64,000 nucleotides of DNA, from assembly GCA_025055115.1 (NCBI GenBank), contig JANWYJ010000070.1, positions 1 to 64,000 on the forward strand. The letters are read 5' to 3'. The stretch comes from Gemmata sp. (GTDB lineage: Bacteria; Planctomycetota; Planctomycetia; Gemmatales; Gemmataceae). Made by a program: the position numbers and the translations under genes. Position 1 is the stretch's first letter. Each line of letters begins with the position of its first letter. Below are positions 1 through 64,000 of this stretch, in pieces. Below the pieces are notes generated by a model. That model made no database searches and was not told where the DNA came from. It worked only from the letters and a program-made list of their open reading frames with translations.

Positions 1-54
1 GGCTGGTCAGGTCAAAGACACAGTGTTCGTCATAATGACGGTCAGCGAACTCAT

Positions 55-190
55 CCGGTCGAGTCCTGGCAACCGGCTGGTCAGGGCTGTTGTTCCTGGC
101 AACCGGCTGGTCAGCGAGCGTAGCCAGCGCGGCGTCGTCAGCGACGCGGTGGAGTCCTCCGGTCGGGTCCTGGCAACTGGTTGGTCAGGG
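55..190. repeat. Paired 32-bp direct repeats overlapping a stop codon
   Basis: Copies lie at 55-86 and 159-190 and differ at three positions. A shorter copy is at about 93-114, and the first 11 bases of the window look like the end of another. The copy at 159-190 contains the stop codon of the minus-strand lipoprotein gene (185-187). The array may continue beyond the left edge. Confidence 0.8.
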
Positions 191-934
191 CCGTTGTGGT
201 GGCACGATCACTGGCGTGACGGCCGGTTGTGCTTCCCGCGGCACCTCGTGTTTGACGTGGTCTGCGTAATCAAAGGGGTCTGGGATCGTGGCTTTGAAGA
301 ACGGGCTGGGGGTCCATGTCACTTGGACCGGTCGGCTACTGATGGCCGCGTTGGTGGCTTCGTGAGTCGGATCGGTTACGGGAACCCGATCGGTCACTTT
401 GCGTGCCAGCGTTGGCAGGGGGGGCGGAACGTTCGGATCAGCTGCTCGCGCAGGCTTCATCTGCGACACGGGCAACACGGGCTTGGTGGGTACTTCGTCA
501 AGCCCCACGACGATGGGCAACCGTTCCGGGGGCACCGGCCAGCTGGGGTGAACGGCTCGCGGCGGCGTATCGATGGCGGGCAACGCCAACTTCAGCCGCG
601 AAACTGGCTGCGGTTCCGCCAAAGCGGTGGGAATAGCCCGAGGTAAGGGTGATTCGGCCCAACGTTCCACGGGGAAAGTCACCGGTAGTTCTGGCCGGCT
701 CACTTTGGCGAGGGCTTCCCCTGCACGATCGGCCGGGAAGCGAAACGCGCTGGGTTCGGGGGGTGGCGGGGGGGTGTCGATGGCGGTCTTGGTCTGGTCT
801 GTCTCCCGAACCAGCGGAGGGGGCACCGTGGGTAAGGAGAGCGCTGGTGTTTCTGCCGGGGTTTCCGGCGGTGACGGCGATGAACACCCCCCCAAGGCCA
901 CCAGCAGCACCGCAACACGGTTCAACTTCCCCAC
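185..934 (-). CDS. Proline-rich lipoprotein of unknown function
   Basis: A 249-aa protein predicted to be a membrane-anchored lipoprotein. The N-terminus is a short basic and hydrophobic signal ending in a lipobox-like VALGGC, followed by a Ser/Pro/Glu-rich linker. The rest is dominated by Pro, Val and Arg, with no domain I recognise. I chose the GTG at 932-934 because AGGAGA lies about seven bases upstream and the signal peptide begins directly after it. It is the last gene of a minus-strand series of secreted proteins. Low complexity means homology searches may be uninformative. Confidence 0.65.
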   Translation of the reverse strand: MGKLNRVAVLLVALGGCSSPSPPETPAETPALSLPTVPPPLVRETDQTKTAIDTPPPPPEPSAFRFPADRAGEALAKVSRPELPVTFPVERWAESPLPRAIPTALAEPQPVSRLKLALPAIDTPPRAVHPSWPVPPERLPIVVGLDEVPTKPVLPVSQMKPARAADPNVPPPLPTLARKVTDRVPVTDPTHEATNAAISSRPVQVTWTPSPFFKATIPDPFDYADHVKHEVPREAQPAVTPVIVPPQRP

Positions 935-987
935 AGCTATTTCTCCTACGATTGTCAGTGCGAGGGTACAGAATCTGTACATTGGCC

Positions 988-1686
988 CTATTTCGCTTGC
1001 AGAATGAGTTTCACGGGTGTGCCTTCTTTGGGAAGGACGCCCGGTTTGACATCCAGTTTCAGGAACTTCTCTTCGGCCATTGTCCAGGTGGTTTGGAGAA
1101 CCACTTCATCGGTCACGGGGAATAAGCAGATCAGTGAACCGGTGACATCGGCACCGTATTTTTTGTCGTCGGGACGTGTGGGATCGGGGGCGGTCAGCAC
1201 CGAGCCGGTAAACAGGAAGGTCATTTTGGGGGCCGGTTTTTGGGTTTTGGGGTCGACGAGGACTTTGTCGAGGGTCAATCGTTTGGTACCGCCCATTTCA
1301 TCTGTTATTTCGATGAAGACGTTCACTTCTGGCCCTTCGCCTTTGGGGTGGGGGTCGCCTTCCTTCATCGCTGCCCCTTTGGCGGGTTTGCCGGGTTTCA
1401 ACCCAATCTCTTCAAGGGCTTTGTGTACGTCGGAGGGGTTGACGTCGATGGTGAGAACGGTTTCGTGGGCTTTTTTGCCTTTGGGATGCGCCCAGCAGGC
1501 GATCAGTTCGATTGGGTAGACTTCCCCTTTGAGATGTTCCAACTTGCGCGGTGCTACCTTAGCATCGATAATCACACTCTTTTTGGCGGTATCGACCGTG
1601 ATACCCTGTTTCTTCTCTTGAGCGATCGCGTGGTTGAGCATCGACACGATGGCCAGGCCAAAGATCGTGACAAGGACCGTTCGCAT
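988..1686 (-). CDS. Secreted YdjY-domain-like protein
   Basis: A 232-aa exported protein with a signal peptide of about 22 residues (MRTVLVTIFGLAIVSML, then a cleavage-like AIAQ). The mature part contains an ELIACWAHPKGKKAHETVL segment typical of the YdjY-like domain seen in many planctomycete secreted proteins, whose biochemical role is unknown. The start follows AGGAG, and this ribosome binding site overlaps the end of the upstream PQQ gene, which stops 11 bp before the ATG. That arrangement suggests an operon and possibly coupled translation. Confidence 0.75.
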   Translation of the reverse strand: MRTVLVTIFGLAIVSMLNHAIAQEKKQGITVDTAKKSVIIDAKVAPRKLEHLKGEVYPIELIACWAHPKGKKAHETVLTIDVNPSDVHKALEEIGLKPGKPAKGAAMKEGDPHPKGEGPEVNVFIEITDEMGGTKRLTLDKVLVDPKTQKPAPKMTFLFTGSVLTAPDPTRPDDKKYGADVTGSLICLFPVTDEVVLQTTWTMAEEKFLKLDVKPGVLPKEGTPVKLILQAK

Positions 1687-1697
1687 GGTGGAAGCTC

Positions 1698-3134
1698 CTA
1701 CTTCTGTCCGAGGCACACAATAACGGTGGGTTTATTTTGCCAGGGGCCATCGAGATTACAGGTTGCCACCACGAGTTGGCCGCGGTGGACAATGACCCCA
1801 CCGTAGACCATTCCCGGGGCGTTGAGTTCTTGGGCGAGGGAAAACGTCCATCGCGGATTACCGGTTTTGAGGTCGAGGGCGTGGATGGTGCCGGCCAGGT
1901 CCGCGGCATAGACGACCCCCCCAGCGACGGCCGGGGGAGCGAAGAACGGCGACTTCGCATCGTAGAGCCACGCCCGTTCACCGTCGGCCAGTTTGTACGC
2001 CCGGACTTTGCCATCGGTCGCCGTACACACCACCAGCCCATCACGGACCGCGGCACACCCGAGAATCCCTCCGGTAGGGATTTCCTTACGCCATTTTTCT
2101 TGGCCGGTCTTCAGATCAAGCGCGGTGAGGTCGCCTTTGGCCCCTTTCAATTCTTTGTAGTAGTAGCCGATGGAACTGCCTGGCACAATCACGATATCGC
2201 CCGCGACCGTGGCCCCACCCCAGGGGTTGTATTTCAGCTCCTTGTGCCACACGGTCTCCCCGGTGGCCGCTTGGAGGGCATACAGTGCCCGTTCCCCGAC
2301 CTTTTCTTTTTCAAGATACGAGGTGGGAACCAGAACCATATCCGCGGCGATGTTCACCGGGGCATCGACGTGCCACTTCCCAGCGCCCTTATGCCACAGT
2401 TTCTTAGGGGCGAACTTGAGCAGTTGGCTATCATCCGGAGGAATGGCGAAGTCGGGGTCTTTCTTCTTATCCTCCTCGAATTTCGCCATAAGTTCTTTCC
2501 ATTTCTTATCTTGCAACTTCGCTACTTCGGCCAGGGAATACTCTTGGCCGTCGAGGACGGCTTTGTCGAGGGCGACACAAAAGACACCGGCACCACCGCC
2601 ACCCATGAACACTTGGCCGCCCACCACCGTGGGAGCACCTTCGAGATGAATAAGGTCGCCGGGGAGAACCAGTTGCCAGAGGGGTTGGCCTGTTGTGGCG
2701 TTCAGGCAATGGAGGATGCCGCCGGAGTCTTGGTGAAGCCCATCACCGAAGAGGAGGTACTCGCCGGCAACAGCCGGAGAGCTGACGGAAGCCAGCTTCA
2801 GGTATGGGGCACTTTTAGTCCAGGAGGGAACCGGCGGGTTCTTCGCCGCCAACGGAAAGACCGCAACGGAAGGGCGATTGAATGCCCCCACCCCCGCGAT
2901 GTACACCCCCTCGCGAACCGGCACTGGGGCGGCGAGGAAGTGATCCTGGGATTTGACGGACCACAGCACTCCGGGCTTTTCTGGGCCAGCTTGGCCATCG
3001 GTGTTACCGGTCCTCTGTGGATTGCCACGATAGGTCGCCCACGGCGCAGGTTCTGCCGCCGCGGCGCTGGGTACCACCAACGGATTGAGTAGCCACAAAC
3101 TCGCGCCAATCCCGATCGCCCACCACCGCGTCAC
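1698..3134 (-). CDS. Secreted PQQ-like beta-propeller protein
   Basis: A 478-aa exported protein. After a signal peptide (hydrophobic stretch, residues about 4-25, ending AAAAEP) it carries the WATYRGNPQRTGNT motif with which many PQQ-type propeller proteins begin. Blade repeats follow, such as ALDLKTGQEKWRKEI and ALDLKTGNPRWTF. No catalytic residues of quinoprotein dehydrogenases are evident, so a binding or scaffold role is as likely as enzymatic activity. The GTG start has a strong AGGGAGGA about seven bases upstream. It lies between the FG-GAP gene and the YdjY-like gene, all on one strand. Confidence 0.85.
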   Translation of the reverse strand: MTRWWAIGIGASLWLLNPLVVPSAAAAEPAPWATYRGNPQRTGNTDGQAGPEKPGVLWSVKSQDHFLAAPVPVREGVYIAGVGAFNRPSVAVFPLAAKNPPVPSWTKSAPYLKLASVSSPAVAGEYLLFGDGLHQDSGGILHCLNATTGQPLWQLVLPGDLIHLEGAPTVVGGQVFMGGGGAGVFCVALDKAVLDGQEYSLAEVAKLQDKKWKELMAKFEEDKKKDPDFAIPPDDSQLLKFAPKKLWHKGAGKWHVDAPVNIAADMVLVPTSYLEKEKVGERALYALQAATGETVWHKELKYNPWGGATVAGDIVIVPGSSIGYYYKELKGAKGDLTALDLKTGQEKWRKEIPTGGILGCAAVRDGLVVCTATDGKVRAYKLADGERAWLYDAKSPFFAPPAVAGGVVYAADLAGTIHALDLKTGNPRWTFSLAQELNAPGMVYGGVIVHRGQLVVATCNLDGPWQNKPTVIVCLGQK

Positions 3135-3172
3135 GGGAATCCTCCCTGCACATGTAAGGTTGACGTTGAAAA

Positions 3173-3270
3173 TTCACGCTGGCTCTCAATTCATCTTCAC
3201 GCTGGCTCTCAATTCATCTTCATCTTCACGCTGGCTCTCAATTCATCTTCACGCTGGCTCTCAATTCATC
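3173..3270. repeat. Four identical 23-bp repeats at an operon junction
   Basis: Identical units lie at 3173-3195, 3196-3218, 3225-3247 and 3248-3270, with one 6-bp insertion between the second and third. Each unit contains CTGGCTCTCAATTCATC. The last unit carries the stop codon (3261-3263) and last codons of the FG-GAP gene, so the gene's 3' end has been copied downstream three times. Perfect identity suggests recent amplification or strong homogenisation. Confidence 0.95.
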
Positions 3271-5738
3271 TTCACCTGAAGTGGAGCCGTGGCGACGGTG
3301 ACCTCTTTCGCGGTCGTTTTGCCGTCGGAGCCGGTGATTTCGAGTTTGTAGGTGCCCGGTGCCAGGATGAAGCGTGGGGTGAGGCCGGCTTGATGGCTGC
3401 GGGAATCACCTCCGGTGATGGTGCAGCAGGCTACCCGTTGCCCCGCGGCATTTTTGACCACGATTTTGCCGCCATTGAGGGTGGGCGTGTGATTCAGCAC
3501 CACAACCACAGGTGTTTTGGCCGTACCGGGGGTTGGCGCGCCGAAAAGCACACTGGATTCTTGCCCTTCGTTATTGAGTACCAGATCGAGTTGGCCATCG
3601 TTATTGAGATCGACGAAAGCAGCGGCCCGAGTATTGAACACTTTCTGATGCAGGCCCACGTCGGTGGTTTTGTCGATGAAGCGGCCGCCATCGTTTTTGA
3701 AGTAGCGGTTACTGCCTTTGAGGCAGCAGACAAGTAGGTCGGGTTGGCCGTCGTTGTCGAAGTCGCCCCAGGCGGCCGAGACTGCGCCGGGGATCGGTTG
3801 GGCGAGGTCGCCGCTGGTAGCGGTTACGTCGGTGAATTTCCCCGTTCCGTCGTTGCGGAAGAGTTTACACTTTCCGTCCAACTGTGGCACGAAAAGGTCG
3901 AGGTGGCCATCGCCATTGAAATCGCCCACGGCGATCCCGACTTGGCCGGCTTTGTAGTGAATACCGCTGTCGGCGTGGAGGATGAAGCGGTTACCGGTAT
4001 TGACGAACAGCCGACCGGTTCCGGCGCCGTAGAGGATGTCGGGCTTGCCGTCACCGGTGAAGTCGGCAACGGTGAGGGTATCGCCTTTGATATCGGCACC
4101 GAGGCCGTCGTCGCCGAGTCCCCATTGTTTCGACACGTCCGTAAACCACGGATCGGGCCCCCATTGGGGTTCGCCGGCCGAGAAGTAGAAGGCGTGGTCG
4201 CCATCGCCGTTACAGATTTTCAGTAGCAGTGTATTTTTGCCGGCCTTGAGCTTGAGAACTGCGGAGTTCTGATCGGCGGCTGCGGCCCGTTGCACATTTT
4301 CGCTAACAATTTTCTCACCATTGAGCCAGACGGTGAGAGTGTCGTCGCTGCCGAGGGAAACGGGGACGTCGAGAGGCTGCGCGGTTTCGATTTCGCGATA
4401 AAGATAGGTTGCGCAGTTCATCCCGAATTCGGCGAGGCTGTTGACCGCACCGTCGGTGTAGCTTTTCTTGGTCCATTTGATGGGGATGTCGCGTTTACCT
4501 TTGTATTCTTTGTTGGGGCTGAAGGGGTCTTTTTCGACAGCAAATTCGGTTTTGAAGTTGTCGGCGGGGTTGGGTGCCCGGAAGGGGCCAAGCGCGTACC
4601 AATCGCCGTATTGGGGAGGTTTGTACTTGGTGGCCGCATGGGCTGGGCGTGTGTTGCGGTACAGGCGCAGGCCGTAGACGCCGTTGGCCAACAGCACATC
4701 GGGTTGGCCATCACCATCGAAATCGCCCCAGGCGGCCGCGGTGAGGTTGTAGGCCGTTTCTTTCGGCAAAAGTCGGGTGTCGTCGCGGAATTTGCCCTTG
4801 CCAAGGTTGGTGTAGAGTCGTGGGCCGTGGGGAGTCGCTAAGAGCAGATCGGGTAAGCCGTCGCCATTGTGATCGGCCCACACCGCGGAGCGAGCGCCGC
4901 CGGTCAATCCGGGAAGGTTCACTTCCAAGAAGCTATCGCCACCATTTTGTAACAGGACGACTTTATGGGCACCGCACAGGCACATATCCGGTTGGCCGTC
5001 GTTATCGAAATCCACGGTAGAAACCGATTGGACTTCCGCCTGCAGTTGCGCGAGAGCCGCGTAGCGATCGAAGCCGGGCATACCGGCGATGCGGCGAATG
5101 TCTTCCCCGCCCCAGCCCACGAAATCGCGCTTGGGGTTGTAGTCGAGCAGCTTCAGGCTGGCACGCATGCGCTGGATGCGCGCGGTTTTCTTGTGCAGCG
5201 CTTCCTTATCACCATCGACCATGCAGGGAACGATCACTTCTTTGCCTTCGAGCATCTCGGTAATCAGCCCTGGCAGTTTCTCGACCTTGCCGGCATACGA
5301 CCGCAGCAAAAACGGCTCGCCGTGCGACATGCCCCACCACTCGCCCTGGGGATAGGCTTGATACCAAGACACACCAAAGTAGGTTTCGCTGGCACCGCCA
5401 TTGTGGAAGAAGACCGCCAATTTGCCGACCTCGGCCCACTTCATGATCTCTTCCCATTCCCCGGGGCGTAACCCCCCGCGGCCGATATTGTGCTTGATTT
5501 CGTTTTGATGGTGTTTGCCTTTGATATCCTGAATCTTGGTGTAGATGATGAGATTCTTCTCGCGGTCGACTTTGCTGACTTGCATCAGGCAGATATTGGT
5601 CGACTGACGGACGATATCGCCCAGGGTGATGGGGACTTCGACGTAGGCGTGCGCTGGCGGCGCAGCCAGGACAGCCGCCAGCACCACTGCGGCAAGCACC
5701 CCTACCCTCCAACGACGAAGACCCAAACTGCGACACAT
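3261..5738 (-). CDS. Secreted FG-GAP/VCBS repeat protein with embedded module
   Basis: An 825-aa exported protein with a signal peptide ending near AHA. Residues about 35-235 form a conserved-looking N-terminal region that I do not recognise. Seven calcium-binding loops of the DxDxDGxxD type follow, three around residues 243-350 and four around 559-720, consistent with an integrin-like beta-propeller. Between the two groups sits a module of about 150 residues starting near YGDWYALGPF, containing a TVWLNGEKI segment like PA14 or carbohydrate-binding folds. The ATG at 5736-5738 is preceded by GGAGGA. It lies downstream of the TPR gene and upstream of the PQQ gene. Confidence 0.85.
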   Translation of the reverse strand: MCRSLGLRRWRVGVLAAVVLAAVLAAPPAHAYVEVPITLGDIVRQSTNICLMQVSKVDREKNLIIYTKIQDIKGKHHQNEIKHNIGRGGLRPGEWEEIMKWAEVGKLAVFFHNGGASETYFGVSWYQAYPQGEWWGMSHGEPFLLRSYAGKVEKLPGLITEMLEGKEVIVPCMVDGDKEALHKKTARIQRMRASLKLLDYNPKRDFVGWGGEDIRRIAGMPGFDRYAALAQLQAEVQSVSTVDFDNDGQPDMCLCGAHKVVLLQNGGDSFLEVNLPGLTGGARSAVWADHNGDGLPDLLLATPHGPRLYTNLGKGKFRDDTRLLPKETAYNLTAAAWGDFDGDGQPDVLLANGVYGLRLYRNTRPAHAATKYKPPQYGDWYALGPFRAPNPADNFKTEFAVEKDPFSPNKEYKGKRDIPIKWTKKSYTDGAVNSLAEFGMNCATYLYREIETAQPLDVPVSLGSDDTLTVWLNGEKIVSENVQRAAAADQNSAVLKLKAGKNTLLLKICNGDGDHAFYFSAGEPQWGPDPWFTDVSKQWGLGDDGLGADIKGDTLTVADFTGDGKPDILYGAGTGRLFVNTGNRFILHADSGIHYKAGQVGIAVGDFNGDGHLDLFVPQLDGKCKLFRNDGTGKFTDVTATSGDLAQPIPGAVSAAWGDFDNDGQPDLLVCCLKGSNRYFKNDGGRFIDKTTDVGLHQKVFNTRAAAFVDLNNDGQLDLVLNNEGQESSVLFGAPTPGTAKTPVVVVLNHTPTLNGGKIVVKNAAGQRVACCTITGGDSRSHQAGLTPRFILAPGTYKLEITGSDGKTTAKEVTVATAPLQVKMN

Positions 5739-5901
5739 CGAAGAATCCTCCACGCACGGCTTGGGGCCGCCCGTCCCAAAGCTTGGCCGGCCTTTATTCT
5801 GTGGGCAGATAGAACCCTATTGTGAACAGCCCAAAGGCTGTTACCGGAGCCATTGGACACAGTCCTGCGACGTTGTGATCACCCGGAGGTCCGTCCTTTC
5901 G

Positions 5902-6041
5902 GGTGTCGCCTTCATGGCGCTGGGGTGGGGAGTCCCTCCCGGTAGCGTTCCTTTCTCTCTGATGCCGACCTGATGCCGACGTCGGTGTGGCCTTCATGGC
6001 GGTGTGGCCTTCATGGCGGTGTGGTGGGGAGTCCTTCCGCC
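5902..6041. repeat. Paired ~40-bp repeats just after the TPR gene stop
   Basis: Similar segments lie at 5902-5941 and 6001-6041, sharing CCTTCATGGCG and GGTGGGGAGTCC. A 17-bp tandem duplication (5985-6001 and 6002-6018) and an 11-bp tandem (about 5960-5981) lie between or within them. The second copy ends at the stop codon of the TPR gene (6043-6045). This fills most of the 304-bp gap upstream of the FG-GAP gene; I see no other element there. Confidence 0.75.
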
Positions 6042-6042
6042 G

Positions 6043-9000
6043 TCACTGTTTCTTCCATTTCTCCCGCAGTTCTTGGGCCGCTTTCGCCCAATCGCTGGTG
6101 GGCGGGGCCTCCTTGAGAAGACGCTCCAGGAGTTTCGCGGCATCGTCGGGCTTTTTATCTTCGACGAGAACCCGGGCGTGTTCGATCATGGCGGGGAATT
6201 TGAGATCGGGGAAATCGTAGCCAAAATATACGGTTTCGAAGGCTTTGCCGGCATCGGCCCATTTTTTCGTGGCCGCCCGGCACAAACCGATTTGCAAGTA
6301 GGCGCGACCGGCGCGATCATCGGTGGTGGCTTGCGTGACTTGGGCGTAGGTATTGACGGCATCGTCGTACCGGCCGAGGTTTTGATACGTCCAGGCGATG
6401 CCGTAGAGGGCGTCGATGGCCCATGGGTTATTGTTGCCAAAACGGCTGATGAGGGTACGGAACACGGCCCGGGCTTCGTCCCACCGTTTCAGTTGGCTCA
6501 GAGCGTGCCCGAGTCGCAGCAAAGCCCGGTCGCTGACCCCGGCGACGTTGTGGAAGGCGGCGTTGTCGCGGAATACCGCTAGGAGTTTCTGGGCCTCTTC
6601 CGGTTTGCCCTGGGCCAGTACGCACTCGGCGGCGCGGTAAAGACCGTGGGCACGCCACGGGGATTTTTCGTTATTGCCAACGGCATCGAACTGACTTTTG
6701 GCGGCGTCGTAATCGTTTTTGGCAAAGTAGGCAGCGCCAAGGCGTAGGCGGATGCGGTCGAGAGTCTCGGGGGGTGTGGGTTTATCGGTGGGTTCCGCAT
6801 CGATCGCGGCGCGCAGAAGCGGAATGGCCTGGTCGCTTTGGCCGCGCTCGGCGAGCCATTCCGCCCATTCCAAGCGGGCCTCGACCGCCAGGGATAGCTC
6901 CGGGAATTGTTCGATCAATTTCCGGTAGACCGGGGCTGGATCGTTCTCGGTGCTGCGGTACAGCCAGGCAGCTTCGTAGAGCATTCGCGCTCGGGTTTCG
7001 CTCGTGGGATAGTCGGCGCGGTATTGTTCGGCCTGTTGTTCGAACAGTTTCCCCACATGGATCAGTTCGTTGCGCAGATTGCGAATTTGGTTGTCGAGGG
7101 CGGCGAGTTGGGGGGGGTTAAGCCCGGGTTTCTTTTGTTTCTCCAGCTCGTCGATTTTTTGTTTCCGCTCCTCGGCTTGGGCTTGAAGTGCCCGCAGCGT
7201 GGCCTCGACCGCAATCGGCAGGCGTGGGGCGGCCTGAATCGCCTGCTCGAAGGCCACCCGGGCTTCCGCAGGCTTTTGACTTTCCAGAAGGGCAACACCA
7301 TGGTGATAGCGGAGCAGGGCTACCCTGTCGTGTTGTTGTTGGGCCCCGAGGGTGCCTTCGAGCTTCTCCCGGGCCTGTTGCAGGACTTTCACGGCTTCGG
7401 CCGGTTGGTTTTGTTCGCGTAACAGCGTCGCCCACGCGATCATCGCCAATGGGGCCACCGGCGACTTTTGCAGCGGATCGTTGGTGAAGCCACGGAGGGT
7501 GTTGATCGCGCCGTTGCGGTCGCCTTGGGCTAGGAGCACTTGGGCGCGTTCCAGCATAGCTTCACCGCGACTTTCGGCTTGCGGAAATTCCCGGAGCTGC
7601 CGTTCGAGGGTGGCCCGGGCTTTGTTAAGCAGGTCGTTACGCTCGTTGCCGGGGGGCAGTTGCATCGCCAACCGTTTGTAGCTATGGCCGAGTTTCACGA
7701 GGGCTTCGGGGGTTGGCTCTGCCTTGGGATGGGCCGCGATGAAGCCGTCAAGCAGGCTGATGGCCGCAGTCAGTTTTTCCCGCAGGATGTTGTCTTGCAA
7801 AGCATCTTCGGCTTTAGCCGGGGCGGTGCGGAGCTGACAATCGGCCAGTACATACGCAACGCTAGCCAGTTCGCCGACGCGCTGGGGGGCCGGAATAGCC
7901 TCCAAGGCTCGGATGGCCTTCTCGTAGTCGCGGAGGGCTATCCAACACAGCGCTTGGGCGAAGCGGGCGCGGTGAACTTTCTCAAACTCGGGGAATTTGG
8001 TCACCACGTCGGCGTATTGTTTTTCCGCTTGGGTGAACGCGGCTTGAGCTTCGGCCGCTTTGTTTTGTCGGGCCAGTTGCTCCGCTTTCGCATAGCTGTT
8101 TTCCGCACTGCGGAACAGCACAAACGGCAGAAGCGGGCTGGTAGGGAATTGTTGTTGGAAAGTCGCAATACGGGCTTCGGATTTCGCCCACTCCCCCGCC
8201 AGGTGATACGCGGTGATCAGCCGTTGCAACACCTCTTCTGCTTTGTGCGGAAGGAGTTTCTCGTTGTGGAGGAGTTCATAGGTGGCGGCCGCCTCGTGGG
8301 GACGATTGGCGGCCAGTTGGGTGTCGGCTAGCTCCAGCAGAATATGGCCGCGGCGGGTTTTCGCCTCTGGTTCCGGACGATTGGCCTTTTCGGCAGCGCT
8401 GCGGAGAGTATTGATGGCATTCGTGTAGCTTTGCGCTTTGAGATTCGGGTTGTTGGGGTCGGCCGCGGCGGCTTGCTCGGCCTGGGCTTTGCCGATCCAC
8501 AGGAGGGCTTGATCGGCCAAGCGGGGATGGTTGGCGAGTGGTTGTAGCGTTTTGATCGCAGCGTCCCATTGCCGGGTTTGAACTTGGCAGAGGCCCAGCC
8601 GCAACAGGGCATCGTCTTTGAGAGGTGAAGCGGCATAATCCTTGAGGAAAGCTTCCAATTTGCCTAAAGCTTCGGCGAATTTCCCGGCTTCGTAGTTCAA
8701 ACTGGCTGCATAGAACACGCTGCCGGCGACATAATCCGGAACCGGGCCATTGACGAGGGCTTCCAAGCGTGTTTTTTCCCACGGATTATTCTTGAAGTTA
8801 TTAGGTTGCTTCAACGCCTCCACCGCGGCGGCTTTTTGTTTGGCGTAGTCGGCGACCACCGCATCGAAACAGAGGGTGGCTTCGGCATTTTCGCCGTCGG
8901 CCATATGGATTCGGCCGCGCAGATACCGGGCGTGGGGGCCAAACGGTTGGTCGTAAGGGGCCAGCAGGCCCAGCGTTTTGGCGGCGGCGGCCATGTCGTT

Positions 9001-9666
9001 CATCATGAACGCCGCGGTGCCATGATAATACAGCCCCAAAGGCCGGTATTTGCTGGTGGCGAATAGAGGGTCTTTGACCAATGGCTCGGTGGTGGTGCGG
9101 GCGTCGTGCGGCTTGTTGAGTCGCAGTTGCATCTCCGCGATGTCACAGCGGCTGCGGGCGGCCCATTCCGCATCGTTATTCTTCTCAAAAGCCTCACGGG
9201 ATTGGCTGAAGAGTTTGAGAGCTTCGGTGAATTTGGCCGCCGCGGCTTGGCTGCGCTGTGGCATTTCTTGAGGTTTGGCCAGGCCTTCTGCGTATTCTTT
9301 CAACCCCAAGGCCCGCTGGCAGACCGCGGCGTAGTAGAGGGCCGAGGCTCGCTGCGGAAAATTCACATCGTTTATTACATGGGTGAAGTATTCCAGCGCC
9401 TTGGTGTAGTCCGGATTGGGCAGATCGAGCAGCGTCAGGCCGAGGCCGTAGCGGGCGTCGTTAGCCCACTTGCTGGTCCCGAATTTGTTCAACACTTCTG
9501 TGAAGCGTTCGGCGGCGAAGGGGGCATTGCCGTCGTTGTAGGCTTTGCGTCCAGCGTTGAGAATTGTTTCGGCCTGTTGGTCCGCGTTGGGTTGGGCGAT
9601 CAGGCCAGCGGCGGTGAGTACGACCCACAGCCAAGCGGAACAACCGCGGGTGAGGATGCTGAGCAT
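6043..9666 (-). CDS. Large secreted tetratricopeptide-repeat protein
   Basis: A 1207-aa protein, apparently exported, with a hydrophobic N-terminus (CSAWLWVVLTAAGLIAQ) and then TPR-like helical repeats throughout. Examples are ERFTEVLNKFG, EYFTHVIND and VFRTLISRFG, in the style of BamD, YbgF and CpoB proteins that organise periplasmic complexes. A coiled-coil-like stretch rich in Glu, Lys and Gln lies around residues 860-920. The start at 9664-9666 is chosen over upstream in-frame codons because it is followed by a signal peptide and preceded by AGGAG. A scaffold role for neighbouring secreted proteins is inference. Confidence 0.85.
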   Translation of the reverse strand: MLSILTRGCSAWLWVVLTAAGLIAQPNADQQAETILNAGRKAYNDGNAPFAAERFTEVLNKFGTSKWANDARYGLGLTLLDLPNPDYTKALEYFTHVINDVNFPQRASALYYAAVCQRALGLKEYAEGLAKPQEMPQRSQAAAAKFTEALKLFSQSREAFEKNNDAEWAARSRCDIAEMQLRLNKPHDARTTTEPLVKDPLFATSKYRPLGLYYHGTAAFMMNDMAAAAKTLGLLAPYDQPFGPHARYLRGRIHMADGENAEATLCFDAVVADYAKQKAAAVEALKQPNNFKNNPWEKTRLEALVNGPVPDYVAGSVFYAASLNYEAGKFAEALGKLEAFLKDYAASPLKDDALLRLGLCQVQTRQWDAAIKTLQPLANHPRLADQALLWIGKAQAEQAAAADPNNPNLKAQSYTNAINTLRSAAEKANRPEPEAKTRRGHILLELADTQLAANRPHEAAATYELLHNEKLLPHKAEEVLQRLITAYHLAGEWAKSEARIATFQQQFPTSPLLPFVLFRSAENSYAKAEQLARQNKAAEAQAAFTQAEKQYADVVTKFPEFEKVHRARFAQALCWIALRDYEKAIRALEAIPAPQRVGELASVAYVLADCQLRTAPAKAEDALQDNILREKLTAAISLLDGFIAAHPKAEPTPEALVKLGHSYKRLAMQLPPGNERNDLLNKARATLERQLREFPQAESRGEAMLERAQVLLAQGDRNGAINTLRGFTNDPLQKSPVAPLAMIAWATLLREQNQPAEAVKVLQQAREKLEGTLGAQQQHDRVALLRYHHGVALLESQKPAEARVAFEQAIQAAPRLPIAVEATLRALQAQAEERKQKIDELEKQKKPGLNPPQLAALDNQIRNLRNELIHVGKLFEQQAEQYRADYPTSETRARMLYEAAWLYRSTENDPAPVYRKLIEQFPELSLAVEARLEWAEWLAERGQSDQAIPLLRAAIDAEPTDKPTPPETLDRIRLRLGAAYFAKNDYDAAKSQFDAVGNNEKSPWRAHGLYRAAECVLAQGKPEEAQKLLAVFRDNAAFHNVAGVSDRALLRLGHALSQLKRWDEARAVFRTLISRFGNNNPWAIDALYGIAWTYQNLGRYDDAVNTYAQVTQATTDDRAGRAYLQIGLCRAATKKWADAGKAFETVYFGYDFPDLKFPAMIEHARVLVEDKKPDDAAKLLERLLKEAPPTSDWAKAAQELREKWKKQ

Positions 9667-9968
9667 CGGTGTGCAACTCCTAGCGCCGAATCCACTGAGG
9701 GCAAGGCGGGCGCGGGTGAAATCGCGGGCGGTGGTGGCGTTGTCGTCCGACCGTGGCAGCAGGCGGTTGAAGGGGTGGGTTCCAACCCGCAATATTCCAT
9801 GTTGGCCCCCAAGCGGCCGAGCGTCAATGTTCTGGTCGCAGAAATTCCTCACTTTCTGGCAGCAGGTTGTTGTGATTGGCTAGTTCTCGTGGCCCTGCGG
9901 CCGGACCACGGAGGCCCATTGCGGCCATCACATCACCGGTGCACCAGCCAGCGACCAATGTTCGGGCA
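9667..9968. other. 302-bp gap between kinase and TPR genes
   Basis: This gap holds the leader of the TPR gene and the 3' flank of the kinase gene. I see no convincing promoter, hairpin or long repeat, only short imperfect repeats such as GGCAGCAGG near 9755 and 9860. Open frames here lack coding character. Confidence 0.5.
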
Positions 9969-10937
9969 TCACCCGGCCGTTCCCGCGACGGTGGCGATGG
10001 CTTGGCGAAGCTCTTCGAAGTTTTGTGGGCGATCGTCGGGATTTTTCGCCAGCATCCACAAGCACAGGTCCGAAAGTAGCGTTGGAATACCGGGGACGCG
10101 TTCGGCGGGTGGAATCGGCGGAGTATTGAGGTGTTGGAAGATGATTTGTACGCGATTGCGGCCTTCAAACGGCAATCGTCCGGTCAGGGCCTCGTACAAG
10201 GTGACTCCAAGCGAATAAATGTCGGCCCGGTGATCGACAATGCTGGCATCTTTCGCTTGCTCGGGGGCCAGATACGCAGCTGTGCCGGCCAATTCTGGCC
10301 CGTGGCGTTCTCGCGTGGCTTCGATGGCTTCCGCTTTCGCCAGGCCGAAGTCGATGAGTTTGGCATTACCATTGGGGCCGACGAGAATGTTATCGGGTTT
10401 GATATCCCGGTGCACCAAACCAGCCCGCCAGACAGCGCCCAACGCCTCGGCCATCTGCGAAATGATGAACAATGCCCACGCCGGGGGCAACGCGCCGCCC
10501 GCACGCAGCAATTCCCCCAGCGGCCGGCCTTCAAAAAACTCCGTGACCAGATACGGCCAGCGCGGATCAAAGCCGAAATCGATAAAACGGATGACCCGTG
10601 GATGCTTCACGCGTGCCAAGGCCGCCGCTTCCATACGTAACTGCTTCATTGCGGCGTTGCGGTCGTAAACATTGGCCCAATTGAGGATTTTCAGCGCCAC
10701 CGGGCACGACCGCGACCGATCCCAGCCGCGAAAGACATGGCACGACACCCCTTCCCCCAATTTTTCTTGTAACAGGTAGCTGGCCACGGCCATGCCGACT
10801 TCAGGCGGCGGGGCGGCCGGTTCACTGGCGACCGGACGCGGCGGTGGATGGGCGATCGTATGGGTATCGCCGGTGCTGGCCTGCGATACCGTCGCGGCAT
10901 GGGGTGCGACCGGAGTTTCGAGGTTGGGCGGCGACAT
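9969..10937 (-). CDS. Hanks-type serine/threonine protein kinase
   Basis: A 322-aa kinase. A Pro/Ala-rich N-terminal tail of about 50 residues precedes one kinase domain. Visible are the glycine loop GEGVSCHVF (residue 61 on), the ATP-anchoring lysine in VALKIL (Lys83), the catalytic HRDIKPDN (176-183), DFGLAK (196-201) and the APE segment YLAPEQ. No transmembrane segment or sensor domain follows, so it is probably cytosolic, unlike many planctomycete kinases with extracellular sensors. It lies upstream of the secreted-protein series on the same strand; a regulatory link is only inferred. Confidence 0.92.
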   Translation of the reverse strand: MSPPNLETPVAPHAATVSQASTGDTHTIAHPPPRPVASEPAAPPPEVGMAVASYLLQEKLGEGVSCHVFRGWDRSRSCPVALKILNWANVYDRNAAMKQLRMEAAALARVKHPRVIRFIDFGFDPRWPYLVTEFFEGRPLGELLRAGGALPPAWALFIISQMAEALGAVWRAGLVHRDIKPDNILVGPNGNAKLIDFGLAKAEAIEATRERHGPELAGTAAYLAPEQAKDASIVDHRADIYSLGVTLYEALTGRLPFEGRNRVQIIFQHLNTPPIPPAERVPGIPTLLSDLCLWMLAKNPDDRPQNFEELRQAIATVAGTAG

Positions 10938-11114
10938 GAGGGCACAAGGGGGAAAGCCAAACCGGCAGCAACAAACACCGTTGGTCGTTGCCGAGCCTTT
11001 TTGTTCGCTGGCCCACGCACAGGCTTGCTGTTATCGGTCAACAAGCCGCTGGAGCAGATGACCAACAAATGTACAGACCTGGGCGAGGCGACCGATTGTA
11101 ACCGATATTCGACT

Positions 11115-12629
11115 TTAGCACACTCCGTAAAGCGAGCCGAATTTTTCGGTTAAGTAAGACAGAAACGGTTGTGGCGACAACAAAGAACCTGTCGCGCGGC
11201 GGCATAATTCCCCGGCCCGGTAGCGTTGCCCGTGACGATACACCTTGGTTTTCAGCCACTGCCGCAATCGGCCGAATTCGCCCCCACGAAAGTCGTCCTC
11301 GAGCGATGGGCAGTCGCGCTTGGCCGCGGCCATCAGCTGTGCCGCGTATAAGTTGCCCAGAGTGTATGTGGGGAAATAGCCGATACCGCCGAAACTCCAG
11401 TGAATGTCTTGCAAACAGCCACGGGCATCGTCGGGCACGGGAAGTCCGAAGAGGGTCTGGAAGCGATCGTTCCACGCACCGGGTAGATCCGCTGTCGTTA
11501 AATCGCCCGCCAGTAGTGCCAGTTCCAATTCAAACCGCAACGCGATGTGCAAGTTATAAGTCACTTCGTCGGCTTCAACGCGAATCAGGGATGGTTGGAC
11601 GGCATTGATGGCGAAATAGAAATCCTCACGAGCAACATCGGCCAACACCGTGGGAAACGTTTGTTTCAACCGCGGAAAGAAATGCTCCCAGAATGCGTGA
11701 CCACGACCGACTTGGTTTTCCCACAAGCGCGATTGCGACTCATGAATCCCCAACGAGCACGCAGCTCCCAACGGTGTCCCGAACTGTTCCGCTGGCAACC
11801 CTTGTTCATACAGAGCATGACCGGTTTCGTGTAAGACGCCGAAAAAGGCTTCATTGAAGAAGCGCGGGTTGTAGCGGGTAGTGATCCGGCAATCGCCGGG
11901 ACCAAAGCCGGAACAGAACGGGTGAGCCGTGGTATCGAGCCGCCCAGCGGCGAAGTCGAAGCCGAGTGCGGCCGCCGCCGCCTCGGCGAAGACTTTTTGC
12001 CGCTCGATCGGGAATTCACGGGTGAGTATCCCGGTCTGGGGCTTGCGCGGCGCAGCGACGATTTTTTGCACCAGCGGCGCCAGTTCTGCCGTCAGAGTGG
12101 CGAAGAGGCTTTGCAGTTCCGCAACGGTGGTTCCGGGTTCGTATTCGTCAAGCAGAGCGTTGTAGCGGTGGTCCGTGTAGCCAACGGCATCAGCCTCTTG
12201 CCGCTTCAATTCGATGATACGCTGTAACAGCGGCTCAAAACTGGGGTAGTCGTTGTTCTTTTTCGCCTGTTCCCACACTTGCTGGGCCTGAGCAGTGACC
12301 CGGGCCAATTCTTCGACCAACGCTGAGGGTATTTTTGTCGCCCGGTTGTAGGCCCGGCGCAGCTCGCGCACATTAGCCGCAGCATCCGATTCCGGGTCCG
12401 ACACCAAGTCGGAGGTCTCGATCGTGGCCAGCCATTCCCCCACGTGCGGATCGGTCAGCCGCTGATGCGCCCACGACGCAAGATAGGCCATCTGTTCTCC
12501 GCGCAATTTTCCCCCCTGGGGTGGCATGTAAGTTTGGTGGTCCCATCCTAGCACTGCGGAGCATGAATGGATCAGCCCCAGTTCTTTGGAACGACGGATC
12601 AGTTCGGCGTAGGCAGCCTCGGCTGTCAT
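11115..12629 (-). CDS. Metallocarboxypeptidase of family M32
   Basis: A 504-aa enzyme expected to remove C-terminal amino acids from peptides using a zinc ion. The zinc motif HETGH lies in GVLHETGHALYEQGLP, and the downstream HESQSRLWEN segment is typical of the family. Length fits known M32 enzymes of about 500 residues. No signal peptide is seen, so it is likely cytosolic. I prefer the ATG at 12627-12629 because CCGGAGA precedes it; an ATG eight codons earlier has no such site. It is divergent from mnmE with about 60 bp between the starts. Confidence 0.93.
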   Translation of the reverse strand: MTAEAAYAELIRRSKELGLIHSCSAVLGWDHQTYMPPQGGKLRGEQMAYLASWAHQRLTDPHVGEWLATIETSDLVSDPESDAAANVRELRRAYNRATKIPSALVEELARVTAQAQQVWEQAKKNNDYPSFEPLLQRIIELKRQEADAVGYTDHRYNALLDEYEPGTTVAELQSLFATLTAELAPLVQKIVAAPRKPQTGILTREFPIERQKVFAEAAAAALGFDFAAGRLDTTAHPFCSGFGPGDCRITTRYNPRFFNEAFFGVLHETGHALYEQGLPAEQFGTPLGAACSLGIHESQSRLWENQVGRGHAFWEHFFPRLKQTFPTVLADVAREDFYFAINAVQPSLIRVEADEVTYNLHIALRFELELALLAGDLTTADLPGAWNDRFQTLFGLPVPDDARGCLQDIHWSFGGIGYFPTYTLGNLYAAQLMAAAKRDCPSLEDDFRGGEFGRLRQWLKTKVYRHGQRYRAGELCRRATGSLLSPQPFLSYLTEKFGSLYGVC

Positions 12630-12688
12630 GGGCTTGTCTCCGGTTGATGCCATGATCGATAATGCCGGTGTACAGATTGGGAGAAGTC

Positions 12689-14110
12689 ATGGCGTTTGAG
12701 AAGGTCACGGCTCCGCATTTGGAAGATACTATTGTGGCGGTCTCGTCGGCTCCAGGTCCGGCGCGGCGGGCGATTGTCCGCGTCAGTGGCCCCCACAGCC
12801 AACGTGTGGTCGAAGCCGTCTTCACCGCCAATGAAGAACCTTTGGGCTGGCTTCGGGCAGCTCGGCGGCGGCGGCTGATTCGCGGTAGGCTGCGGCTCAG
12901 CGGTGTCCACGCCCTTGTGCCGGCGATGCTTTACGTTTTCGCTCAGCCGCATTCCTATACCGGACAAGATGTTGCGGAAATTCACACCCTGGGGTCGCCA
13001 CCTCTGGTGGAGCGCCTGGTGGCCGATCTTCTCACCGCAGGCGCACGACCGGCCCGTGCGGGGGAATTCACCCTGCGTGCCTTTTTGGCCGGCAAGAAGA
13101 ACCTCCCGCAAGCCGAGGCCGTCCAAGCCGTCATCGAAGCGGAAACCGAAGCCGACCTGCAAGCGGCTCTCACCCAACTCGCCGGCGGCCTCTCTCGCCC
13201 CCTCGAGACCCTCCGCGACGATCTGCTCAACCTTCTGGCCGACATCGAGGCCGCTCTCGACTTCGTCGATGAAGATATTACCTTTGTCGGAAAATCCGAC
13301 ATTCTGCAGCGACTTCAAACCGGTCTCGAGCTATTGCAAGGTGTGCAACAGCAACTCGATACCCGCACTGTCAGCGGTCGGCCCGTGCGGGTGGCTTTGG
13401 TCGGGCTTCCGAACGCTGGCAAAAGCAGCCTCTTCAACGCCCTCGCCGGGGCCACAGCCCTCGTCAGCCCCCTTCCCGGCACGACCCGCGACTACCTGAC
13501 CAAGTCCCTGACCATCGCGGGGGTTCCCGTCGAACTGATCGACACCGCCGGTTGGCAAGACGCCAACGACACCATCGAAGAACAAGCCCAACAACTGGGC
13601 CGTGAACAAGCCCACCACGCCGACATCCTTTTGTGGTGCGACGAACACGGTCAATTCCCATCGACTGCGGCCGCTCGGCTGCAGCGGCTGGGCGGACACG
13701 TCTTGAAAGTGCGAACCAAAATGGACTTAGCAAATGAAGAACCGATTAGCGCAGCCGCTCGGTCCTCCACTTCGGCCGCAACCGCCCATCCGCTTGGGCC
13801 GCTGCCGGTGATTCCATGCTCGACACAGTTGCCCGACGGCCTGGAAGCGGTGCGGGCCGCGTTGCACGAGGCCATCATCACCTTGACACGCCCGCCCCTG
13901 GCCCCCAGCCAAAGCCGCTGCCGGCATCACGTTCAAGCCTGCCTGGCTCGGCTTCAGGAAGCTGCCGATCTGGCCGCTAGCGATCAACCGCCCGAGCTAC
14001 TGGCCTTCGCTCTGCGGCAAGCCATTGAGCAACTCGGCGAAATGACCGGTGCCATCTACACAAATGACCTGCTCGACCGCATCTTCTCGCGCTTCTGCAT
14101 CGGCAAGTGA
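12689..14110 (+). CDS. mnmE: tRNA modification GTPase MnmE
   Basis: A 473-aa GTPase that with MnmG installs the (carboxymethyl)aminomethyl group at C5 of wobble uridine in certain tRNAs. The N-terminal folate-binding domain begins MAFEKVTAPHLEDTIVA. The G domain shows the P-loop GLPNAGKSS and PLPGTTRDY. The C-terminus ends in FCIGK, carrying the family's catalytic cysteine. The start follows GGGAGAAG. In many bacteria mnmE lies near oriC beside mnmG, rsmG, parA and parB, but none of those genes is adjacent here. Confidence 0.97.
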   Translation: MAFEKVTAPHLEDTIVAVSSAPGPARRAIVRVSGPHSQRVVEAVFTANEEPLGWLRAARRRRLIRGRLRLSGVHALVPAMLYVFAQPHSYTGQDVAEIHTLGSPPLVERLVADLLTAGARPARAGEFTLRAFLAGKKNLPQAEAVQAVIEAETEADLQAALTQLAGGLSRPLETLRDDLLNLLADIEAALDFVDEDITFVGKSDILQRLQTGLELLQGVQQQLDTRTVSGRPVRVALVGLPNAGKSSLFNALAGATALVSPLPGTTRDYLTKSLTIAGVPVELIDTAGWQDANDTIEEQAQQLGREQAHHADILLWCDEHGQFPSTAAARLQRLGGHVLKVRTKMDLANEEPISAAARSSTSAATAHPLGPLPVIPCSTQLPDGLEAVRAALHEAIITLTRPPLAPSQSRCRHHVQACLARLQEAADLAASDQPPELLAFALRQAIEQLGEMTGAIYTNDLLDRIFSRFCIGK

Positions 14111-14178
14111 AGGAACAACAGAGGAGGATCAGCAGGTGGAATCGGATGAATCCGCGATCCGACGACCGGAAAGTGAAC

Positions 14179-14249
14179 TTTTGTTATCCATCGAGTGATA
14201 ATTTTTTTGTTATTCATCGAGGGATGGTTTTGTCATTCGTCGAGGGATA
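14179..14249. repeat. Three imperfect 22-bp AT-rich repeats
   Basis: Copies lie at 14179-14200, 14205-14226 and 14228-14249, sharing TTTTGTYATYC and TCGAGKGAT. They sit between the convergent mnmE and mgtC genes. A weak TTATC/GATAA stem followed by seven T residues occurs in the first unit, so a terminator role is possible but the stem is very short. Confidence 0.75.
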
Positions 14250-14346
14250 GACGTTGCCCCGACTGGAAAGTGACCTATCTTCATTTGCGAACTGATCAAT
14301 ACCCCCCTCCGCGTCGGTGCCCGGGATTGGAAGCCGCCGCGTGGCC

Positions 14347-15081
14347 TCAGGCCGCCGTGCGCTGCCAACTGACGGCTTTCACTTCGGGTTCCAAGCTGAC
14401 ACGGGCGACAATTTCTTCCATCGCCCGATCGTTGCGTTCGGGGGAATAAATGGTGGCAACAACCACGGCACGGTCGCCTTCTTCATCGTCGGTCGCGATC
14501 CCTTGTAAGGTGAGTTTCTCGTGACCGTTGACATGCCGCATGAGAATGTGACGGATATGGGCATCGCGGTGGTGAAGGGTTTCGACGCGCAAGCGGTAGA
14601 GGGCTTCCACATCGGTTGCGGACTTCGTGCGGGCGTCGATCCACCGTGTGACCGGTCGAAGCCCTAAGTGGACGAAGAGTACTCCGGCGGTGCCCAGCAG
14701 GGCTTCGAGGGGAAAACCGGCTCCTGCGAGCGAGCCGACCGCCCCACTGCACCAGATGGTCGCCGCCGTGTTCAATCCCCGGACATTCAAGCCTTCGCGG
14801 AGAATGACCCCACCGCCGAGAAAGCCCAAACCACTGACAACCTGCGCGGCTATGCGTGTGGGGCTGGCTTCATGGTCGATGAGCGTGGACATCCCGACGA
14901 ACAACGCCGCCCCCAAGGCGACCAGAGCATTCGTCCGCAAGCCCGCGGTATGCTGTCGCCATTGCCGCTCCAAACCGATGAGGACCCCCATCAGCAACGC
15001 AGCCACAGTGTTTAAGGCGAATGTCCCCAGCAGCATCACACTTCCCGTCAGCACACGTTCCACGCTTGGTGGTGGCTTCAT
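14347..15081 (-). CDS. MgtC/SapB family membrane protein
   Basis: A 244-aa protein with about four or five N-terminal membrane helices (residues about 10-140) and a soluble C-terminal ACT-like domain. Family signatures include LIGLERQW, RTNALVALGAALF and GLGFLGGGVIL. MgtC proteins support growth in low magnesium and can modulate ATP synthase or P-type ATPases. It lies 120 bp downstream of the MgtA-type ATPase on the same strand, so joint expression is likely. The ATG at 15079-15081 is preferred over an upstream TTG, although neither has a clear ribosome binding site. Confidence 0.9.
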   Translation of the reverse strand: MKPPPSVERVLTGSVMLLGTFALNTVAALLMGVLIGLERQWRQHTAGLRTNALVALGAALFVGMSTLIDHEASPTRIAAQVVSGLGFLGGGVILREGLNVRGLNTAATIWCSGAVGSLAGAGFPLEALLGTAGVLFVHLGLRPVTRWIDARTKSATDVEALYRLRVETLHHRDAHIRHILMRHVNGHEKLTLQGIATDDEEGDRAVVVATIYSPERNDRAMEEIVARVSLEPEVKAVSWQRTAA

Positions 15082-15201
15082 CCCGACAACCAACTCAGCA
15101 CGGTAGTCACCACGATTAACAAAATCAACCTACTACCCACCGCCTTTGCCATGCAGTGGCGGCAGATCAACTCCTCAGAGATGTCGATGGAATTCCCCCG
15201 G

Positions 15202-17844
15202 TTATAACCACATGCCGAAGCGGCGAATGTACCAGCGTTTGACCATCTGCGTAAGCAAGCAGTAAGCCAAAAGGGTGGCGACCAACCACGGAAAGTACGC
15301 CCACGGCAGCGGGACCATACCAACCGCAGCACCCAGTGGGCTGAAGGGAATGGCGATCCCCAATGCCATGATGCAGACCGTCAGGATCAATAACGGCAGG
15401 GCTGCTGTGCTTTGCAGGAAAGGAACCTTGCTGGTGCGGATCATGTGAATGATGAGGGTTTGCGAGAGCAACCCTTCCACAAACCACCCCGATTGAAACA
15501 GACTCTGCTTCTCCGGAGTATTGGCCTGGAAAATGAAGTACAAAACGCAGAAGGTTGTGATGTCGAAAATGGAGCTGATCGGACCAATCAGGAGCATGAA
15601 ACGGCCCAGATCATTCACTTGCCATTTGCGGGGTTTTTCCAAATACTCATCGTCCATGCGGTCGAATGGGATGCCGATTTGGGAGATGTCGTACAGCAGG
15701 TTCTGAATCAGCAGGTGGATTGCCAGCATGGGCAGAAACGGCAGCCACACACTGGCCACAAGCACGCTGAAAACATTCCCGAAGTTGGAACTGGCCGCCA
15801 TTTTGATGTACTTGATGGTGTTGCCGTAAGTTTGTCGGCCTAACAACACTCCTTCTTCCAACACCAGCAGGCTTTTCTCCAGCAGAATGATGTCTGCGGA
15901 TTCTTTCGCGATGTCGGCCGCCGTATCCACGGAAATGCCGGCGTCGGCTTCGCGCAGAGCCGGGGCATCGTTGATGCCGTCGCCTAAAAAGCCCACCGTG
16001 TGCCCGCGACGTTTGAGGGCAGCGATAATCCGTGCCTTTTGGGACGGGTTGAGCTTGGCGAAGAGTGTCACGTGGGTCACCGCCGCTTCCAACTCGGCCT
16101 CGTCCATCGCTTCAACTTGATGCCCCAAAAGCGTTTGCGCCACGGATAAGCCCACATCCCGACACACCTTGCGCGCCACCAAATCGTTATCGCCCGTGAG
16201 GATTTTGACCGTCACTCCATGGTGCGCCAGGGCCGCTAAGGCGGGAGCCGCCGATTCTTTGGGCGGATCAAGAAACGCGATAAACCCAATCAGCGTCAGA
16301 TTGTTCTCATCCCCCACTCCGTACTGTTTGTTGGGCTGGCTCCAGACTTGTTTGATGGCAACCGCAATGACCCGCAGGCCATCTTCGTTCATCGACGTGC
16401 GTTGTCGCAGTACTTCATCACGCACAGGGTCGGTGAGGGGAATGGTTCGCTCGCCGACGCGGGCTTCTGAGCAAACGGCCAACACTTCCTCCACCGCTCC
16501 CTTGCAAATCAGCAAATCCCGGCCGCGAAACACTTCATGCACCACCACCGACATGCGCCGCCGCTGAAAATCGAAGGGAACTTCATCGCATTTGATGTAA
16601 CGCTTGGTCAATTCACGGGTTGCAGTGAGGTCTTCATGTTCCAACACCGCTCGGTCGAGCAGATTCTTCAAGCCTGTTTGGAAGTAGCTGTTCAGATAAG
16701 CATACTCCAGCACTTCTTCGCATTCGTGACCCTCTAAATCCAAGTGCTGAATGAGGACGACTTTATCTTGTGTTAAGGTTCCGGTTTTGTCGGTGCACAG
16801 AACATCAATCGCACCGAGATTTTGAATCGCTGGCAATTTCTTGACAATCACCTTCCGGCGCGACATCGCCATCGCACCGCGGGCCAGGTTGGCCGTGACG
16901 ATCATCGGCAGCATCTCGGGCGTCAGCCCGACCGCGATCGCCACTCCGAACATAAAAGCCTCGGTCCAATCGCCTTTGGTCAGCCCATTGAGGAAGAAAA
17001 TAACCGGAACCATCGCCAGCATGAAGCGAATCAACAGCCAACTGACCCCCCGCACGCCCCTATCGAAGGCGGTTTCGGCCCGCTGGCCGACAAGGTGCCC
17101 CGCCAAAGCGCCCAAATAGGTCTGCCCCCCGGTCACAACCACCACCGCCTGAGCCGTGCCACTGACCACCGTGCTGCCCAAAAAACAGACATTCGGTAGC
17201 TCCAGTGGCGAAGCGTTGGCTGCCAAGAGGCGTTCGATTTCTGCCGGCGAGGTATCCGCGGTCTTCTCCACCGGCAGCGATTCTCCGGTCAGGGTAGCCT
17301 GGCTCACGAAGAGGTCTTTGGTGGAAAGCAAGCGGACATCCGCAGGAATCAGATCGCCGGCCGACAGTTGAATCACATCACCGGGCACCAGTTCGTGAAT
17401 CGGCACTTCCTGCAGCGGGGACTCGGGCCGAACCACCGTCGCCGTTGTCCGCACCAGCGACCGTAAGCGTTCCGCGGCCTGCCCCGACCGATATTCCTGC
17501 CAAAACCGCAGCAGACCACTGATCCCAACCATCAGACCAATCACGGTCGTCGCCTTCAGATCATCGGTGGCGAACGAGATGATGGCCAAGGTTACGAGAA
17601 GATAGGTAAAGGGCGTATGAAAGGCGTGCACAAGTTGCACATACCATCGCGGCGGCCGTTCGCGGGCAATTTCGTTGGGTCCGAAGCGAGCACGGCGAAT
17701 CAACGCCTCGACGCGGCTCAAGCCCTGCTGGCTACTGGCCAAGGAAATGAAGACGTCCAACGCCGCCTGCCGCGCGGCTTCCACAATGGGTTCCGTCGCG
17801 CGAGAACGGCTACTGCTCAGGCGTGTCACGGGCGGGGCTAACAT
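15202..17844 (-). CDS. mgtA: Magnesium-translocating P-type ATPase (MgtA/MgtB type)
   Basis: An 880-aa type IIIB P-type ATPase expected to import magnesium at the expense of ATP. It has an N-terminal cation-ATPase domain, the actuator motif TGES, the phosphorylation site DKTGTLTQ, the hinge GDGINDAPAL and about ten membrane helices including six at the C-terminus. The start is the ATG at 17842-17844, just after GAGGAG. The ATG overlaps the stop codon of an upstream open frame as TGATG. MgtC follows downstream, forming a magnesium-homeostasis pair. Confidence 0.95.
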   Translation of the reverse strand: MLAPPVTRLSSSRSRATEPIVEAARQAALDVFISLASSQQGLSRVEALIRRARFGPNEIARERPPRWYVQLVHAFHTPFTYLLVTLAIISFATDDLKATTVIGLMVGISGLLRFWQEYRSGQAAERLRSLVRTTATVVRPESPLQEVPIHELVPGDVIQLSAGDLIPADVRLLSTKDLFVSQATLTGESLPVEKTADTSPAEIERLLAANASPLELPNVCFLGSTVVSGTAQAVVVVTGGQTYLGALAGHLVGQRAETAFDRGVRGVSWLLIRFMLAMVPVIFFLNGLTKGDWTEAFMFGVAIAVGLTPEMLPMIVTANLARGAMAMSRRKVIVKKLPAIQNLGAIDVLCTDKTGTLTQDKVVLIQHLDLEGHECEEVLEYAYLNSYFQTGLKNLLDRAVLEHEDLTATRELTKRYIKCDEVPFDFQRRRMSVVVHEVFRGRDLLICKGAVEEVLAVCSEARVGERTIPLTDPVRDEVLRQRTSMNEDGLRVIAVAIKQVWSQPNKQYGVGDENNLTLIGFIAFLDPPKESAAPALAALAHHGVTVKILTGDNDLVARKVCRDVGLSVAQTLLGHQVEAMDEAELEAAVTHVTLFAKLNPSQKARIIAALKRRGHTVGFLGDGINDAPALREADAGISVDTAADIAKESADIILLEKSLLVLEEGVLLGRQTYGNTIKYIKMAASSNFGNVFSVLVASVWLPFLPMLAIHLLIQNLLYDISQIGIPFDRMDDEYLEKPRKWQVNDLGRFMLLIGPISSIFDITTFCVLYFIFQANTPEKQSLFQSGWFVEGLLSQTLIIHMIRTSKVPFLQSTAALPLLILTVCIMALGIAIPFSPLGAAVGMVPLPWAYFPWLVATLLAYCLLTQMVKRWYIRRFGMWL

Positions 17845-18160
17845 CACATACTCCTCAACATCACGCCATGCGGATGAAAGCGACAAGCACACGTTCGCAG
17901 TGTCGGAAAAACCGACAGCCGCCGGTTTCTCACCACGACGGCCGCTGGCACTTTGGCAGTACACCTACACCCCACAACCCACAACAGATCGTGGGCATGA
18001 GAACTCCATTCCCAGTCCGAGTCAGCACTGAACCGGACCGCTGTTGCGGTTGGGTTCAACGGAGCATTCCGACCACCCATCGTCGTCCAACGGGAAGGCC
18101 GCCGCCGGCACAACCGGTTCACGCGGTACAGATTTGAACAAAAGTATATATATCCAGGAC
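17845..18160 (-). promoter_or_regulatory. Leader region of the mgtA-mgtC pair
   Basis: This 316-bp gap precedes mgtA. On the minus strand a TATACT box near 18141-18146 would leave a leader of about 290 nt, but I see no convincing -35 box. A GTG-initiated frame of 92 codons (18122 to 17844) ends exactly at the mgtA start as TGATG. Magnesium-responsive leaders with upstream frames are known for mgtA in enterobacteria. Whether this leader senses anything is untested, and its Arg-rich translation looks non-coding. Confidence 0.3.
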
Positions 18161-18574
18161 TTACGACGATAAGTCGATGTCACAAGTCTGGGTGGCATGA
18201 CGAACCGGGCAGAGCAAATCCGTCGTTGCTGGGTCGGTGTATTTCAGGGGAATCGCCGGCAGTGGCGCTGGCGCAGGCCCCTTTCCGTGGCGATCCTTTT
18301 TCTTGGGCGGCAGGGCCACAACCGTGACTTTCACCTGGCCATACGGGACTTCGAGGATGCGATAGGTGCCATCGGGCTGAATGTAGGCCGAAACGTTGCG
18401 TCCCGGTTGGTGAGGATGGTAAAACGTAATCTTACCACCTTTGAGGGGTTGTCCTTCAAAGCGCACAGTACCAGTGACCTCTGCGCCGGCTGATCCCGAA
18501 CACCCTGACGCAACGACAGTGACGCCGCCTACCATCAACAAGCTCAAATACCTCGTCAATCGCAGCGGTTTCAT
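18161..18574 (-). CDS. Small lipoprotein with carboxypeptidase-regulatory-like fold
   Basis: A 137-aa predicted lipoprotein. The signal peptide ends in VVASGCSG, a lipobox. The mature part begins VTGTVRFEGQPLKGGKITFY and continues GTYRILEVPYGQVKVTV, a pattern of beta-sandwich domains common in planctomycete lipoproteins. It lies 77 bp downstream of the DUF1559 gene, a pairing often seen in this phylum. The start at MKPLRL fits the signal peptide. Function is unknown. Confidence 0.8.
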   Translation of the reverse strand: MKPLRLTRYLSLLMVGGVTVVASGCSGSAGAEVTGTVRFEGQPLKGGKITFYHPHQPGRNVSAYIQPDGTYRILEVPYGQVKVTVVALPPKKKDRHGKGPAPAPLPAIPLKYTDPATTDLLCPVRHATQTCDIDLSS

Positions 18575-18651
18575 AGTTTTGTCCCCCGGAAGAATACGGA
18601 ATGAGAACACGGAATGAAGGTGGGTGAAACCTGCTTGGCGATGACATCAGC

Positions 18652-19644
18652 TCACCAATCAGCCCCCAGGGGCAAGCCATCTTGCGGATTCACGGCCCGA
18701 CGCCATGTGAGCAGGGAAACCCCAGCCCCGACCGTGCGCACGCTGCCATCCATCAGGCTGACGACCATAACACCCGAATGGAAGCTCTGGCACGTATCCG
18801 GGTTAGCTTCGCGAATGGTCGTGCCGATCTGCGGTGGATCGTACAATCCCGAATTGGGGCCAACGACATCAAAGTAAATCGGATTCGGATAGTGAGGGCC
18901 GTAGGTATCGACGTAGGCAGGGTACGACCAACTGGTGATATTGTGGTAGGAATTGTCCGGCGCGTTCGGATCGTAGCCGGGGTCTTGCAAATGGGCATAG
19001 GGATACGATGCGGCTTGCTCCACCGTGGCGATAGTATTGGACGCCCCATCGGGAATATTGCCGATCAAAAACGGACTGGACCGCCCCGATGGCAGAACAT
19101 CCGGCGCATTGACGGGGCGGTCGTCATAGGTCCGACCGGCACCAAATAACGCCAAATTGTAGGACACCGAACAGCCCGCGATCGGCACGCCGGCCAACGT
19201 ATCCCGCGTGACCAACTCGGTCGGAGCGCAGGGCAAAGTACTCATCCCATTCGCATGGGTCGGGTCGGCGGGGCAGACAAAGACCTTCAGGGGTAACAAC
19301 CGCGCTCCGAGAAAGCCGTTCTGACTGATCGCCATGTCGTACTGGCGAAACACGTTGTCTTGTTCCAGATAGGGCAGAATCGCGAAATGAGCACTAGCGA
19401 TTACCGGGGTGGCCCCCAAGCGATTGATGTAGTTGACCGGCGGCAAGCGTCCTTGATTGGTATCGGCGTAATTGTGGATGGCGACGGCCACTTGTTTATG
19501 GTTGTTCTGGCAACTCATGCGGGCCGCGGCTTCGCGCACCTTCTGCACCGCCGGCAATAGCAAACCAATCAGAATGGCGATGATCGCAATGACCACCAAA
19601 AGCTCGATCAACGTGAAGGCACAACGAGGCAAGCGGGCTTTCAT
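18652..19644 (-). CDS. DUF1559 pseudopilin-like protein
   Basis: A 330-aa protein with a type IV prepilin-like N-terminus: a short basic leader, then [18 protein letters not shown] and the helical [15 protein letters not shown]. The C-terminal region contains the DUF1559 H-X9-DG signature ([12 protein letters not shown]). Planctomycetes encode many such paralogues, and they are thought to be processed by prepilin peptidase and displayed in the envelope. The ATG at 19642-19644 is chosen because the prepilin leader starts there. It is downstream of the response regulator and histidine kinase genes. Confidence 0.93.
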
Positions 19645-19763
19645 GGCACAACTCCAAAATCGCAGCAGCGGTGGAAGACAATATCGAAGGCCCAAGCCAG
19701 AGGACTCACCCCCGGTCGGTCCTCGGACCCAACCGCGACAGGGTGAGACCGCTTGACGAGAAC

Positions 19764-21647
19764 TCAACGATCGACTGGCAAAGAGATGACAAATCGCGTG
19801 CCAATGCCACCGGGACCAGGTTCACAACAGATCGTGCCACCGTGGGAGTGAATGATTTCCCGACACAAATACAAGCCAATACCCGCCCCGCGCACGTCTT
19901 TTCCACGGAAACCCAGATGGTGTTCGACGCGGAAAAATTTCTCGAAAATCCGCTCCCGGAATGGTTCAGGAACCCCCGGCCCTTCATCCGTCACGGCAAT
20001 TTGCACAACCGGAGCATCCGCCCGCCCGGCATTTTGCCCGGCCCCCAAGGAAACCTGCACAGTGCCGCCGGTGGGCGAATATTTCAGGGCGTTGCCCAAG
20101 ATATTGGCCAAAACATTCGCCAGCCGAGCCGAATCCCCCCAAACGCCCAAAGAACTGGAGGAAGGCGGCGTGGTCACAACCAACTGAACCCCAGCATCAT
20201 CAAAGCGAGTTTGTAACGTCTTGATCACTCCCGCCAGGACCGTGGTCAGATCGACCCACGTACGGTTCAACCGCAATTGCCCAGCCTCGATGCGGCTGAC
20301 ATCGAGCAATTCTTCCACGGTGCGGCCCAACTCTTCACAGCCGGCGATGGCTGCTTCCAGCAATTCGCGGGGGCGACCGGTGAGGGGCCGCGAACACTCA
20401 TCGAGCATCAGCAAGTTCATCCGCAGCGCTGTTAGCGGACTGTTGAGTTCGTGGGAGGCCATTCCAATGAGTTCGCTGCGAAGTTCATCGAGGCGGGCGA
20501 ACTCGGTCACGTCGTCAAAAACCGCCACGGCCCCGTATTGGCCCGGCGCAAACTGCGGTACCGGAACGGCCGTCAGCAAAAGACGTCGTGGTTGGCCACG
20601 GAGAACAACACTGAAGGTACGGGTGAAATCAAAGCTGTGCGCAGGGGGGATTCGTCCGGCAAGGGCGGTTTCAATGGCCGCGCGGTACTCCCGCGGCAAG
20701 GGAATATCGGCTAGGCGTTCGGCGGCCGCCGCGCCGCAAGCTGCGAGCAGTTCGCCCGCCGGCGCATTATAGGCTGCCACGGTCCCCCCGGGGCCAAAGA
20801 CCATGACGGCATCTGGAAGAGCGTTGAGAGTCGCTTCCAGCGTCATTTTGGCGGCGAGGAGTTCTCCTAAACTGGATTGTCGATATTCGGCCAAAGCCTC
20901 TGCCATGCGGTTGAAGCCCATCGCCAGTTGCCCCAATTCATCTTGGGAAGCCCTGGTGACGCGGCGGTCGAAATCGCCACAGCGAATGGCTTCGACCGAT
21001 TCGGTCAATTCCCGGATCGGCCGCAGCACCGCCCGGGCCAGCCACACCGCCACGCCAATTCCCACCACGACACTGGCAGCCGCAATGGCCACAACCCCGC
21101 GTGTTCCGCGGGCCGCTTGGTCGCGAGCCACAATACCTGCTTCTTGCATCCGCCGAAAATTCTTCTCACGCAAGAAATCGCACTGGGCTACGGCCTCGCG
21201 GAGACGCGGATTGACCAGACGGTGATACGTTTCCAGTCCGCCGTTGCGGTCGGTGGTGGCCAACAGAGCATCACCGGCCGCTCGATACGCCGAGATGCCG
21301 TGCTGCAAACGGACGGCAAGGTTCTCTGGATCGGTGCTATCCGTGGCCAGCCGGTGGAGTAGTTTCTCCAGGGCTTGGTCGCCGCGTTGCCGTTCGGCGG
21401 CTAGTTCCTGGCGTGCCACGTCGACAGGCCCGCTGAGAAATAGCAACAAGGCATCGTCTTCGCGTTCTAAGGAACTGTGAATGGCCGCACTGAGGTCGAT
21501 CATTTCTTGACTGGAACGCACCGCGTCGTCGGTGGTTTCGGTGATTTGGGCAAACGTCCAGATACTGGCGAGACTACTGCCAATGGTGGCGGCCACCAAC
21601 AGACAGCCGGCCAAGATGAAACGTGTTTGAAGACGCCAGCGGCTCAT
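19764..21647 (-). CDS. Membrane-bound sensor histidine kinase
   Basis: A 627-aa histidine kinase. A membrane helix (residues about 8-30) is followed by a helical extracytoplasmic sensor, a second helix (about 187-207), HAMP, a PAS-like domain, a HisKA domain with the phosphoacceptor histidine in [12 protein letters not shown], and a catalytic domain with the N box ([11 protein letters not shown]), DEGPGVP and GAGIGLYLC. Its start overlaps the end of the response regulator gene by 4 bp (ATGA), indicating coupled translation. It presumably phosphorylates that regulator. Confidence 0.95.
19788..19803 (-). promoter_or_regulatory. Weak sigma-54 promoter candidate upstream of DUF1559 gene
   Basis: Reading the minus strand, TGGCACG (19803-19797), four bases and TTGTC (19792-19788) resemble a -24/-12 element. 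The GG is followed by ten bases and GT, where the consensus has GC, so one invariant base is off. It lies inside the last codons of the histidine kinase gene, about 145 bp upstream of the DUF1559 start and downstream of a sigma-54 activator gene. Confidence 0.25.
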
Positions 21648-22999
21648 GCGAGGCCATAGCGTTTGCGTTTGCGTTGCAGGGTCGTCACGTCGATTCCCAG
21701 AATGCGTGCTGCGGCTTCGTAAGAACCGGCACGGGCCACGACTCGGGCGATGTGTTCACGTTCGAGGGTTTCCAACGACACATCAGCCCCCAATTCCACG
21801 GTGGCCGACGACCGGGGAGCAAGCAACCCCAGATCCTGGGCTTCAATGACACAAGCCGGGCAGAGGATGACAGCGCGTTCCACGGCATTGCGCAGTTCGC
21901 GGAGATTGCCGGGCCAGGTATGAGCCGTGATCGCTGCTTCACAAGCCGCCGAGAAGCTCAGATTCCGCCGCCCCTGACGGCGTTCGAAGAAGCTCAGATA
22001 ATGTCGGGCCAGCGGCAGCACATCATCCGGGCGTTCGCGCAGGCTGGGCACGGTGAGGGTAATGACATTGAGGCGGAAGAACAAGTCTTCGCGGAAGCGC
22101 CCGGCTTTGACGTCGTCTTCCAAGGCCCGATTGGTCGCGGCGATGAGGCGCACATCGGCCCGTCGCTCCTTGGCTTCACCAACCCGTTCGTAGGTGCGGT
22201 CGTTGAGAAAGCGTAACAAGCGGGCTTGCGCATCGGCGTTGAGGTCGCCGACTTCATCCAGAAACAGCGTCCCGCCCTCGGCTTCCTCAACTTTGCCCAC
22301 CGCATCGGCCACAGCCCCCGTGAAGGCCCCTTTCTTGTGGCCGAACAAGACGCTCGACATCAGTTCGTTGGAGAGCATCGGGCAGTGAACGGTCACAAAA
22401 GGCCCCTCCGGGCGGCGGCTGTGCTTGCGCATCCAGCGCGCCAGAACCGTCTTGCCGGTTCCACTTTCTCCCCGCAAAAGAACCACCGCATCGGAGGCCG
22501 CCGCCCGGAGAGCGGTCTGGAGAAACGCAGCGTAGGTGGAGCTGCACGTTTCAAAAAGGATTTCACCCTCGGTTTCGTCGAGCCGATCTTGGAGTTCGCT
22601 GAGCCGGCGACGGAGGACACTGGCCGTGACCACCCGCTGCGCCGCGGTCCGAACCTGATCGGGTGTGAAGGGTTTGGGCAGATAGTCCACCGCACCCAAT
22701 TTCATCGCCTCCACCGCCGATTCGTAAGTCGCATAGGCCGTGATGACGATAACGCCGGCTCCCGGCTGGCGGCGCAAGATTTCTGGCAACACCGTCAGCC
22801 CCGACTCCGACCCCAACCACAAATCCAAGAAAACAACATCAAAACGCCCCCGCTCCAACGCCTCCAGACAGCCCGCCGCCGTCCCCGTTTGCTGGACACG
22901 ACCGTGCTGGGCCTCCAGACACAACCGCAGGGACTGGCGAATCGCCGGGTCGTCGTCCACAATCAAGGCCGACCAACTGGATTCAATCGCTGTGGCCAT
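21644..22999 (-). CDS. Sigma-54-dependent response regulator (NtrC family)
   Basis: A 451-aa regulator with a receiver domain (acidic pocket Asp15/Asp16, phospho-Asp59 in VVFLDLWLG), an AAA+ domain (Walker A GESGTGKT, the sigma-54 contact loop GAFTGA, Walker [10 protein letters not shown]) and a Fis-type helix-turn-helix at the C-terminus ([20 protein letters not shown]). The intact GAFTGA predicts true sigma-54 activation. The start at 22997-22999 places the receiver domain directly after the N-terminus. The partner kinase follows with a 4-bp overlap. Confidence 0.96.
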
Positions 23000-23363
23000 A
23001 CTTTCCGAACACTCGCTTGTATTGGACCGGATGAAAAACCCAACGAACGCTGGTACCTTCAAGATTCGCAAAGCTTTCCAGCCACCCGTTCTCTTCAGCC
23101 ACCCGTTGGTGTCAACAGCCTTCGCAAACCACAATTCCCGCGAACAGCGCTTCACAAGCGGCATTTCACCGAGAAAAACAGCTAGCCTTAACCTGCAAAC
23201 GCCATACCTCCATCACCCAGCCGCCAGCGCCATTCGCTCGAGCACCCCACATTCAACACCGCCCTCTGACGCGGAATCGGATACGTGGATGAGGCCACCA
23301 AATTCGATGGTAAGTCTGATTCGATGGCCAGTGCACCCCACGCATTGCCATGTATTGACAATG
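23000..23363. other. 364-bp gap upstream of the response regulator
   Basis: This contains the presumed promoter of the response regulator-kinase pair and the 3' flank of the NagA-like gene. A 12-bp direct repeat (CAGCCACCCGTT) occurs at about 23080-23107, and CCATCGAAT-type repeats lie near 23305-23330. I see no clear promoter facing the regulator. Confidence 0.45.
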
Positions 23364-24521
23364 CTAGGTTTCTGATGATCCACGGCCGGCGATGGAAAAC
23401 GAACTAAACTCATCCACAATGTGATGAATACATAGCTCCCCGTTGGGTTCCCACTCGAAGAGAATGAAATCGGCTTTCGCCCCCACTTCGAGCGTGGCGG
23501 GCGGGAGGTTCAGCAATCGTCGGGGTTGGGCGGATGCCAAATCGATGGCCTCAGCCAGGGACAATCCGGCCATACGGATGCAATTGGCCACGCAAGTATC
23601 GGTGAAATGACCACTTCCGGCCAGAAAGGGCGTACCCCGGACGACAATTTTGCCATTGGGAAGCACTTCCAAATCTGCTCCCCATTCGTGATAAAGCCCT
23701 GGCGGCATCCCCGCGAGGCTACTCGCATCGCAGGTGATCAACAAGCGCTGGACACCTTTGATGCGGGTGATGCACTTCACGACTGTCGCGGGCAGATGGT
23801 GACCGTCGGGAATGATGCTGGCCCACAGGTCATCGCAAGCGAGTTGTTCCCAGAGGTAGTTGTCGTGGCGAGGAAGTGTGGCATGGCAACCATTGCCCAA
23901 GTGGGTACTTGTGCAAGCTCCGGCCTTGACCGCGTCGCGAATCTGCGCGCTGGTGGCCGCCGTATGACCAATCGCGGCCACAACTCCGGATGCCGTCAGC
24001 TTTTCGATAAACGCCAGCGCCCCAGGGCGTTCCGGAGCGAGCGTGACCATGCGGATACGGCCGCCCGCAGCGTCTTGCCAGTGGCGGAATTCATCCCAAT
24101 CCGGATCACGAATGTAATCTTTCGGATGGGCGCCACGAGGACCATCTTCAGCCGACAGATACGGTCCTTCGAGATGAAAACCGGCTATGCGCTGGGCCAA
24201 GCGCTTGTCCTCGTCCATCGCCTGCGCCAACGTGGCGAATCCATGGCGTAACGCCTCAAACGAGCCAGTAATGAGCGTGGGGCAGAAGCTGCCAATCCCG
24301 TGGCGACGACACACTTCGACCACGGTTTGCACCTGCAGGGGGGTGAGTGTTGGCGCGTTGAAGCTGATCCCGCGGGCCCCGTTGATCTGAGGATCGAAAA
24401 ACGCCGGTGCGATCCATAGTGTCGGTCGCTGATCCGAGGGGGAACACGCCACGATCCGGCCCGCCTCGACGGTCACAGCCACTGCTTCACCAGTCCGAAA
24501 ATGCCGGGCATGGTAAATCAT
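23364..24521 (-). CDS. N-acetylglucosamine-6-phosphate deacetylase-like amidohydrolase
   Basis: A 385-aa amidohydrolase-superfamily enzyme. Family motifs include PAFFDPQINGARG, FHLEGPYLS, IGHTAATSAQI, STHLGN and CDASSLAGMPPG, matching NagA enzymes that deacetylate GlcNAc-6-phosphate in amino-sugar recycling. No nagB, nagE or nagZ gene is nearby, so the exact substrate is uncertain. The start follows AGGA. The gene stands alone, divergent from a small secreted-protein gene. Confidence 0.85.
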   Translation of the reverse strand: MIYHARHFRTGEAVAVTVEAGRIVACSPSDQRPTLWIAPAFFDPQINGARGISFNAPTLTPLQVQTVVEVCRRHGIGSFCPTLITGSFEALRHGFATLAQAMDEDKRLAQRIAGFHLEGPYLSAEDGPRGAHPKDYIRDPDWDEFRHWQDAAGGRIRMVTLAPERPGALAFIEKLTASGVVAAIGHTAATSAQIRDAVKAGACTSTHLGNGCHATLPRHDNYLWEQLACDDLWASIIPDGHHLPATVVKCITRIKGVQRLLITCDASSLAGMPPGLYHEWGADLEVLPNGKIVVRGTPFLAGSGHFTDTCVANCIRMAGLSLAEAIDLASAQPRRLLNLPPATLEVGAKADFILFEWEPNGELCIHHIVDEFSSFSIAGRGSSET

Positions 24522-24631
24522 CGCAATTTTCCTGGAGTGCGGCCTTTCTCCGATAGAACTAACCAACGCACCGCGGTCCAGTGAGTTATTAAATCAGTTT
24601 CCCCTCTTTTGTGCCAAAAGGGATTGACGAC

Positions 24632-25339
24632 ATGTCACGCGCTATTCTGGGCATCGTCATGGCATGTTGTGTCGGTCGGTTCGCAGAGGCGGCTCCCGTG
24701 CCGCCACCACCCAAAGACGACGATAGCATTCCCCGGGTGACGGCGAAGCTGCTCCAACACCGCAAAATCCAAATCGAGCTGAAGATGACCCCCGAACAAC
24801 GGATCACCTTCATCGACCGCCTCGCGGATATTGAAGAAGAGTACAAGAAGAAGTTGATGGAGGCGCTACAAACTCCTAATCCCCAGCCAGAACATTACGA
24901 GAAAGTTCTCCAAGAACAACGCGCAGCACTCGACAAAGTCCACACCGACTGCGTGCAATCACTCTCGGCGACCCAACGGCAGCGTTTGCGGCAGATCGAT
25001 TGGCACCTCCGGGGTGCAGCCGCGTTCGCCGATCCATTCGTTCAAGAGAAATTGCAATTCACCGCCGAACAGAAGAAAAAATCCGAGGAGATCGTCGAGC
25101 ACATCCGCAATGACTTGCAACGGTATTTCGAAGGGCCACACGGTATCGCCGGACTCTATTGCCCAAAACTCGACCTGTTGTCCCTGCGAAAAGATCGGCT
25201 GAAGGAGATGGAACGGCTACTCTCCGACGAGCAAAAAGCAGCATGGAAACGGCTCCTCGGCCCCGCGCCGACGACTTTCGACGTCGATGAGATGTGGCTG
25301 TACCTCGAAGAACTGGCAGACCCTGACGACGACCCCTGA
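24632..25339 (+). CDS. Secreted helical protein of unknown function
   Basis: A 235-aa protein with a signal peptide ending around AEAAP, then a Lys/Glu/Gln-rich helical region (MTPEQRITFIDRLADIEEEY, LSATQRQRLRQID, LSDEQKAAWKRLLG). The repeated pattern of Leu-Ser/Thr-x-x-Gln-x-x-x-Leu helices resembles periplasmic heavy-metal sensor or Spy-like proteins only in general style. I do not recognise a family. The ATG at 24632 is preceded by GGGA. The stop codon lies inside the first copy of a direct repeat. Confidence 0.8.
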   Translation: MSRAILGIVMACCVGRFAEAAPVPPPPKDDDSIPRVTAKLLQHRKIQIELKMTPEQRITFIDRLADIEEEYKKKLMEALQTPNPQPEHYEKVLQEQRAALDKVHTDCVQSLSATQRQRLRQIDWHLRGAAAFADPFVQEKLQFTAEQKKKSEEIVEHIRNDLQRYFEGPHGIAGLYCPKLDLLSLRKDRLKEMERLLSDEQKAAWKRLLGPAPTTFDVDEMWLYLEELADPDDDP

Positions 25340-25463
25340 CGGAGATTGTTCCCCAGCCGCAGGATCAGCGAGTTAACACAAGACGAAGTTAACACAAGAC
25401 GAAGCTGTTGCTGTTGCCGACGCGGCCTGACGGAGATTGTTCCCCGGCCGCAGGATCGGCGAG
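25336..25463. repeat. Paired 37-bp repeats starting at a stop codon
   Basis: Copies lie at 25336-25372 and 25427-25463 with only two clear differences. The first copy contains the TGA (25337-25339) of the secreted helical protein. The spacer contains a perfect 16-bp tandem duplication (AGTTAACACAAGACGA) at about 25371-25402. Further short repeats around CAGCAGGGATCGCC (near 25519 and 25599) fill the rest of this 494-bp gap. Confidence 0.85.
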
Positions 25464-25688
25464 AGACCGGACAATACCAGCCCGCAAGATCGCCGGCCCA
25501 CGCCACACGTTGTTGCGACTCAGCAGGGATCGCCAAGACTCGCCGCCACCGCTTGTTTTATAGCCAGTCGCGACATGCCACAGGCTGTGGCGACTCAGCA
25601 GGGATCGCCCAGGGGGCATGACGACACCCAACCACAACGAAGGCCACGCCCGTGGCCGAATCGTTCGCTGCACTCACGCGGCGAATCG

Positions 25689-25840
25689 CGCTAGTGTGTG
25701 AAGAGGAAATCAGCCTTTGATCTTATCCCGCTAGCGTGGAGAGGATATCAGCCCTTGATCTTCTCCCGCTAGTGTGGAGAGGAAAATCAGCCTTTGATCT
25801 TATCCCGCTAGTGTGGAGAGGAAAATCAGGCTCTTATCCC
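25689..25840. repeat. Four-copy ~39-bp tandem array ending at a stop codon
   Basis: Units start at about 25689, 25729, 25767 and 25806 (periods 40, 38, 39). Each contains CGCTAGTGTGGAGAGGAAAA or a close variant, then AGCCTTTGATCTTATCC. The last unit is shortened and overlaps the stop codon (25834-25836) of the minus-strand DUF2007 gene. No spacers and no cas genes are present. Confidence 0.9.
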
Positions 25841-26076
25841 TTCGTGCCGCCTTTTGTTTTCTCATAAAGCTCGATCGCCGCTTTGGCTTTATCAAAATCT
25901 TCACTTTTCACCCACAATTCCACGGAATCGGCTAACGCGGTACCAATACTGGCTGTCAGATTCAACCCGACCACCTGGCTATCGATGTGGGCTTCCCGCA
26001 AGGCCTGTTGATACAACTCCACGGTCACCCAAGGCCCGGAGTAGATTTTGACGATGTCTTGCTCGTTGTTCGTCAT
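25834..26076 (-). CDS. DUF2007-like small protein
   Basis: An 80-aa protein resembling the DUF2007 putative signal-transducing family. It has an N-terminal IVKIYSGPWVTVELYQQAL segment, the central HIDSQVVGLN, and SVELWVKSEDFDKAKAAIE. The biochemical role of the family is not established. No signal peptide or membrane segment is visible. The gene is monocistronic, and its stop codon lies inside a tandem repeat array. Confidence 0.75.
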   Translation of the reverse strand: MTNNEQDIVKIYSGPWVTVELYQQALREAHIDSQVVGLNLTASIGTALADSVELWVKSEDFDKAKAAIELYEKTKGGTKG

Positions 26077-26441
26077 GATGAATCCTCAGCCAGTCTCTAG
26101 CGTAACTATTGTAAGCAACCAAGGCGGATGATGAAATGTCGCCAACCGGGGAACTTCGCCCACGCAACGACTAGCCGATGCGGAGTATCCCATCATCGCG
26201 TGGGGCGATTTCTGCTGGCGGTGGTACAAACACGTTGAGTGAGCGCGATAGGTCAACGTACACGGACAATCCCACCATCACCCTCGGTCAGCGGCCGAAT
26301 GGCCCTCGGTCAGTGGCCGAATGGCAGCCGCCAGCACCGGCGCGAGCTGGCAAGCGGCCTGTTCGATGCTGCGTGGATGCTGCGGACGCTGAAGTCTGAC
26401 GTCTGACGCTCAAGAGTGTGTTTGTCGGCAGTGTCGGATAA

Positions 26442-26619
26442 TGTATACTTTTGTCTAGTTAGAATGTCTACTTTTGTCTAGTTAGGATGGTGTGCCAATT
26501 CGGGAACAAAATCGTGAAAACGCCATGAGTATTCATATGTTCAATATCCTCGGGGACTTCGGCGCGACATTCTAACAATCGCCGACGTTCCACGTGGAAC
26601 ATTTCGCCAAAAGTAGACA
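26442..26619. mobile_element. MITE-like or decayed IS element with TGT...ACA ends
   Basis: The left end reads TGTATACTTTTG, repeated internally as TGTCTACTTTTG at 26465. The right end is CAAAAGTAGACA (26608-26619), an inverted copy matching the internal repeat at 12 of 12 and the outer one at 11 of 12. The left part carries two direct copies of CTACTTTTGTCTAGTTAG-type sequence. Multiple repeats at TG...CA ends recall IS21-like termini. There is no transposase and no clear target duplication, so this is tentative. Confidence 0.4.
26587..26600. promoter_or_regulatory. parS-like palindrome
   Basis: GTTCCACGTGGAAC is a perfect 14-bp palindrome. With flanks it reads CGTTCCACGTGGAACA, one base from the 16-bp TGTTCCACGTGGAACA form of parS, the ParB-binding centromere site. 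It is the only such site I found in the window, and no parA or parB is present. Confidence 0.5.
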
Positions 26620-26948
26620 TCCGCGTGGAGCCAGAGCTGGTTACGTCTCACTCCGGTGGTCTGCGCCGCTTCCACGGAAGAATAAGAGTGGCACGACCTT
26701 ATAAGAGTGGCACGACCTTAACGCGGGAGAAGTCACGCCCTACTCTGATGATCTGCGACCCATGCACGGGTCGAATGGCACTTGGTCAGCCCCTGGCCGG
26801 ACTAGGCAGTAGCCCCACTGGCGCTTCCATGCGGTCCACAAACACGGCCCCCCATCGTCATCCATGGGCTTGACTTCGCATCACCCCACCCGAGGGTTTC
26901 CCACAACACAGCCTGGCTCATCGTGCCGCCGTCGTGATCATGCGGCCA

Positions 26949-26971
26949 CGGCCTGACCGTTGGTCAGGCTG
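26949..26971 (-). terminator. Hairpin downstream of membrane protein gene
   Basis: GCCTGACC, a 3-nt loop and GGTCAGGC form a perfect 8-bp stem (26951-26969), extendable by a G-U and a C-G pair. It lies about 70 bp beyond the stop of the minus-strand membrane protein gene. No T-run follows, so intrinsic termination is uncertain. Confidence 0.3.
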
Positions 26972-27039
26972 GCAGAGGGCGCAACCCATCCCCGGTTCTC
27001 CGGCAACGACAACCCGATCGGCATGTTGTTGGCCACGCT

Positions 27040-27585
27040 TCAGGCGATCAATGCTATCAGCCCGAAGATGATGACACCGACCAAGAAACTGAAGCCGATC
27101 AGAATCACATGGTACATGAAGGCGACCCAAGCTGCGCGCCAGAAGGTCGTTGGTAGAAGCAAGCTCAACACAAAGCACATTAGCAAGAAACCGAACGGGA
27201 GATTCAGGGCCAAGGCGAGCATGCGGGTTTCGAAGCGGCGCATGCGCAATTCCAGCAATTCTCCCAAGAAAAAGCCGAGACAAGCGTAACTGATGCTCCC
27301 GGCGATCAGCATGAGGAAGACCATCAGGAGGGATTTGATGATCCCAGGTTGGGGAATGGCCTTTTGTCGGGGTGGGGGTGGGAGTTTTTCGGGTTCGTCG
27401 TCGTCGTCGTCCCAATCGTCCCAGTTCCATTGGCTGAGGTCGCCCCAATTGTCGCCAGGAGCGGTTTTCAGTTGACTGGGCCGAACAAAAAGATTGGCGA
27501 AGGTGATGGCCAGACGCAGCAAGACGGCCGCGACGAAGAGGGCGGCCGCCAGCGCCCCACACGAACAGCAGAATTCGGTCAGCAT
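27040..27585 (-). CDS. Integral membrane protein of unknown function
   Basis: A 181-aa protein with one N-terminal helix (residues about 10-35), an acidic and proline-rich cytoplasmic-type linker (WNWDDWDDDDDEPEKLPPPP) and three hydrophobic segments at about 84-110, 125-147 and 152-180. CCSC occurs near the N-terminus. I do not recognise a family. It is divergent from an MFS gene with 141 bp between the starts. Confidence 0.75.
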   Translation of the reverse strand: MLTEFCCSCGALAAALFVAAVLLRLAITFANLFVRPSQLKTAPGDNWGDLSQWNWDDWDDDDDEPEKLPPPPRQKAIPQPGIIKSLLMVFLMLIAGSISYACLGFFLGELLELRMRRFETRMLALALNLPFGFLLMCFVLSLLLPTTFWRAAWVAFMYHVILIGFSFLVGVIIFGLIALIA

Positions 27586-27726
27586 AACGAGCCATTGGGC
27601 TGACGAGAATGGTTCACCCGCGACATCCTACACGCTAAGCTTCGAACGACTACACGCCCCCCCTTCTGCGAGCGTCAATTGATACAACACAGAAACACAA
27701 GGCGGCCATGGCCGTAAGGAGCGAGG

Positions 27727-29001
27727 ATGCCCGGGTCGGTGCCTATTCGCCTGGCGGCGATGATGTTTCTGCAGTACTTTGCCCTCAGCGCGATGATTGT
27801 TCCGCTGACGCGGTATTTGCAAACACCCTTGGAACAGGGTGGTTTAGGCTTCTCGCCTACGCAAGTGGGTTGGATTTACGCTACCTTTGCGCTGGGGGCG
27901 ATTGTTGCGCCGTTGGTGGTAGGTTTGCTCGCCGATCGTTGGTTTGCTACGGAAAAAGTTCTCGGTGTGACCCATGCGGTGATGGCTATGTTGATGGTCG
28001 CCGCGGGGCGGCTGTGCGACCACTTCGGCACCGGTTCTCCGCCGGCCACCCGATTCGTGGCCTCCTTGTTCCTGCTGATGTCCGCCTACGCGATTGGCAC
28101 GCAAATTACATTAACACTCAGCACCGTGATCAGTTTTCGGAATTTATCCGCAGGAAATGGTGCGTTTTGGTATGTCCGGCTGACGGGGACGTTCGGTTGG
28201 ATCGTGGCGGGATTTGTCGTGGGTTGGTGTCTGGAGCCGGTATCGTCACAACCGTTGTATGTGGCGGGAGCTACATCGGCAGTGTTGGCTCTTTTTGCCT
28301 CGGTGTTGCCCCATACTCCGCCCAAGGGTTATGGCCGCCCGGTGAAGGAAGTGATCGGTTTGCCTGCGATGCGCATGTTTGGCGACCGATCCTTCGTTGT
28401 CTTTGCTCTGGTGCTGTTTGTGTGTAACGCCATGAATCAGTTCTACAGCCTGTTTGTTCCACCCTATTTGAAAGAACTGGGGGTGGAATGGGATTGGGGG
28501 CGGTGGGGCCGATGGTCGCCAGAAGTGATTATGACGCTGGCTCAGTGGTGCGAGATTGGTTGTATGGCGGCCACACCGTGGTTGTTGCGGCGATGGCGTT
28601 TGAAATCGCTGATGCTTCTGGGCTTGGGGGGCTTGGTGCTGCGCAATGCTCTGTTGTATACGGCGTATACTCCCGGTATTGTGGCGATTGCCTTGCCGAT
28701 GCACGGTTGGGGCTATGCCTTCTACAGCATGCTGGGGGCGTATTTGGTGGATCGCGAAGCGCCACAGCACTTGCGTGCCGGGGCGCAATCGTTGGTCACC
28801 TTTTTGGGGAGTGGGCCAGCGGTTCTGATGGGCAATGTGGTGGCCAGTCAGACGGTCGCCAGTTACCGTCACGACGGTGTGACGCAATGGCCCGCCGTAT
28901 GGTTAGTGCCTCTGGTGGGTTATATGGCGGCACTTGTGGTCTTCGCGGGGTTGTTCCGAGAACCGCCGACCAAAAACGACACCAACCCTGCCCTTGGGTA
29001 A
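27727..29001 (+). CDS. MFS transporter, nucleoside/proton symporter type
   Basis: A 424-aa carrier with about twelve membrane helices. The N-terminal motif LAAMMFLQYFALSAMIVPLT and the LGFSPTQVGWIYATFALGAI segment match the nucleoside:H+ symporter (NupG-like) branch of the major facilitator superfamily. GLLADRWFATEKVLG is the loop 2-3 motif. The substrate is probably a nucleoside or small sugar; no catabolic partner is adjacent. The ATG follows TAAGGAGCGAGG, a strong ribosome binding site. Confidence 0.88.
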   Translation: MPGSVPIRLAAMMFLQYFALSAMIVPLTRYLQTPLEQGGLGFSPTQVGWIYATFALGAIVAPLVVGLLADRWFATEKVLGVTHAVMAMLMVAAGRLCDHFGTGSPPATRFVASLFLLMSAYAIGTQITLTLSTVISFRNLSAGNGAFWYVRLTGTFGWIVAGFVVGWCLEPVSSQPLYVAGATSAVLALFASVLPHTPPKGYGRPVKEVIGLPAMRMFGDRSFVVFALVLFVCNAMNQFYSLFVPPYLKELGVEWDWGRWGRWSPEVIMTLAQWCEIGCMAATPWLLRRWRLKSLMLLGLGGLVLRNALLYTAYTPGIVAIALPMHGWGYAFYSMLGAYLVDREAPQHLRAGAQSLVTFLGSGPAVLMGNVVASQTVASYRHDGVTQWPAVWLVPLVGYMAALVVFAGLFREPPTKNDTNPALG

Positions 29002-29161
29002 TGGCTCGCATAGCCCAGCGACTGACGTATTCTCGGCGGTGCGGTCCGCCGCGTAGCAATGTCGGCTCCAGGGTCTGAAAACCAAGCTTCGCAGAAACCA
29101 AACTTGACAGGAATTTCGGCACGAATTGGCTGAGTTATCTCCAGCAGCGCGGAGACCCTTC

Positions 29162-30598
29162 ATGGCCCGGTTTTTCAAGTACAAATCGCCCGCGGAACTG
29201 CAAGCGGAAAACCTCCGGCTGGGTATCGATCTTCGCTTCACCGACGATCTGTCCCCCCTGTTTCAACCCCTCACGATTGGGCCACGGACCCTCGGCAACC
29301 GCTGGTGCGTTCATCCGATGGAAGGCTGCGATGGCCAACACGATGGTTCTCCGGGCGAACTGACATTGCGCCGCTGGATTCGCTTTGGAGCTGGCGGCGC
29401 CAAGCTCATTTGGGGCGAGGCCTGCGCCATCACGAATGAATCCCGGGCTACTCCCCGGCAGATCATGTTGAACGAATCGACCCAAGGGGCTTTCGCTCGT
29501 CTGGTCGAGGCCTGCCGCCAAGCGCATCGCGACGCCAACGGTACCGATTCCGATCTGCTCGTCGGTTTGCAACTGACGCACTCCGGGCGGTACAGTCATC
29601 CCCGGCCGATCATCGCAACCCACGACCCCATCCTTGATCCACGAACCATCGCCAACAAAGCGACCGGCGAACGCATCACCCCTGACTATCCGCTGATCTC
29701 CGACGATGAGTTGCAACGGCTGATCGACGATTATGTGCGTGTGGCGAAGTTGGCGGTCGACGTGGGCTTCGATTTTGTCGACATCAAGCAATGTCACCGG
29801 TATTTGCTCAGTGAATTGTTGGGGGCGCGGAATCGCCCGGGCCGTTATGGGGGTAGCTACGAGAACCGCACACGGTTTGCCCGCGAAACGATTCAAGCTG
29901 TCCGGGCTGCTGTGCCCCGGCATATTCTCATTGCCACGCGCGTCAACATTTTCGACGGTATTCCCTTTCACAAAGACGCCAACGACATTGGCGTACCCGA
30001 TGCGCATCAATTGCCGCTGGTCAACGGTTGGGGAATGTCGGAAAACGATCCGTTCAGCGTCGATTTGACGGAACCGTTGCGGTGGATTGCCGAAATGCAG
30101 ACGCTGGGTGTGACGCTGGTGAATACCTCGATGGGTAACCCCTACGCGCAACCGCATTATGGTCGGCCTTTCGAGTATCCCCCGTTGGATGGTTACGAAT
30201 CCCCCGAACATCCTCTTGTCGGTGTCGACCGTCACTTCCGAGCAACCGCCACGATCCAGCAGGCCTTCCCCAACCTGGCTGTCGTCGGCACAGGTTACAG
30301 CTACTTGCAGGAGTTTTTGCCCCAAGCGGCCGCAGCGAACGTCCGCGATGGCCGCGTCAGTATCGTGGGGGTGGGGCGAGCCACCCTCGCCCAACCGGAT
30401 TGGGTCCGGCAACTGCTGGATCACGGCAAGCTCGATCGCAAGCGCGTCTGCCGCACGTTCAGTTACTGCACCGCGCTAATGCGGACCAAGGAGCACCCCC
30501 TGGGGCAATTCCCCACCGGATGCCCACCATTCGACAAAGAGGCCTACGGCGAAATCTGGAAAGAGGCGCAGCAAATTCACTCGAAAAAACCGATCTAG
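29162..30598 (+). CDS. Old Yellow Enzyme-family NADH:flavin oxidoreductase
   Basis: A 478-aa TIM-barrel flavoprotein. Recognisable parts are PLTIGPRTLGNRWCVHPMEG, GLQLTHSGRYSHP with the substrate-binding histidine, and DFVDIKQCHRYLLSELL, which replaces the usual DGVEIHGAHGYLL. It lacks the C-terminal FAD/NAD domain of dienoyl-CoA reductases. Cysteines in CRTFSYCTALMR and the following GCPPFD might hold a metal cluster, but the spacing differs from the usual 4Fe-4S motif. The start at 29162 follows GGAG. The substrate is unknown. Confidence 0.88.
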   Translation: MARFFKYKSPAELQAENLRLGIDLRFTDDLSPLFQPLTIGPRTLGNRWCVHPMEGCDGQHDGSPGELTLRRWIRFGAGGAKLIWGEACAITNESRATPRQIMLNESTQGAFARLVEACRQAHRDANGTDSDLLVGLQLTHSGRYSHPRPIIATHDPILDPRTIANKATGERITPDYPLISDDELQRLIDDYVRVAKLAVDVGFDFVDIKQCHRYLLSELLGARNRPGRYGGSYENRTRFARETIQAVRAAVPRHILIATRVNIFDGIPFHKDANDIGVPDAHQLPLVNGWGMSENDPFSVDLTEPLRWIAEMQTLGVTLVNTSMGNPYAQPHYGRPFEYPPLDGYESPEHPLVGVDRHFRATATIQQAFPNLAVVGTGYSYLQEFLPQAAAANVRDGRVSIVGVGRATLAQPDWVRQLLDHGKLDRKRVCRTFSYCTALMRTKEHPLGQFPTGCPPFDKEAYGEIWKEAQQIHSKKPI

Positions 30599-30739
30599 CC
30601 GGTGGGGTGGGTTGCAGGGTACGATCCTGCCCGTCGTTGCGATGTGCTCTGTGGTTTGCTCGGTCGAGCCAGGCTCTGTTGCCCCCTCCCACCACTGCCA
30701 CCGACCGCAGTGTAGGAGCCGCATCCTCGCCACCCTCAG

Positions 30740-30781
30740 AATTACCATTAGTGCTCATCTGATTACCATCAGTGTTCATCT
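30740..30781. repeat. 21-bp tandem duplication
   Basis: Two adjacent units (30740-30760 and 30761-30781) share ATTACCAT and TCATCT with a few mismatches. They lie in the gap between the oxidoreductase and the aldolase gene, about 60 bp upstream of the aldolase start. Confidence 0.75.
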
Positions 30782-30842
30782 GAACGACAGCGCGTACCGC
30801 AAGCGGGTGCCTCGTGCGGCCTCTTCCACTACAACTGCCCTC

Positions 30843-31637
30843 ATGCGTACCAACACTGTGAAGCGTTTGTTGAAAGCGGGGAAGCCCGCCGTGGGCACCT
30901 GGCTTTCGCTAGGCAATATCACCGCAGCGCGATTCCTGGCCCGTATGGGCTTCGATTGGCTGACGGTCGATGTCGAACACTCCCTGGTCAGCGTCGAAAC
31001 GATGACGCACATGCTGGCGGCCATTGCCGATGCGGGATGTGTGCCGCTGGCGCGCGTTCCCAGTAACCGCCACGATCACATCAAGCGGGTTCTCGATAAC
31101 GGCGGCTATGGAATTGTCGTTCCGATGGTTCTGTCGCGGCAAGAATCACTCGATGCCGTCAGCGCCTGCCTGTATCCACCGCAGGGAACCCGCAGTGTGG
31201 GTGGGAGCGTCCATGCTCTCAACTTCGCCACAACCCCGGCCGACTACTATGCGAAAGCCAATGAGGAAATCCTCATCATCCTGCAATGTGAACACATCCA
31301 CGCCGTTCGGCACTTTGATGACGTGTATGGCGTTTCCGGGGTGGATGCCATCTTTGTGGGGCCGAACGATCTGGCGGCCAGTATGCGGCAAGCCGATGGC
31401 CGGCCGCCATCGGCGGAGGAGTTCCGCCAAGTTCTGGCCGACATCCTAGCGGGCTGTAAGCGTCTGGGTATTCCTGCGGGCATTCACACGTTCAGTATCG
31501 ACGAAGCCAAGATGCGTATCGCCGAAGGCTGGCAATTCATCGCCATCAACAGCGAGTTGAAGTTCATGAGTGAAGGAGCCAAACAGGTGGTGGACGCCCT
31601 GGGATTGGGCCGCGGCGGCGATTTAGCCAAATACTGA
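30843..31637 (+). CDS. HpcH/HpaI-family aldolase
   Basis: A 264-aa class II (metal-dependent) pyruvate aldolase-like protein. Family motifs are GTWLSLGNITAARFLARMGF, DWLTVDVEHS, the metal-ligand region ILIILQCEH, and IFVGPNDLAASM. Such enzymes cleave or form 2-keto-3-deoxy acids, e.g. 2-dehydro-3-deoxyglucarate or 4-hydroxy-2-oxoheptanedioate, but the substrate cannot be read from sequence. The ATG at 30843 begins the conserved domain. It precedes a DapA-type gene by about 90 bp on the same strand. Confidence 0.9.
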   Translation: MRTNTVKRLLKAGKPAVGTWLSLGNITAARFLARMGFDWLTVDVEHSLVSVETMTHMLAAIADAGCVPLARVPSNRHDHIKRVLDNGGYGIVVPMVLSRQESLDAVSACLYPPQGTRSVGGSVHALNFATTPADYYAKANEEILIILQCEHIHAVRHFDDVYGVSGVDAIFVGPNDLAASMRQADGRPPSAEEFRQVLADILAGCKRLGIPAGIHTFSIDEAKMRIAEGWQFIAINSELKFMSEGAKQVVDALGLGRGGDLAKY

Positions 31638-31727
31638 TGGCGGCGCAGGCCCGACCAATTGTCCATCACCATGCGGATTCGTAACCTAGTTCTCTTCGAG
31701 GCTTTCTTGTTCGCGCCGAGGTTTGCT

Positions 31728-32627
31728 ATGGCTGCCACCCGCGGGGAATTGTTTGCCGGTGTTACTGTGGCGCTGGTGACGCCCTTCAAAAATGGCGAAG
31801 TGGATTGGGACGAATTGGGACGCCTGGTCGATTGGCACTGCGAACAAGGCACCGATGCACTGGCCCCCTGCGGCACCACGGGCGAATCCCCCACCCTGAC
31901 ACACGACGAAAACGAACGAGTGGTAGCGTTCGTTTGCGAGCGGGCGCGGGGACGGACAAAAGTCATGGCTGGCACTGGATCGAATTCCACCGCGGAAGCT
32001 GTCCGCATGACCAAAGCCGCCCACAAAGCCGGCGCTGATGGCACCCTGCAAGTGGGGCCGTACTACAACAAACCCACGCAGGAAGGCTACTTCCGCCATT
32101 TTGCCACCATCGCCGAAGCCACGGATTTGCCGATTGTTGTTTACAACATCCCGGGGCGCACCGGGGGGAATATTCTTCCGGAAACGATGGCCCGAATGGC
32201 CGAAAAGTGCCCGACGATCGTTGCGGTCAAAGAAGCCACCGGTTCGCTCGATCAGGCCTCGCAAATCGCTGCCTTGTGCGATCTGACGATTCTCAGCGGC
32301 GACGATAGTCTCACCTTACCACTGATGAGTATTGGCGGAAAAGGTGTTGTCAGCGTGGTCGGCAACATCGTTCCGCAAGATATGATGGCCCTGGTGCGGG
32401 CCTTCGCCGCCGGCCAGTTCGATGACGCTCTCCGCTGGCATCGGAAGTTGTTCCCTCTCTGCCGCGATATGCTCGGTGTCGCTACCAACCCCATCCCGGT
32501 GAAAACGGCCATGAAGTTGCTAGGGCGCGGCAATGGCGAGCTGCGCCTGCCGCTGTGCCCGCTCGATGCCGCCCAGGAAGCCAAAATCCGGCAAACGTTG
32601 ATCCATTACGGCCTGCTGAAAGCCTGA
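31728..32627 (+). CDS. dapA: 4-hydroxy-tetrahydrodipicolinate synthase (DapA family)
   Basis: A 299-aa Schiff-base aldolase. The Thr-Thr pair is in [12 protein letters not shown], the active-site tyrosine in [11 protein letters not shown] and the Schiff-base lysine in IVAVKEATG. Length and motifs fit DapA, which condenses pyruvate with aspartate semialdehyde in lysine and diaminopimelate synthesis. Because it sits beside another pyruvate aldolase, a catabolic keto-acid role remains possible. GAGG lies upstream of the chosen ATG. Confidence 0.9.
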
Positions 32628-32657
32628 AACCCCCACTGCTGGCCGAAACCAACGACC

Positions 32658-32767
32658 CGCGCCATGCCCTCACAGCACTGACAAACCATCACAGTTGGTT
32701 ACGTTATTGACCCAGCTATTCTTAAAGACAACGCGCCATGCCCTCACAGCTCTGACGAACCCTCACA
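32658..32767. repeat. Paired 36-bp direct repeats, period 74
   Basis: Copies lie at 32658-32693 and 32732-32767 with three mismatches, sharing CGCGCCATGCCCTCACAGC. The 38-bp spacer is unrelated. The pair begins 30 bp after the dapA stop codon. Confidence 0.9.
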
Positions 32768-32834
32768 CCCCTGAGCCAATTTGGCGCTTTTCGCGGCAGG
32801 CAAATCGCGGCGCCAGCACATGCTGGTTGAACCG

Positions 32835-33362
32835 TTACGCCCCATCGGGGGTTTCCGGGAAACGGCTAGGATCCGGGGGCAAATTGAACACTAACTCCGG
32901 GAAATGCTCCACCAGATAGTGGACGACACGACGCACCGATAGCACCCCCACCGGCCGGCCCACTTCATCAACCACCGGCAAATGTCGATACCCGCCCTTC
33001 TGCATCCGCTTGATCGCGGTCCGCACCGAATCTTTGGGCGACACCGTCACTGGCTGAGGTGTCATCACCTGTCCGATCGCAGTTTCGAACGCCACGCCCG
33101 GCCACAGGATGCGCGTCAACAAGTCGCGTTCGGTGAAGATGCCCACCAACAGGCGCTGCTGCGTCACCAACAAACAACCCACATTCGCTTCCCGCAGTAG
33201 CGTCACCGCCTGGGCCACTGTCTGGTCGACGGCGATGGTCTGTGGCGGCGCCGGTTCCAGCCGCGAAACACTATCGACGCGCAGATTCCGCGACAACTCC
33301 ATCGGATAAAGGCCGATGGATGGTCGTGGTGCCGATCGTCGCGGTTGGGGTGCAAAACTCAT
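32835..33362 (-). CDS. Tandem CBS-domain protein
   Basis: A 175-aa protein made of two CBS domains (TIAVDQTVAQAVTLLREANV with LVGIFTERDLL, and VTVSPKDSVRTAIKRMQKGG with RPVGVLSVRRVVHYL). Such stand-alone pairs bind adenine nucleotides and act as regulators. Downstream of the second domain is a short tail (LPPDPSRFPE). The start is uncertain: ATG at 33360-33362 has only GTGAG upstream, and an internal methionine (MELSRN) is also possible. Confidence 0.88.
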   Translation of the reverse strand: MSFAPQPRRSAPRPSIGLYPMELSRNLRVDSVSRLEPAPPQTIAVDQTVAQAVTLLREANVGCLLVTQQRLLVGIFTERDLLTRILWPGVAFETAIGQVMTPQPVTVSPKDSVRTAIKRMQKGGYRHLPVVDEVGRPVGVLSVRRVVHYLVEHFPELVFNLPPDPSRFPETPDGA

Positions 33363-33653
33363 GTAACAGCTCACGGGCGATTAGGCCCGGCGCGAACCGG
33401 AATTAATTGAACCTCAACATCCATTTAGCACACTTTGCTCTCTTGTTATTCTCCAAACGCCATCGATTCGGACAAGGCCAACTGACGGGCCGCCCGCCAA
33501 TGGCCATCAGCCGACCCGACGCCCCCGCCCAGGTCTGCTGCGGGATGAAGCCGCCGCTTGGCATCCGAGAACCTGAACCTGGCCGACCCGAAGTTCCGAA
33601 CCTGTCGCGAAGTGCTACAATTGAGGCATCCTTCGTTCTTTGAGGATAGGCCG

Positions 33654-34502
33654 GTGCCTGCGCCCGAACGCATGTTGACCCATCTGCGGCATGCCATCAC
33701 CTTGGTTCGCGGCACACGCGGTCGCCGCGGTCATACTGTCTGGCTGGAGAATTGCACGGAAGTGTTGGTCGCCGGCGACCTGCATGGGCAGGTACCCCAC
33801 TTTCAGTTGCTTCTCAAAGCTGCCGATTTAGCCCACCATCCCCGCCGGCATTTGGTCTTGCAAGAACTTATCCACGGAAAATACCGCTACCCCCATGGCG
33901 GCGACAAATCGCACCAATTGGTGGATTTGTTTGCCGCCCTCAAGGGACAATTTCCCCACCAGGTCCACTATCTGCCAGGCAATCACGAATTGGCCCAATG
34001 GACGAACCGTCCGGTGATGAAAGCCGACGAGAACCAAAATGCATTATTCCGCGAAGGGGTGCTCGAAGCCTACGGGCCGACGTATGGCCCGCAGATTTAC
34101 GAAACCTATCTGGAATTATTCCGCTGTCTGCCGGTTGCTCTGCGAACGCCCAACAACGTTCTCATCACACACAGCCTTCCGGCGACCCGATCACTACCAC
34201 TGTTTGACCCCCGAAAACTCGAACGCGACAACTACGACAGCGAGGACCTAGAACCTGGTGGTTCGATCCACAGCCTGCTGTGGGGGCGCGATACCAGCCC
34301 CGACGCGGCAGCCAACTTTCTTCGCAAAATGGGCTGCGATTGGCTCGTCAGCGGCCACATCCCCTGCCCCGAGGGTTTCGCCGTGCCCAACGATCGGCAA
34401 GTGATTGTCGATTGCGCCGAATCCCCCGGTGGCTATGTGTTGTTTCCCGCAGATCGCCCACTGACCCATCAGGACTTGGTGGCCGGCCTGAGAACCATCT
34501 AA
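33654..34502 (+). CDS. Calcineurin-like metallophosphoesterase
   Basis: A 282-aa phosphoesterase. The metal motifs are GDLHG (in VLVAGDLHGQV), GNHE (in YLPGNHELAQW), THS and SGHIPCPEG, which match the PPP-like superfamily with two metals. The substrate is unknown. I place the start at GTG 33654, preceded by GAGGATAGG; the frame stays open upstream to a TTG at 33558, and an ATG at 33672 is another choice. The methyltransferase gene follows on the same strand. Confidence 0.85.
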   Translation: MPAPERMLTHLRHAITLVRGTRGRRGHTVWLENCTEVLVAGDLHGQVPHFQLLLKAADLAHHPRRHLVLQELIHGKYRYPHGGDKSHQLVDLFAALKGQFPHQVHYLPGNHELAQWTNRPVMKADENQNALFREGVLEAYGPTYGPQIYETYLELFRCLPVALRTPNNVLITHSLPATRSLPLFDPRKLERDNYDSEDLEPGGSIHSLLWGRDTSPDAAANFLRKMGCDWLVSGHIPCPEGFAVPNDRQVIVDCAESPGGYVLFPADRPLTHQDLVAGLRTI

Positions 34503-34515
34503 AACACCCCGGTTG

Positions 34516-34570
34516 CCATGAAGATGTCAACGTTGCTGACTTCCCATGAAGGTGTCAACGTTGCTGACTT
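34516..34570. repeat. 27-bp repeats, period 28
   Basis: Near-identical units lie at 34516-34542 and 34544-34570 (one mismatch), each containing GTGTCAACGTTGCTGACTT or its variant. They fall between the metallophosphoesterase stop and the methyltransferase start. Confidence 0.9.
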
Positions 34571-34605
34571 CGTCATCATCGGTCCCTCGTTGAGTCGTCT
34601 TGCCC

Positions 34606-35307
34606 ATGCCGCCGCGTTTCCATCGCACGCCTCCTGAACTGGTCACCGAAACGGTCCACGAAACGGTGTTTGTGGGGGATTACACCTTCCGGATTCAGCG
34701 TCCGGCGACGGCTGACCAACTGCTGGATCATCCGTGGTGCCGCTCGGCGTATGTGGCTGACGAATATGTTCCTTATTGGCCAACACTCTGGCCGAGTGCC
34801 CGCATGTTGGCCAAAGCGGTTCTCCGGGAACCGTGGGAACGCTACCCCCAACCGGTGGAAGTACTCGAAATCGGTTGTGGTTTGGGGCTGGCCGGGATTG
34901 CCGGTCTGGCCCGTGGTTTACACGTCACGTTTTCCGATGTCGATGAAACCGCTTTGGCGTTTGCCGCGGCCAATGCCCAGCTCAATGGCTTCAGGACAGG
35001 GTATCGCACGCAGTTACTGGATTTTCGCTGCCCACCCCGGAATCGGCGGTTCCCAGTGGTGATCGGCTCGGATTTGATGTACGAAGAGCGGCTCGTCGAT
35101 CCGCTTGTCGCCTTGCTCGCAGCGGTTTTAGCCCCCGGAGGGGTCTGTTGGATTGCCGATCCAGATCGCCTTCCGGCCCGTGTTTTTCGCTGGAAGCTCG
35201 AAGAAGCCGGCTACAGCGTGACCACGGAGCTAGTTCGCGCCGGCGAACCGGGGGGTGAACGGACCAAAGGCACACTGTACCGCATCCGACCAGCGCCCAA
35301 GGGATGA
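34606..35307 (+). CDS. Class I SAM-dependent methyltransferase
   Basis: A 233-aa methyltransferase of the group that includes nicotinamide N-methyltransferase and METTL-type protein-lysine methyltransferases. The SAM-binding motif I is VEVLEIGCGLGLAGIAGL, followed by the acidic FSDVDE, and VVIGSDLMYEE corresponds to the (D/N)PPY-like post-motif. PYWPTLWPSA is typical of this group. The substrate is unknown. The ATG at 34606 is preferred over a TTG two codons earlier. The stop codon lies in a direct repeat. Confidence 0.85.
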   Translation: MPPRFHRTPPELVTETVHETVFVGDYTFRIQRPATADQLLDHPWCRSAYVADEYVPYWPTLWPSARMLAKAVLREPWERYPQPVEVLEIGCGLGLAGIAGLARGLHVTFSDVDETALAFAAANAQLNGFRTGYRTQLLDFRCPPRNRRFPVVIGSDLMYEERLVDPLVALLAAVLAPGGVCWIADPDRLPARVFRWKLEEAGYSVTTELVRAGEPGGERTKGTLYRIRPAPKG

Positions 35308-35403
35308 TCCGGACTTCAGAACCTGGCACAAGATATTCGCCGAAACAATAAGTATGCTCATGCCAGGTGCCAAAAGGATGATCCGGACCTCAGAAACTTG
35401 CAC
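35298..35403. repeat. Paired ~32-bp repeats spanning a stop codon, period 73
   Basis: Copies lie at 35298-35329 and 35371-35403, sharing GGATGATCCGGAC and TCAGAA. The first includes the TGA (35305-35307) of the methyltransferase gene. Between them ACCTGGCA (about 35321) and TGCCAGGT (about 35361) form an inverted pair that could fold the spacer into a loop. Confidence 0.9.
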
Positions 35404-35444
35404 ATCACAGCCGACAAAACGGGACCTCGGCCGAGCGGAAAACC

Positions 35445-37091
35445 ATGCTGGCCACATCGACAGAAACACGCAAACTCGTCATAATGCCGAGTATGGAATC
35501 GGATCACGCATCGGCCATTTCCTCCCCCCCCGAGTCGTTGGAGATACCGCGAACGGAAGCGACAAGCCGTGACGCGGCGGCTACCTCATCGCCGGCGGCC
35601 CATCACCGCCCGCCACCCACGGCCGAACAACTCCTGCGCCTCATCGCGAGCGCCCCCCAACCGTGGTTCCCGGCGACCTATGCGGCCCAATGCGGCATCA
35701 ACCGCGACCAGCTGGACGAACCCCTGTTGCAGTTACGCTGGACCGAACTCATCCAAGTGGTCGATTGGGTGCGCGGAGTGGGTCAAGGGTATGAAATCAC
35801 GGACGCGGGCCGCTTGGCCGTCAAGGATGCCGCGGTGATGAATCGCTTCCGGCAGGCGTGGCAAAATGCCTCGACCCCACCTTCGCCCCGAACGACGGAA
35901 GCTGAACCCAACGCCTCACCCTGGCAACCGGAGGCGGAGGCCGACGACGCAGCTCTGAATTTCCGTCCCCCGCTGGTGGTTCCCGTACTGGTACTGGCGA
36001 ATGTTGTGTGGTTTCTAGTCTGTGTCGTGATGAGTCTTCGTCGTGGTTTCACCGTCATGCGGAGCTTGACCGAAGGTCATCGCGACGTGTTGCATGAGTT
36101 GGGCGCAATCATGGGCAGCGATTTGCTCCAGGGGGAGTGGTGGCGCCTACTGACCTGCTGTTTTGTTCACATTGGGGCACTGCACCTGATCGCGAACATG
36201 TTGGCATTGGCGATGATGGGACCGTTGGCCGAATTGCTCTGGGGCCGATGGCGGTTGTTACTCATTTATGCTATTGCCGGTTGGAGTGGTAGTGTTGTGG
36301 CGATGCTGCTGCGCCCCGAGACGCTGCTGGCAGGGGCCTCGGGAGCGATCTGGGGTATCTTAATGTCCTTGTTTGTGTGGCTTTATAGCTACCGCCGCTA
36401 CTTACCGGCCGATGTGGCCACCGATTGGTTCCGCCGGCTGCTCGTCGTGTTTATTCTCAGCGCGGGGGTGAGCTTTCTGCCAGGGATCAGTTGGGAAGGC
36501 CACTTGGGCGGGGGTGTGGCAGGATTCCTGACGGCCGGCCTACTCACCACCGCACGCCGGGGGGACCGCCTGCGGCAAATCAGTGCGTGGTTCCTCATGG
36601 TCCTCCTGCCGGTTTTAGCCGTGGCCGCCCTGGCCGCCGCGATGGATGCCCCGGGTATGGCTGCCTGGCAACAACTGCGAGAACGTGCCGCCCACCAGCA
36701 CGCACTCGAGATCGAACACACCTACAACACCGCCATCGCCCCGCGGCTGGCGGAACTGGCACCGGCCAGACTCAAACCGGAAGAAGCCCAAATAGGCATG
36801 TTGCTGTTGCGGAAACGGTCGCCAGAAAAGATCGCGGCCGCCGAAGCTCAAGTGAAGCACTGGAAAACCCTGGCCGCCACGCTGGTTCAGATCACGTCGC
36901 GGGAACCCACCGGCAACCTCGCCTTTGACCAACAATGCCAACGCATCCACGCTTTCGCCCAAGCCCGCTTGAAGTCCTTCGATCTGCTGCTGGAATTATT
37001 GGCAGCCCCCGAACAACCCGCCGCGGCCCAGTGGGACGCCTGGCGCGCCCAGCAACGTTTTGCCGAGCAATTGTGGCCGCTGCCACCCTGA
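35445..37091 (+). CDS. Rhomboid-family intramembrane serine protease
   Basis: A 548-aa protein. Residues about 60-130 form a cytosolic winged-helix-like region (LIASAPQPWFPATYAAQC ... GYEITDAGRLAV). Six to seven membrane helices follow, with the catalytic serine in LLAGASGAIWG and the catalytic histidine in SWEGHLGGGVAGFL. HIGALHLIANMLAL is the typical helix 2 motif. The C-terminal 150 residues are soluble and helical. The start is unclear: ATG 35445 or ATG 35484. The N-terminal domain fused to a rhomboid core may direct substrate choice. Confidence 0.9.
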   Translation: MLATSTETRKLVIMPSMESDHASAISSPPESLEIPRTEATSRDAAATSSPAAHHRPPPTAEQLLRLIASAPQPWFPATYAAQCGINRDQLDEPLLQLRWTELIQVVDWVRGVGQGYEITDAGRLAVKDAAVMNRFRQAWQNASTPPSPRTTEAEPNASPWQPEAEADDAALNFRPPLVVPVLVLANVVWFLVCVVMSLRRGFTVMRSLTEGHRDVLHELGAIMGSDLLQGEWWRLLTCCFVHIGALHLIANMLALAMMGPLAELLWGRWRLLLIYAIAGWSGSVVAMLLRPETLLAGASGAIWGILMSLFVWLYSYRRYLPADVATDWFRRLLVVFILSAGVSFLPGISWEGHLGGGVAGFLTAGLLTTARRGDRLRQISAWFLMVLLPVLAVAALAAAMDAPGMAAWQQLRERAAHQHALEIEHTYNTAIAPRLAELAPARLKPEEAQIGMLLLRKRSPEKIAAAEAQVKHWKTLAATLVQITSREPTGNLAFDQQCQRIHAFAQARLKSFDLLLELLAAPEQPAAAQWDAWRAQQRFAEQLWPLPP

Positions 37092-37409
37092 CGACAGAGG
37101 ATAGTGGCCATAACGGACGATCTGTAACCGCCCACGACCATCCGTTGCGTCTTCAACAGCGCATGCGAATATCCTGGATAGGATCGGGTACTGAGAGAAG
37201 CCTTCGAAACCAGTCACAGACGGCACACTCTCGGTGGCGTCTATTGGGGTACTGCACTCTCGCATTCGCCGCCGCAGATGACTACAATCTCCGGCGGAAC
37301 GACCACCCATCGGGCACTCGCGGCGAATGATCGTCGGCATGATCGTTGGAATCACCCGCCTTGCGTCCAGGAAAACGCAGGGTTTTCGAGGCAACCTTTG
37401 AGTTATCGC
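37092..37409. other. 318-bp gap upstream of rho
   Basis: This gap holds the leader of the short Rho gene. The Rho frame stays open for 44 codons upstream of the chosen start, but that stretch does not resemble a Rho N-terminal domain. A TACAAT sequence at 37283-37288 is -10-like but lacks a matching -35 box. No repeat was found here, in contrast with many other gaps. Confidence 0.4.
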
Positions 37410-38561
37410 ATGTCGGAACTTGCTGAAACGGCCGCCGGAGTCCTGGAAATTCACACCAAAGGCTATGGTTTTCTCCGGATTCCGGCACGGCATTATGGCT
37501 CCACCCAGCAGGATGTCTACGTCCCCGGACCGCTGATTCACCACTACCGGCTGGCCGAAGGGCTGTGGATTGCCGGACCGCTAGAACCCGTTCGTCGCAG
37601 CCACGGCTTGCGACTGGCCGATATTACGCAGATCGAGGGTGTTGCCGCGAAGGATTTCCGCCGCCGCAACTGGGAAGAACTGACCCCCGTGGATCCGACG
37701 CGGTGGATTCGCCTAGAAACCGGGCCAGAACCTCTGACGACCCGCGTCATGGACCTGTTCACTCCCATTGGCATGGGCCAACGCGGCCTCATCGTCGCCC
37801 CCCCACGCAGCGGCAAAACGGTTCTATTACAACACATCGCCCAAGCCGTTCTCAAAAACTATCCGGCGATGTATGTGATCGTCTTGTTGATCGATGAGCG
37901 GCCCGAAGAAGTCACCGAAATGAGACGGGTGCTTATCGGCCCGCGTTCGGAGGAGAAAAGCCCGCCGAATGTGGAAGTCATCGCTTCCAGTTCCGACCGC
38001 GACACAGCCAATCACATCCGCATTGCCGAGCTGGTCATCGAACGGGCCAAACGGCTCACCGAGTTGGGGCGTGATGTGTTCGTGCTGCTCGATAGCCTGA
38101 CCCGCTTAGCCCGCGCCTACAACAAAACGGCCGGCAGTGGCCGAACCCTCAGTGGCGGCGTCGATTCCAAAGCCCTCGATGTCCCCAAACGACTCTTCGG
38201 GGCCGCTCGCGCCTTCGACGAGGGCGGTTCTCTCACCATTCTCGGTACTGCTCTCATCGAAACCGGTAGCCGCATGGATGAGGTCATCTTTCAGGAGTTC
38301 AAAGGCACCGGCAACATGGAACTGGTGCTCAACCGGCAACTCGCGGAACGTCGCATCTTTCCTGCGATCGACTTAGGCGCTTCGGGCACCCGCAAAGAAG
38401 AGCGGCTGTTACCCCCCGAAATGCTGGAACAAATCACTCTGCTGCGCCGCAGCCTGATGTCGCTGCGCCCGATCGAGGCCATGGAAAGCCTGGTGAAACA
38501 GCTCGCGAAAACCTCCAGCAACGCGGAATTCCTGATGATGGTGAGTAAATTCGTCAAGTGA
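37410..38561 (+). CDS. rho: Transcription termination factor Rho, short form
   Basis: A 383-aa RNA-dependent ATPase. It starts directly with the cold-shock-like RNA-binding domain ([16 protein letters not shown], where GYGFLR is RNP1). The ATPase core has Walker A APPRSGKT (residues 130-137), [24 protein letters not shown] and [14 protein letters not shown]. The N-terminal helical domain of most Rho proteins is absent. The core is intact, so it is likely active, although a second rho elsewhere cannot be excluded. No strong ribosome binding site precedes the ATG. Confidence 0.92.
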
Positions 38562-38594
38562 ACGCGCCCGCGGGGCCGAAAGTGCCCCACGGTG

Positions 38595-38720
38595 CCACAC
38601 GTTCCGCCAGGTTGGCGAGCCGGGGGCTTGGCCGCGTCAGAACCAGTGTCAAGACTTTGACAATACCGCATGTTACGCCAGGTTGGCCAGCGAGGGACCT
38701 TGGCGCACGCCTTCAGCTGG
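38595..38720. repeat. Imperfect direct repeats between rho and ABC permease, period ~71
   Basis: Similar segments centre on CGCCAGGTTGGC (at about 38605 and 38676), with weaker matches on both sides including CTTGG. They fall in the convergent gap between rho and the ABC permease gene and are more diverged than the other pairs. Confidence 0.65.
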
Positions 38721-38737
38721 TCAGAAGGCCGTCCCCT

Positions 38738-40390
38738 TCAATCGAGGTCCATTCGCCACCAGGCCAATGCGGTTAGCACAAGGCCAAACGCCCAGAGCAC
38801 ACCGCAGGACGTGAAGACGACGCCGACATCTGGCTGGGGCGACGCCAATAGCTGTGCGTAAGCCTCCAGCGCCCACGCCTGCGGTGTGACCAAACTGATG
38901 GTTTTCATCTGTTCCGGCATCAGATCGCGTGGCATCAGCGAGCCACTGATGCCACCCAAGATCAGCACCAAGAGCGTCCCGTAGACGGCCACCTGCGTCT
39001 CGGTTCGGGCCACACTGGCGGCTAGCACCGCCAACCCCACAGCCGCAATCGAGGTGCTCACGACCAGCGGGACAAGAAGTTCCGGCCGCGCGCCCCAAGT
39101 CATGCCAAAAAGAATGCGCCCCGCAGCCAACAGGAAGAACCCCTGCACCAACGACACACACAGACATGGCAAGAGCTTGCCCAAGAGGATCTGCGACCGC
39201 GTCAGCGGTGCTGCGCGCAGGCGAATCAGTGTCCCATGCTTGCGTTCCGACACAAACAGCCAGCCCACACTCAAAACGAGAAAGAACGCAAACATGACCG
39301 TGTACGAAGGCACCAGAATCTGATAGCGCAATGCGCCGCGGTTCAGCCAGCCACTTCCCCCGGTGTCGCGGTACTCCACGCGGTTGGCCGCGTTGGCGTA
39401 ACGAGCTGGGCTGTTGACCAGATCGGCCCAGGTGGTGGCCTCAAAATTGTAGTTGGAGAAAAGATCGCTCACCCCGCGTTTGACCGTCGGCCCTACCTGT
39501 CTTTGAACCGACGGTGTGAGAACTTCCCCAAAGGCGATTTCTCGACCCAAGCGTTCGAGAATCGCCCGTTTCTGGAAGGCCTTGTGCACGGCCCGCTGAA
39601 AGTCCGGCGTGCGTCTGGCCACCACCGCAGCATCCTTGGTCGCTTCCAGCAAGTTACTCCCCTTCGTTTCGCGAAACTCCTGGAGCACAAGGAGTTTGAA
39701 ATCGGGATCGTTGGTCAGCGCCGCTAGCAGTTTCTGAATAACCGGATCCAATTCCGCCAACACTTCGGCCGGGAGGGGTTTGACCTCCAACAGCCGGGTG
39801 GCCACTTGCGCCATGAAGTGGTCGTCGCCCACCCGGGCAAAGGCTTTCCCAATCATCCACGGTATCACCACACGCAACAGTGTGACTTGGGTAACTTGCT
39901 CAATAATCGATGCCGATACCGGTTGCGTCTTATCGGTCAGGATCGTGACTTGGAGTTGGGCAAAGTCGATCCCATCGCGACCAAACGGATTGACCGCCTC
40001 AGCGGAACTCAGGAATGAAGCCCGCGTCATGCGGTCGCTGAACTGTGGCTCGAAGATGATCACGGCCGGCCGTCGGCCTTTGTCGATGAGTCGTTGGGCT
40101 TCGTCCCGATCGTGAATCATTTCGAGGCGAATATCCTGGGTGGCGCTGAGGTCGTCGATCACCACTTCGGACCAGGGCTTACCGGGATAGGCGCGAGGGT
40201 CGGCCAGGCCGCGATCCATGTTGACAATTGAGATACGCAGTCGGTCGTCGGGTTTTTCACCAAAACCTTCACCTAAGGCTAAACCTAAAACGAGTATCAG
40301 CAGTAGGGGCGTCAACAGTAAGATGACCGCGCTACGAGGATCGCGGATTAGCAAGCGTAAGTCTTTCGCCGCCAATGTGAGGATGGGCAT
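38738..40390 (-). CDS. ABC-2 type transporter permease
   Basis: A 550-aa membrane subunit. One helix lies near the N-terminus (residues about 20-40), followed by a large extracytoplasmic domain of over 300 residues and about five or six C-terminal helices beginning near TVMFAFFLVLSVGWLF. SERKHGTLIRLRAAPLTRSQ is the coupling-type motif of this family. Such permeases export drugs, polysaccharides or lipids; the cargo is unknown. The ATPase gene lies 3 bp upstream, so the two are cotranscribed. Confidence 0.9.
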   Translation of the reverse strand: MPILTLAAKDLRLLIRDPRSAVILLLTPLLLILVLGLALGEGFGEKPDDRLRISIVNMDRGLADPRAYPGKPWSEVVIDDLSATQDIRLEMIHDRDEAQRLIDKGRRPAVIIFEPQFSDRMTRASFLSSAEAVNPFGRDGIDFAQLQVTILTDKTQPVSASIIEQVTQVTLLRVVIPWMIGKAFARVGDDHFMAQVATRLLEVKPLPAEVLAELDPVIQKLLAALTNDPDFKLLVLQEFRETKGSNLLEATKDAAVVARRTPDFQRAVHKAFQKRAILERLGREIAFGEVLTPSVQRQVGPTVKRGVSDLFSNYNFEATTWADLVNSPARYANAANRVEYRDTGGSGWLNRGALRYQILVPSYTVMFAFFLVLSVGWLFVSERKHGTLIRLRAAPLTRSQILLGKLLPCLCVSLVQGFFLLAAGRILFGMTWGARPELLVPLVVSTSIAAVGLAVLAASVARTETQVAVYGTLLVLILGGISGSLMPRDLMPEQMKTISLVTPQAWALEAYAQLLASPQPDVGVVFTSCGVLWAFGLVLTALAWWRMDLD

Positions 40391-40393
40391 AGG

Positions 40394-41329
40394 CTAATCC
40401 CGAAGTTCACGACCCGTCAGGTGCAGGAAGACCCGTTCCAGGGTTGGCTCGGCGGTGGTGGCTGATTGCAGCTCCACGCCAGCCGCGGCACATTCGTGGG
40501 CGAGCCTGCCTAAGACCGGGCCAATCTCTTCCACCACCAATTCCCATTCGGTGCCGCTTGGGCGCAGTTGTTTCACACCCGGCAAAGCGGCCAAGCGATC
40601 GCCCCAATCTGCGGGTAAGGAGGAGAACCTGACCCGAATCGTGGTATCCAGCAACCGCAACAGATTCGGCAGGGTATCACAGGCGCGAACCTTGCCGTTG
40701 TCGATAATCGCAATCCGCGGGCAGAGCGCCTGCACTTCCTCCATGTAATGACTGGTGTAAATGATCGTAACGCCCGCCGCCTTCAGCGCTTGCACTTGTT
40801 CGAAAATGTGGTGGCGGCTTTGCGGATCGACCCCGGTGGTGGGTTCGTCGAGAAACAGCAGCCGAGGGTGATGAACGATGGCCACGGCTAAGTTGAGGCG
40901 GCGTTTCATGCCACCGGAGAAGGTTCCGGCGCGGTCGTTGGCGCGATCGGCCAGCCCCACCGCGGTCAGCACTTCCTCCACGCGGTGTTCTAGTTGTTTG
41001 CCTCGCAGACCATAAAGCCGACCAAAGAAACGCAGATTCTCCCGCGGCGACAGATCGGGATAAATGGCCAAATCTTGTGTGCCCAAACCAATCCAATGCC
41101 GCAAATCGCGCCGCTGGCGGCTCAACTGATGCCCGAACAGTTGTACCGTGCCACGATCGGCTTCAAGCAGCCCCGCGGCGATGGATAACAACGTAGTTTT
41201 CCCAGCTCCATTAGGGCCCAGAAGGCCAAAAACTTCCCCCGGACGGACGGCCAGCGAAACCCCATCCAAGGCCGTCAACGGGCCGTAGCGTTTGCGAATG
41301 TCCGACAGTTCAAGCACAAATTCCGCCAT
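40394..41329 (-). CDS. ABC transporter ATP-binding subunit
   Basis: A 311-aa ATPase with Walker A GLLGPNGAGKTT, Q-loop GLGTQDLA, signature FSGGMKRRLN, Walker B LLFLDEPTTGVDP and the switch histidine in IIYTSHYMEEV. The C-terminal 90 residues form the accessory domain of exporter-type ATPases (like CcmA or DrrA). The chosen ATG at 41327-41329 begins the conserved domain. It pairs with the adjacent ABC-2 permease. The start region faces a palindromic operator-like site. Confidence 0.95.
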   Translation of the reverse strand: MAEFVLELSDIRKRYGPLTALDGVSLAVRPGEVFGLLGPNGAGKTTLLSIAAGLLEADRGTVQLFGHQLSRQRRDLRHWIGLGTQDLAIYPDLSPRENLRFFGRLYGLRGKQLEHRVEEVLTAVGLADRANDRAGTFSGGMKRRLNLAVAIVHHPRLLFLDEPTTGVDPQSRHHIFEQVQALKAAGVTIIYTSHYMEEVQALCPRIAIIDNGKVRACDTLPNLLRLLDTTIRVRFSSLPADWGDRLAALPGVKQLRPSGTEWELVVEEIGPVLGRLAHECAAAGVELQSATTAEPTLERVFLHLTGRELRD

Positions 41330-41335
41330 ACGCCC

Positions 41336-41365
41336 TTGACTGTGGGGAATCACATTTAGTATACT
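41336..41365 (+). promoter_or_regulatory. Sigma-70-like promoter toward the photolyase gene
   Basis: TTGACT (41336-41341) and TATACT (41360-41365) are separated by 18 bp and lie about 85 bp before the photolyase ATG. This is the best -35/-10 pair I found in the window. The -10 box falls inside the palindrome TTAGTATACTAA. Confidence 0.55.
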
Positions 41366-41367
41366 AA
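41356..41367. promoter_or_regulatory. Palindromic operator candidate in divergent gap
   Basis: TTAGTATACTAA is a perfect 12-bp palindrome overlapping the -10 box of the photolyase promoter. It lies in the 121-bp gap between the divergent ABC exporter and photolyase starts. This position suits a repressor controlling one or both sides. Confidence 0.4.
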
Positions 41368-41450
41368 TTAACAGTATTGATGACATCCGAGCCGCTGCGG
41401 CGGCCGGTGGAGCGCTGTTATGATAGCCGTGGCCTTACGGTTCGTACTCG

Positions 41451-44464
<3,014 letters not shown>

Positions 44465-44485
44465 ACGAGGGAGGTAGCCGAGCCG

Positions 44486-44592
44486 GGGCCACAAGGGCAG
44501 CTTTCGCAAAGGAACTCTCGTATCGACCGGGGCAGCCATCGCACCGTGACCGCCGGGGGGCCACAAGGGCATCTTCCGCAAAGGAACTCTCG
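44486..44592. repeat. Paired 35-bp direct repeats, period 72
   Basis: Copies lie at 44486-44520 and 44558-44592 with two mismatches, sharing GGGCCACAAGGGCA and CGCAAAGGAACTCTCG. The first begins 21 bp after the ahcY stop. A separate 15-bp tandem (CCCTGACCCTGCAGT at 44668 and 44684) lies closer to the Rieske gene stop. Confidence 0.9.
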
Positions 44593-44719
44593 GATGGGGA
44601 CGACGGTACCTGATCGTCGCTCCCACCCAACGTTGCCCCCCCAGCGCGGCTTGACGGCGCACTACACCCCTGACCCTGCAGTTCCCTGACCCTGCAGTCT
44701 CAGTGGGGCTGACGGGACT

Positions 44720-45730
44720 CTAAGCGATTGTGCGCTGTACGGCCATGTGGCCGCGGTAAATCCGAGCGATCCGTTCGCGGTTCAAACCCAATACTTTGTC
44801 GAAACGGCTGAGTTTCAGCCCCTCAATGCGCGTGTCGTAATCCGCCATGTGATACAGCATGGCCACATCAGCGCGGACTTCACGATCAATCTCCCGCCGC
44901 AGCCACCATCGCGCCAGGCGCAAGCCGCCGCCCGGACCCACCGGATAGCGCGACTTGGCAAACGCCAGCGTAAAGATTCGTGTGGTCCGGGCATCCTGAG
45001 GCACGAAGAAAATGTAGATGCGCCAGCGCACCATCGACTCGCGGGAGCCATCGGGGCTGGTCCACCAATGATCGAATACCGAATGCACCGGGGAGAAGCG
45101 CGTCGTCCAATGATCGTGGAAGATATCGCCGCGACGAACACCTAATAACCAGTGGTACAAGCGGTTCAAGCGTTTGGTGGGTCCGGAATTCGCGACGTGG
45201 ACACTATCCGCGGTGGCCGTAATGTGCACTTTCACTTCACTGAGGCGGTCTAAGTCGTAGCCAAAGGTTTGATGTACGGTGCCACTGTGTTCGATTTCGT
45301 TGAAATTATCGACCGCCAGCTCCAACGGCGCAGGAATGGTGTGTTCGAGGGTAGCGACCGGCAGAAAGCCTGGGGCCGTGATGGTGGGAAATGGGGGATC
45401 GCTTGCCCGCGACTTCATCCATATCAGGCCGTGCGCCTCGCGGACATCGTAACTGGTAGCACAGGCGGTCAGCTTGGGCGTTGCCGGGCTTTCCCCACAA
45501 CCGGCGGCGTCGAATGTCCAACCGTGGTAACGGCACTGCAACCGGTCGCCAACAACCCGACCCACACTCAGTTTCAACCGCCGATGTGGGCAAATGTCCG
45601 ACAGGGCCGCCACCGCGCCTGTGGATGTGCGAAACAGCGCAATGAGGGTATCGGCCACGCGCACACCGATCGGTTGGCGGCCCAAGTCCCTGCTGCGTAA
45701 CACCGGTTGCCAGTGATCCAACATCCCCAT
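44720..45730 (-). CDS. Rieske [2Fe-2S] aromatic-ring oxygenase-type protein
   Basis: A 336-aa oxygenase alpha-subunit-like protein. The Rieske motif is CPHRRLKLSVG ... CRYHGW (CxH and CxxH). The mononuclear iron site is in DNFNEIEHSGTVHQTFGYD with the two histidines. Such proteins hydroxylate or demethylate aromatic or other hydrophobic substrates and need a reductase, which is not adjacent. The substrate is unknown. The ATG at 45728-45730 is preceded by AAAGGGG; a TTG two codons earlier is the alternative. Confidence 0.9.
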   Translation of the reverse strand: MGMLDHWQPVLRSRDLGRQPIGVRVADTLIALFRTSTGAVAALSDICPHRRLKLSVGRVVGDRLQCRYHGWTFDAAGCGESPATPKLTACATSYDVREAHGLIWMKSRASDPPFPTITAPGFLPVATLEHTIPAPLELAVDNFNEIEHSGTVHQTFGYDLDRLSEVKVHITATADSVHVANSGPTKRLNRLYHWLLGVRRGDIFHDHWTTRFSPVHSVFDHWWTSPDGSRESMVRWRIYIFFVPQDARTTRIFTLAFAKSRYPVGPGGGLRLARWWLRREIDREVRADVAMLYHMADYDTRIEGLKLSRFDKVLGLNRERIARIYRGHMAVQRTIA

Positions 45731-45832
45731 CCGCAACCCCTTTAGTAAAATACCCTTACAGCATTATCGGTTGGGTGCTATCGGAGCGCTCACCAAATCC
45801 ACAGACGGATGCCTGGCCACGATAGGTTGCCG

Positions 45833-46441
45833 ATGTTCACCGGGTTAGTTCAGGCGTTAGGCGTTGTCGAACAGGTGACCGATGCCCGGGATGGCCGCCG
45901 TCTCCGCATCGCCGAACCGACGGTAGCCCCGCAACTGACGGTGGGCGAAAGCGTTGCGGTCAATGGCGCGTGCTTGACCGTGGTGGCCCGAACCTCCGCA
46001 ACGTTCGATTTGGACGTGGGTCCGGAAACTTTGGCCAAAACCGTTCTCGGCCAACTGCAGGTGGGTGATCGCGTCAACTTGGAGCGGGCATTGCGCGTTG
46101 GTGATGCGCTGGGCGGACACTTTGTTACCGGGCACGTTGACTGCGTGGGAACGATCCACGCCGCGACCGTGACCGGAGATTGGCTTACGATGGTTTTTGG
46201 TTTCCCCCCCCGCTATGGCGAACTGCTCGTGCCCAAAGGCTCCATCGCGGTTGATGGCGTCAGCCTGACCGTCGTGGATGTTGAGGATAACCGTTTCAGC
46301 GTGATGCTGATTCCCCACACCCGCGACCACACCACCTTGGGTTTCAAGCCCCCAGGAGCTACCGTGAACCTCGAATTCGATCTCTTGGCCAAGCACATCC
46401 AAAAACTGTTCAACGCGCGCAGTCGAAATCGCGCCGATTGA
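45833..46441 (+). CDS. ribE: Riboflavin synthase (alpha subunit)
   Basis: A 202-aa enzyme that dismutates two 6,7-dimethyl-8-ribityllumazine molecules to riboflavin. It starts with the diagnostic MFTGLVQALG. Two lumazine-binding repeats follow: VGESVAVNGACLTVV with FDLDVGPETLAKT, and KGSIAVDGVSLTVVDVEDN with VMLIPHTRDHTTLG. The other rib genes are not nearby, and the leader is too short for an FMN riboswitch. The methionine of MFTG is chosen as the start, as in homologues. Confidence 0.96.
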   Translation: MFTGLVQALGVVEQVTDARDGRRLRIAEPTVAPQLTVGESVAVNGACLTVVARTSATFDLDVGPETLAKTVLGQLQVGDRVNLERALRVGDALGGHFVTGHVDCVGTIHAATVTGDWLTMVFGFPPRYGELLVPKGSIAVDGVSLTVVDVEDNRFSVMLIPHTRDHTTLGFKPPGATVNLEFDLLAKHIQKLFNARSRNRAD

Positions 46442-46523
46442 CGGTCAACAACCGACAGCCACCACCGCCTCGCTATGATAAGGCGGGGTCGTTGTCATGA
46501 TTCGGTAAGTAAGGATGGTGTCT

Positions 46524-47432
46524 ATGGCTGACGGCTCCCTGCCCCTGGCAACGCCACGACAGACGCTCTCGTACCTTCGCCGCTTGTTCGAGAGTCATGG
46601 ACTGACGACCAAGAGCAAACTCGGTCAGAACTTTCTGATCGATTTGAACCTCTTGGACCTGCTAGTGCGCACCGCAGAACTCGACCACCGCGACGCGGTA
46701 CTGGAAGTCGGAACCGGTACGGGTTCGCTGACCGCGCAATTGGCCCAACACGCTGGCGCTGTGGTGACCATCGAAATCGATCCCTCACTGCAGCCGATCG
46801 CCCGCCAGATCGTCGGCGAGCGCTCGAATGTCCGATTCCTCTATGGCGATGCACTGGCCAAGAAAAGCGAACTGAACCCGGAGATGTTGCGGGTCTGGGA
46901 CGAATTCGCTCGCACAAAGGGCTGTTTGCGCAAAAAACTGGTCGCCAACCTCCCTTATGTGATCGCCACCCCGTTGATCAGCAACCTGCTGGTAGCTTGC
47001 GCCGATATCGAGCGGATGGTTGTCATGGTGCAGTGGGAAATTGCCGAACGGCTTCGAGCAACCCCAGGAACCAAAGACTACAACGCCTTGTCGATTTTGG
47101 TACAAAGTGTTGCCGATGTGGAAGTGATACGAAAAGTGCTGCCCACGAACTTCTACCCCCGGCCCAAAGTCGATTCTGCGATTGTTCTCATCAAACCCAA
47201 TCCCGACAAACGCGCCAAAGTGGGTGATGTCGCAAAATTCCGGGTTTTTCTCCGCGATCTATACGTTCACCGGCGGAAAAATCTGCGGCAAGCGCTGTGC
47301 GGCTGGCCCCGTGGACGCAAGGACCGAGCCGATGTCGATGCTAAATTGGCCCAATTGGGTATTGAAGGCACCATCCGCAGCGAAACCCTCGATATCGACC
47401 AGCATCTGAAACTCTGCGCTGTCTTTGGTTAA
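46524..47432 (+). CDS. rsmA: 16S rRNA dimethyladenosine transferase KsgA (RsmA)
   Basis: A 302-aa methyltransferase that dimethylates two adjacent adenines near the 3' end of 16S rRNA. Motifs are SKLGQNFLIDLNLLD, VLEVGTGTGSLT, IEIDPSL, FLYGDAL and the catalytic NLPY (in LVANLPYVIATPL). The C-terminal domain carries NFYPRPKVDSAI. The ATG at 46524 has AAGGATGG upstream; an ATG three codons earlier is possible. It lies about 80 bp after riboflavin synthase. Confidence 0.96.
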   Translation: MADGSLPLATPRQTLSYLRRLFESHGLTTKSKLGQNFLIDLNLLDLLVRTAELDHRDAVLEVGTGTGSLTAQLAQHAGAVVTIEIDPSLQPIARQIVGERSNVRFLYGDALAKKSELNPEMLRVWDEFARTKGCLRKKLVANLPYVIATPLISNLLVACADIERMVVMVQWEIAERLRATPGTKDYNALSILVQSVADVEVIRKVLPTNFYPRPKVDSAIVLIKPNPDKRAKVGDVAKFRVFLRDLYVHRRKNLRQALCGWPRGRKDRADVDAKLAQLGIEGTIRSETLDIDQHLKLCAVFG

Positions 47433-47503
47433 TGCCATCTGTGGCAACGGATGCCGGTTGCCACCGTCATTGGGCTTTTGAACCCTCACCCGCAAACGCC
47501 CAT

Positions 47504-47546
47504 CGGCCGTAGTGGTCGTGCGGGCCGTCGACGACCACCACGGCCG
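47504..47546. terminator. Large inverted repeat between convergent genes
   Basis: GGCCGTAGTGGTCGT (47505-47519) pairs with ACGACCACCACGGCC (47531-47545) except at one base, around an 11-nt loop, and C47504 pairs with G47546. It lies between rsmA and the minus-strand YYxPV gene, so it could stop transcription in both directions. No T-run follows on either strand. Confidence 0.5.
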
Positions 47547-47575
47547 GCATCTTCGCCAAGCGGTGTTGCGGTGAA

Positions 47576-48535
47576 TCAGCGGCTGACGATCTTATAATCG
47601 ACCGTTTCGCGGTCGCCCAGCTCGATCTTTTTGTGGTAGATGGCTTTGCCCCCCTCCCCGCCGACGTACAGGTACCACGTTCCGGGGGGCAGGCGCAGGT
47701 CGAACTCACCGAAGTTGTTGGCCGTGACGTATTCCTTCTGGTCCGGCTGCTGGGCATTCATGAAGATCAACTTCGCCCCGCCGCGGGGAGTAATCTGGTC
47801 GTTGAGCACAACTTCACCGCGAATTGCCACCAGACTCGGCCGGCTGACCGTTTTCTCCGGACGCAGTTGGGTCTTGCCGGGTTTGGGGTTCGACGTACCC
47901 GGAACCGGCAAATCCATCGGTGGCAGTTTGTCGCTGCCGTTGTTGGGCATCACATTGGGGGGATTATCCCGCAGTTGCTCGACCGACGGCGGCGTGGTGA
48001 TCGCCGGCGGCAACGGATAGAAGCTGGAAGTCGATGGCGGGTAATAATAGCTGACGACGGGCTGTTGGTAGGTTACCGGTTTGAGGGTCGTCACCGGGAC
48101 CATAGCGCAGCGTTCGACATAACTGGTCACCGAGTTGCACTGGCTGCGCAGCCGATAGGACGTACACGGCACGCACACCCGCTGCGGGCAGCCGGTGCAA
48201 GGGTCGTAGTATGTCGTGTAGCGGTAGGTAGTAACCGGTTCGTAATAGTAGCTGGTCACTTGCCTGACCACCGGTTCGTAATACGTTTTGCGGACGTATT
48301 CCGTCACGGGTTGGTAGTAGGTTCGCTGCACATAGCTGATGCGCACTTCCGGTTGAGGGCAGGGGTCGGGCGGGCACGGCGGCGGGCATGGCAGCGCAAA
48401 GCTGACACGCGGCCGGCAATCATGACAGCACACTTGGAACACGTTATCCCAAGCGGCTGCCGCATGGGGGGGCGCACTCACCGCACTCCACAGGCCCAGC
48501 GCGACAACGAAGCCAGCGCAACGATAGTAGGTCAT
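47576..48535 (-). CDS. Secreted Tyr/Pro/Cys-rich YYxPV-repeat protein
   Basis: A 319-aa exported protein. The signal peptide ends near AAAAW. Residues about 35-150 are rich in Tyr, Pro and Cys with repeated motifs such as TYYQPVTEYV, TYYEPVVRQV and YYYEPVTTYR, and a PPCPPDPCPQP segment. The C-terminal 80 residues form a carboxypeptidase-regulatory-like beta-sandwich (LVAIRGEVVLNDQITPRGGAKLIF ends near here; GTWYLYVGG later). Paralogues with YYxPV repeats are widespread in planctomycetes and may be cell-wall components; this is inferred. The ATG follows GGAG. Confidence 0.85.
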   Translation of the reverse strand: MTYYRCAGFVVALGLWSAVSAPPHAAAAWDNVFQVCCHDCRPRVSFALPCPPPCPPDPCPQPEVRISYVQRTYYQPVTEYVRKTYYEPVVRQVTSYYYEPVTTYRYTTYYDPCTGCPQRVCVPCTSYRLRSQCNSVTSYVERCAMVPVTTLKPVTYQQPVVSYYYPPSTSSFYPLPPAITTPPSVEQLRDNPPNVMPNNGSDKLPPMDLPVPGTSNPKPGKTQLRPEKTVSRPSLVAIRGEVVLNDQITPRGGAKLIFMNAQQPDQKEYVTANNFGEFDLRLPPGTWYLYVGGEGGKAIYHKKIELGDRETVDYKIVSR

Positions 48536-48801
48536 GGTGTAGACTCCATGTGGCTTGCGAACCCGACAATCGGGCCTCACCCTTTAGAGTAATTCGCGGC
48601 ATGGCCGTCACAAAGGATTTCAGCCGTCGTCACAACCGCCAGAGCTGCCACTGGTCGTTACAAACGGTAGAGCCTGCGCAGTCGGCCGTGTTTTGCCAAT
48701 TTCCGCTGCCCACAGCAGCCCAACGCGATGAAAGACTGGATTTGTAAAAATGACCTGTCCAAAAAACATGCGTCATGCGCTCGGCCAGCGCCAGCCGGGC
48801 C

Positions 48802-48917
48802 TCGGTGCGGCCAGATCAGGGATGCTGGCGCTGGCCGGGAAGAGCCGTTGCTAACCTGTCGTTAAGGCGGATCCGGTCGGTGCGGCCGGATCAGGGATGC
48901 TGGCGCTGGCCGGGAAG
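48802..48917. repeat. Paired 41-bp direct repeats, period 75
   Basis: Copies lie at 48802-48842 and 48877-48917 with a single mismatch, sharing GATCAGGGATGCTGGCGCTG. The spacer is 34 bp. The nearer copy ends 5 bp from the stop codon of the minus-strand thiol peroxidase gene (48923). Upstream of the pair, this 387-bp gap shows only short GCCGTC-type repeats near 48604. Confidence 0.95.
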
Positions 48918-48922
48918 GCAAT

Positions 48923-49441
48923 TCACTGGGCCGCGGCGGCTTTGAGAGCTTCCAACGCGGCGGCGTAATTCGGTTCGCTGGTCACTTCGGGCACATACTC
49001 GGCATAGGTGATTTTCCCAGTTTTATCGACGACAAACACCGCGCGGGCCAGCAGGGGCAGAGGCAAGCCGCTTTCAATCAGCACCCCCCAGTTTTTGCCG
49101 AAAGAGTGATTGTGAACATCCGAAAGTGTCGTCATCGTGGCGATGCCTTCGGCAGTGCAGAAGCGTTTTTGGGCAAACGGTAAATCTAAGCTGATCGTAT
49201 AACAGGCGACTGCATCCCCCAGTTTTTTGATTTCCTCTTCAAACTTTTTGGTTTGGGTACTGCAAACGGGTGTATCGAGTGAAGGGACCACGCTGAAGAG
49301 CCGGGCTTTGGCCGGTGTGTCGGCCAACGTGACCGGGTCGAGAACTTTGAGGCACTGAAAGGCCGGGGCCGGATCACCAGCTTTGAGGCGGGAACCAGCC
49401 AGGGTGACAGGTTGGCCCTTGAACGTGACCGTGTGCGCCAT
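48923..49441 (-). CDS. tpx: Thiol peroxidase (Tpx, atypical 2-Cys peroxiredoxin)
   Basis: A 172-aa peroxidase reducing hydroperoxides with thioredoxin. The peroxidatic cysteine is in VPSLDTPVCSTQTKKFEEE and the resolving cysteine in LPFAQKRFCTAEGI, as in Tpx. It starts MAHTVTFKGQPVTLAG like family members, with GGAG upstream. It is expressed alone, and its 3' end is followed by a private repeat pair. Confidence 0.96.
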   Translation of the reverse strand: MAHTVTFKGQPVTLAGSRLKAGDPAPAFQCLKVLDPVTLADTPAKARLFSVVPSLDTPVCSTQTKKFEEEIKKLGDAVACYTISLDLPFAQKRFCTAEGIATMTTLSDVHNHSFGKNWGVLIESGLPLPLLARAVFVVDKTGKITYAEYVPEVTSEPNYAAALEALKAAAAQ

Positions 49442-49546
49442 GCGAGTTTCTCCAAGGGGTGAGGGGGCGAACCAGGGACGACACCACGCCACTGGGTGTG
49501 GAGTAGGTGTAGGTCTGGCAATAGCTCCTGCCTAGCCACAAGCCGA

Positions 49547-50200
49547 TCAATTGACACTGAATGGTGGTGGGAAGGGCCGCTCGGCGCGGGCGGCCGACAC
49601 GCGCAGTGTGTCGATGAGGGTTTCGGCCCGACGTTCTACCTGTGGTTCGGCCAAAAGGGCTTGTTTCAATTCCGCCGGCAATGGCAAAGCATACGCTAGA
49701 ATATCACACACTTCGCCTAAGGGGGTATCACCGTCGAACAATTCCTGCAACTGCTGCCGGGCCAGGGAATTGTCGGCAAAGCGTGGAAGCACCACTGCGG
49801 CCAGATCGCGTCGCCAGCGCGTTAGCTCCGCCAGGTCCGCTGATGTTGTCTCGGGCAGTAGGTCGACCCGGGCGAGGCGATAGAGCCGGTCGGAGGGCAC
49901 TTCTTCCAGGATGCGGACACGGTGCAAGCCACGCAGGCGCAAATTGTAGCGCCCATCGGGAAATTGCTCGTGCCCGATGATTTCGCCCAAACAGGCAACA
50001 TCTGCAATATCCGCTTCGATGGTCGGGTATTGCGTGGCCAGACGCAGCATGACCAGGGCGATGCGTTTGTCGCTGGCCAGGGCATCGGCCGTCATTTGCC
50101 GATAGCGCGTTTCGAAGATGTGTAAACCCTGAACAACGCGGGGAAACAGTACCAGATTGGGCAGCGGGAACAAGCGGACGATAGTAGGAAAGTCGCTCAT
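49547..50200 (-). CDS. LON N-terminal (substrate-binding) domain protein
   Basis: A 217-aa protein consisting of only the LON substrate-binding domain, without ATPase or protease parts. Motifs are FPLPNLVLFPRVVQGLHIFE, RYRQMTADAL, VACLGEIIGHEQFPDGRYNL and GLHRVRI. Related stand-alone proteins have unknown roles. The start overlaps the stop of the upstream 171-aa gene by 4 bp (50197-50200), so translation is coupled. It is the last gene of the cluster that begins with an ECF sigma factor. Confidence 0.88.
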   Translation of the reverse strand: MSDFPTIVRLFPLPNLVLFPRVVQGLHIFETRYRQMTADALASDKRIALVMLRLATQYPTIEADIADVACLGEIIGHEQFPDGRYNLRLRGLHRVRILEEVPSDRLYRLARVDLLPETTSADLAELTRWRRDLAAVVLPRFADNSLARQQLQELFDGDTPLGEVCDILAYALPLPAELKQALLAEPQVERRAETLIDTLRVSAARAERPFPPPFSVN

Positions 50201-50712
50201 AAGGCACTTTCGGTGGAAAGCCGACCATCGGTCGCTAGCGTGTCGGCGGCCAGGCGGGCGGCATAGGCGGCCAAGGCTTCTCCCGCGGCAGAAGCGAATT
50301 CTTCCGCCGCGTCGATGTCGAAGCGGATGAAGCCAAACGGCTCCCGGGGGTCGATCCGGACCACGATATCCAGCCATTGTCCGGCCATTTGGTACGTCAG
50401 CCAACCGACTTCAAGGGGTTCATAGCGTGCCCCGGGGACTCCGGCGAGTACCGTGACATCCGGCCGCTCGGGTTGCACCAATCGGGCCACCGATCGCACT
50501 GTCTCTTTCAACAGTGGATAGATCGTCTCCGGCGGCGGAGCCAACTCCCAATCGCGACCATGGACCCGATAGTACAACAACCCCCCGGTTTCGCCAAAGC
50601 GGATTTCCAATTGTGTTGCCTGGTCCCGCAGGGCGTTGAGCAAAATCACGTGAAGGTACCGGCGAGCTTCCGGTTCGGCAAGCAATTGTTCGGCGGATTC
50701 GTAGCTGAGCAC
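50197..50712 (-). CDS. Small GspE-like N-domain protein of unknown function
   Basis: A 171-aa protein. The segment LHVILLNALRDQATQLEIRF followed by GGLLYYRVHGRDWELAPPP resembles the second N-terminal domain of type II secretion or type IV pilus ATPases (ASDIHIEP ... VRYRVDG). No Walker motifs follow, so it is not an ATPase itself. The similarity is by eye and tentative. The GTG start has AAAGGA upstream. It overlaps the LON-domain gene by 4 bp and lies about 90 bp after the small ORF. Confidence 0.7.
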   Translation of the reverse strand: MLSYESAEQLLAEPEARRYLHVILLNALRDQATQLEIRFGETGGLLYYRVHGRDWELAPPPETIYPLLKETVRSVARLVQPERPDVTVLAGVPGARYEPLEVGWLTYQMAGQWLDIVVRIDPREPFGFIRFDIDAAEEFASAAGEALAAYAARLAADTLATDGRLSTESAL

Positions 50713-50805
50713 GTGGTATTGTCCTTTCGCTGGTTATCCGTTGGTAGGGCGGGCGTCCGTCCGTTCCAGGCCGTGATCACGGGAGGCGTGCGGCACCGCG
50801 ACTCG

Positions 50806-51087
50806 TCAACGGGTTATCCATTCAGCAACATTGCAGCTTGTCATCACCAATTCGTGGATAGCGAAAGCCACCCGGTTGAGTTCGTGTTCGATCACACGTT
50901 GTTGGTAGGCAGACTCGACCGCCATTGGTTGATCGATGGCACGAATCGGCTCCACGGGAAGGGGTTTCGGATGGTATGGCACCGAATCTGAATCGGTTAA
51001 TGCGGCCTCTTCGCAAGAACTCGACGGTGTGGTGTGGTGGTGGCCTGGAGCGGCGCGATCGAGCGGCGTTTCGTCTTCAAACGCCAT
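50806..51087 (-). CDS. Small ORF overlapping the sigma factor gene
   Basis: A predicted 93-aa protein starting at ATG 51085-51087, inside the last codons of the sigma factor gene in another frame, with an 11-bp overlap. The N-terminus is acidic and polar. The C-terminal third (QQRVIEHELNRVAFAIHELV) could form an amphipathic helix. No zinc motif of an anti-sigma factor is visible. The overlap suggests coupled translation, but the frame lacks homology I can recognise, so it may be spurious. Confidence 0.4.
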   Translation of the reverse strand: MAFEDETPLDRAAPGHHHTTPSSSCEEAALTDSDSVPYHPKPLPVEPIRAIDQPMAVESAYQQRVIEHELNRVAFAIHELVMTSCNVAEWITR

Positions 51088-51718
51088 CGGGTTGGTCACC
51101 GCTGTCGGGCACCAGCACCATGCGCAACCGGCGCAAGGCGCGCAGATAGCGCATCGACGCGGCCGCCTCTGTCAGTTGCAGGGCATGGGCCACCTCTTGG
51201 TTGGAAAGCGCTTCGTGGTGCCGCATGAGGATGATTTCCCGGTCGTCGTCCGACAGTTGATCGATGGCGGCATTCAAGCGGCGTTGTAATTCTAAACGGA
51301 TGGCTTCCGAAGTCGGCGTCCGTTCGGTGTCGATGAGTTGCGCAATCAGCGAGACGCTCGATTCATCCGCCCAGGCCGGCCGGGCCATCGGCTGTTCGCG
51401 ATCGACGCTGCGGCGCTGGGCCAGGCGATGCCGGCGGTGCGTGTCGATAATGCGATCTTGGGCCAGATGCCGCAACCACAGATGGAAGGGCATATCCGGC
51501 TTTTTCAAATACTCGGTCAGCCGTTGATTGGCTTCCACGAGAACATCTTGAACAATGTCGGAAGCATCGACACGCCGAGCGACGGCCGGGTCCAAGCGCA
51601 AGTTGATGACTTGCCGCAACGGTTCCCGGAATTCGCCCAGCAGCTTATCGACAGCGCCGGGTTCCCCTTTGCGGGCTTCGTCGAGCAATCGGTCGGTTTC
51701 TTCGCGGTTGGGCCACAT
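51077..51718 (-). CDS. ECF-type RNA polymerase sigma factor
   Basis: A 213-aa sigma-70-family factor with regions 2 and 4. Region 2 contains VDASDIVQDVLVEANQRL and FHLWLRHLAQDRIIDTHRRH. Region 4 contains LSDDDREIILMRHHEALSNQ, then EVAHALQLTEAAASMRYLRA, a helix-turn-helix. This arrangement is typical of planctomycete ECF sigmas. A membrane anti-sigma factor is not adjacent; the next frame is the small overlapping ORF. The ATG lacks a strong ribosome binding site. Confidence 0.92.
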   Translation of the reverse strand: MWPNREETDRLLDEARKGEPGAVDKLLGEFREPLRQVINLRLDPAVARRVDASDIVQDVLVEANQRLTEYLKKPDMPFHLWLRHLAQDRIIDTHRRHRLAQRRSVDREQPMARPAWADESSVSLIAQLIDTERTPTSEAIRLELQRRLNAAIDQLSDDDREIILMRHHEALSNQEVAHALQLTEAAASMRYLRALRRLRMVLVPDSGDQPDGV

Positions 51719-51855
51719 ACTTGTATTTTAGTGCCTTCTCACCCCGATTTCGCCCCCCAGCAGCCCGTGACGCCGGCAGGGCCGGGCATCCACCCGCCGC
51801 CACCGGGCCGCGGCATCATCTTCGGCTTGTTGTTGCCGTCTGTCCATTCTAAACC

Positions 51856-52458
51856 ATGCTTATGACAACTTCCCTCTGGACTCCACCCCCAGCAACCGCC
51901 GCCCTCATCTTCGATTGCGACGGAACCCTCGCCGACACCATGCCGGCTCATTATAAGGCCTGGACGAGCATGCTCCGCCGCTTTCGTATTCCTTTTCCCG
52001 AAGCGCGCTTCTATGCGCTGGGCGGCATGCCCACCGCCCGCATCATTCGCCTGCTCGCCGACGAAGCCGGTGTACTCGTTACCGATATCGACGCAATGGT
52101 CCACGAAAAAGAAGCTCTCTTCCTCGAACATCTCAACGACATTCGGCCCATTGAACCCGTCGTGGCGATCGCCGCACGCTGTCGCGGTCGCTGGCCTCTG
52201 GCGGTGGCCAGTGGTGGATATCGCCACACTATCACGCGCACGTTGGACCATCTGCAAATTCGCAGTTGGTTCGACACCATCGTGACCGCGGAAGATACCC
52301 CCCGGCACAAGCCCGAACCCGACGTTTTTCTCGAAGCCGCCGCCCGGCTGAAGGTCGCCCCGAGCCGGTGTGTGGTTTTTGAAGATACCGACATCGGACT
52401 GGAAGCCGCCCGGCGAGCCGGTATGCTCGGCGTTGACATCCGCCCGTGGCGGCAGTGA
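51856..52458 (+). CDS. HAD-superfamily hydrolase, beta-phosphoglucomutase-like
   Basis: A 200-aa haloacid dehalogenase-fold enzyme. The nucleophile is in FDCDGTLADTMPAHYKAW, motif II in LAVASGGYRHTI, motif III lysine in RHKPEPDVFLEAA and motif IV in VFEDTDIGLEAARRAG. The YqaB and PgmB branches share these motifs, so it probably dephosphorylates or isomerises a sugar phosphate. Two start codons six bases apart (51856, 51862) are possible. It is divergent from the sigma factor gene. Confidence 0.92.
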   Translation: MLMTTSLWTPPPATAALIFDCDGTLADTMPAHYKAWTSMLRRFRIPFPEARFYALGGMPTARIIRLLADEAGVLVTDIDAMVHEKEALFLEHLNDIRPIEPVVAIAARCRGRWPLAVASGGYRHTITRTLDHLQIRSWFDTIVTAEDTPRHKPEPDVFLEAAARLKVAPSRCVVFEDTDIGLEAARRAGMLGVDIRPWRQ

Positions 52459-52539
52459 ATTCAGGCCACAGTGAAAATTTCAGCGTCCAGCCAACAGACC
52501 GGTTCCACTCCGTTCGCGACCCCTTGCCGTTCCTCTGCG

Positions 52540-52643
52540 GTGGAACACTCCGTCAACCTCTTCCACCCCGCTGCCGCAATATCAAAAGTTTAGGTATAGA
52601 TGAGAATGAACTAGTGGAAATCTCCGTCAGCCTCTTCCGCCCC
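52540..52643. repeat. Paired 30-bp direct repeats, period 74
   Basis: Copies lie at 52540-52569 and 52614-52643 with four mismatches, sharing GTGGAA, CTCCGTCA and CCTCTTCC. The 44-bp spacer is AT-rich. They lie between the HAD hydrolase stop and the next gene's start, 82 bp after the stop. Confidence 0.85.
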
Positions 52644-52696
52644 CCCACGGCCCGCGGTACACTCGCGTTATCTCGTCCTGGTGCGGAGGGTGTCCG

Positions 52697-53908
52697 ATGC
52701 GGCGGACAAGCAACATCCTTCTGATCCTGCTCCTTCTGGTGCCACTCGCAGCCGCCCCAGACACAGCCACCGCCCAAGGCGAAAGCAAAAAGCCCGATGG
52801 TTTCTCCGGACGCACCCGCGAGGGCAAGGCCCGGTTACTGAAGGAATTCGGTGGTTCCGAAGAAGGCGAAGAAGCTGTCATGCTGGGGCTAGCGTGGCTA
52901 ACCCAGCAGCAAAAGCCTGAGGGATATTGGGAATACGATTCGGAGCACTATACCTCGGACCATGCCGCGGCCACGGGAATGGCCGTGTTGGCGTTTCTCG
53001 GAGCCGGCCAATCGCATAAAGACGGCCGCTTCAAGCAGACCGTCCAAGCTGGACTCGATTGGTTGGTCAAGAACGTCAACATGGAGCAAGGCCCTCAGCA
53101 CGGCAAGATCAACACTATCCGCTACATGTACTGCCAAGGGATCGCGACTTTGGCCTTGTGCGAAGCCTATGGGATGACCGGGGACCCCGCCCTGAAAAAA
53201 CCAGCCCAAGCCGCGATCGACTACATCCAACGAGCGCAAGGCCGCAATGGCAGTTGGGGCTACTACGCCGGCCAGGAGAGCGATACCTCCATCGTCGGTT
53301 GGCAGATTCAAGCCCTGCACGCGGCGATGTTGACCCAAGACCTGGTTGTGGACCGCCGGGTGATCGACCGCGCTTTAGCGTTTCTCGACTCGGTCAGTGC
53401 GGACCGCTACAAAGCCACCTACGGTTACCGCTGGCCACCCGGACAACACGCCACCTCCTGCACCGCGATCGGGTTACTGTGCCGGTACTATGTGGACGGC
53501 TGGCGACGGGAGCACCGCGGCTTCGACGAAGGTTCCCAAGGGTTAATGAAACGCGCGCCCACGCCCAACGATCGGAAAAACATCGACCTTTATTACCTGT
53601 ATTACGCCACTCAGGTGGTTCGTTTCTATGGCGGCGAAGAGTGGAAAATTTGGAATGAAGGCCCCTTGGGTCCCGACGGCAAACGGCGCGGCGGCCTGCC
53701 GGAATTGCTGCTGAGCGTGCAAGACCGCACTCCCCCCCATCGGGGCAGTTGGCCCGCGGAGATTGATTGGATGAACGGACAAGGGTTCGGTCGGAACTGC
53801 GGTCGGCTGGGCACCACGTGCATGTGTCTATTGACACTGGAGGTGTACTACCGTTACCTCCCCGAAGTCCCCCGGTTACCCAAGCCAGAAAAACCCGTGG
53901 AACCCTAG
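52697..53908 (+). CDS. Secreted terpenoid-cyclase/alpha-toroid repeat protein
   Basis: A 403-aa exported protein with a signal peptide (ILLILLLLVPLAAAP, cleavage near ATAQG). The mature part shows prenyltransferase/squalene-oxidase-type alpha-toroid repeats, e.g. AVMLGLAWLTQQQKPEGYWE, AGLDWLVKNVN, AIDYIQRAQGRNGSWGYY and GRLGTTCMCLLTLEVYYRYL. The DxDD motif of squalene-hopene cyclases is absent and the protein is secreted, so a binding or inhibitor-like role is more likely than cyclase activity. Many planctomycetes encode such proteins. The start follows GGAGG. Confidence 0.88.
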   Translation: MRRTSNILLILLLLVPLAAAPDTATAQGESKKPDGFSGRTREGKARLLKEFGGSEEGEEAVMLGLAWLTQQQKPEGYWEYDSEHYTSDHAAATGMAVLAFLGAGQSHKDGRFKQTVQAGLDWLVKNVNMEQGPQHGKINTIRYMYCQGIATLALCEAYGMTGDPALKKPAQAAIDYIQRAQGRNGSWGYYAGQESDTSIVGWQIQALHAAMLTQDLVVDRRVIDRALAFLDSVSADRYKATYGYRWPPGQHATSCTAIGLLCRYYVDGWRREHRGFDEGSQGLMKRAPTPNDRKNIDLYYLYYATQVVRFYGGEEWKIWNEGPLGPDGKRRGGLPELLLSVQDRTPPHRGSWPAEIDWMNGQGFGRNCGRLGTTCMCLLTLEVYYRYLPEVPRLPKPEKPVEP

Positions 53909-54028
53909 ACGTGACCGCTCGGCTGGCAGCCTGTTAGGGGGGGCAAGAAACCCAAACCGCAGTCTGGAAACCTTGATCGGGGCGGATTTCTCCGCGAAAT
54001 CTCGCCCCCCAACGAAGACCTCTCTTCA

Positions 54029-54133
54029 GACCATCCTCATCCCGTCGGCGATTGTGGCGGCCAGCCTCCTCACGCACAGAGTATCTCACGTTCATGTGGC
54101 CCCGGACCATCCTCATCCCCTCGGCGATTGTGG
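54029..54133. repeat. Paired 29-bp direct repeats, period 76
   Basis: Copies lie at 54029-54057 and 54105-54133 with one mismatch, sharing GACCATCCTCATCCC and TCGGCGATTGTGG. The spacer is 47 bp. They occupy the middle of the 456-bp gap after the alpha-toroid gene. Later in the gap CTTCGCAGCA is repeated near 54223 and 54246. Confidence 0.9.
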
Positions 54134-54364
54134 GTCGGGCCGAGCCGACTTCTGAGGCTCATCCAGCCTCAAAGTCAATCTGCGCAAGCCTTTACGCCCT
54201 AGTGGCATTCTTCGACCCACGCGCTTCTTCGCAGCACGTCACGCCTCTTCGCAGCAAGTCACGCACCGGCAGGGGCGAGAAACCCATCGGTTCGATGAGT
54301 TTCTGTTGACCCGCCTTCGCGTCTCATGCGATAACGCTCCCCCGAGTGATGGAGGGGTGAAGCG

Positions 54365-56068
54365 ATGGTCACGTACGAATTCCATCGTCCACTGGCGTGG
54401 TGCCGGTTTCTTTTTCGCGATGTGCTGTTTTCGGGTCCTCCAGCCACGGATACACGCCCCTGTCGTTACTCCCTGCTGCTGCTGCTGGTTCTGCCGGGTG
54501 TGCTACTGTATCCGACGCGGTCGTTTCATCTGTTAGAACCCGACGAAGGACGTTACGCCCAAATTCCCAAGGAGATGCTGGACAGCGGTTCGTGGATTGT
54601 GCCGACATTGCAAGGGGAACCATACCTCGACAAGCCGCCCCTGCTGTACTGGCTCGTAGCGATCAGTTACTGGTTGGGAGGAGTTTCGCCGGACGTGGCG
54701 CGGTTGGTTCCCGCGGTGTGCGTTCATCTGACGATTTTGGCCGTGTATGGGATTGGTCGCCGAAGCCTGGGCGAACGGGCCGCGCTGTGGGCGGCATTGC
54801 TACTGACCGTGGCCCCGGGGTTCATGTGTGTCGCGCGGCTGCTATTGCTCGATGGCCTGCTGACGCTGTGTGTGACGGTATCGGTCCTGTGCGGTTTTGA
54901 AGCGGTACGCACCGGCACCTTCCAACCCCGGTGGTGGCTGGCGGCGGCTCTGGCTTCGGGTTTAGGATTTCTCACCAAAGGTCCCATTTCCGAAGTGCTG
55001 CTGTTTGTGCCTCTATGGATGTTCGCGTATCTAGCCGGTTCCAGTGCCGTGCGTACAACGCTGACCCCAAATGGGACAAATCCTTCGCCACCAACAGCCA
55101 CAGATTCCGGGATAGAACATCCTCCCACCAACTCGACGCCAAATAGGTCAAATCCTGTGCCCGTCAATCCCCCGCTGGTGTGGTACATGATCTTCTTGGC
55201 GGTCGTTTTGGCCGTGAATGTGCCGTGGTATGTCGCCATCTATCTTCATCAACCGCACTTTTTGAAGTACTTCTTTTGGGAACACAACGTCTTGCGGTTC
55301 TTGCAGCCATTCGATCACCTGCAACCGGTCTGGTACTACGCGCCGATCCTGGTGGGCGGACTATTCCCCGGCACGATCTTTCTGGCGGTGTATGTGTGGC
55401 AACTGCTCCGGGGAGAACTTTCCGGGCGACCGTCGCTGGCCGGAGGATTCTGGTTGCTAGCCGGGGGGTGGTGTGTCGTCTTCTTCAGTTGTTCGGGCAG
55501 CAAACTGCCCACGTACATCCTGCCGGCGTACCCGTTTTTGTGTTTGGCCATTGGCGAATTTATGGCCCGCACGCGGTGGAACACGGCATTTGGCCCGCGC
55601 GGGCTGATCGGTGCGATGGCCGCGATCGTCGGTTTCGCTCACTTCGTGGCCATTCCGTGGTACGCTCAGGAACGGTCGCCCGTGGGAAAACCGGAATTGC
55701 TCGAACGCTATGTGACGGACCCCAATGTGCCGGTGGTGTGCTTTCCCCGCAATTGCGATTCGGTGGCGTTCTACTTCAACCGGTCCGATTTGAAAAGTGT
55801 TCGGACGAAGAACATCAATCAGTTGATGGTCGATTGCCACCATCGCCCCCAAACTGTGATTCTCTTCACCCATCGCGATTCCCTGGCCGGCTTCCGCAAT
55901 ACTCTGCCACCGAGTTTGAAAATCGTCGCGACGGCAACCTTGAAACGCAAAGGCCGCGGCGGCCTTCTGGAGAAGCTCACCGGTTCGACACCCTGGGGAT
56001 TGTGCGACATCGCGGTGGTGGTGCCACTGTATCAGGTGCCTCCCCCACCGACCGATGGCGCCGAATGA
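54365..56068 (+). CDS. GT39/ArnT-like membrane glycosyltransferase
   Basis: A 567-aa multi-pass protein of the GT-C fold. The catalytic acidic motif is FHLLEPDEGRYAQIPKEML and the second family motif YLDKPPLLYWLVAISYWLGG. About ten to twelve membrane helices follow, with a soluble C-terminal region. The family uses polyprenyl-phosphate sugars to modify proteins or lipids such as lipid A. A Ser/Thr/Pro-rich insertion with two NGTNPSPPT-like segments lies around residues 235-265. The ATG has GAGGGGTGAAGCG upstream. The gene precedes a minus-strand glycan cluster. Confidence 0.9.
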   Translation: MVTYEFHRPLAWCRFLFRDVLFSGPPATDTRPCRYSLLLLLVLPGVLLYPTRSFHLLEPDEGRYAQIPKEMLDSGSWIVPTLQGEPYLDKPPLLYWLVAISYWLGGVSPDVARLVPAVCVHLTILAVYGIGRRSLGERAALWAALLLTVAPGFMCVARLLLLDGLLTLCVTVSVLCGFEAVRTGTFQPRWWLAAALASGLGFLTKGPISEVLLFVPLWMFAYLAGSSAVRTTLTPNGTNPSPPTATDSGIEHPPTNSTPNRSNPVPVNPPLVWYMIFLAVVLAVNVPWYVAIYLHQPHFLKYFFWEHNVLRFLQPFDHLQPVWYYAPILVGGLFPGTIFLAVYVWQLLRGELSGRPSLAGGFWLLAGGWCVVFFSCSGSKLPTYILPAYPFLCLAIGEFMARTRWNTAFGPRGLIGAMAAIVGFAHFVAIPWYAQERSPVGKPELLERYVTDPNVPVVCFPRNCDSVAFYFNRSDLKSVRTKNINQLMVDCHHRPQTVILFTHRDSLAGFRNTLPPSLKIVATATLKRKGRGGLLEKLTGSTPWGLCDIAVVVPLYQVPPPPTDGAE

Positions 56069-56140
56069 CCCGCCTGCAAGCGGCCCCCCCGGAAAGGCCA
56101 GCGGCCCCCTTCACGGTCAACGTTTGTCTCACAATACTCA

Positions 56141-56253
56141 GGGATGGAAAAGCCATCCGCAATTTGTGCTTGTTCACAAGGACAATCTTTCTTCAGAGCC
56201 AGCTGAAGAAATGGGGATGGAAGAGGCATCCGCAATTTGTGCTTGTTCACAAG
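56141..56253. repeat. Paired 40-bp direct repeats, period 73
   Basis: Copies lie at 56141-56180 and 56214-56253 with two mismatches, sharing CATCCGCAATTTGTGCTTG. The first can fold as GGATGG/CCATCC. They lie in the convergent gap between the GT39 gene and the dehydrogenase-like gene, whose stop is at 56274. Confidence 0.95.
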
Positions 56254-56273
56254 AGGTTGACGGGAGTGAGTCC

Positions 56274-57545
56274 TCAGGCGGCGGCTCGCCCCGCGGCGAC
56301 GTAAACAATCGCCGGATGATGGGCGAATCCCGCGGCGAGGAAATGTGTGGGATCAATCAACCGCGGTTGGTTCATCACCTGCTGCAGCTGTGCTGGCGTC
56401 AGCTCTTGATACTGGGGCCACGGTGTCGCAACAACGCCCAAGTCGGCTCCGCGGAGGGCATCCACGGCACTGGCCGCCAGCTCCACGCCTTCCAGTTCCG
56501 GCGTCGGCTGGTGTATCGCCGGATCATGGGCGCGAACTTTCACGCCTCGGCTGAGTAGCCACCGGCACAATTCGACCGAGCTGGAACGGCGGAGCGTATC
56601 GGTGCCTGGCTTGTACGTCAGCCCCAGCACAGCCACAGTGGAACCGGATGACACACCGGCGAGCTGTTCGCGCAGCCAGCGCTTCTGGCATTCGTTACTG
56701 TCCCAAACCCCGCGGAACAGAGGCGCAGGCCGATGATAACGTTCGGCCAACTCCAATAGAAAACCGATGTCGCGGGCCAGCGTCCCTCCAGCAAAGGCAG
56801 CCCCGGGTGACAGATACGCCCGTGGCCCGATCCGCTGCTCGCTTTTCAGGCCCCTTTCGACTTCTTTAGCATCGGCACCAACGACTTCACACAGCCGAGC
56901 CAATTCATTGATGAACGCCACCGAAGTGGCCAAGAACGCATTGACCGCATGCTTGGTCATTTCGGCAGAAGCCACCGACATCCACACCCGCTCTCCGCCA
57001 AAGGGGGCGAGCAGTTGTGTGAGTTGAGCACGATCAGGCGGATCACAGCCAATGACTATCCGATCGGGTGCGCGGAAACAATTCAGGGCTTGCCCCAAGC
57101 GAAGATTTTCCGGCGAACAGGCCACGCGTACGCCCCGGTTTCGCCAGGCGGTGGCAAGCTGAAGTCCAAATCCCACCGGCACTTGCGACGAAATGAGCAC
57201 CAATTGCCCCGGTTGCAGATACGCGGCGATGTCGTCAAGTCGGTCGCGGACCCACGCCACGTCGGCCCGGTCGTTCTCATCCACGGGGGTGTCGAAGCAC
57301 ACCCAGATCACCTCGGCGGAAGGAATCGCCTCCGCGGCGTGGCTGGTGAACCGCAGCCGCCCAGCGCTCTGCTGCTGTGCGATCAAGGCCGCCAAGCCCG
57401 GTTCATCAACAGGTGGCTTGTTCGCCACCAGATTGGCCACCGTCTGCGGCTGCGGGTCCAACCCGATGACTTCATGCCCCCCTTCGGCCAGGCAAGCTGC
57501 CGTCACGCTGCCCAAGTGCCACAGTCCGTAAACGGTCACACGCAT
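56274..57545 (-). CDS. Nucleotide-sugar dehydrogenase-family protein lacking the catalytic Cys
   Basis: A 423-aa protein of the UDP-glucose/GDP-mannose dehydrogenase family with all three domains. The NAD-binding start reads VYGLWHLGSVTAACLAEGG. The central domain keeps Lys198 and Asn202 in MTKHAVNAFLATSVAFINEL. The segment that normally reads GGSCFPKD is GGTLARD here (253-259), so the nucleophilic cysteine is absent and the loop is one residue shorter. UDP-binding residues such as VLGLTYKPGTDTLR remain. It may not complete the four-electron oxidation. The chosen ATG follows GAGGG. It is 62 bp after the epimerase gene. Confidence 0.85.
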   Translation of the reverse strand: MRVTVYGLWHLGSVTAACLAEGGHEVIGLDPQPQTVANLVANKPPVDEPGLAALIAQQQSAGRLRFTSHAAEAIPSAEVIWVCFDTPVDENDRADVAWVRDRLDDIAAYLQPGQLVLISSQVPVGFGLQLATAWRNRGVRVACSPENLRLGQALNCFRAPDRIVIGCDPPDRAQLTQLLAPFGGERVWMSVASAEMTKHAVNAFLATSVAFINELARLCEVVGADAKEVERGLKSEQRIGPRAYLSPGAAFAGGTLARDIGFLLELAERYHRPAPLFRGVWDSNECQKRWLREQLAGVSSGSTVAVLGLTYKPGTDTLRRSSSVELCRWLLSRGVKVRAHDPAIHQPTPELEGVELAASAVDALRGADLGVVATPWPQYQELTPAQLQQVMNQPRLIDPTHFLAAGFAHHPAIVYVAAGRAAA

Positions 57546-57607
57546 CGGTTCAGCCCTCGGAGTGTGAGGTGACAACGGAACTGTCATGGTCGAGGCCTGG
57601 GAAAACC

Positions 57608-58570
57608 TCAGGCGGCTTTTCGGGCTTCCAGAACCCACGGATTGGCTCGAAGATAGTCGAGCGTGCGAATCACCGCTTCCCGGATGCTGACTTTCTGCCG
57701 CCAACCGTAGGATTTGAGCTTGGTGGTATCGAGAAAGATGAACGGGCTGTCCCCAACCCAACCACGAATGCCTCCGGTGTAGGTTCGTTGGGGTTGCAGG
57801 CCTAACCGTTGCGTGATCCAATCGAGCGAATCGTTCACCTCGCAGTATTCATCCGCACCGAGGTTGACGATGTTAATGGGTTCGGTGGCTTTTTCGATCA
57901 CTGTGAAAATGGCATCGATGCAGTCGTGCACATACAGGTAGCTTTTCCGCTGCCGACCGTTGCCCAACACCTCGATGGTGTGCGGGTTGGCTCGCAGTTT
58001 GGCGTAAAAATCGAAAACGTGGCCGTGGGTGTAGCGCTCGCCCAAAATCGATACAAAGCGGAAAATGTAAACCTGAAAGCCGAAACCGTGGGCATAGGCC
58101 GTGAGAAGTCCTTCGCCCGCGACCTTGCTAGCCGCGTACAGACTCGTTTGAATCGGGAAGGGAGCGGTTTCTGGAGTGGGGAAGATGTCCGGTTCGCCGT
58201 ACACCGATCCGGTGGAGGAAAAGCCGATGCGGCGGATACCGTGGGTCCGCATCGCTTCGAGAACATGAAACGTGGCGATGGTATTTTGTTGTAAGTCGCG
58301 CTGCGGATGATGCGTCCCGAAACGGACATCAGCGTTGGCCGCCAGGTGAAAAACGAACTCACTCCCGGCGATGGCTTTCGTCAACGCCGGCAGGTCTAGC
58401 AAGTCGCCCTCGATGAGGCGGAAGCGCGGATTCTGCAACGCCGTTTCGAGGAACCGCCGTTGACCCGTACTGAAGTTGTCGTAGGCGGTCACCTCATGGC
58501 CGCAGGCCAACAGCCGATCCACGAGGTTACTGCCAATAAACCCCGCCCCACCAGTAACAAAGTAACGCAT
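57608..58570 (-). CDS. NAD-dependent nucleotide-sugar epimerase
   Basis: A 320-aa extended short-chain dehydrogenase. The NAD site is VTGGAGFIGSNLVDRLL, with the Ser/Tyr/Lys triad in FSSTGSVYGE and LYAASKVAGE. RKSYLYVHDCIDAIFTV is typical of UDP-glucose or UDP-glucuronate 4-epimerases. The substrate is a UDP-sugar by analogy only. The ATG has GGAAGGAACTCC upstream. It belongs to the minus-strand glycan operon with the GT2 and dehydrogenase-like genes. Confidence 0.92.
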   Translation of the reverse strand: MRYFVTGGAGFIGSNLVDRLLACGHEVTAYDNFSTGQRRFLETALQNPRFRLIEGDLLDLPALTKAIAGSEFVFHLAANADVRFGTHHPQRDLQQNTIATFHVLEAMRTHGIRRIGFSSTGSVYGEPDIFPTPETAPFPIQTSLYAASKVAGEGLLTAYAHGFGFQVYIFRFVSILGERYTHGHVFDFYAKLRANPHTIEVLGNGRQRKSYLYVHDCIDAIFTVIEKATEPINIVNLGADEYCEVNDSLDWITQRLGLQPQRTYTGGIRGWVGDSPFIFLDTTKLKSYGWRQKVSIREAVIRTLDYLRANPWVLEARKAA

Positions 58571-58660
58571 GGAGTTCCTTCCTGCGATGTTGGTAGTGAC
58601 ATCCCTGAGCCAATGGGGGTGCTAGCGCGCAGTGCCACTGACCTCACTGTGAACAAGGTT

Positions 58661-59407
58661 TCATGCTGCGGAGGTATGCCGAGCGAAACGGATGCGCACC
58701 AGGTCTTTGAGGTTCTTCCAGTTCCCGCGAATCAGTTGCAGCCGTGTATCGCCATCGTCTTGCCAATGGACCCCGATTTCTTTGATCTTGTAGCCCGATC
58801 GAACGGCCAGCGCCAGGATTTCGACATCGAACATATAGCCATCGATCCGTTGCCGGGAAAAGAGATCGCGGGCCACGTGGCCGCGGAAGAACTTGAAGCC
58901 GCATTGGGTGTCGGCGATCCCCCACAGACCCACCAGCGGTCGCATCAGCAAAGCAAAGCCGGTCGAGCCGAGGCGGCGGTACCAAGGGCGCTGGGCGTTG
59001 ATCGCGGCCCCAGCGACTTTCCGTGAACCAATCACAATGTCGTACCCATGCTGGAACCACGGGAGGACTTTTTCAATTTCTTCGATGGTGACTTTGTAAT
59101 CGGCGTCGAGAAAGCCGCAGATGTCGCCCGTGGCCGCCAGCATTCCTTCCCGGACACCGCGTCCTTTGCCCCGGCGTTGCGGTTGACCCAACACAGAAAC
59201 GGGCATTTCGGACCGCAGGGCCGCGGCAGCTTCGCGGGTGCCATCGGTCCCGTCGGCGGCGACGATCAGCTCATATTTGTAGCCACGTGGTTCCAAGTAA
59301 GTCTGAATCGCCCGGAGCGTGCGCTGGATCGTGGCGACTTCATTAAACGCCGGGATGACTAAACTGAGTCTTGGAATCCCGTTCATGGCGGCATCCGTTC
59401 CTTCCAT
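58661..59407 (-). CDS. Family 2 glycosyltransferase (ALG5/dolichyl-phosphate type)
   Basis: A 248-aa GT-A fold enzyme. LSLVIPAFNEVATIQRTLRA begins the domain, AADGTDGT and the metal-binding FLDADYK follow, and GIADTQCGFKFFRG is diagnostic of the dolichyl- or polyprenyl-phosphate glucosyl/mannosyltransferase branch. No membrane helix is seen, so it probably works at the cytosolic face. Such an enzyme could supply polyprenyl-phosphate sugar for GT-C enzymes such as the GT39 protein nearby. The ATG at 59405-59407 has AGGGGGG upstream; ATG 59386 is also possible. Confidence 0.92.
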   Translation of the reverse strand: MEGTDAAMNGIPRLSLVIPAFNEVATIQRTLRAIQTYLEPRGYKYELIVAADGTDGTREAAAALRSEMPVSVLGQPQRRGKGRGVREGMLAATGDICGFLDADYKVTIEEIEKVLPWFQHGYDIVIGSRKVAGAAINAQRPWYRRLGSTGFALLMRPLVGLWGIADTQCGFKFFRGHVARDLFSRQRIDGYMFDVEILALAVRSGYKIKEIGVHWQDDGDTRLQLIRGNWKNLKDLVRIRFARHTSAA

Positions 59408-59448
59408 ATCGGCCCCCCTGATGTGATTCATTCGGCTTTTTCGCTGCA

Positions 59449-62400
59449 TCAAGGAGCCGTGGATAGCGGTTCCAAGCCAAGAAACCGCAGCTGCGCGGCA
59501 ATTGTGCGACCATCGGGCGGTGCCAACGTTTGCGTGTGCGAGAATCGGCATTCGATCCATCGGGCTTGAGGGCCTCGGGCCACGGGTGCCCGCACTTCGA
59601 ATTCACCCAGCCCCAACGACCGGCGCGCAACCTCCACACCATCGACCCAAATGGTCAATTCCGTGAAAAAGGCACTGTTGCCCCCGACTTCAGGAATGAA
59701 CCCTCGCATGACGACCTCACTGTCCTCCGCCGGCGGCAATAACTTGGCCCGAAGATGCTCCCGGCACCAACCATCACCGTAGATACCCACCTGCTCCAAT
59801 TTGGGATGGCTCAAATCCGCCGGAAAGACCTGGAGTCGCTCGGGGGGGCGTGCGCGGGCCTCATCGCGAGCTTCAAAGCCAATCGAATGGATGAGAGCCG
59901 CCACCTGCCGCCCATCCGGTTCGGGAAGAATCTGCAGATGGGAGAATTGTAGTTCGACCCACCGGGGGCCAATGCCCAAAGGACCAGCCGCCCGAAGCTC
60001 GAATTTGCCAGGATGAAGCGTCCGGCGTTCGACCACCACCCCATCCACACGAACCACGGCTTCGGTCTGGAAGTTTTCGGCTCCCGGTAGCCCCGGGATC
60101 AGGCCCCGAATCACGCATTCTTGGTGGGAATCGGTCTGGCTGAGACGGATTTTGGCAGTTGCTCCGATCCAGCCATCTTCGACAAAGCCAGAATATTCTA
60201 AATGCGGGTGTTGCAAGTCGTGCGGGAACTGATGAACCCCCGCCGGCGGCACGAACGCAGCGTATTCGTCTTCCGAGATAACGGAAATGTCGCGTACATG
60301 ACCGCTGAGCCAACGCCGATCGCGAGGCAGGTCGCGTGCCCACAGCTTCTCCGCCGCGGGGAGTTTGTTCGGGTTCCGTGTCGGTTCGCCAAAATCGAAC
60401 GCCAGATAGTGGCCCCCGGCCAGCGCTTGGGGCGTTAACGGAGGCGATACCAACCGGGCCGAACCAATTCCAACAGCCCCCAACGCGACGCGCCGATCGC
60501 CAATCACCTGCACCGGCGGAACCTGCCGCCGCACAGGATCAACCCGGCAGGAACCCGTGGTGTTCACTAACACCCGAACTTGGGGAGTCGGATTCAGCAC
60601 ATGGACCACCAGGGCTTGCCCCACCCCGGCGAAGGTGCGCTTGGCGAAGCTGGGATCGGCTTCGAGCCGGTGCAGGGCGATTTCCCGAGCATCGTCCATC
60701 CCCAAAAAAGCCTGGCGGGCTCCCGTGGCGTCGCAGAACACCAGAACATTCCGCAACCCACCCAACGGAGTACAGATCAGCGGCTGGCTCTTTTCCGGAT
60801 AATGGAAGCGATTCAACACCGACAGCGAGCCACTGGGGATAACCACCAACGTGCGTTCGGGGTGGAGCCGACCGACGTCCGGTTGCGACGTCATCAAGCG
60901 ATGCAACAGAACCCCCTGTTCGGGATCGCGAATGTGCGGACCGCGGCTGTGGGGGTGGTGGGCCAGGTAGGTGTCCCGCAGCCGTTGGAAGGCCCCTGCC
61001 GATTGTTCGCGGTAATGCCAGGCCCGCGGCATCTCTTCCATCCCCGGCAGTAAGTTGCGCACCATCATGTCGAACTGGTTGACACCCAGGCAAAGTGTGG
61101 GGATGCCGCGCAGTTCCGGGACCAGCAGTTTCGTCAGATACAAATTATCCGCGCCTATGAGAATCTGATCGACTTCGCCGCGTTGTTGGCGCTGCTGAAC
61201 TTCGGCTTGCAACTCCCGCAAGGTCTGGCGGCCCCAATGGCTTGGGAGTTCAACGCGAAATTCCCGTCCACGGCTTTGGTCGACATACCAGAACTGCACC
61301 CGAGCATTCTGAATAGCGAGAATGAGTAACCCCGCCGTAGCTGCGAAAAAGGCCCACCTGGTCCGACGCGACAACACCCAAGCGGCAACCGCGGCCCACA
61401 AAAATGGTTGCAGGAACATCACCAGTTTGAAGAGGCCAAAGGCACTTTTCGTCGTAAACAACAAGACTCCCAACGCGCTACCCACGGCAAGGAGGGCCGC
61501 AAACGGGCTACCCCGACGCAGTCCGACCACCACCGGCACACCAACCACCACCAGCAGGGCCAAGCCCACCGCAATCGCCACGTTCTGGAATTCTTCCGAT
61601 TCCGGACCGGTAAAAGGGAGCAATCCCCAAACCAATGCCCCCAACCGCGGCGTCAGGTTGAAAGGGAACATTTCTTGCACGCGGTATGCCGCGTTCGTGC
61701 CCTGACTGCCTTGCGCGAGAATAAATCGCGCCGTGGCTGATACATACACCGGGAACATCGCGAACATCACACCCACGGCAAGCGCCGCATGCAACAGATA
61801 CCGACGATCTAACTGCTGAACGATAATGCGCCGCACACCCAACACCACGCACGCCCCGACCAACAGCGGAATGACCTCCGGGTAAAACAACGTCTGCCCC
61901 GCCAGAACCACCCCCGTCACACTCGCCCGAGCTACCAACAACGACCCTGGCACCCGCGACCACCGGGCATTGATCAGTGCCAGCGCTACACACAAGATCG
62001 CCAGGCCACTCACCTGGGCGATCAACTGTTGCACCACCCCATAGGTGGTTTGTGACGACACCATGAGCAACCCGGCGGTCATCACTCCCACGGAACGCCG
62101 CCCCGTACCCGCAATCGCCAAGCCGCCGGCGGCGGCCACCAGGGCCAGATTCAAGGCCACGATCACCGGCATGAAAAGTTGTACCACCGGCCCGCCCGTC
62201 CAAGCCGATACCAGCGCCAGCAGAACCTCGGAACCAGGCCGCGCTTCCGACAGCGGAAAGCCAAAGAATGCCTGCGTGTAATCGGTTCCACAGCCCAAAT
62301 CCTGACCATCGGGAGCGACCACATACCCGTGTTCGCGGTAACCGGTGGCCATCAAGCAGTAGTTGGCCATGTCGTCATTGCCGTTGGCCAACCAGTTCAA

Positions 62401-62748
62401 GCCATAACCGAACATCGGCCAAGCGGTTACGCCAAAGGTTGCCAGCAAAAGGACCGCCCAGACCCGACTGTGACGCCACAACCCCCGCCACCGCGGGCCG
62501 CTCGGTCGATACCGGGCCAGGATGGCCACAGTTCCCAAAAGTGTCACCACCACGATCGGCCATGCCGACACCCGTACCGGATAACCCCAGCGAACGAAAA
62601 AGTACGTCAGAGCGACAATCGCCACAAAACCCACCGTCGGCGCAAACAGCAGCGTTGTCAGTTGCCAACGGTAACGGGCCAGACTCAACAGAGCCAGCCC
62701 GGTACACGCCCACAACAGAAACAGGGACCAACTGAGCAGCACCGCCAT
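59449..62748 (-). CDS. 1099-aa membrane protein with duplicated beta-type C-terminal module
   Basis: The first 490 residues or so contain about twelve hydrophobic segments, like GT-C glycosyltransferases, with acidic NGNDDMANYCLMATGYREHG after the third or fourth helix. Residues about 490-830 are soluble. The C-terminus is a tandem duplication (841-960 and 975-1099): both copies start with FP-D-L-HP-LE, contain RG-IP and VDGV-V-RR, and end with FSH-Q-L--PDGR. I do not recognise a family; a polymerase, ligase or glycosyltransferase role in surface glycan is inferred. The ATG follows GGAG. The GT2 gene starts 41 bp downstream. Confidence 0.75.
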   Translation of the reverse strand: MAVLLSWSLFLLWACTGLALLSLARYRWQLTTLLFAPTVGFVAIVALTYFFVRWGYPVRVSAWPIVVVTLLGTVAILARYRPSGPRWRGLWRHSRVWAVLLLATFGVTAWPMFGYGLNWLANGNDDMANYCLMATGYREHGYVVAPDGQDLGCGTDYTQAFFGFPLSEARPGSEVLLALVSAWTGGPVVQLFMPVIVALNLALVAAAGGLAIAGTGRRSVGVMTAGLLMVSSQTTYGVVQQLIAQVSGLAILCVALALINARWSRVPGSLLVARASVTGVVLAGQTLFYPEVIPLLVGACVVLGVRRIIVQQLDRRYLLHAALAVGVMFAMFPVYVSATARFILAQGSQGTNAAYRVQEMFPFNLTPRLGALVWGLLPFTGPESEEFQNVAIAVGLALLVVVGVPVVVGLRRGSPFAALLAVGSALGVLLFTTKSAFGLFKLVMFLQPFLWAAVAAWVLSRRTRWAFFAATAGLLILAIQNARVQFWYVDQSRGREFRVELPSHWGRQTLRELQAEVQQRQQRGEVDQILIGADNLYLTKLLVPELRGIPTLCLGVNQFDMMVRNLLPGMEEMPRAWHYREQSAGAFQRLRDTYLAHHPHSRGPHIRDPEQGVLLHRLMTSQPDVGRLHPERTLVVIPSGSLSVLNRFHYPEKSQPLICTPLGGLRNVLVFCDATGARQAFLGMDDAREIALHRLEADPSFAKRTFAGVGQALVVHVLNPTPQVRVLVNTTGSCRVDPVRRQVPPVQVIGDRRVALGAVGIGSARLVSPPLTPQALAGGHYLAFDFGEPTRNPNKLPAAEKLWARDLPRDRRWLSGHVRDISVISEDEYAAFVPPAGVHQFPHDLQHPHLEYSGFVEDGWIGATAKIRLSQTDSHQECVIRGLIPGLPGAENFQTEAVVRVDGVVVERRTLHPGKFELRAAGPLGIGPRWVELQFSHLQILPEPDGRQVAALIHSIGFEARDEARARPPERLQVFPADLSHPKLEQVGIYGDGWCREHLRAKLLPPAEDSEVVMRGFIPEVGGNSAFFTELTIWVDGVEVARRSLGLGEFEVRAPVARGPQARWIECRFSHTQTLAPPDGRTIAAQLRFLGLEPLSTAP

Positions 62749-63048
62749 GCGCAACTCCGGTTTCGCCCATCCTGGCATCGCCACCCGAATTGGGAAGACT
62801 CATAGCGGATTGGGGTCTTGGACGCAATCCGATTCCAAGCGGCTACCGAGCCATGCCCTCTGGCGAGACGAACCAATGGTCGGTTGAGGCCGATTCTGGA
62901 AGGAAACCGCGGGAACCTGGATCGACTGGCCGACTGCGAGAAACTGGATCGATTGGGCAACCGGGCGTGGCCCAGCAAGCGCCGACTGCAGAGGAGTTAG
63001 CACGACATGAAAGCTCTTGAGAGGTTGACCGTCGCCGATTCGAAGCGA
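62749..63048. other. 300-bp gap between glycan operon and moeA
   Basis: It carries the probable promoter of the glycan operon (minus strand). A 27-bp imperfect tandem (62913-62939 and 62940-62966) shares GGATCGA and TGG. No clear hairpin or promoter was identified. Confidence 0.5.
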
Positions 63049-64000
63049 TCACGCTGGGTCGTACCAATACACGTCGACCGATTCGCCTGGTTCCAGCCGG
63101 TCACGTTCGGCCGGAACTACGATAAAGCCATCCGCGATAACTGCGGTACTCAGGTTCGAAGCCCCCCCGCGGTTGAGGGGGTAGACGCGATCTCCGCGCA
63201 GCTGAACGCGAACGTAATCGACCCGTCCGTGGACGGAGAGGATTTCTTGCGCCAGCGGCCGCGTGATCGCTCGATAGGGCCATTCCCACGCCCGACCGGC
63301 CAAGCGGCGAATCACCCCTCCGGCGAACAGATCGTAAGTCCACAAACAAGCCACCGGTTGACCCGGCAGGAGAAATACCGGTAGCCCCGGCCGCAACCAG
63401 CCAATACCCACCGGCGCGCCGGGACGCACAGCCACACCATGAATCGGCAATTCCCCCAACTCCGCCACCACCTGCGCCGAATAATCGTCGCTTCCCGCCG
63501 AGGTGCCCCCGATCATCAGGATCACATCGACCGCACTGACCAAATGGTGAACACATTGCCGCAATGCGGACCGTTCATCTGCAACCCGGTCAATCGCATG
63601 AACCCGGCCGCCATCTCGCTCCACCAGCGCCGCCAGCATCGGAGAATTGCAATCGACCGTCTGAAATCCCACGGCCGGCTGCCCCGCAGGCACCAGTTCA
63701 TTGCCCGTAACAACAATCGCCACTTGGGGTTGCCGTACAACCTGGACTGTACCAAACCCCATCGCCGCCAGTAAGCCGAGGTCCTGCGGTCGCAAGCGAC
63801 GGCCCGCCGGCAAAACCTCCTGCCCCTGCTGAACATCTTCCCCGATCGCCAGGATATGTTTTCCGGGGCTTACGGCCTCATACACCACAACCTCTTGATT
63901 TTCTTCAACTTGCGTACACTCCCGCATCACAACCGCATCCGCACCAGGAGGAACCGGCGCCCCGGTGCTGATGCGCACCGCCTCACCCGCCGCCACCCGA
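63049..64000 (-). CDS. moeA: Molybdopterin molybdenumtransferase MoeA (5' end outside window)
   Basis: At least 315 residues of MoeA, which inserts molybdate into adenylylated molybdopterin. The visible part begins AAGEAVRISTGAPVPPGADAVVM, continues with ILAIGEDVQQGQEVLPAG, VAIVVTGNELVPAGQ, LMIGGTSAGSDDY (the MPT-binding motif) and ends with domain IV. The N-terminal region lies beyond position 64000; the gene is cut by the window edge and not evidently broken. It reads towards the glycan operon on the same strand. Confidence 0.95.
   Translation of the reverse strand, partial: RVAAGEAVRISTGAPVPPGADAVVMRECTQVEENQEVVVYEAVSPGKHILAIGEDVQQGQEVLPAGRRLRPQDLGLLAAMGFGTVQVVRQPQVAIVVTGNELVPAGQPAVGFQTVDCNSPMLAALVERDGGRVHAIDRVADERSALRQCVHHLVSAVDVILMIGGTSAGSDDYSAQVVAELGELPIHGVAVRPGAPVGIGWLRPGLPVFLLPGQPVACLWTYDLFAGGVIRRLAGRAWEWPYRAITRPLAQEILSVHGRVDYVRVQLRGDRVYPLNRGGASNLSTAVIADGFIVVPAERDRLEPGESVDVYWYDPA

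Follow-up and report, generated by a model that had tools for sequence, protein, structure and literature searches.

UDP-glucose dehydrogenases (UGDs) and their relatives are routinely annotated as four-electron, uronate-making enzymes, and their catalytic Cys260 is described as the covalent catalyst of the second oxidation (PMC4794789). What a member of this family does when it has no such cysteine is the question raised by a gene that we call UGDx, located in a 64,000-nucleotide stretch of Gemmata sp. DNA (the whole stretch analysed, hereafter the window). A first-pass annotation had described its product as a UGD relative that lacks the catalytic Cys and retains the three-domain plan, in the neighborhood of an epimerase and a GT2. 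The genes considered here are as follows.

52697-53908, plus strand: prenyltransferase/squalene-cyclase alpha-toroid-like protein (Pfam matches sub-threshold)
54365-56068, plus strand: PMT/ArnT-like membrane glycosyltransferase, convergent with UGDx (PF13231, PF02366)
56274..57545, minus strand: UGDx, a Cys-less UGD-family protein of 423 aa (ORF, Pfam, TIGR03026, model)
57608..58570, minus strand: GalE-like SDR-type epimerase, just upstream of UGDx (PF01370)
58661..59560, minus strand: GT2 glycosyltransferase of the polyprenyl-phosphate-hexose type (PF00535); true start possibly later
59449..62784, minus strand: large protein of 1111 aa that matches no Pfam or NCBIfam family and by eye looks multi-membrane; it may be a GT-C enzyme

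The epimerase and the GT2 both lie upstream of UGDx on the same strand, as annotated. The UGDx frame runs uninterrupted from an ATG at 57545 to a stop at 56274-56276 on the minus strand. All three UDPG_MGDP_dh Pfam domains are recognized (PF03721, PF00984 and PF03720; 119.4, 83.1 and 82.9 bits against gathering scores of 27, 25.4 and 30), which confirms the three-domain plan, and the protein scores 296.5 bits against TIGR03026 (cut-off 189.8). Its closest solved relatives by sequence (phmmer) are UDP-glucose dehydrogenases, and its AlphaFold model (mean pLDDT 88.3, only 61-67 over the reaction-centre loop, residues 241-260) has the family fold, matching BceC (2y0c) with a TM-score of 0.92. Homology to UDP-glucose dehydrogenases extends through all three domains of UGDx; the protein is 33-37% identical to 16 canonical planctomycete sequences and stays below the curated NCBIfam cut-offs of the TuaD, AglM and UDP-ManNAc dehydrogenase equivalogs (237/700, 202/670, 110/750 and 107/459 bits). 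The host genome also encodes a canonical GGSCFPKD enzyme (L001) and a GGHCIPLD enzyme (L002).

The active site was compared column by column in 18 Cys-less and 16 canonical sequences (L002 being kept out of the canonical group), with the residue numbers of the Streptococcus pyogenes and human enzymes obtained by offset arithmetic. The positions that matter most are listed below.

56769..56792, minus strand: AGGTLARD, residues 252-259, with Asp259 retained and Thr255 (56781-56783) in place of the catalytic Cys
56940..56954, minus strand: Lys198 and Asn202 (Lys204 and Asn208 of S. pyogenes), kept; invariant in 34/34 sequences
57096..57098, minus strand: Leu150 in PENLRLG, replacing Glu145 (S. 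pyogenes)/Glu161 (human); Leu in 18/18 against Glu in 16/16
57183..57185, minus strand: Gln121 in SSQVPVG, replacing Thr118/Thr131; Gln in 18/18 against Thr in 16/16
57516..57521, minus strand: Trp9-His10 in GLWHLG (NAD loop), replacing Gly9-Tyr10; 18/18 against 16/16

The absence of the catalytic Cys is borne out in all 18 Cys-less sequences, which carry Thr at this site. The first-pass annotation had read the motif as one residue shorter than the canonical one, and this is incorrect: a one-residue deletion at the Cys is rejected by the phmmer alignment to 4a7p, which pairs GSCFPKD with GGTLARD without a gap from the Leu of 'yLspgaafaggtlard' through the Asp, and the only nearby length difference between UGDx and 4a7p is one extra residue before the Cys loop. 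GGTLARD occurs in 18/18 Cys-less sequences, five of which (L060-L063, L069) came from searching for a GGTLARD-type motif itself. The retention of Lys198 and Asn202 was correctly noted, and Arg238, Asp259 (Asp264 of S. pyogenes by offset), Glu146, Asp30, Lys312 and Arg319 are likewise invariant in 34/34 sequences. The equivalents of Asp29, Arg244 and Arg327 are kept in the Cys-less clade (those of Asp29 and Arg327 in 34/34 sequences), as is the intersubunit Arg, and the equivalent of Thr83 is found in all Cys-less members except L062 (Val).

The two groups share the fixed residue at 52 positions and are fixed for different residues (at least 94% within each group) at 24 columns; 15 of these 24 fall in the NAD loop (9-11), the KST loop (119/121), the PEFLKE loop (144/147/149/150) and the Cys loop (252/254-258). 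Given these 24 columns and the GGTLARD motif in every member, the residue pattern of the Cys-less group is not due to chance. Cys260 and Gly9 are among 18 residues reported as invariant across 229 family sequences (PMC4794789); according to our mapping of these residues, done by hand, the Cys-less clade retains 14 of them (counting Thr83, which is Val in L062) and alters four, namely Gly9 to Trp, Thr118 to Gln, Gly257 to Ala (Ala252 of UGDx; Ser in Lawsonia L067) and Cys260 to Thr. Tyr10 is also changed to His, and Glu145 to Leu, in 18/18. Tyr10 is described as catalyzing thioester hydrolysis (PMC4794789), and the human E161Q mutant, at the position equivalent to Glu145 by offset, as having been caught as a thiohemiacetal (PMC3184952; cf. 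the title of 3khu). We read this pattern as the signature of an enzyme that would retain the first half-reaction and from which the second has been removed. The main unexplained change of the clade is the Trp at Gly9, which leaves the predicted NAD binding uncertain.

The family tree proposed in the first-pass annotation indeed places the GGTLARD-type proteins in one well-supported clade. In a maximum-likelihood tree of 35 sequences, whose bootstrap had not fully settled (0.981) and which included L002 on a very long branch and L067 flagged for odd composition, the 18 Cys-less proteins stand on one side of a long-stemmed branch supported at 100/100. HMM scores are two-peaked, with Cys-less sequences at 393 bits or more and canonical ones at 288 or less. 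When 199 Planctomycetota genomes were searched with a profile, 94 had a match at the E-value used; the window's own protein scored 707 bits and every other match 360 bits or less. Thirty loci were returned, the window's own and 29 others; all 29 read GGSC[FL]PKD, and no intermediate between the two types was found among them.

The clade is present in Planctomycetota, Acidobacteriota, Rhizobium, Lawsonia and four IMG/VR contigs. Nine Gemmata-group proteins, the Acidobacteria member L047 (patterns including GLWH) and the Rhizobium and Lawsonia members were found without the motif; L060-L063 and L069 were found through it, and the IMG/VR members L125-L128 through the GLWHLG and GTLARD patterns, so that these widen the range of the clade and are not independent evidence for the motif. 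The AGGTL(A/G)RD pattern matched in 17/392 genomes, with a UGD-like frame in only five of the 17 loci (the window's own and L060-L063), and a reversed control pattern matched in seven genomes; in the phylum of G442, 2/149 matched and both are UGDx. Within the genus, the full gene is found in 9/19 genomes (own included), and a fragment occurs in the 65%-complete G018. Three Lawsonia records matched, of which one was used (L067); it groups with the planctomycete L062 (100/99), which suggests gene transfer. The four IMG/VR contigs are classed there as viral (putative), and two of them, L126 and L127, seem to be almost identical copies of a single locus.

A pseudogene or a sequencing error was considered and rejected: the frame is intact, orthologs in eight further same-genus genomes are 77-89% identical, and dN/dS is low (0.06-0.17 over 15 pairs from six Gemmata-group genes in six genomes, with synonymous sites near saturation in many). 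UGDx is under purifying selection; the single branch of 18 members, the low dN/dS and the concerted replacements together show that the gene is not decaying.

UGDx belongs to a cassette of nine genes in the order epimerase, UGDx, SDR, Gfo/Idh, GHMP kinase, nucleotidyltransferase, SIS isomerase, HAD phosphatase and transaldolase. This full order is found in Rhizobium (L066/L068), Acidobacteria (L047/L094), a planctomycete (L093) and the Gemmata group (L035/L037/L038/L041), with the nucleotidyltransferase and SIS isomerase in one frame in L047 and the HAD phosphatase and transaldolase in one frame in L093. Lawsonia L067 has all nine genes in a different order, and L036, L090, L091 and L092 show part of the cassette before the contig ends. 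Among the IMG/VR contigs, L128 carries eight of the nine genes (HAD not detected); in L126 the nucleotidyltransferase, HAD, transaldolase, SIS and kinase genes adjoin UGDx, whereas the SDR and the Gfo/Idh protein are matched only weakly; the short contig L127, a shorter near-copy of L126, yielded neither of these two in the cassette type, and L125 has only weak matches to them. The cassette is split in three genomes (the window's, G017 and G002): the large protein, GT2, epimerase and UGDx lie at one place and the SDR-to-transaldolase block elsewhere (window and L084, on another contig; L034 and L085; L039 and L086). In G001, 49 bases separate UGDx from the end of its contig, and a different contig carries the kinase. 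Overall, in 22 UGDx loci (a tally without the G018 fragment), the HddA-like kinase was on the fetched stretch in 16 and elsewhere in the genome in four, and was not determinable in two (L092, L125).

The linked enzymes were scanned against NCBIfam in one cassette, that of Rhizobium L066. The kinase matches HddA (168 bits, cut-off 600), the nucleotidyltransferase MurU and HddC (130/250 and 92/300 bits), the SIS isomerase GmhA (60 bits, cut-off 209) and the HAD phosphatase GmhB (119 bits against 178), the last passing only the broader domain models TIGR01656 and TIGR01662. The sole specific model passed is TIGR02134, by the transaldolase (PF00923; 340 bits against a cut-off of 282), and the nearest models of the Gfo/Idh protein, levoglucosan and inositol dehydrogenases, are matched well below cut-off. 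Judged from these matches, the cassette has the layout of a pathway from sedoheptulose 7-phosphate to an NDP-heptose, too diverged to name the sugar; since the heptose enzymes fall under their specific cut-offs, this sugar need not be a standard heptose.

A comparison within the genus links UGDx to one cassette partner in particular. The cassette-type kinase is found in 12/19 same-genus genomes at 84-100% identity, including all nine with full UGDx; in G006, G010 and G012 the kinase and the rest of the cassette are present and UGDx is absent. Between these UGDx-minus cassettes and eight UGDx-plus Gemmata-group cassettes (the ninth, G001, being left out of the SDR comparison), the Gfo/Idh proteins are 72-96% and the kinases 82-97% identical, and the SDRs only 46-51%. 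The Gemmata SDR is 61-65% identical to that of Acidobacteria L047 and 57-60% to that of Rhizobium L066, both above the 46-51% seen with the UGDx-minus type. The two SDR types read SGGGATGPRPDFAAY(A/G)ASK in the UGDx-minus loci L087 (G010), L088 (G012) and L089 (G006), and SGGGATAPLPRIS(S/A)YAASK in the UGDx-plus Gemmata-group loci. UGDx and this SDR thus come and go together, which suggests that dehydrogenase and SDR form a pair, as enzymes of two consecutive steps would. The null explanation is that the two genes adjoin, so that a single recombination could swap both without any shared reaction.

The gene directly upstream of UGDx in 16/18 aligned members is a homolog of the window's epimerase (in the two others it lies farther upstream, at about 1.9 kb in L090 and some 10 kb in Lawsonia L067). 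The best solved relatives of the window's copy are annotated as UDP-glucose 4-epimerase or SDR oxidoreductase; its best NCBIfam match is nonetheless TIGR01181 (125 bits, cut-off 365). A role as 4,6-dehydratase was considered and set aside: these enzymes carry Asp-Glu at the site where the protein has STGSVYG, and we therefore read it as epimerase-like. The best NCBIfam match of the GT2 is a dolichyl-phosphate hexose transferase (56.8 bits, under the cut-off of 375), and clear homologs of it occur in Gemmata-group loci and L047 and not in the Rhizobium stretches. A homolog of the large protein stands beside the GT2 in seven further UGDx-plus and three UGDx-minus Gemmata-group loci. The convergent membrane glycosyltransferase may use a polyprenyl-linked sugar as substrate. 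Between it and UGDx, the peptide HPQFVLVHK occurs in two overlapping ORFs of different frames (56068-56274), a hint of a short direct repeat, and a terminator-like hairpin lies at 56188-56211. A promoter scan of the UGDx operon found none (1.8 expected), and the operon scan gave 12 terminator-like sites against 7.9 expected (sd 2.8).

Our working hypothesis, a tentative one to which we give a little less than an even chance, is that UGDx is an NAD-dependent two-electron nucleotide-sugar dehydrogenase, most likely of an NDP-heptose-type substrate, that would plausibly make a C6 ketone. NAD use, the substrate, the site of oxidation and the role of the SDR are what we infer from the observed homology, concerted replacements, single clade, gene linkage and SDR swap. 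The transaldolase, the GmhA-like SIS isomerase, the HddA-like GHMP kinase, the GmhB-like HAD phosphatase and the HddC/MurU-like nucleotidyltransferase would supply the substrate in this order, and UGDx would carry out one two-electron oxidation in place of the four-electron oxidation of UGD. The carbon that UGD enzymes oxidise, C6, is a secondary alcohol in an NDP-heptose and would yield a ketone. Because a ketone cannot become a thioester, the thiol, the hydrolytic Tyr10 and Glu145/161 would be dispensable, so that a ketone endpoint would account together for the replaced Cys260, Tyr10 and Glu145 and for the kept Lys204, Asn208 and Asp264. Reshaping of the pocket could make room for the additional C7 group. 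The keto sugar would next be acted on, for example reduced, by the SDR exchanged along with UGDx; the GalE-like and Gfo/Idh enzymes may take the same sugar as substrate, and the GT2 of the Gemmata group may transfer it to a polyprenyl carrier. One change that could speak against this predicted redox mechanism is the Trp of the NAD loop. Counting against the hypothesis, too, are the location of the heptose-type set on a separate contig in the window's genome, the missing (L127) or weak (L125, L126) SDR and Gfo/Idh matches and the pLDDT of 61-67 over the reaction-centre loop.

The residue pattern would also fit an enzyme whose target is a primary alcohol, at C6 of an NDP-hexose or at C7 of an NDP-heptose, and which releases the resulting aldehyde for a step of the aldolase, aminotransferase or reductase type. 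The set does contain a transaldolase/FSA-type enzyme (PF00923, TIGR02134) that could extend an aldehyde; this protein passes a plain transaldolase model, however, and is a better fit to sedoheptulose 7-phosphate supply, and canonical enzymes are reported not to release the aldehyde (PMC10538703), so that we hold this course to be unlikely. The order of steps in canonical UGDH is debated in these reports (PMC3184952, PMC10538703), and human C276A is said to oxidise added aldehyde still (PMC3184952); the loss of the Cys alone thus does not forbid aldehyde-level chemistry. Could UGDx even remain a four-electron enzyme, with Thr255, Cys143 or another residue in place of the Cys? Human C276S is reported to build a covalent adduct (PMC3184952), and Cys143, two residues before the conserved Pro145-Glu146 of an active-site loop, is found in 15/18 Cys-less and 0/16 canonical sequences; Cys327 is likewise present in 15/18 Cys-less members and not in the canonical sequences. 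Yet Cys143 is Tyr in three members (L060, L061, L069) and therefore cannot be required throughout the clade, and the only Cys in 18/18 Cys-less sequences, Cys219, is shared by 15/16 canonical ones. A clade-wide takeover by another Cys was therefore rejected, none being both clade-specific and invariant, while such a takeover stays conceivable for those members that carry Cys143 or Cys327. With Tyr10, Thr118 and Glu145 also gone, and the GGSCFPKD enzyme L001 already in the window's genome, four-electron chemistry is very improbable.

The first-pass annotation had offered an alcohol-aldehyde step, another redox reaction or a binding protein, a list that covers most possibilities; the evidence favours its redox part, in the form of a two-electron reaction, and the last item keeps some weight, since Gly9 of GxGxxG is Trp. 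UGDx would then be a nucleotide-sugar-binding scaffold, carrier or regulator, which the change of the dinucleotide loop in 18/18 members would suit; but further NAD-contacting residues listed in PMC4794789 are retained (Asp29, Arg327, and Thr83 except in L062), as are Lys204, Asn208 and Asp264, and a protein that only binds could do without some of these, which makes this role improbable. We give still less credence to a redox-neutral epimerase or isomerase that would hold NAD(H) and oxidise, then re-reduce, the same carbon. Losing the second half-reaction would leave a reversible first step, and the bulky loop Trp could, speculatively, accompany a tightly held cofactor; against this, the cassette already has a GalE-like epimerase, and we know of no UGD-family member that acts in this way.

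Returning to the two-electron dehydrogenase, the UGDx gene is a member of a conserved UGD-family branch that lacks the Cys of the second oxidation, and its product probably carries out one oxidation of an uncharacterised sugar. No paper on point for a Cys-less UGD clade or for the UGDx gene set was among the matches listed in a search of open-licence literature. The proteins of this clade would be misannotated as uronate-making enzymes. They provide a natural test of the roles of the Cys, Tyr10 and Glu, evolution seeming to have dropped the second half-reaction and kept the first, and the few enzymes encoded in the linked cassette offer a way to identify a nucleotide sugar that is probably a constituent of cell-surface glycans in several phyla. 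A bolder extension, which we consider possible but doubtful, is that the product of the cassette is an undescribed nucleotide-activated higher-carbon sugar, either a heptose with a C6 keto group or another C6 modification or a longer or bicyclic, bradyrhizose-like sugar, and that UGDx would be the first two-electron secondary-alcohol dehydrogenase of the UGD fold, paired with a dedicated SDR and distributed through gene transfer to planctomycetes, acidobacteria, rhizobia, Lawsonia and possibly also phages.

Known systems offer partial parallels. The O-antigen (bradyrhizose) operon of Bradyrhizobium is described as comprising eleven sugar-modification genes, including a dTDP-glucose 4,6-dehydratase-like gene, and as thought to make an unusual higher-carbon sugar, its genes being called unknown before the paper's own mutant screen (PMC4743980). 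Set side by side with the UGDx cassette by description, it is a tempting parallel and a lead only; Bradyrhizobium was not found among the best 15 of 940 plasmid records listed. Models of the D-glycero-D-manno-heptose pathway (GmhA, HddA, GmhB, HddC) are among the best specific matches of the linked SIS, GHMP kinase, HAD and nucleotidyltransferase proteins, whereas the UGDx cassette falls below the equivalog cut-offs (in L066) and adds the transaldolase, Gfo/Idh, SDR and UGDx. The ADP-heptose 6-epimerase HldD/RfaD acts at C6 of an NDP-heptose, possibly the site of chemistry that it would share with UGDx; its protein family is unrelated, and the analogy is one of mechanism only. The closest comparison remains with the UGDs themselves (BceC, UgdG, TuaD and human UGDH), which UGDx resembles in its three domains, its fold and the Lys, Asn and Asp of the first oxidation, and from which it differs in having neither the catalytic Cys nor Tyr10, Thr118 and Glu145, in the Trp at Gly9, and in forming its own clade with its own gene neighborhood.
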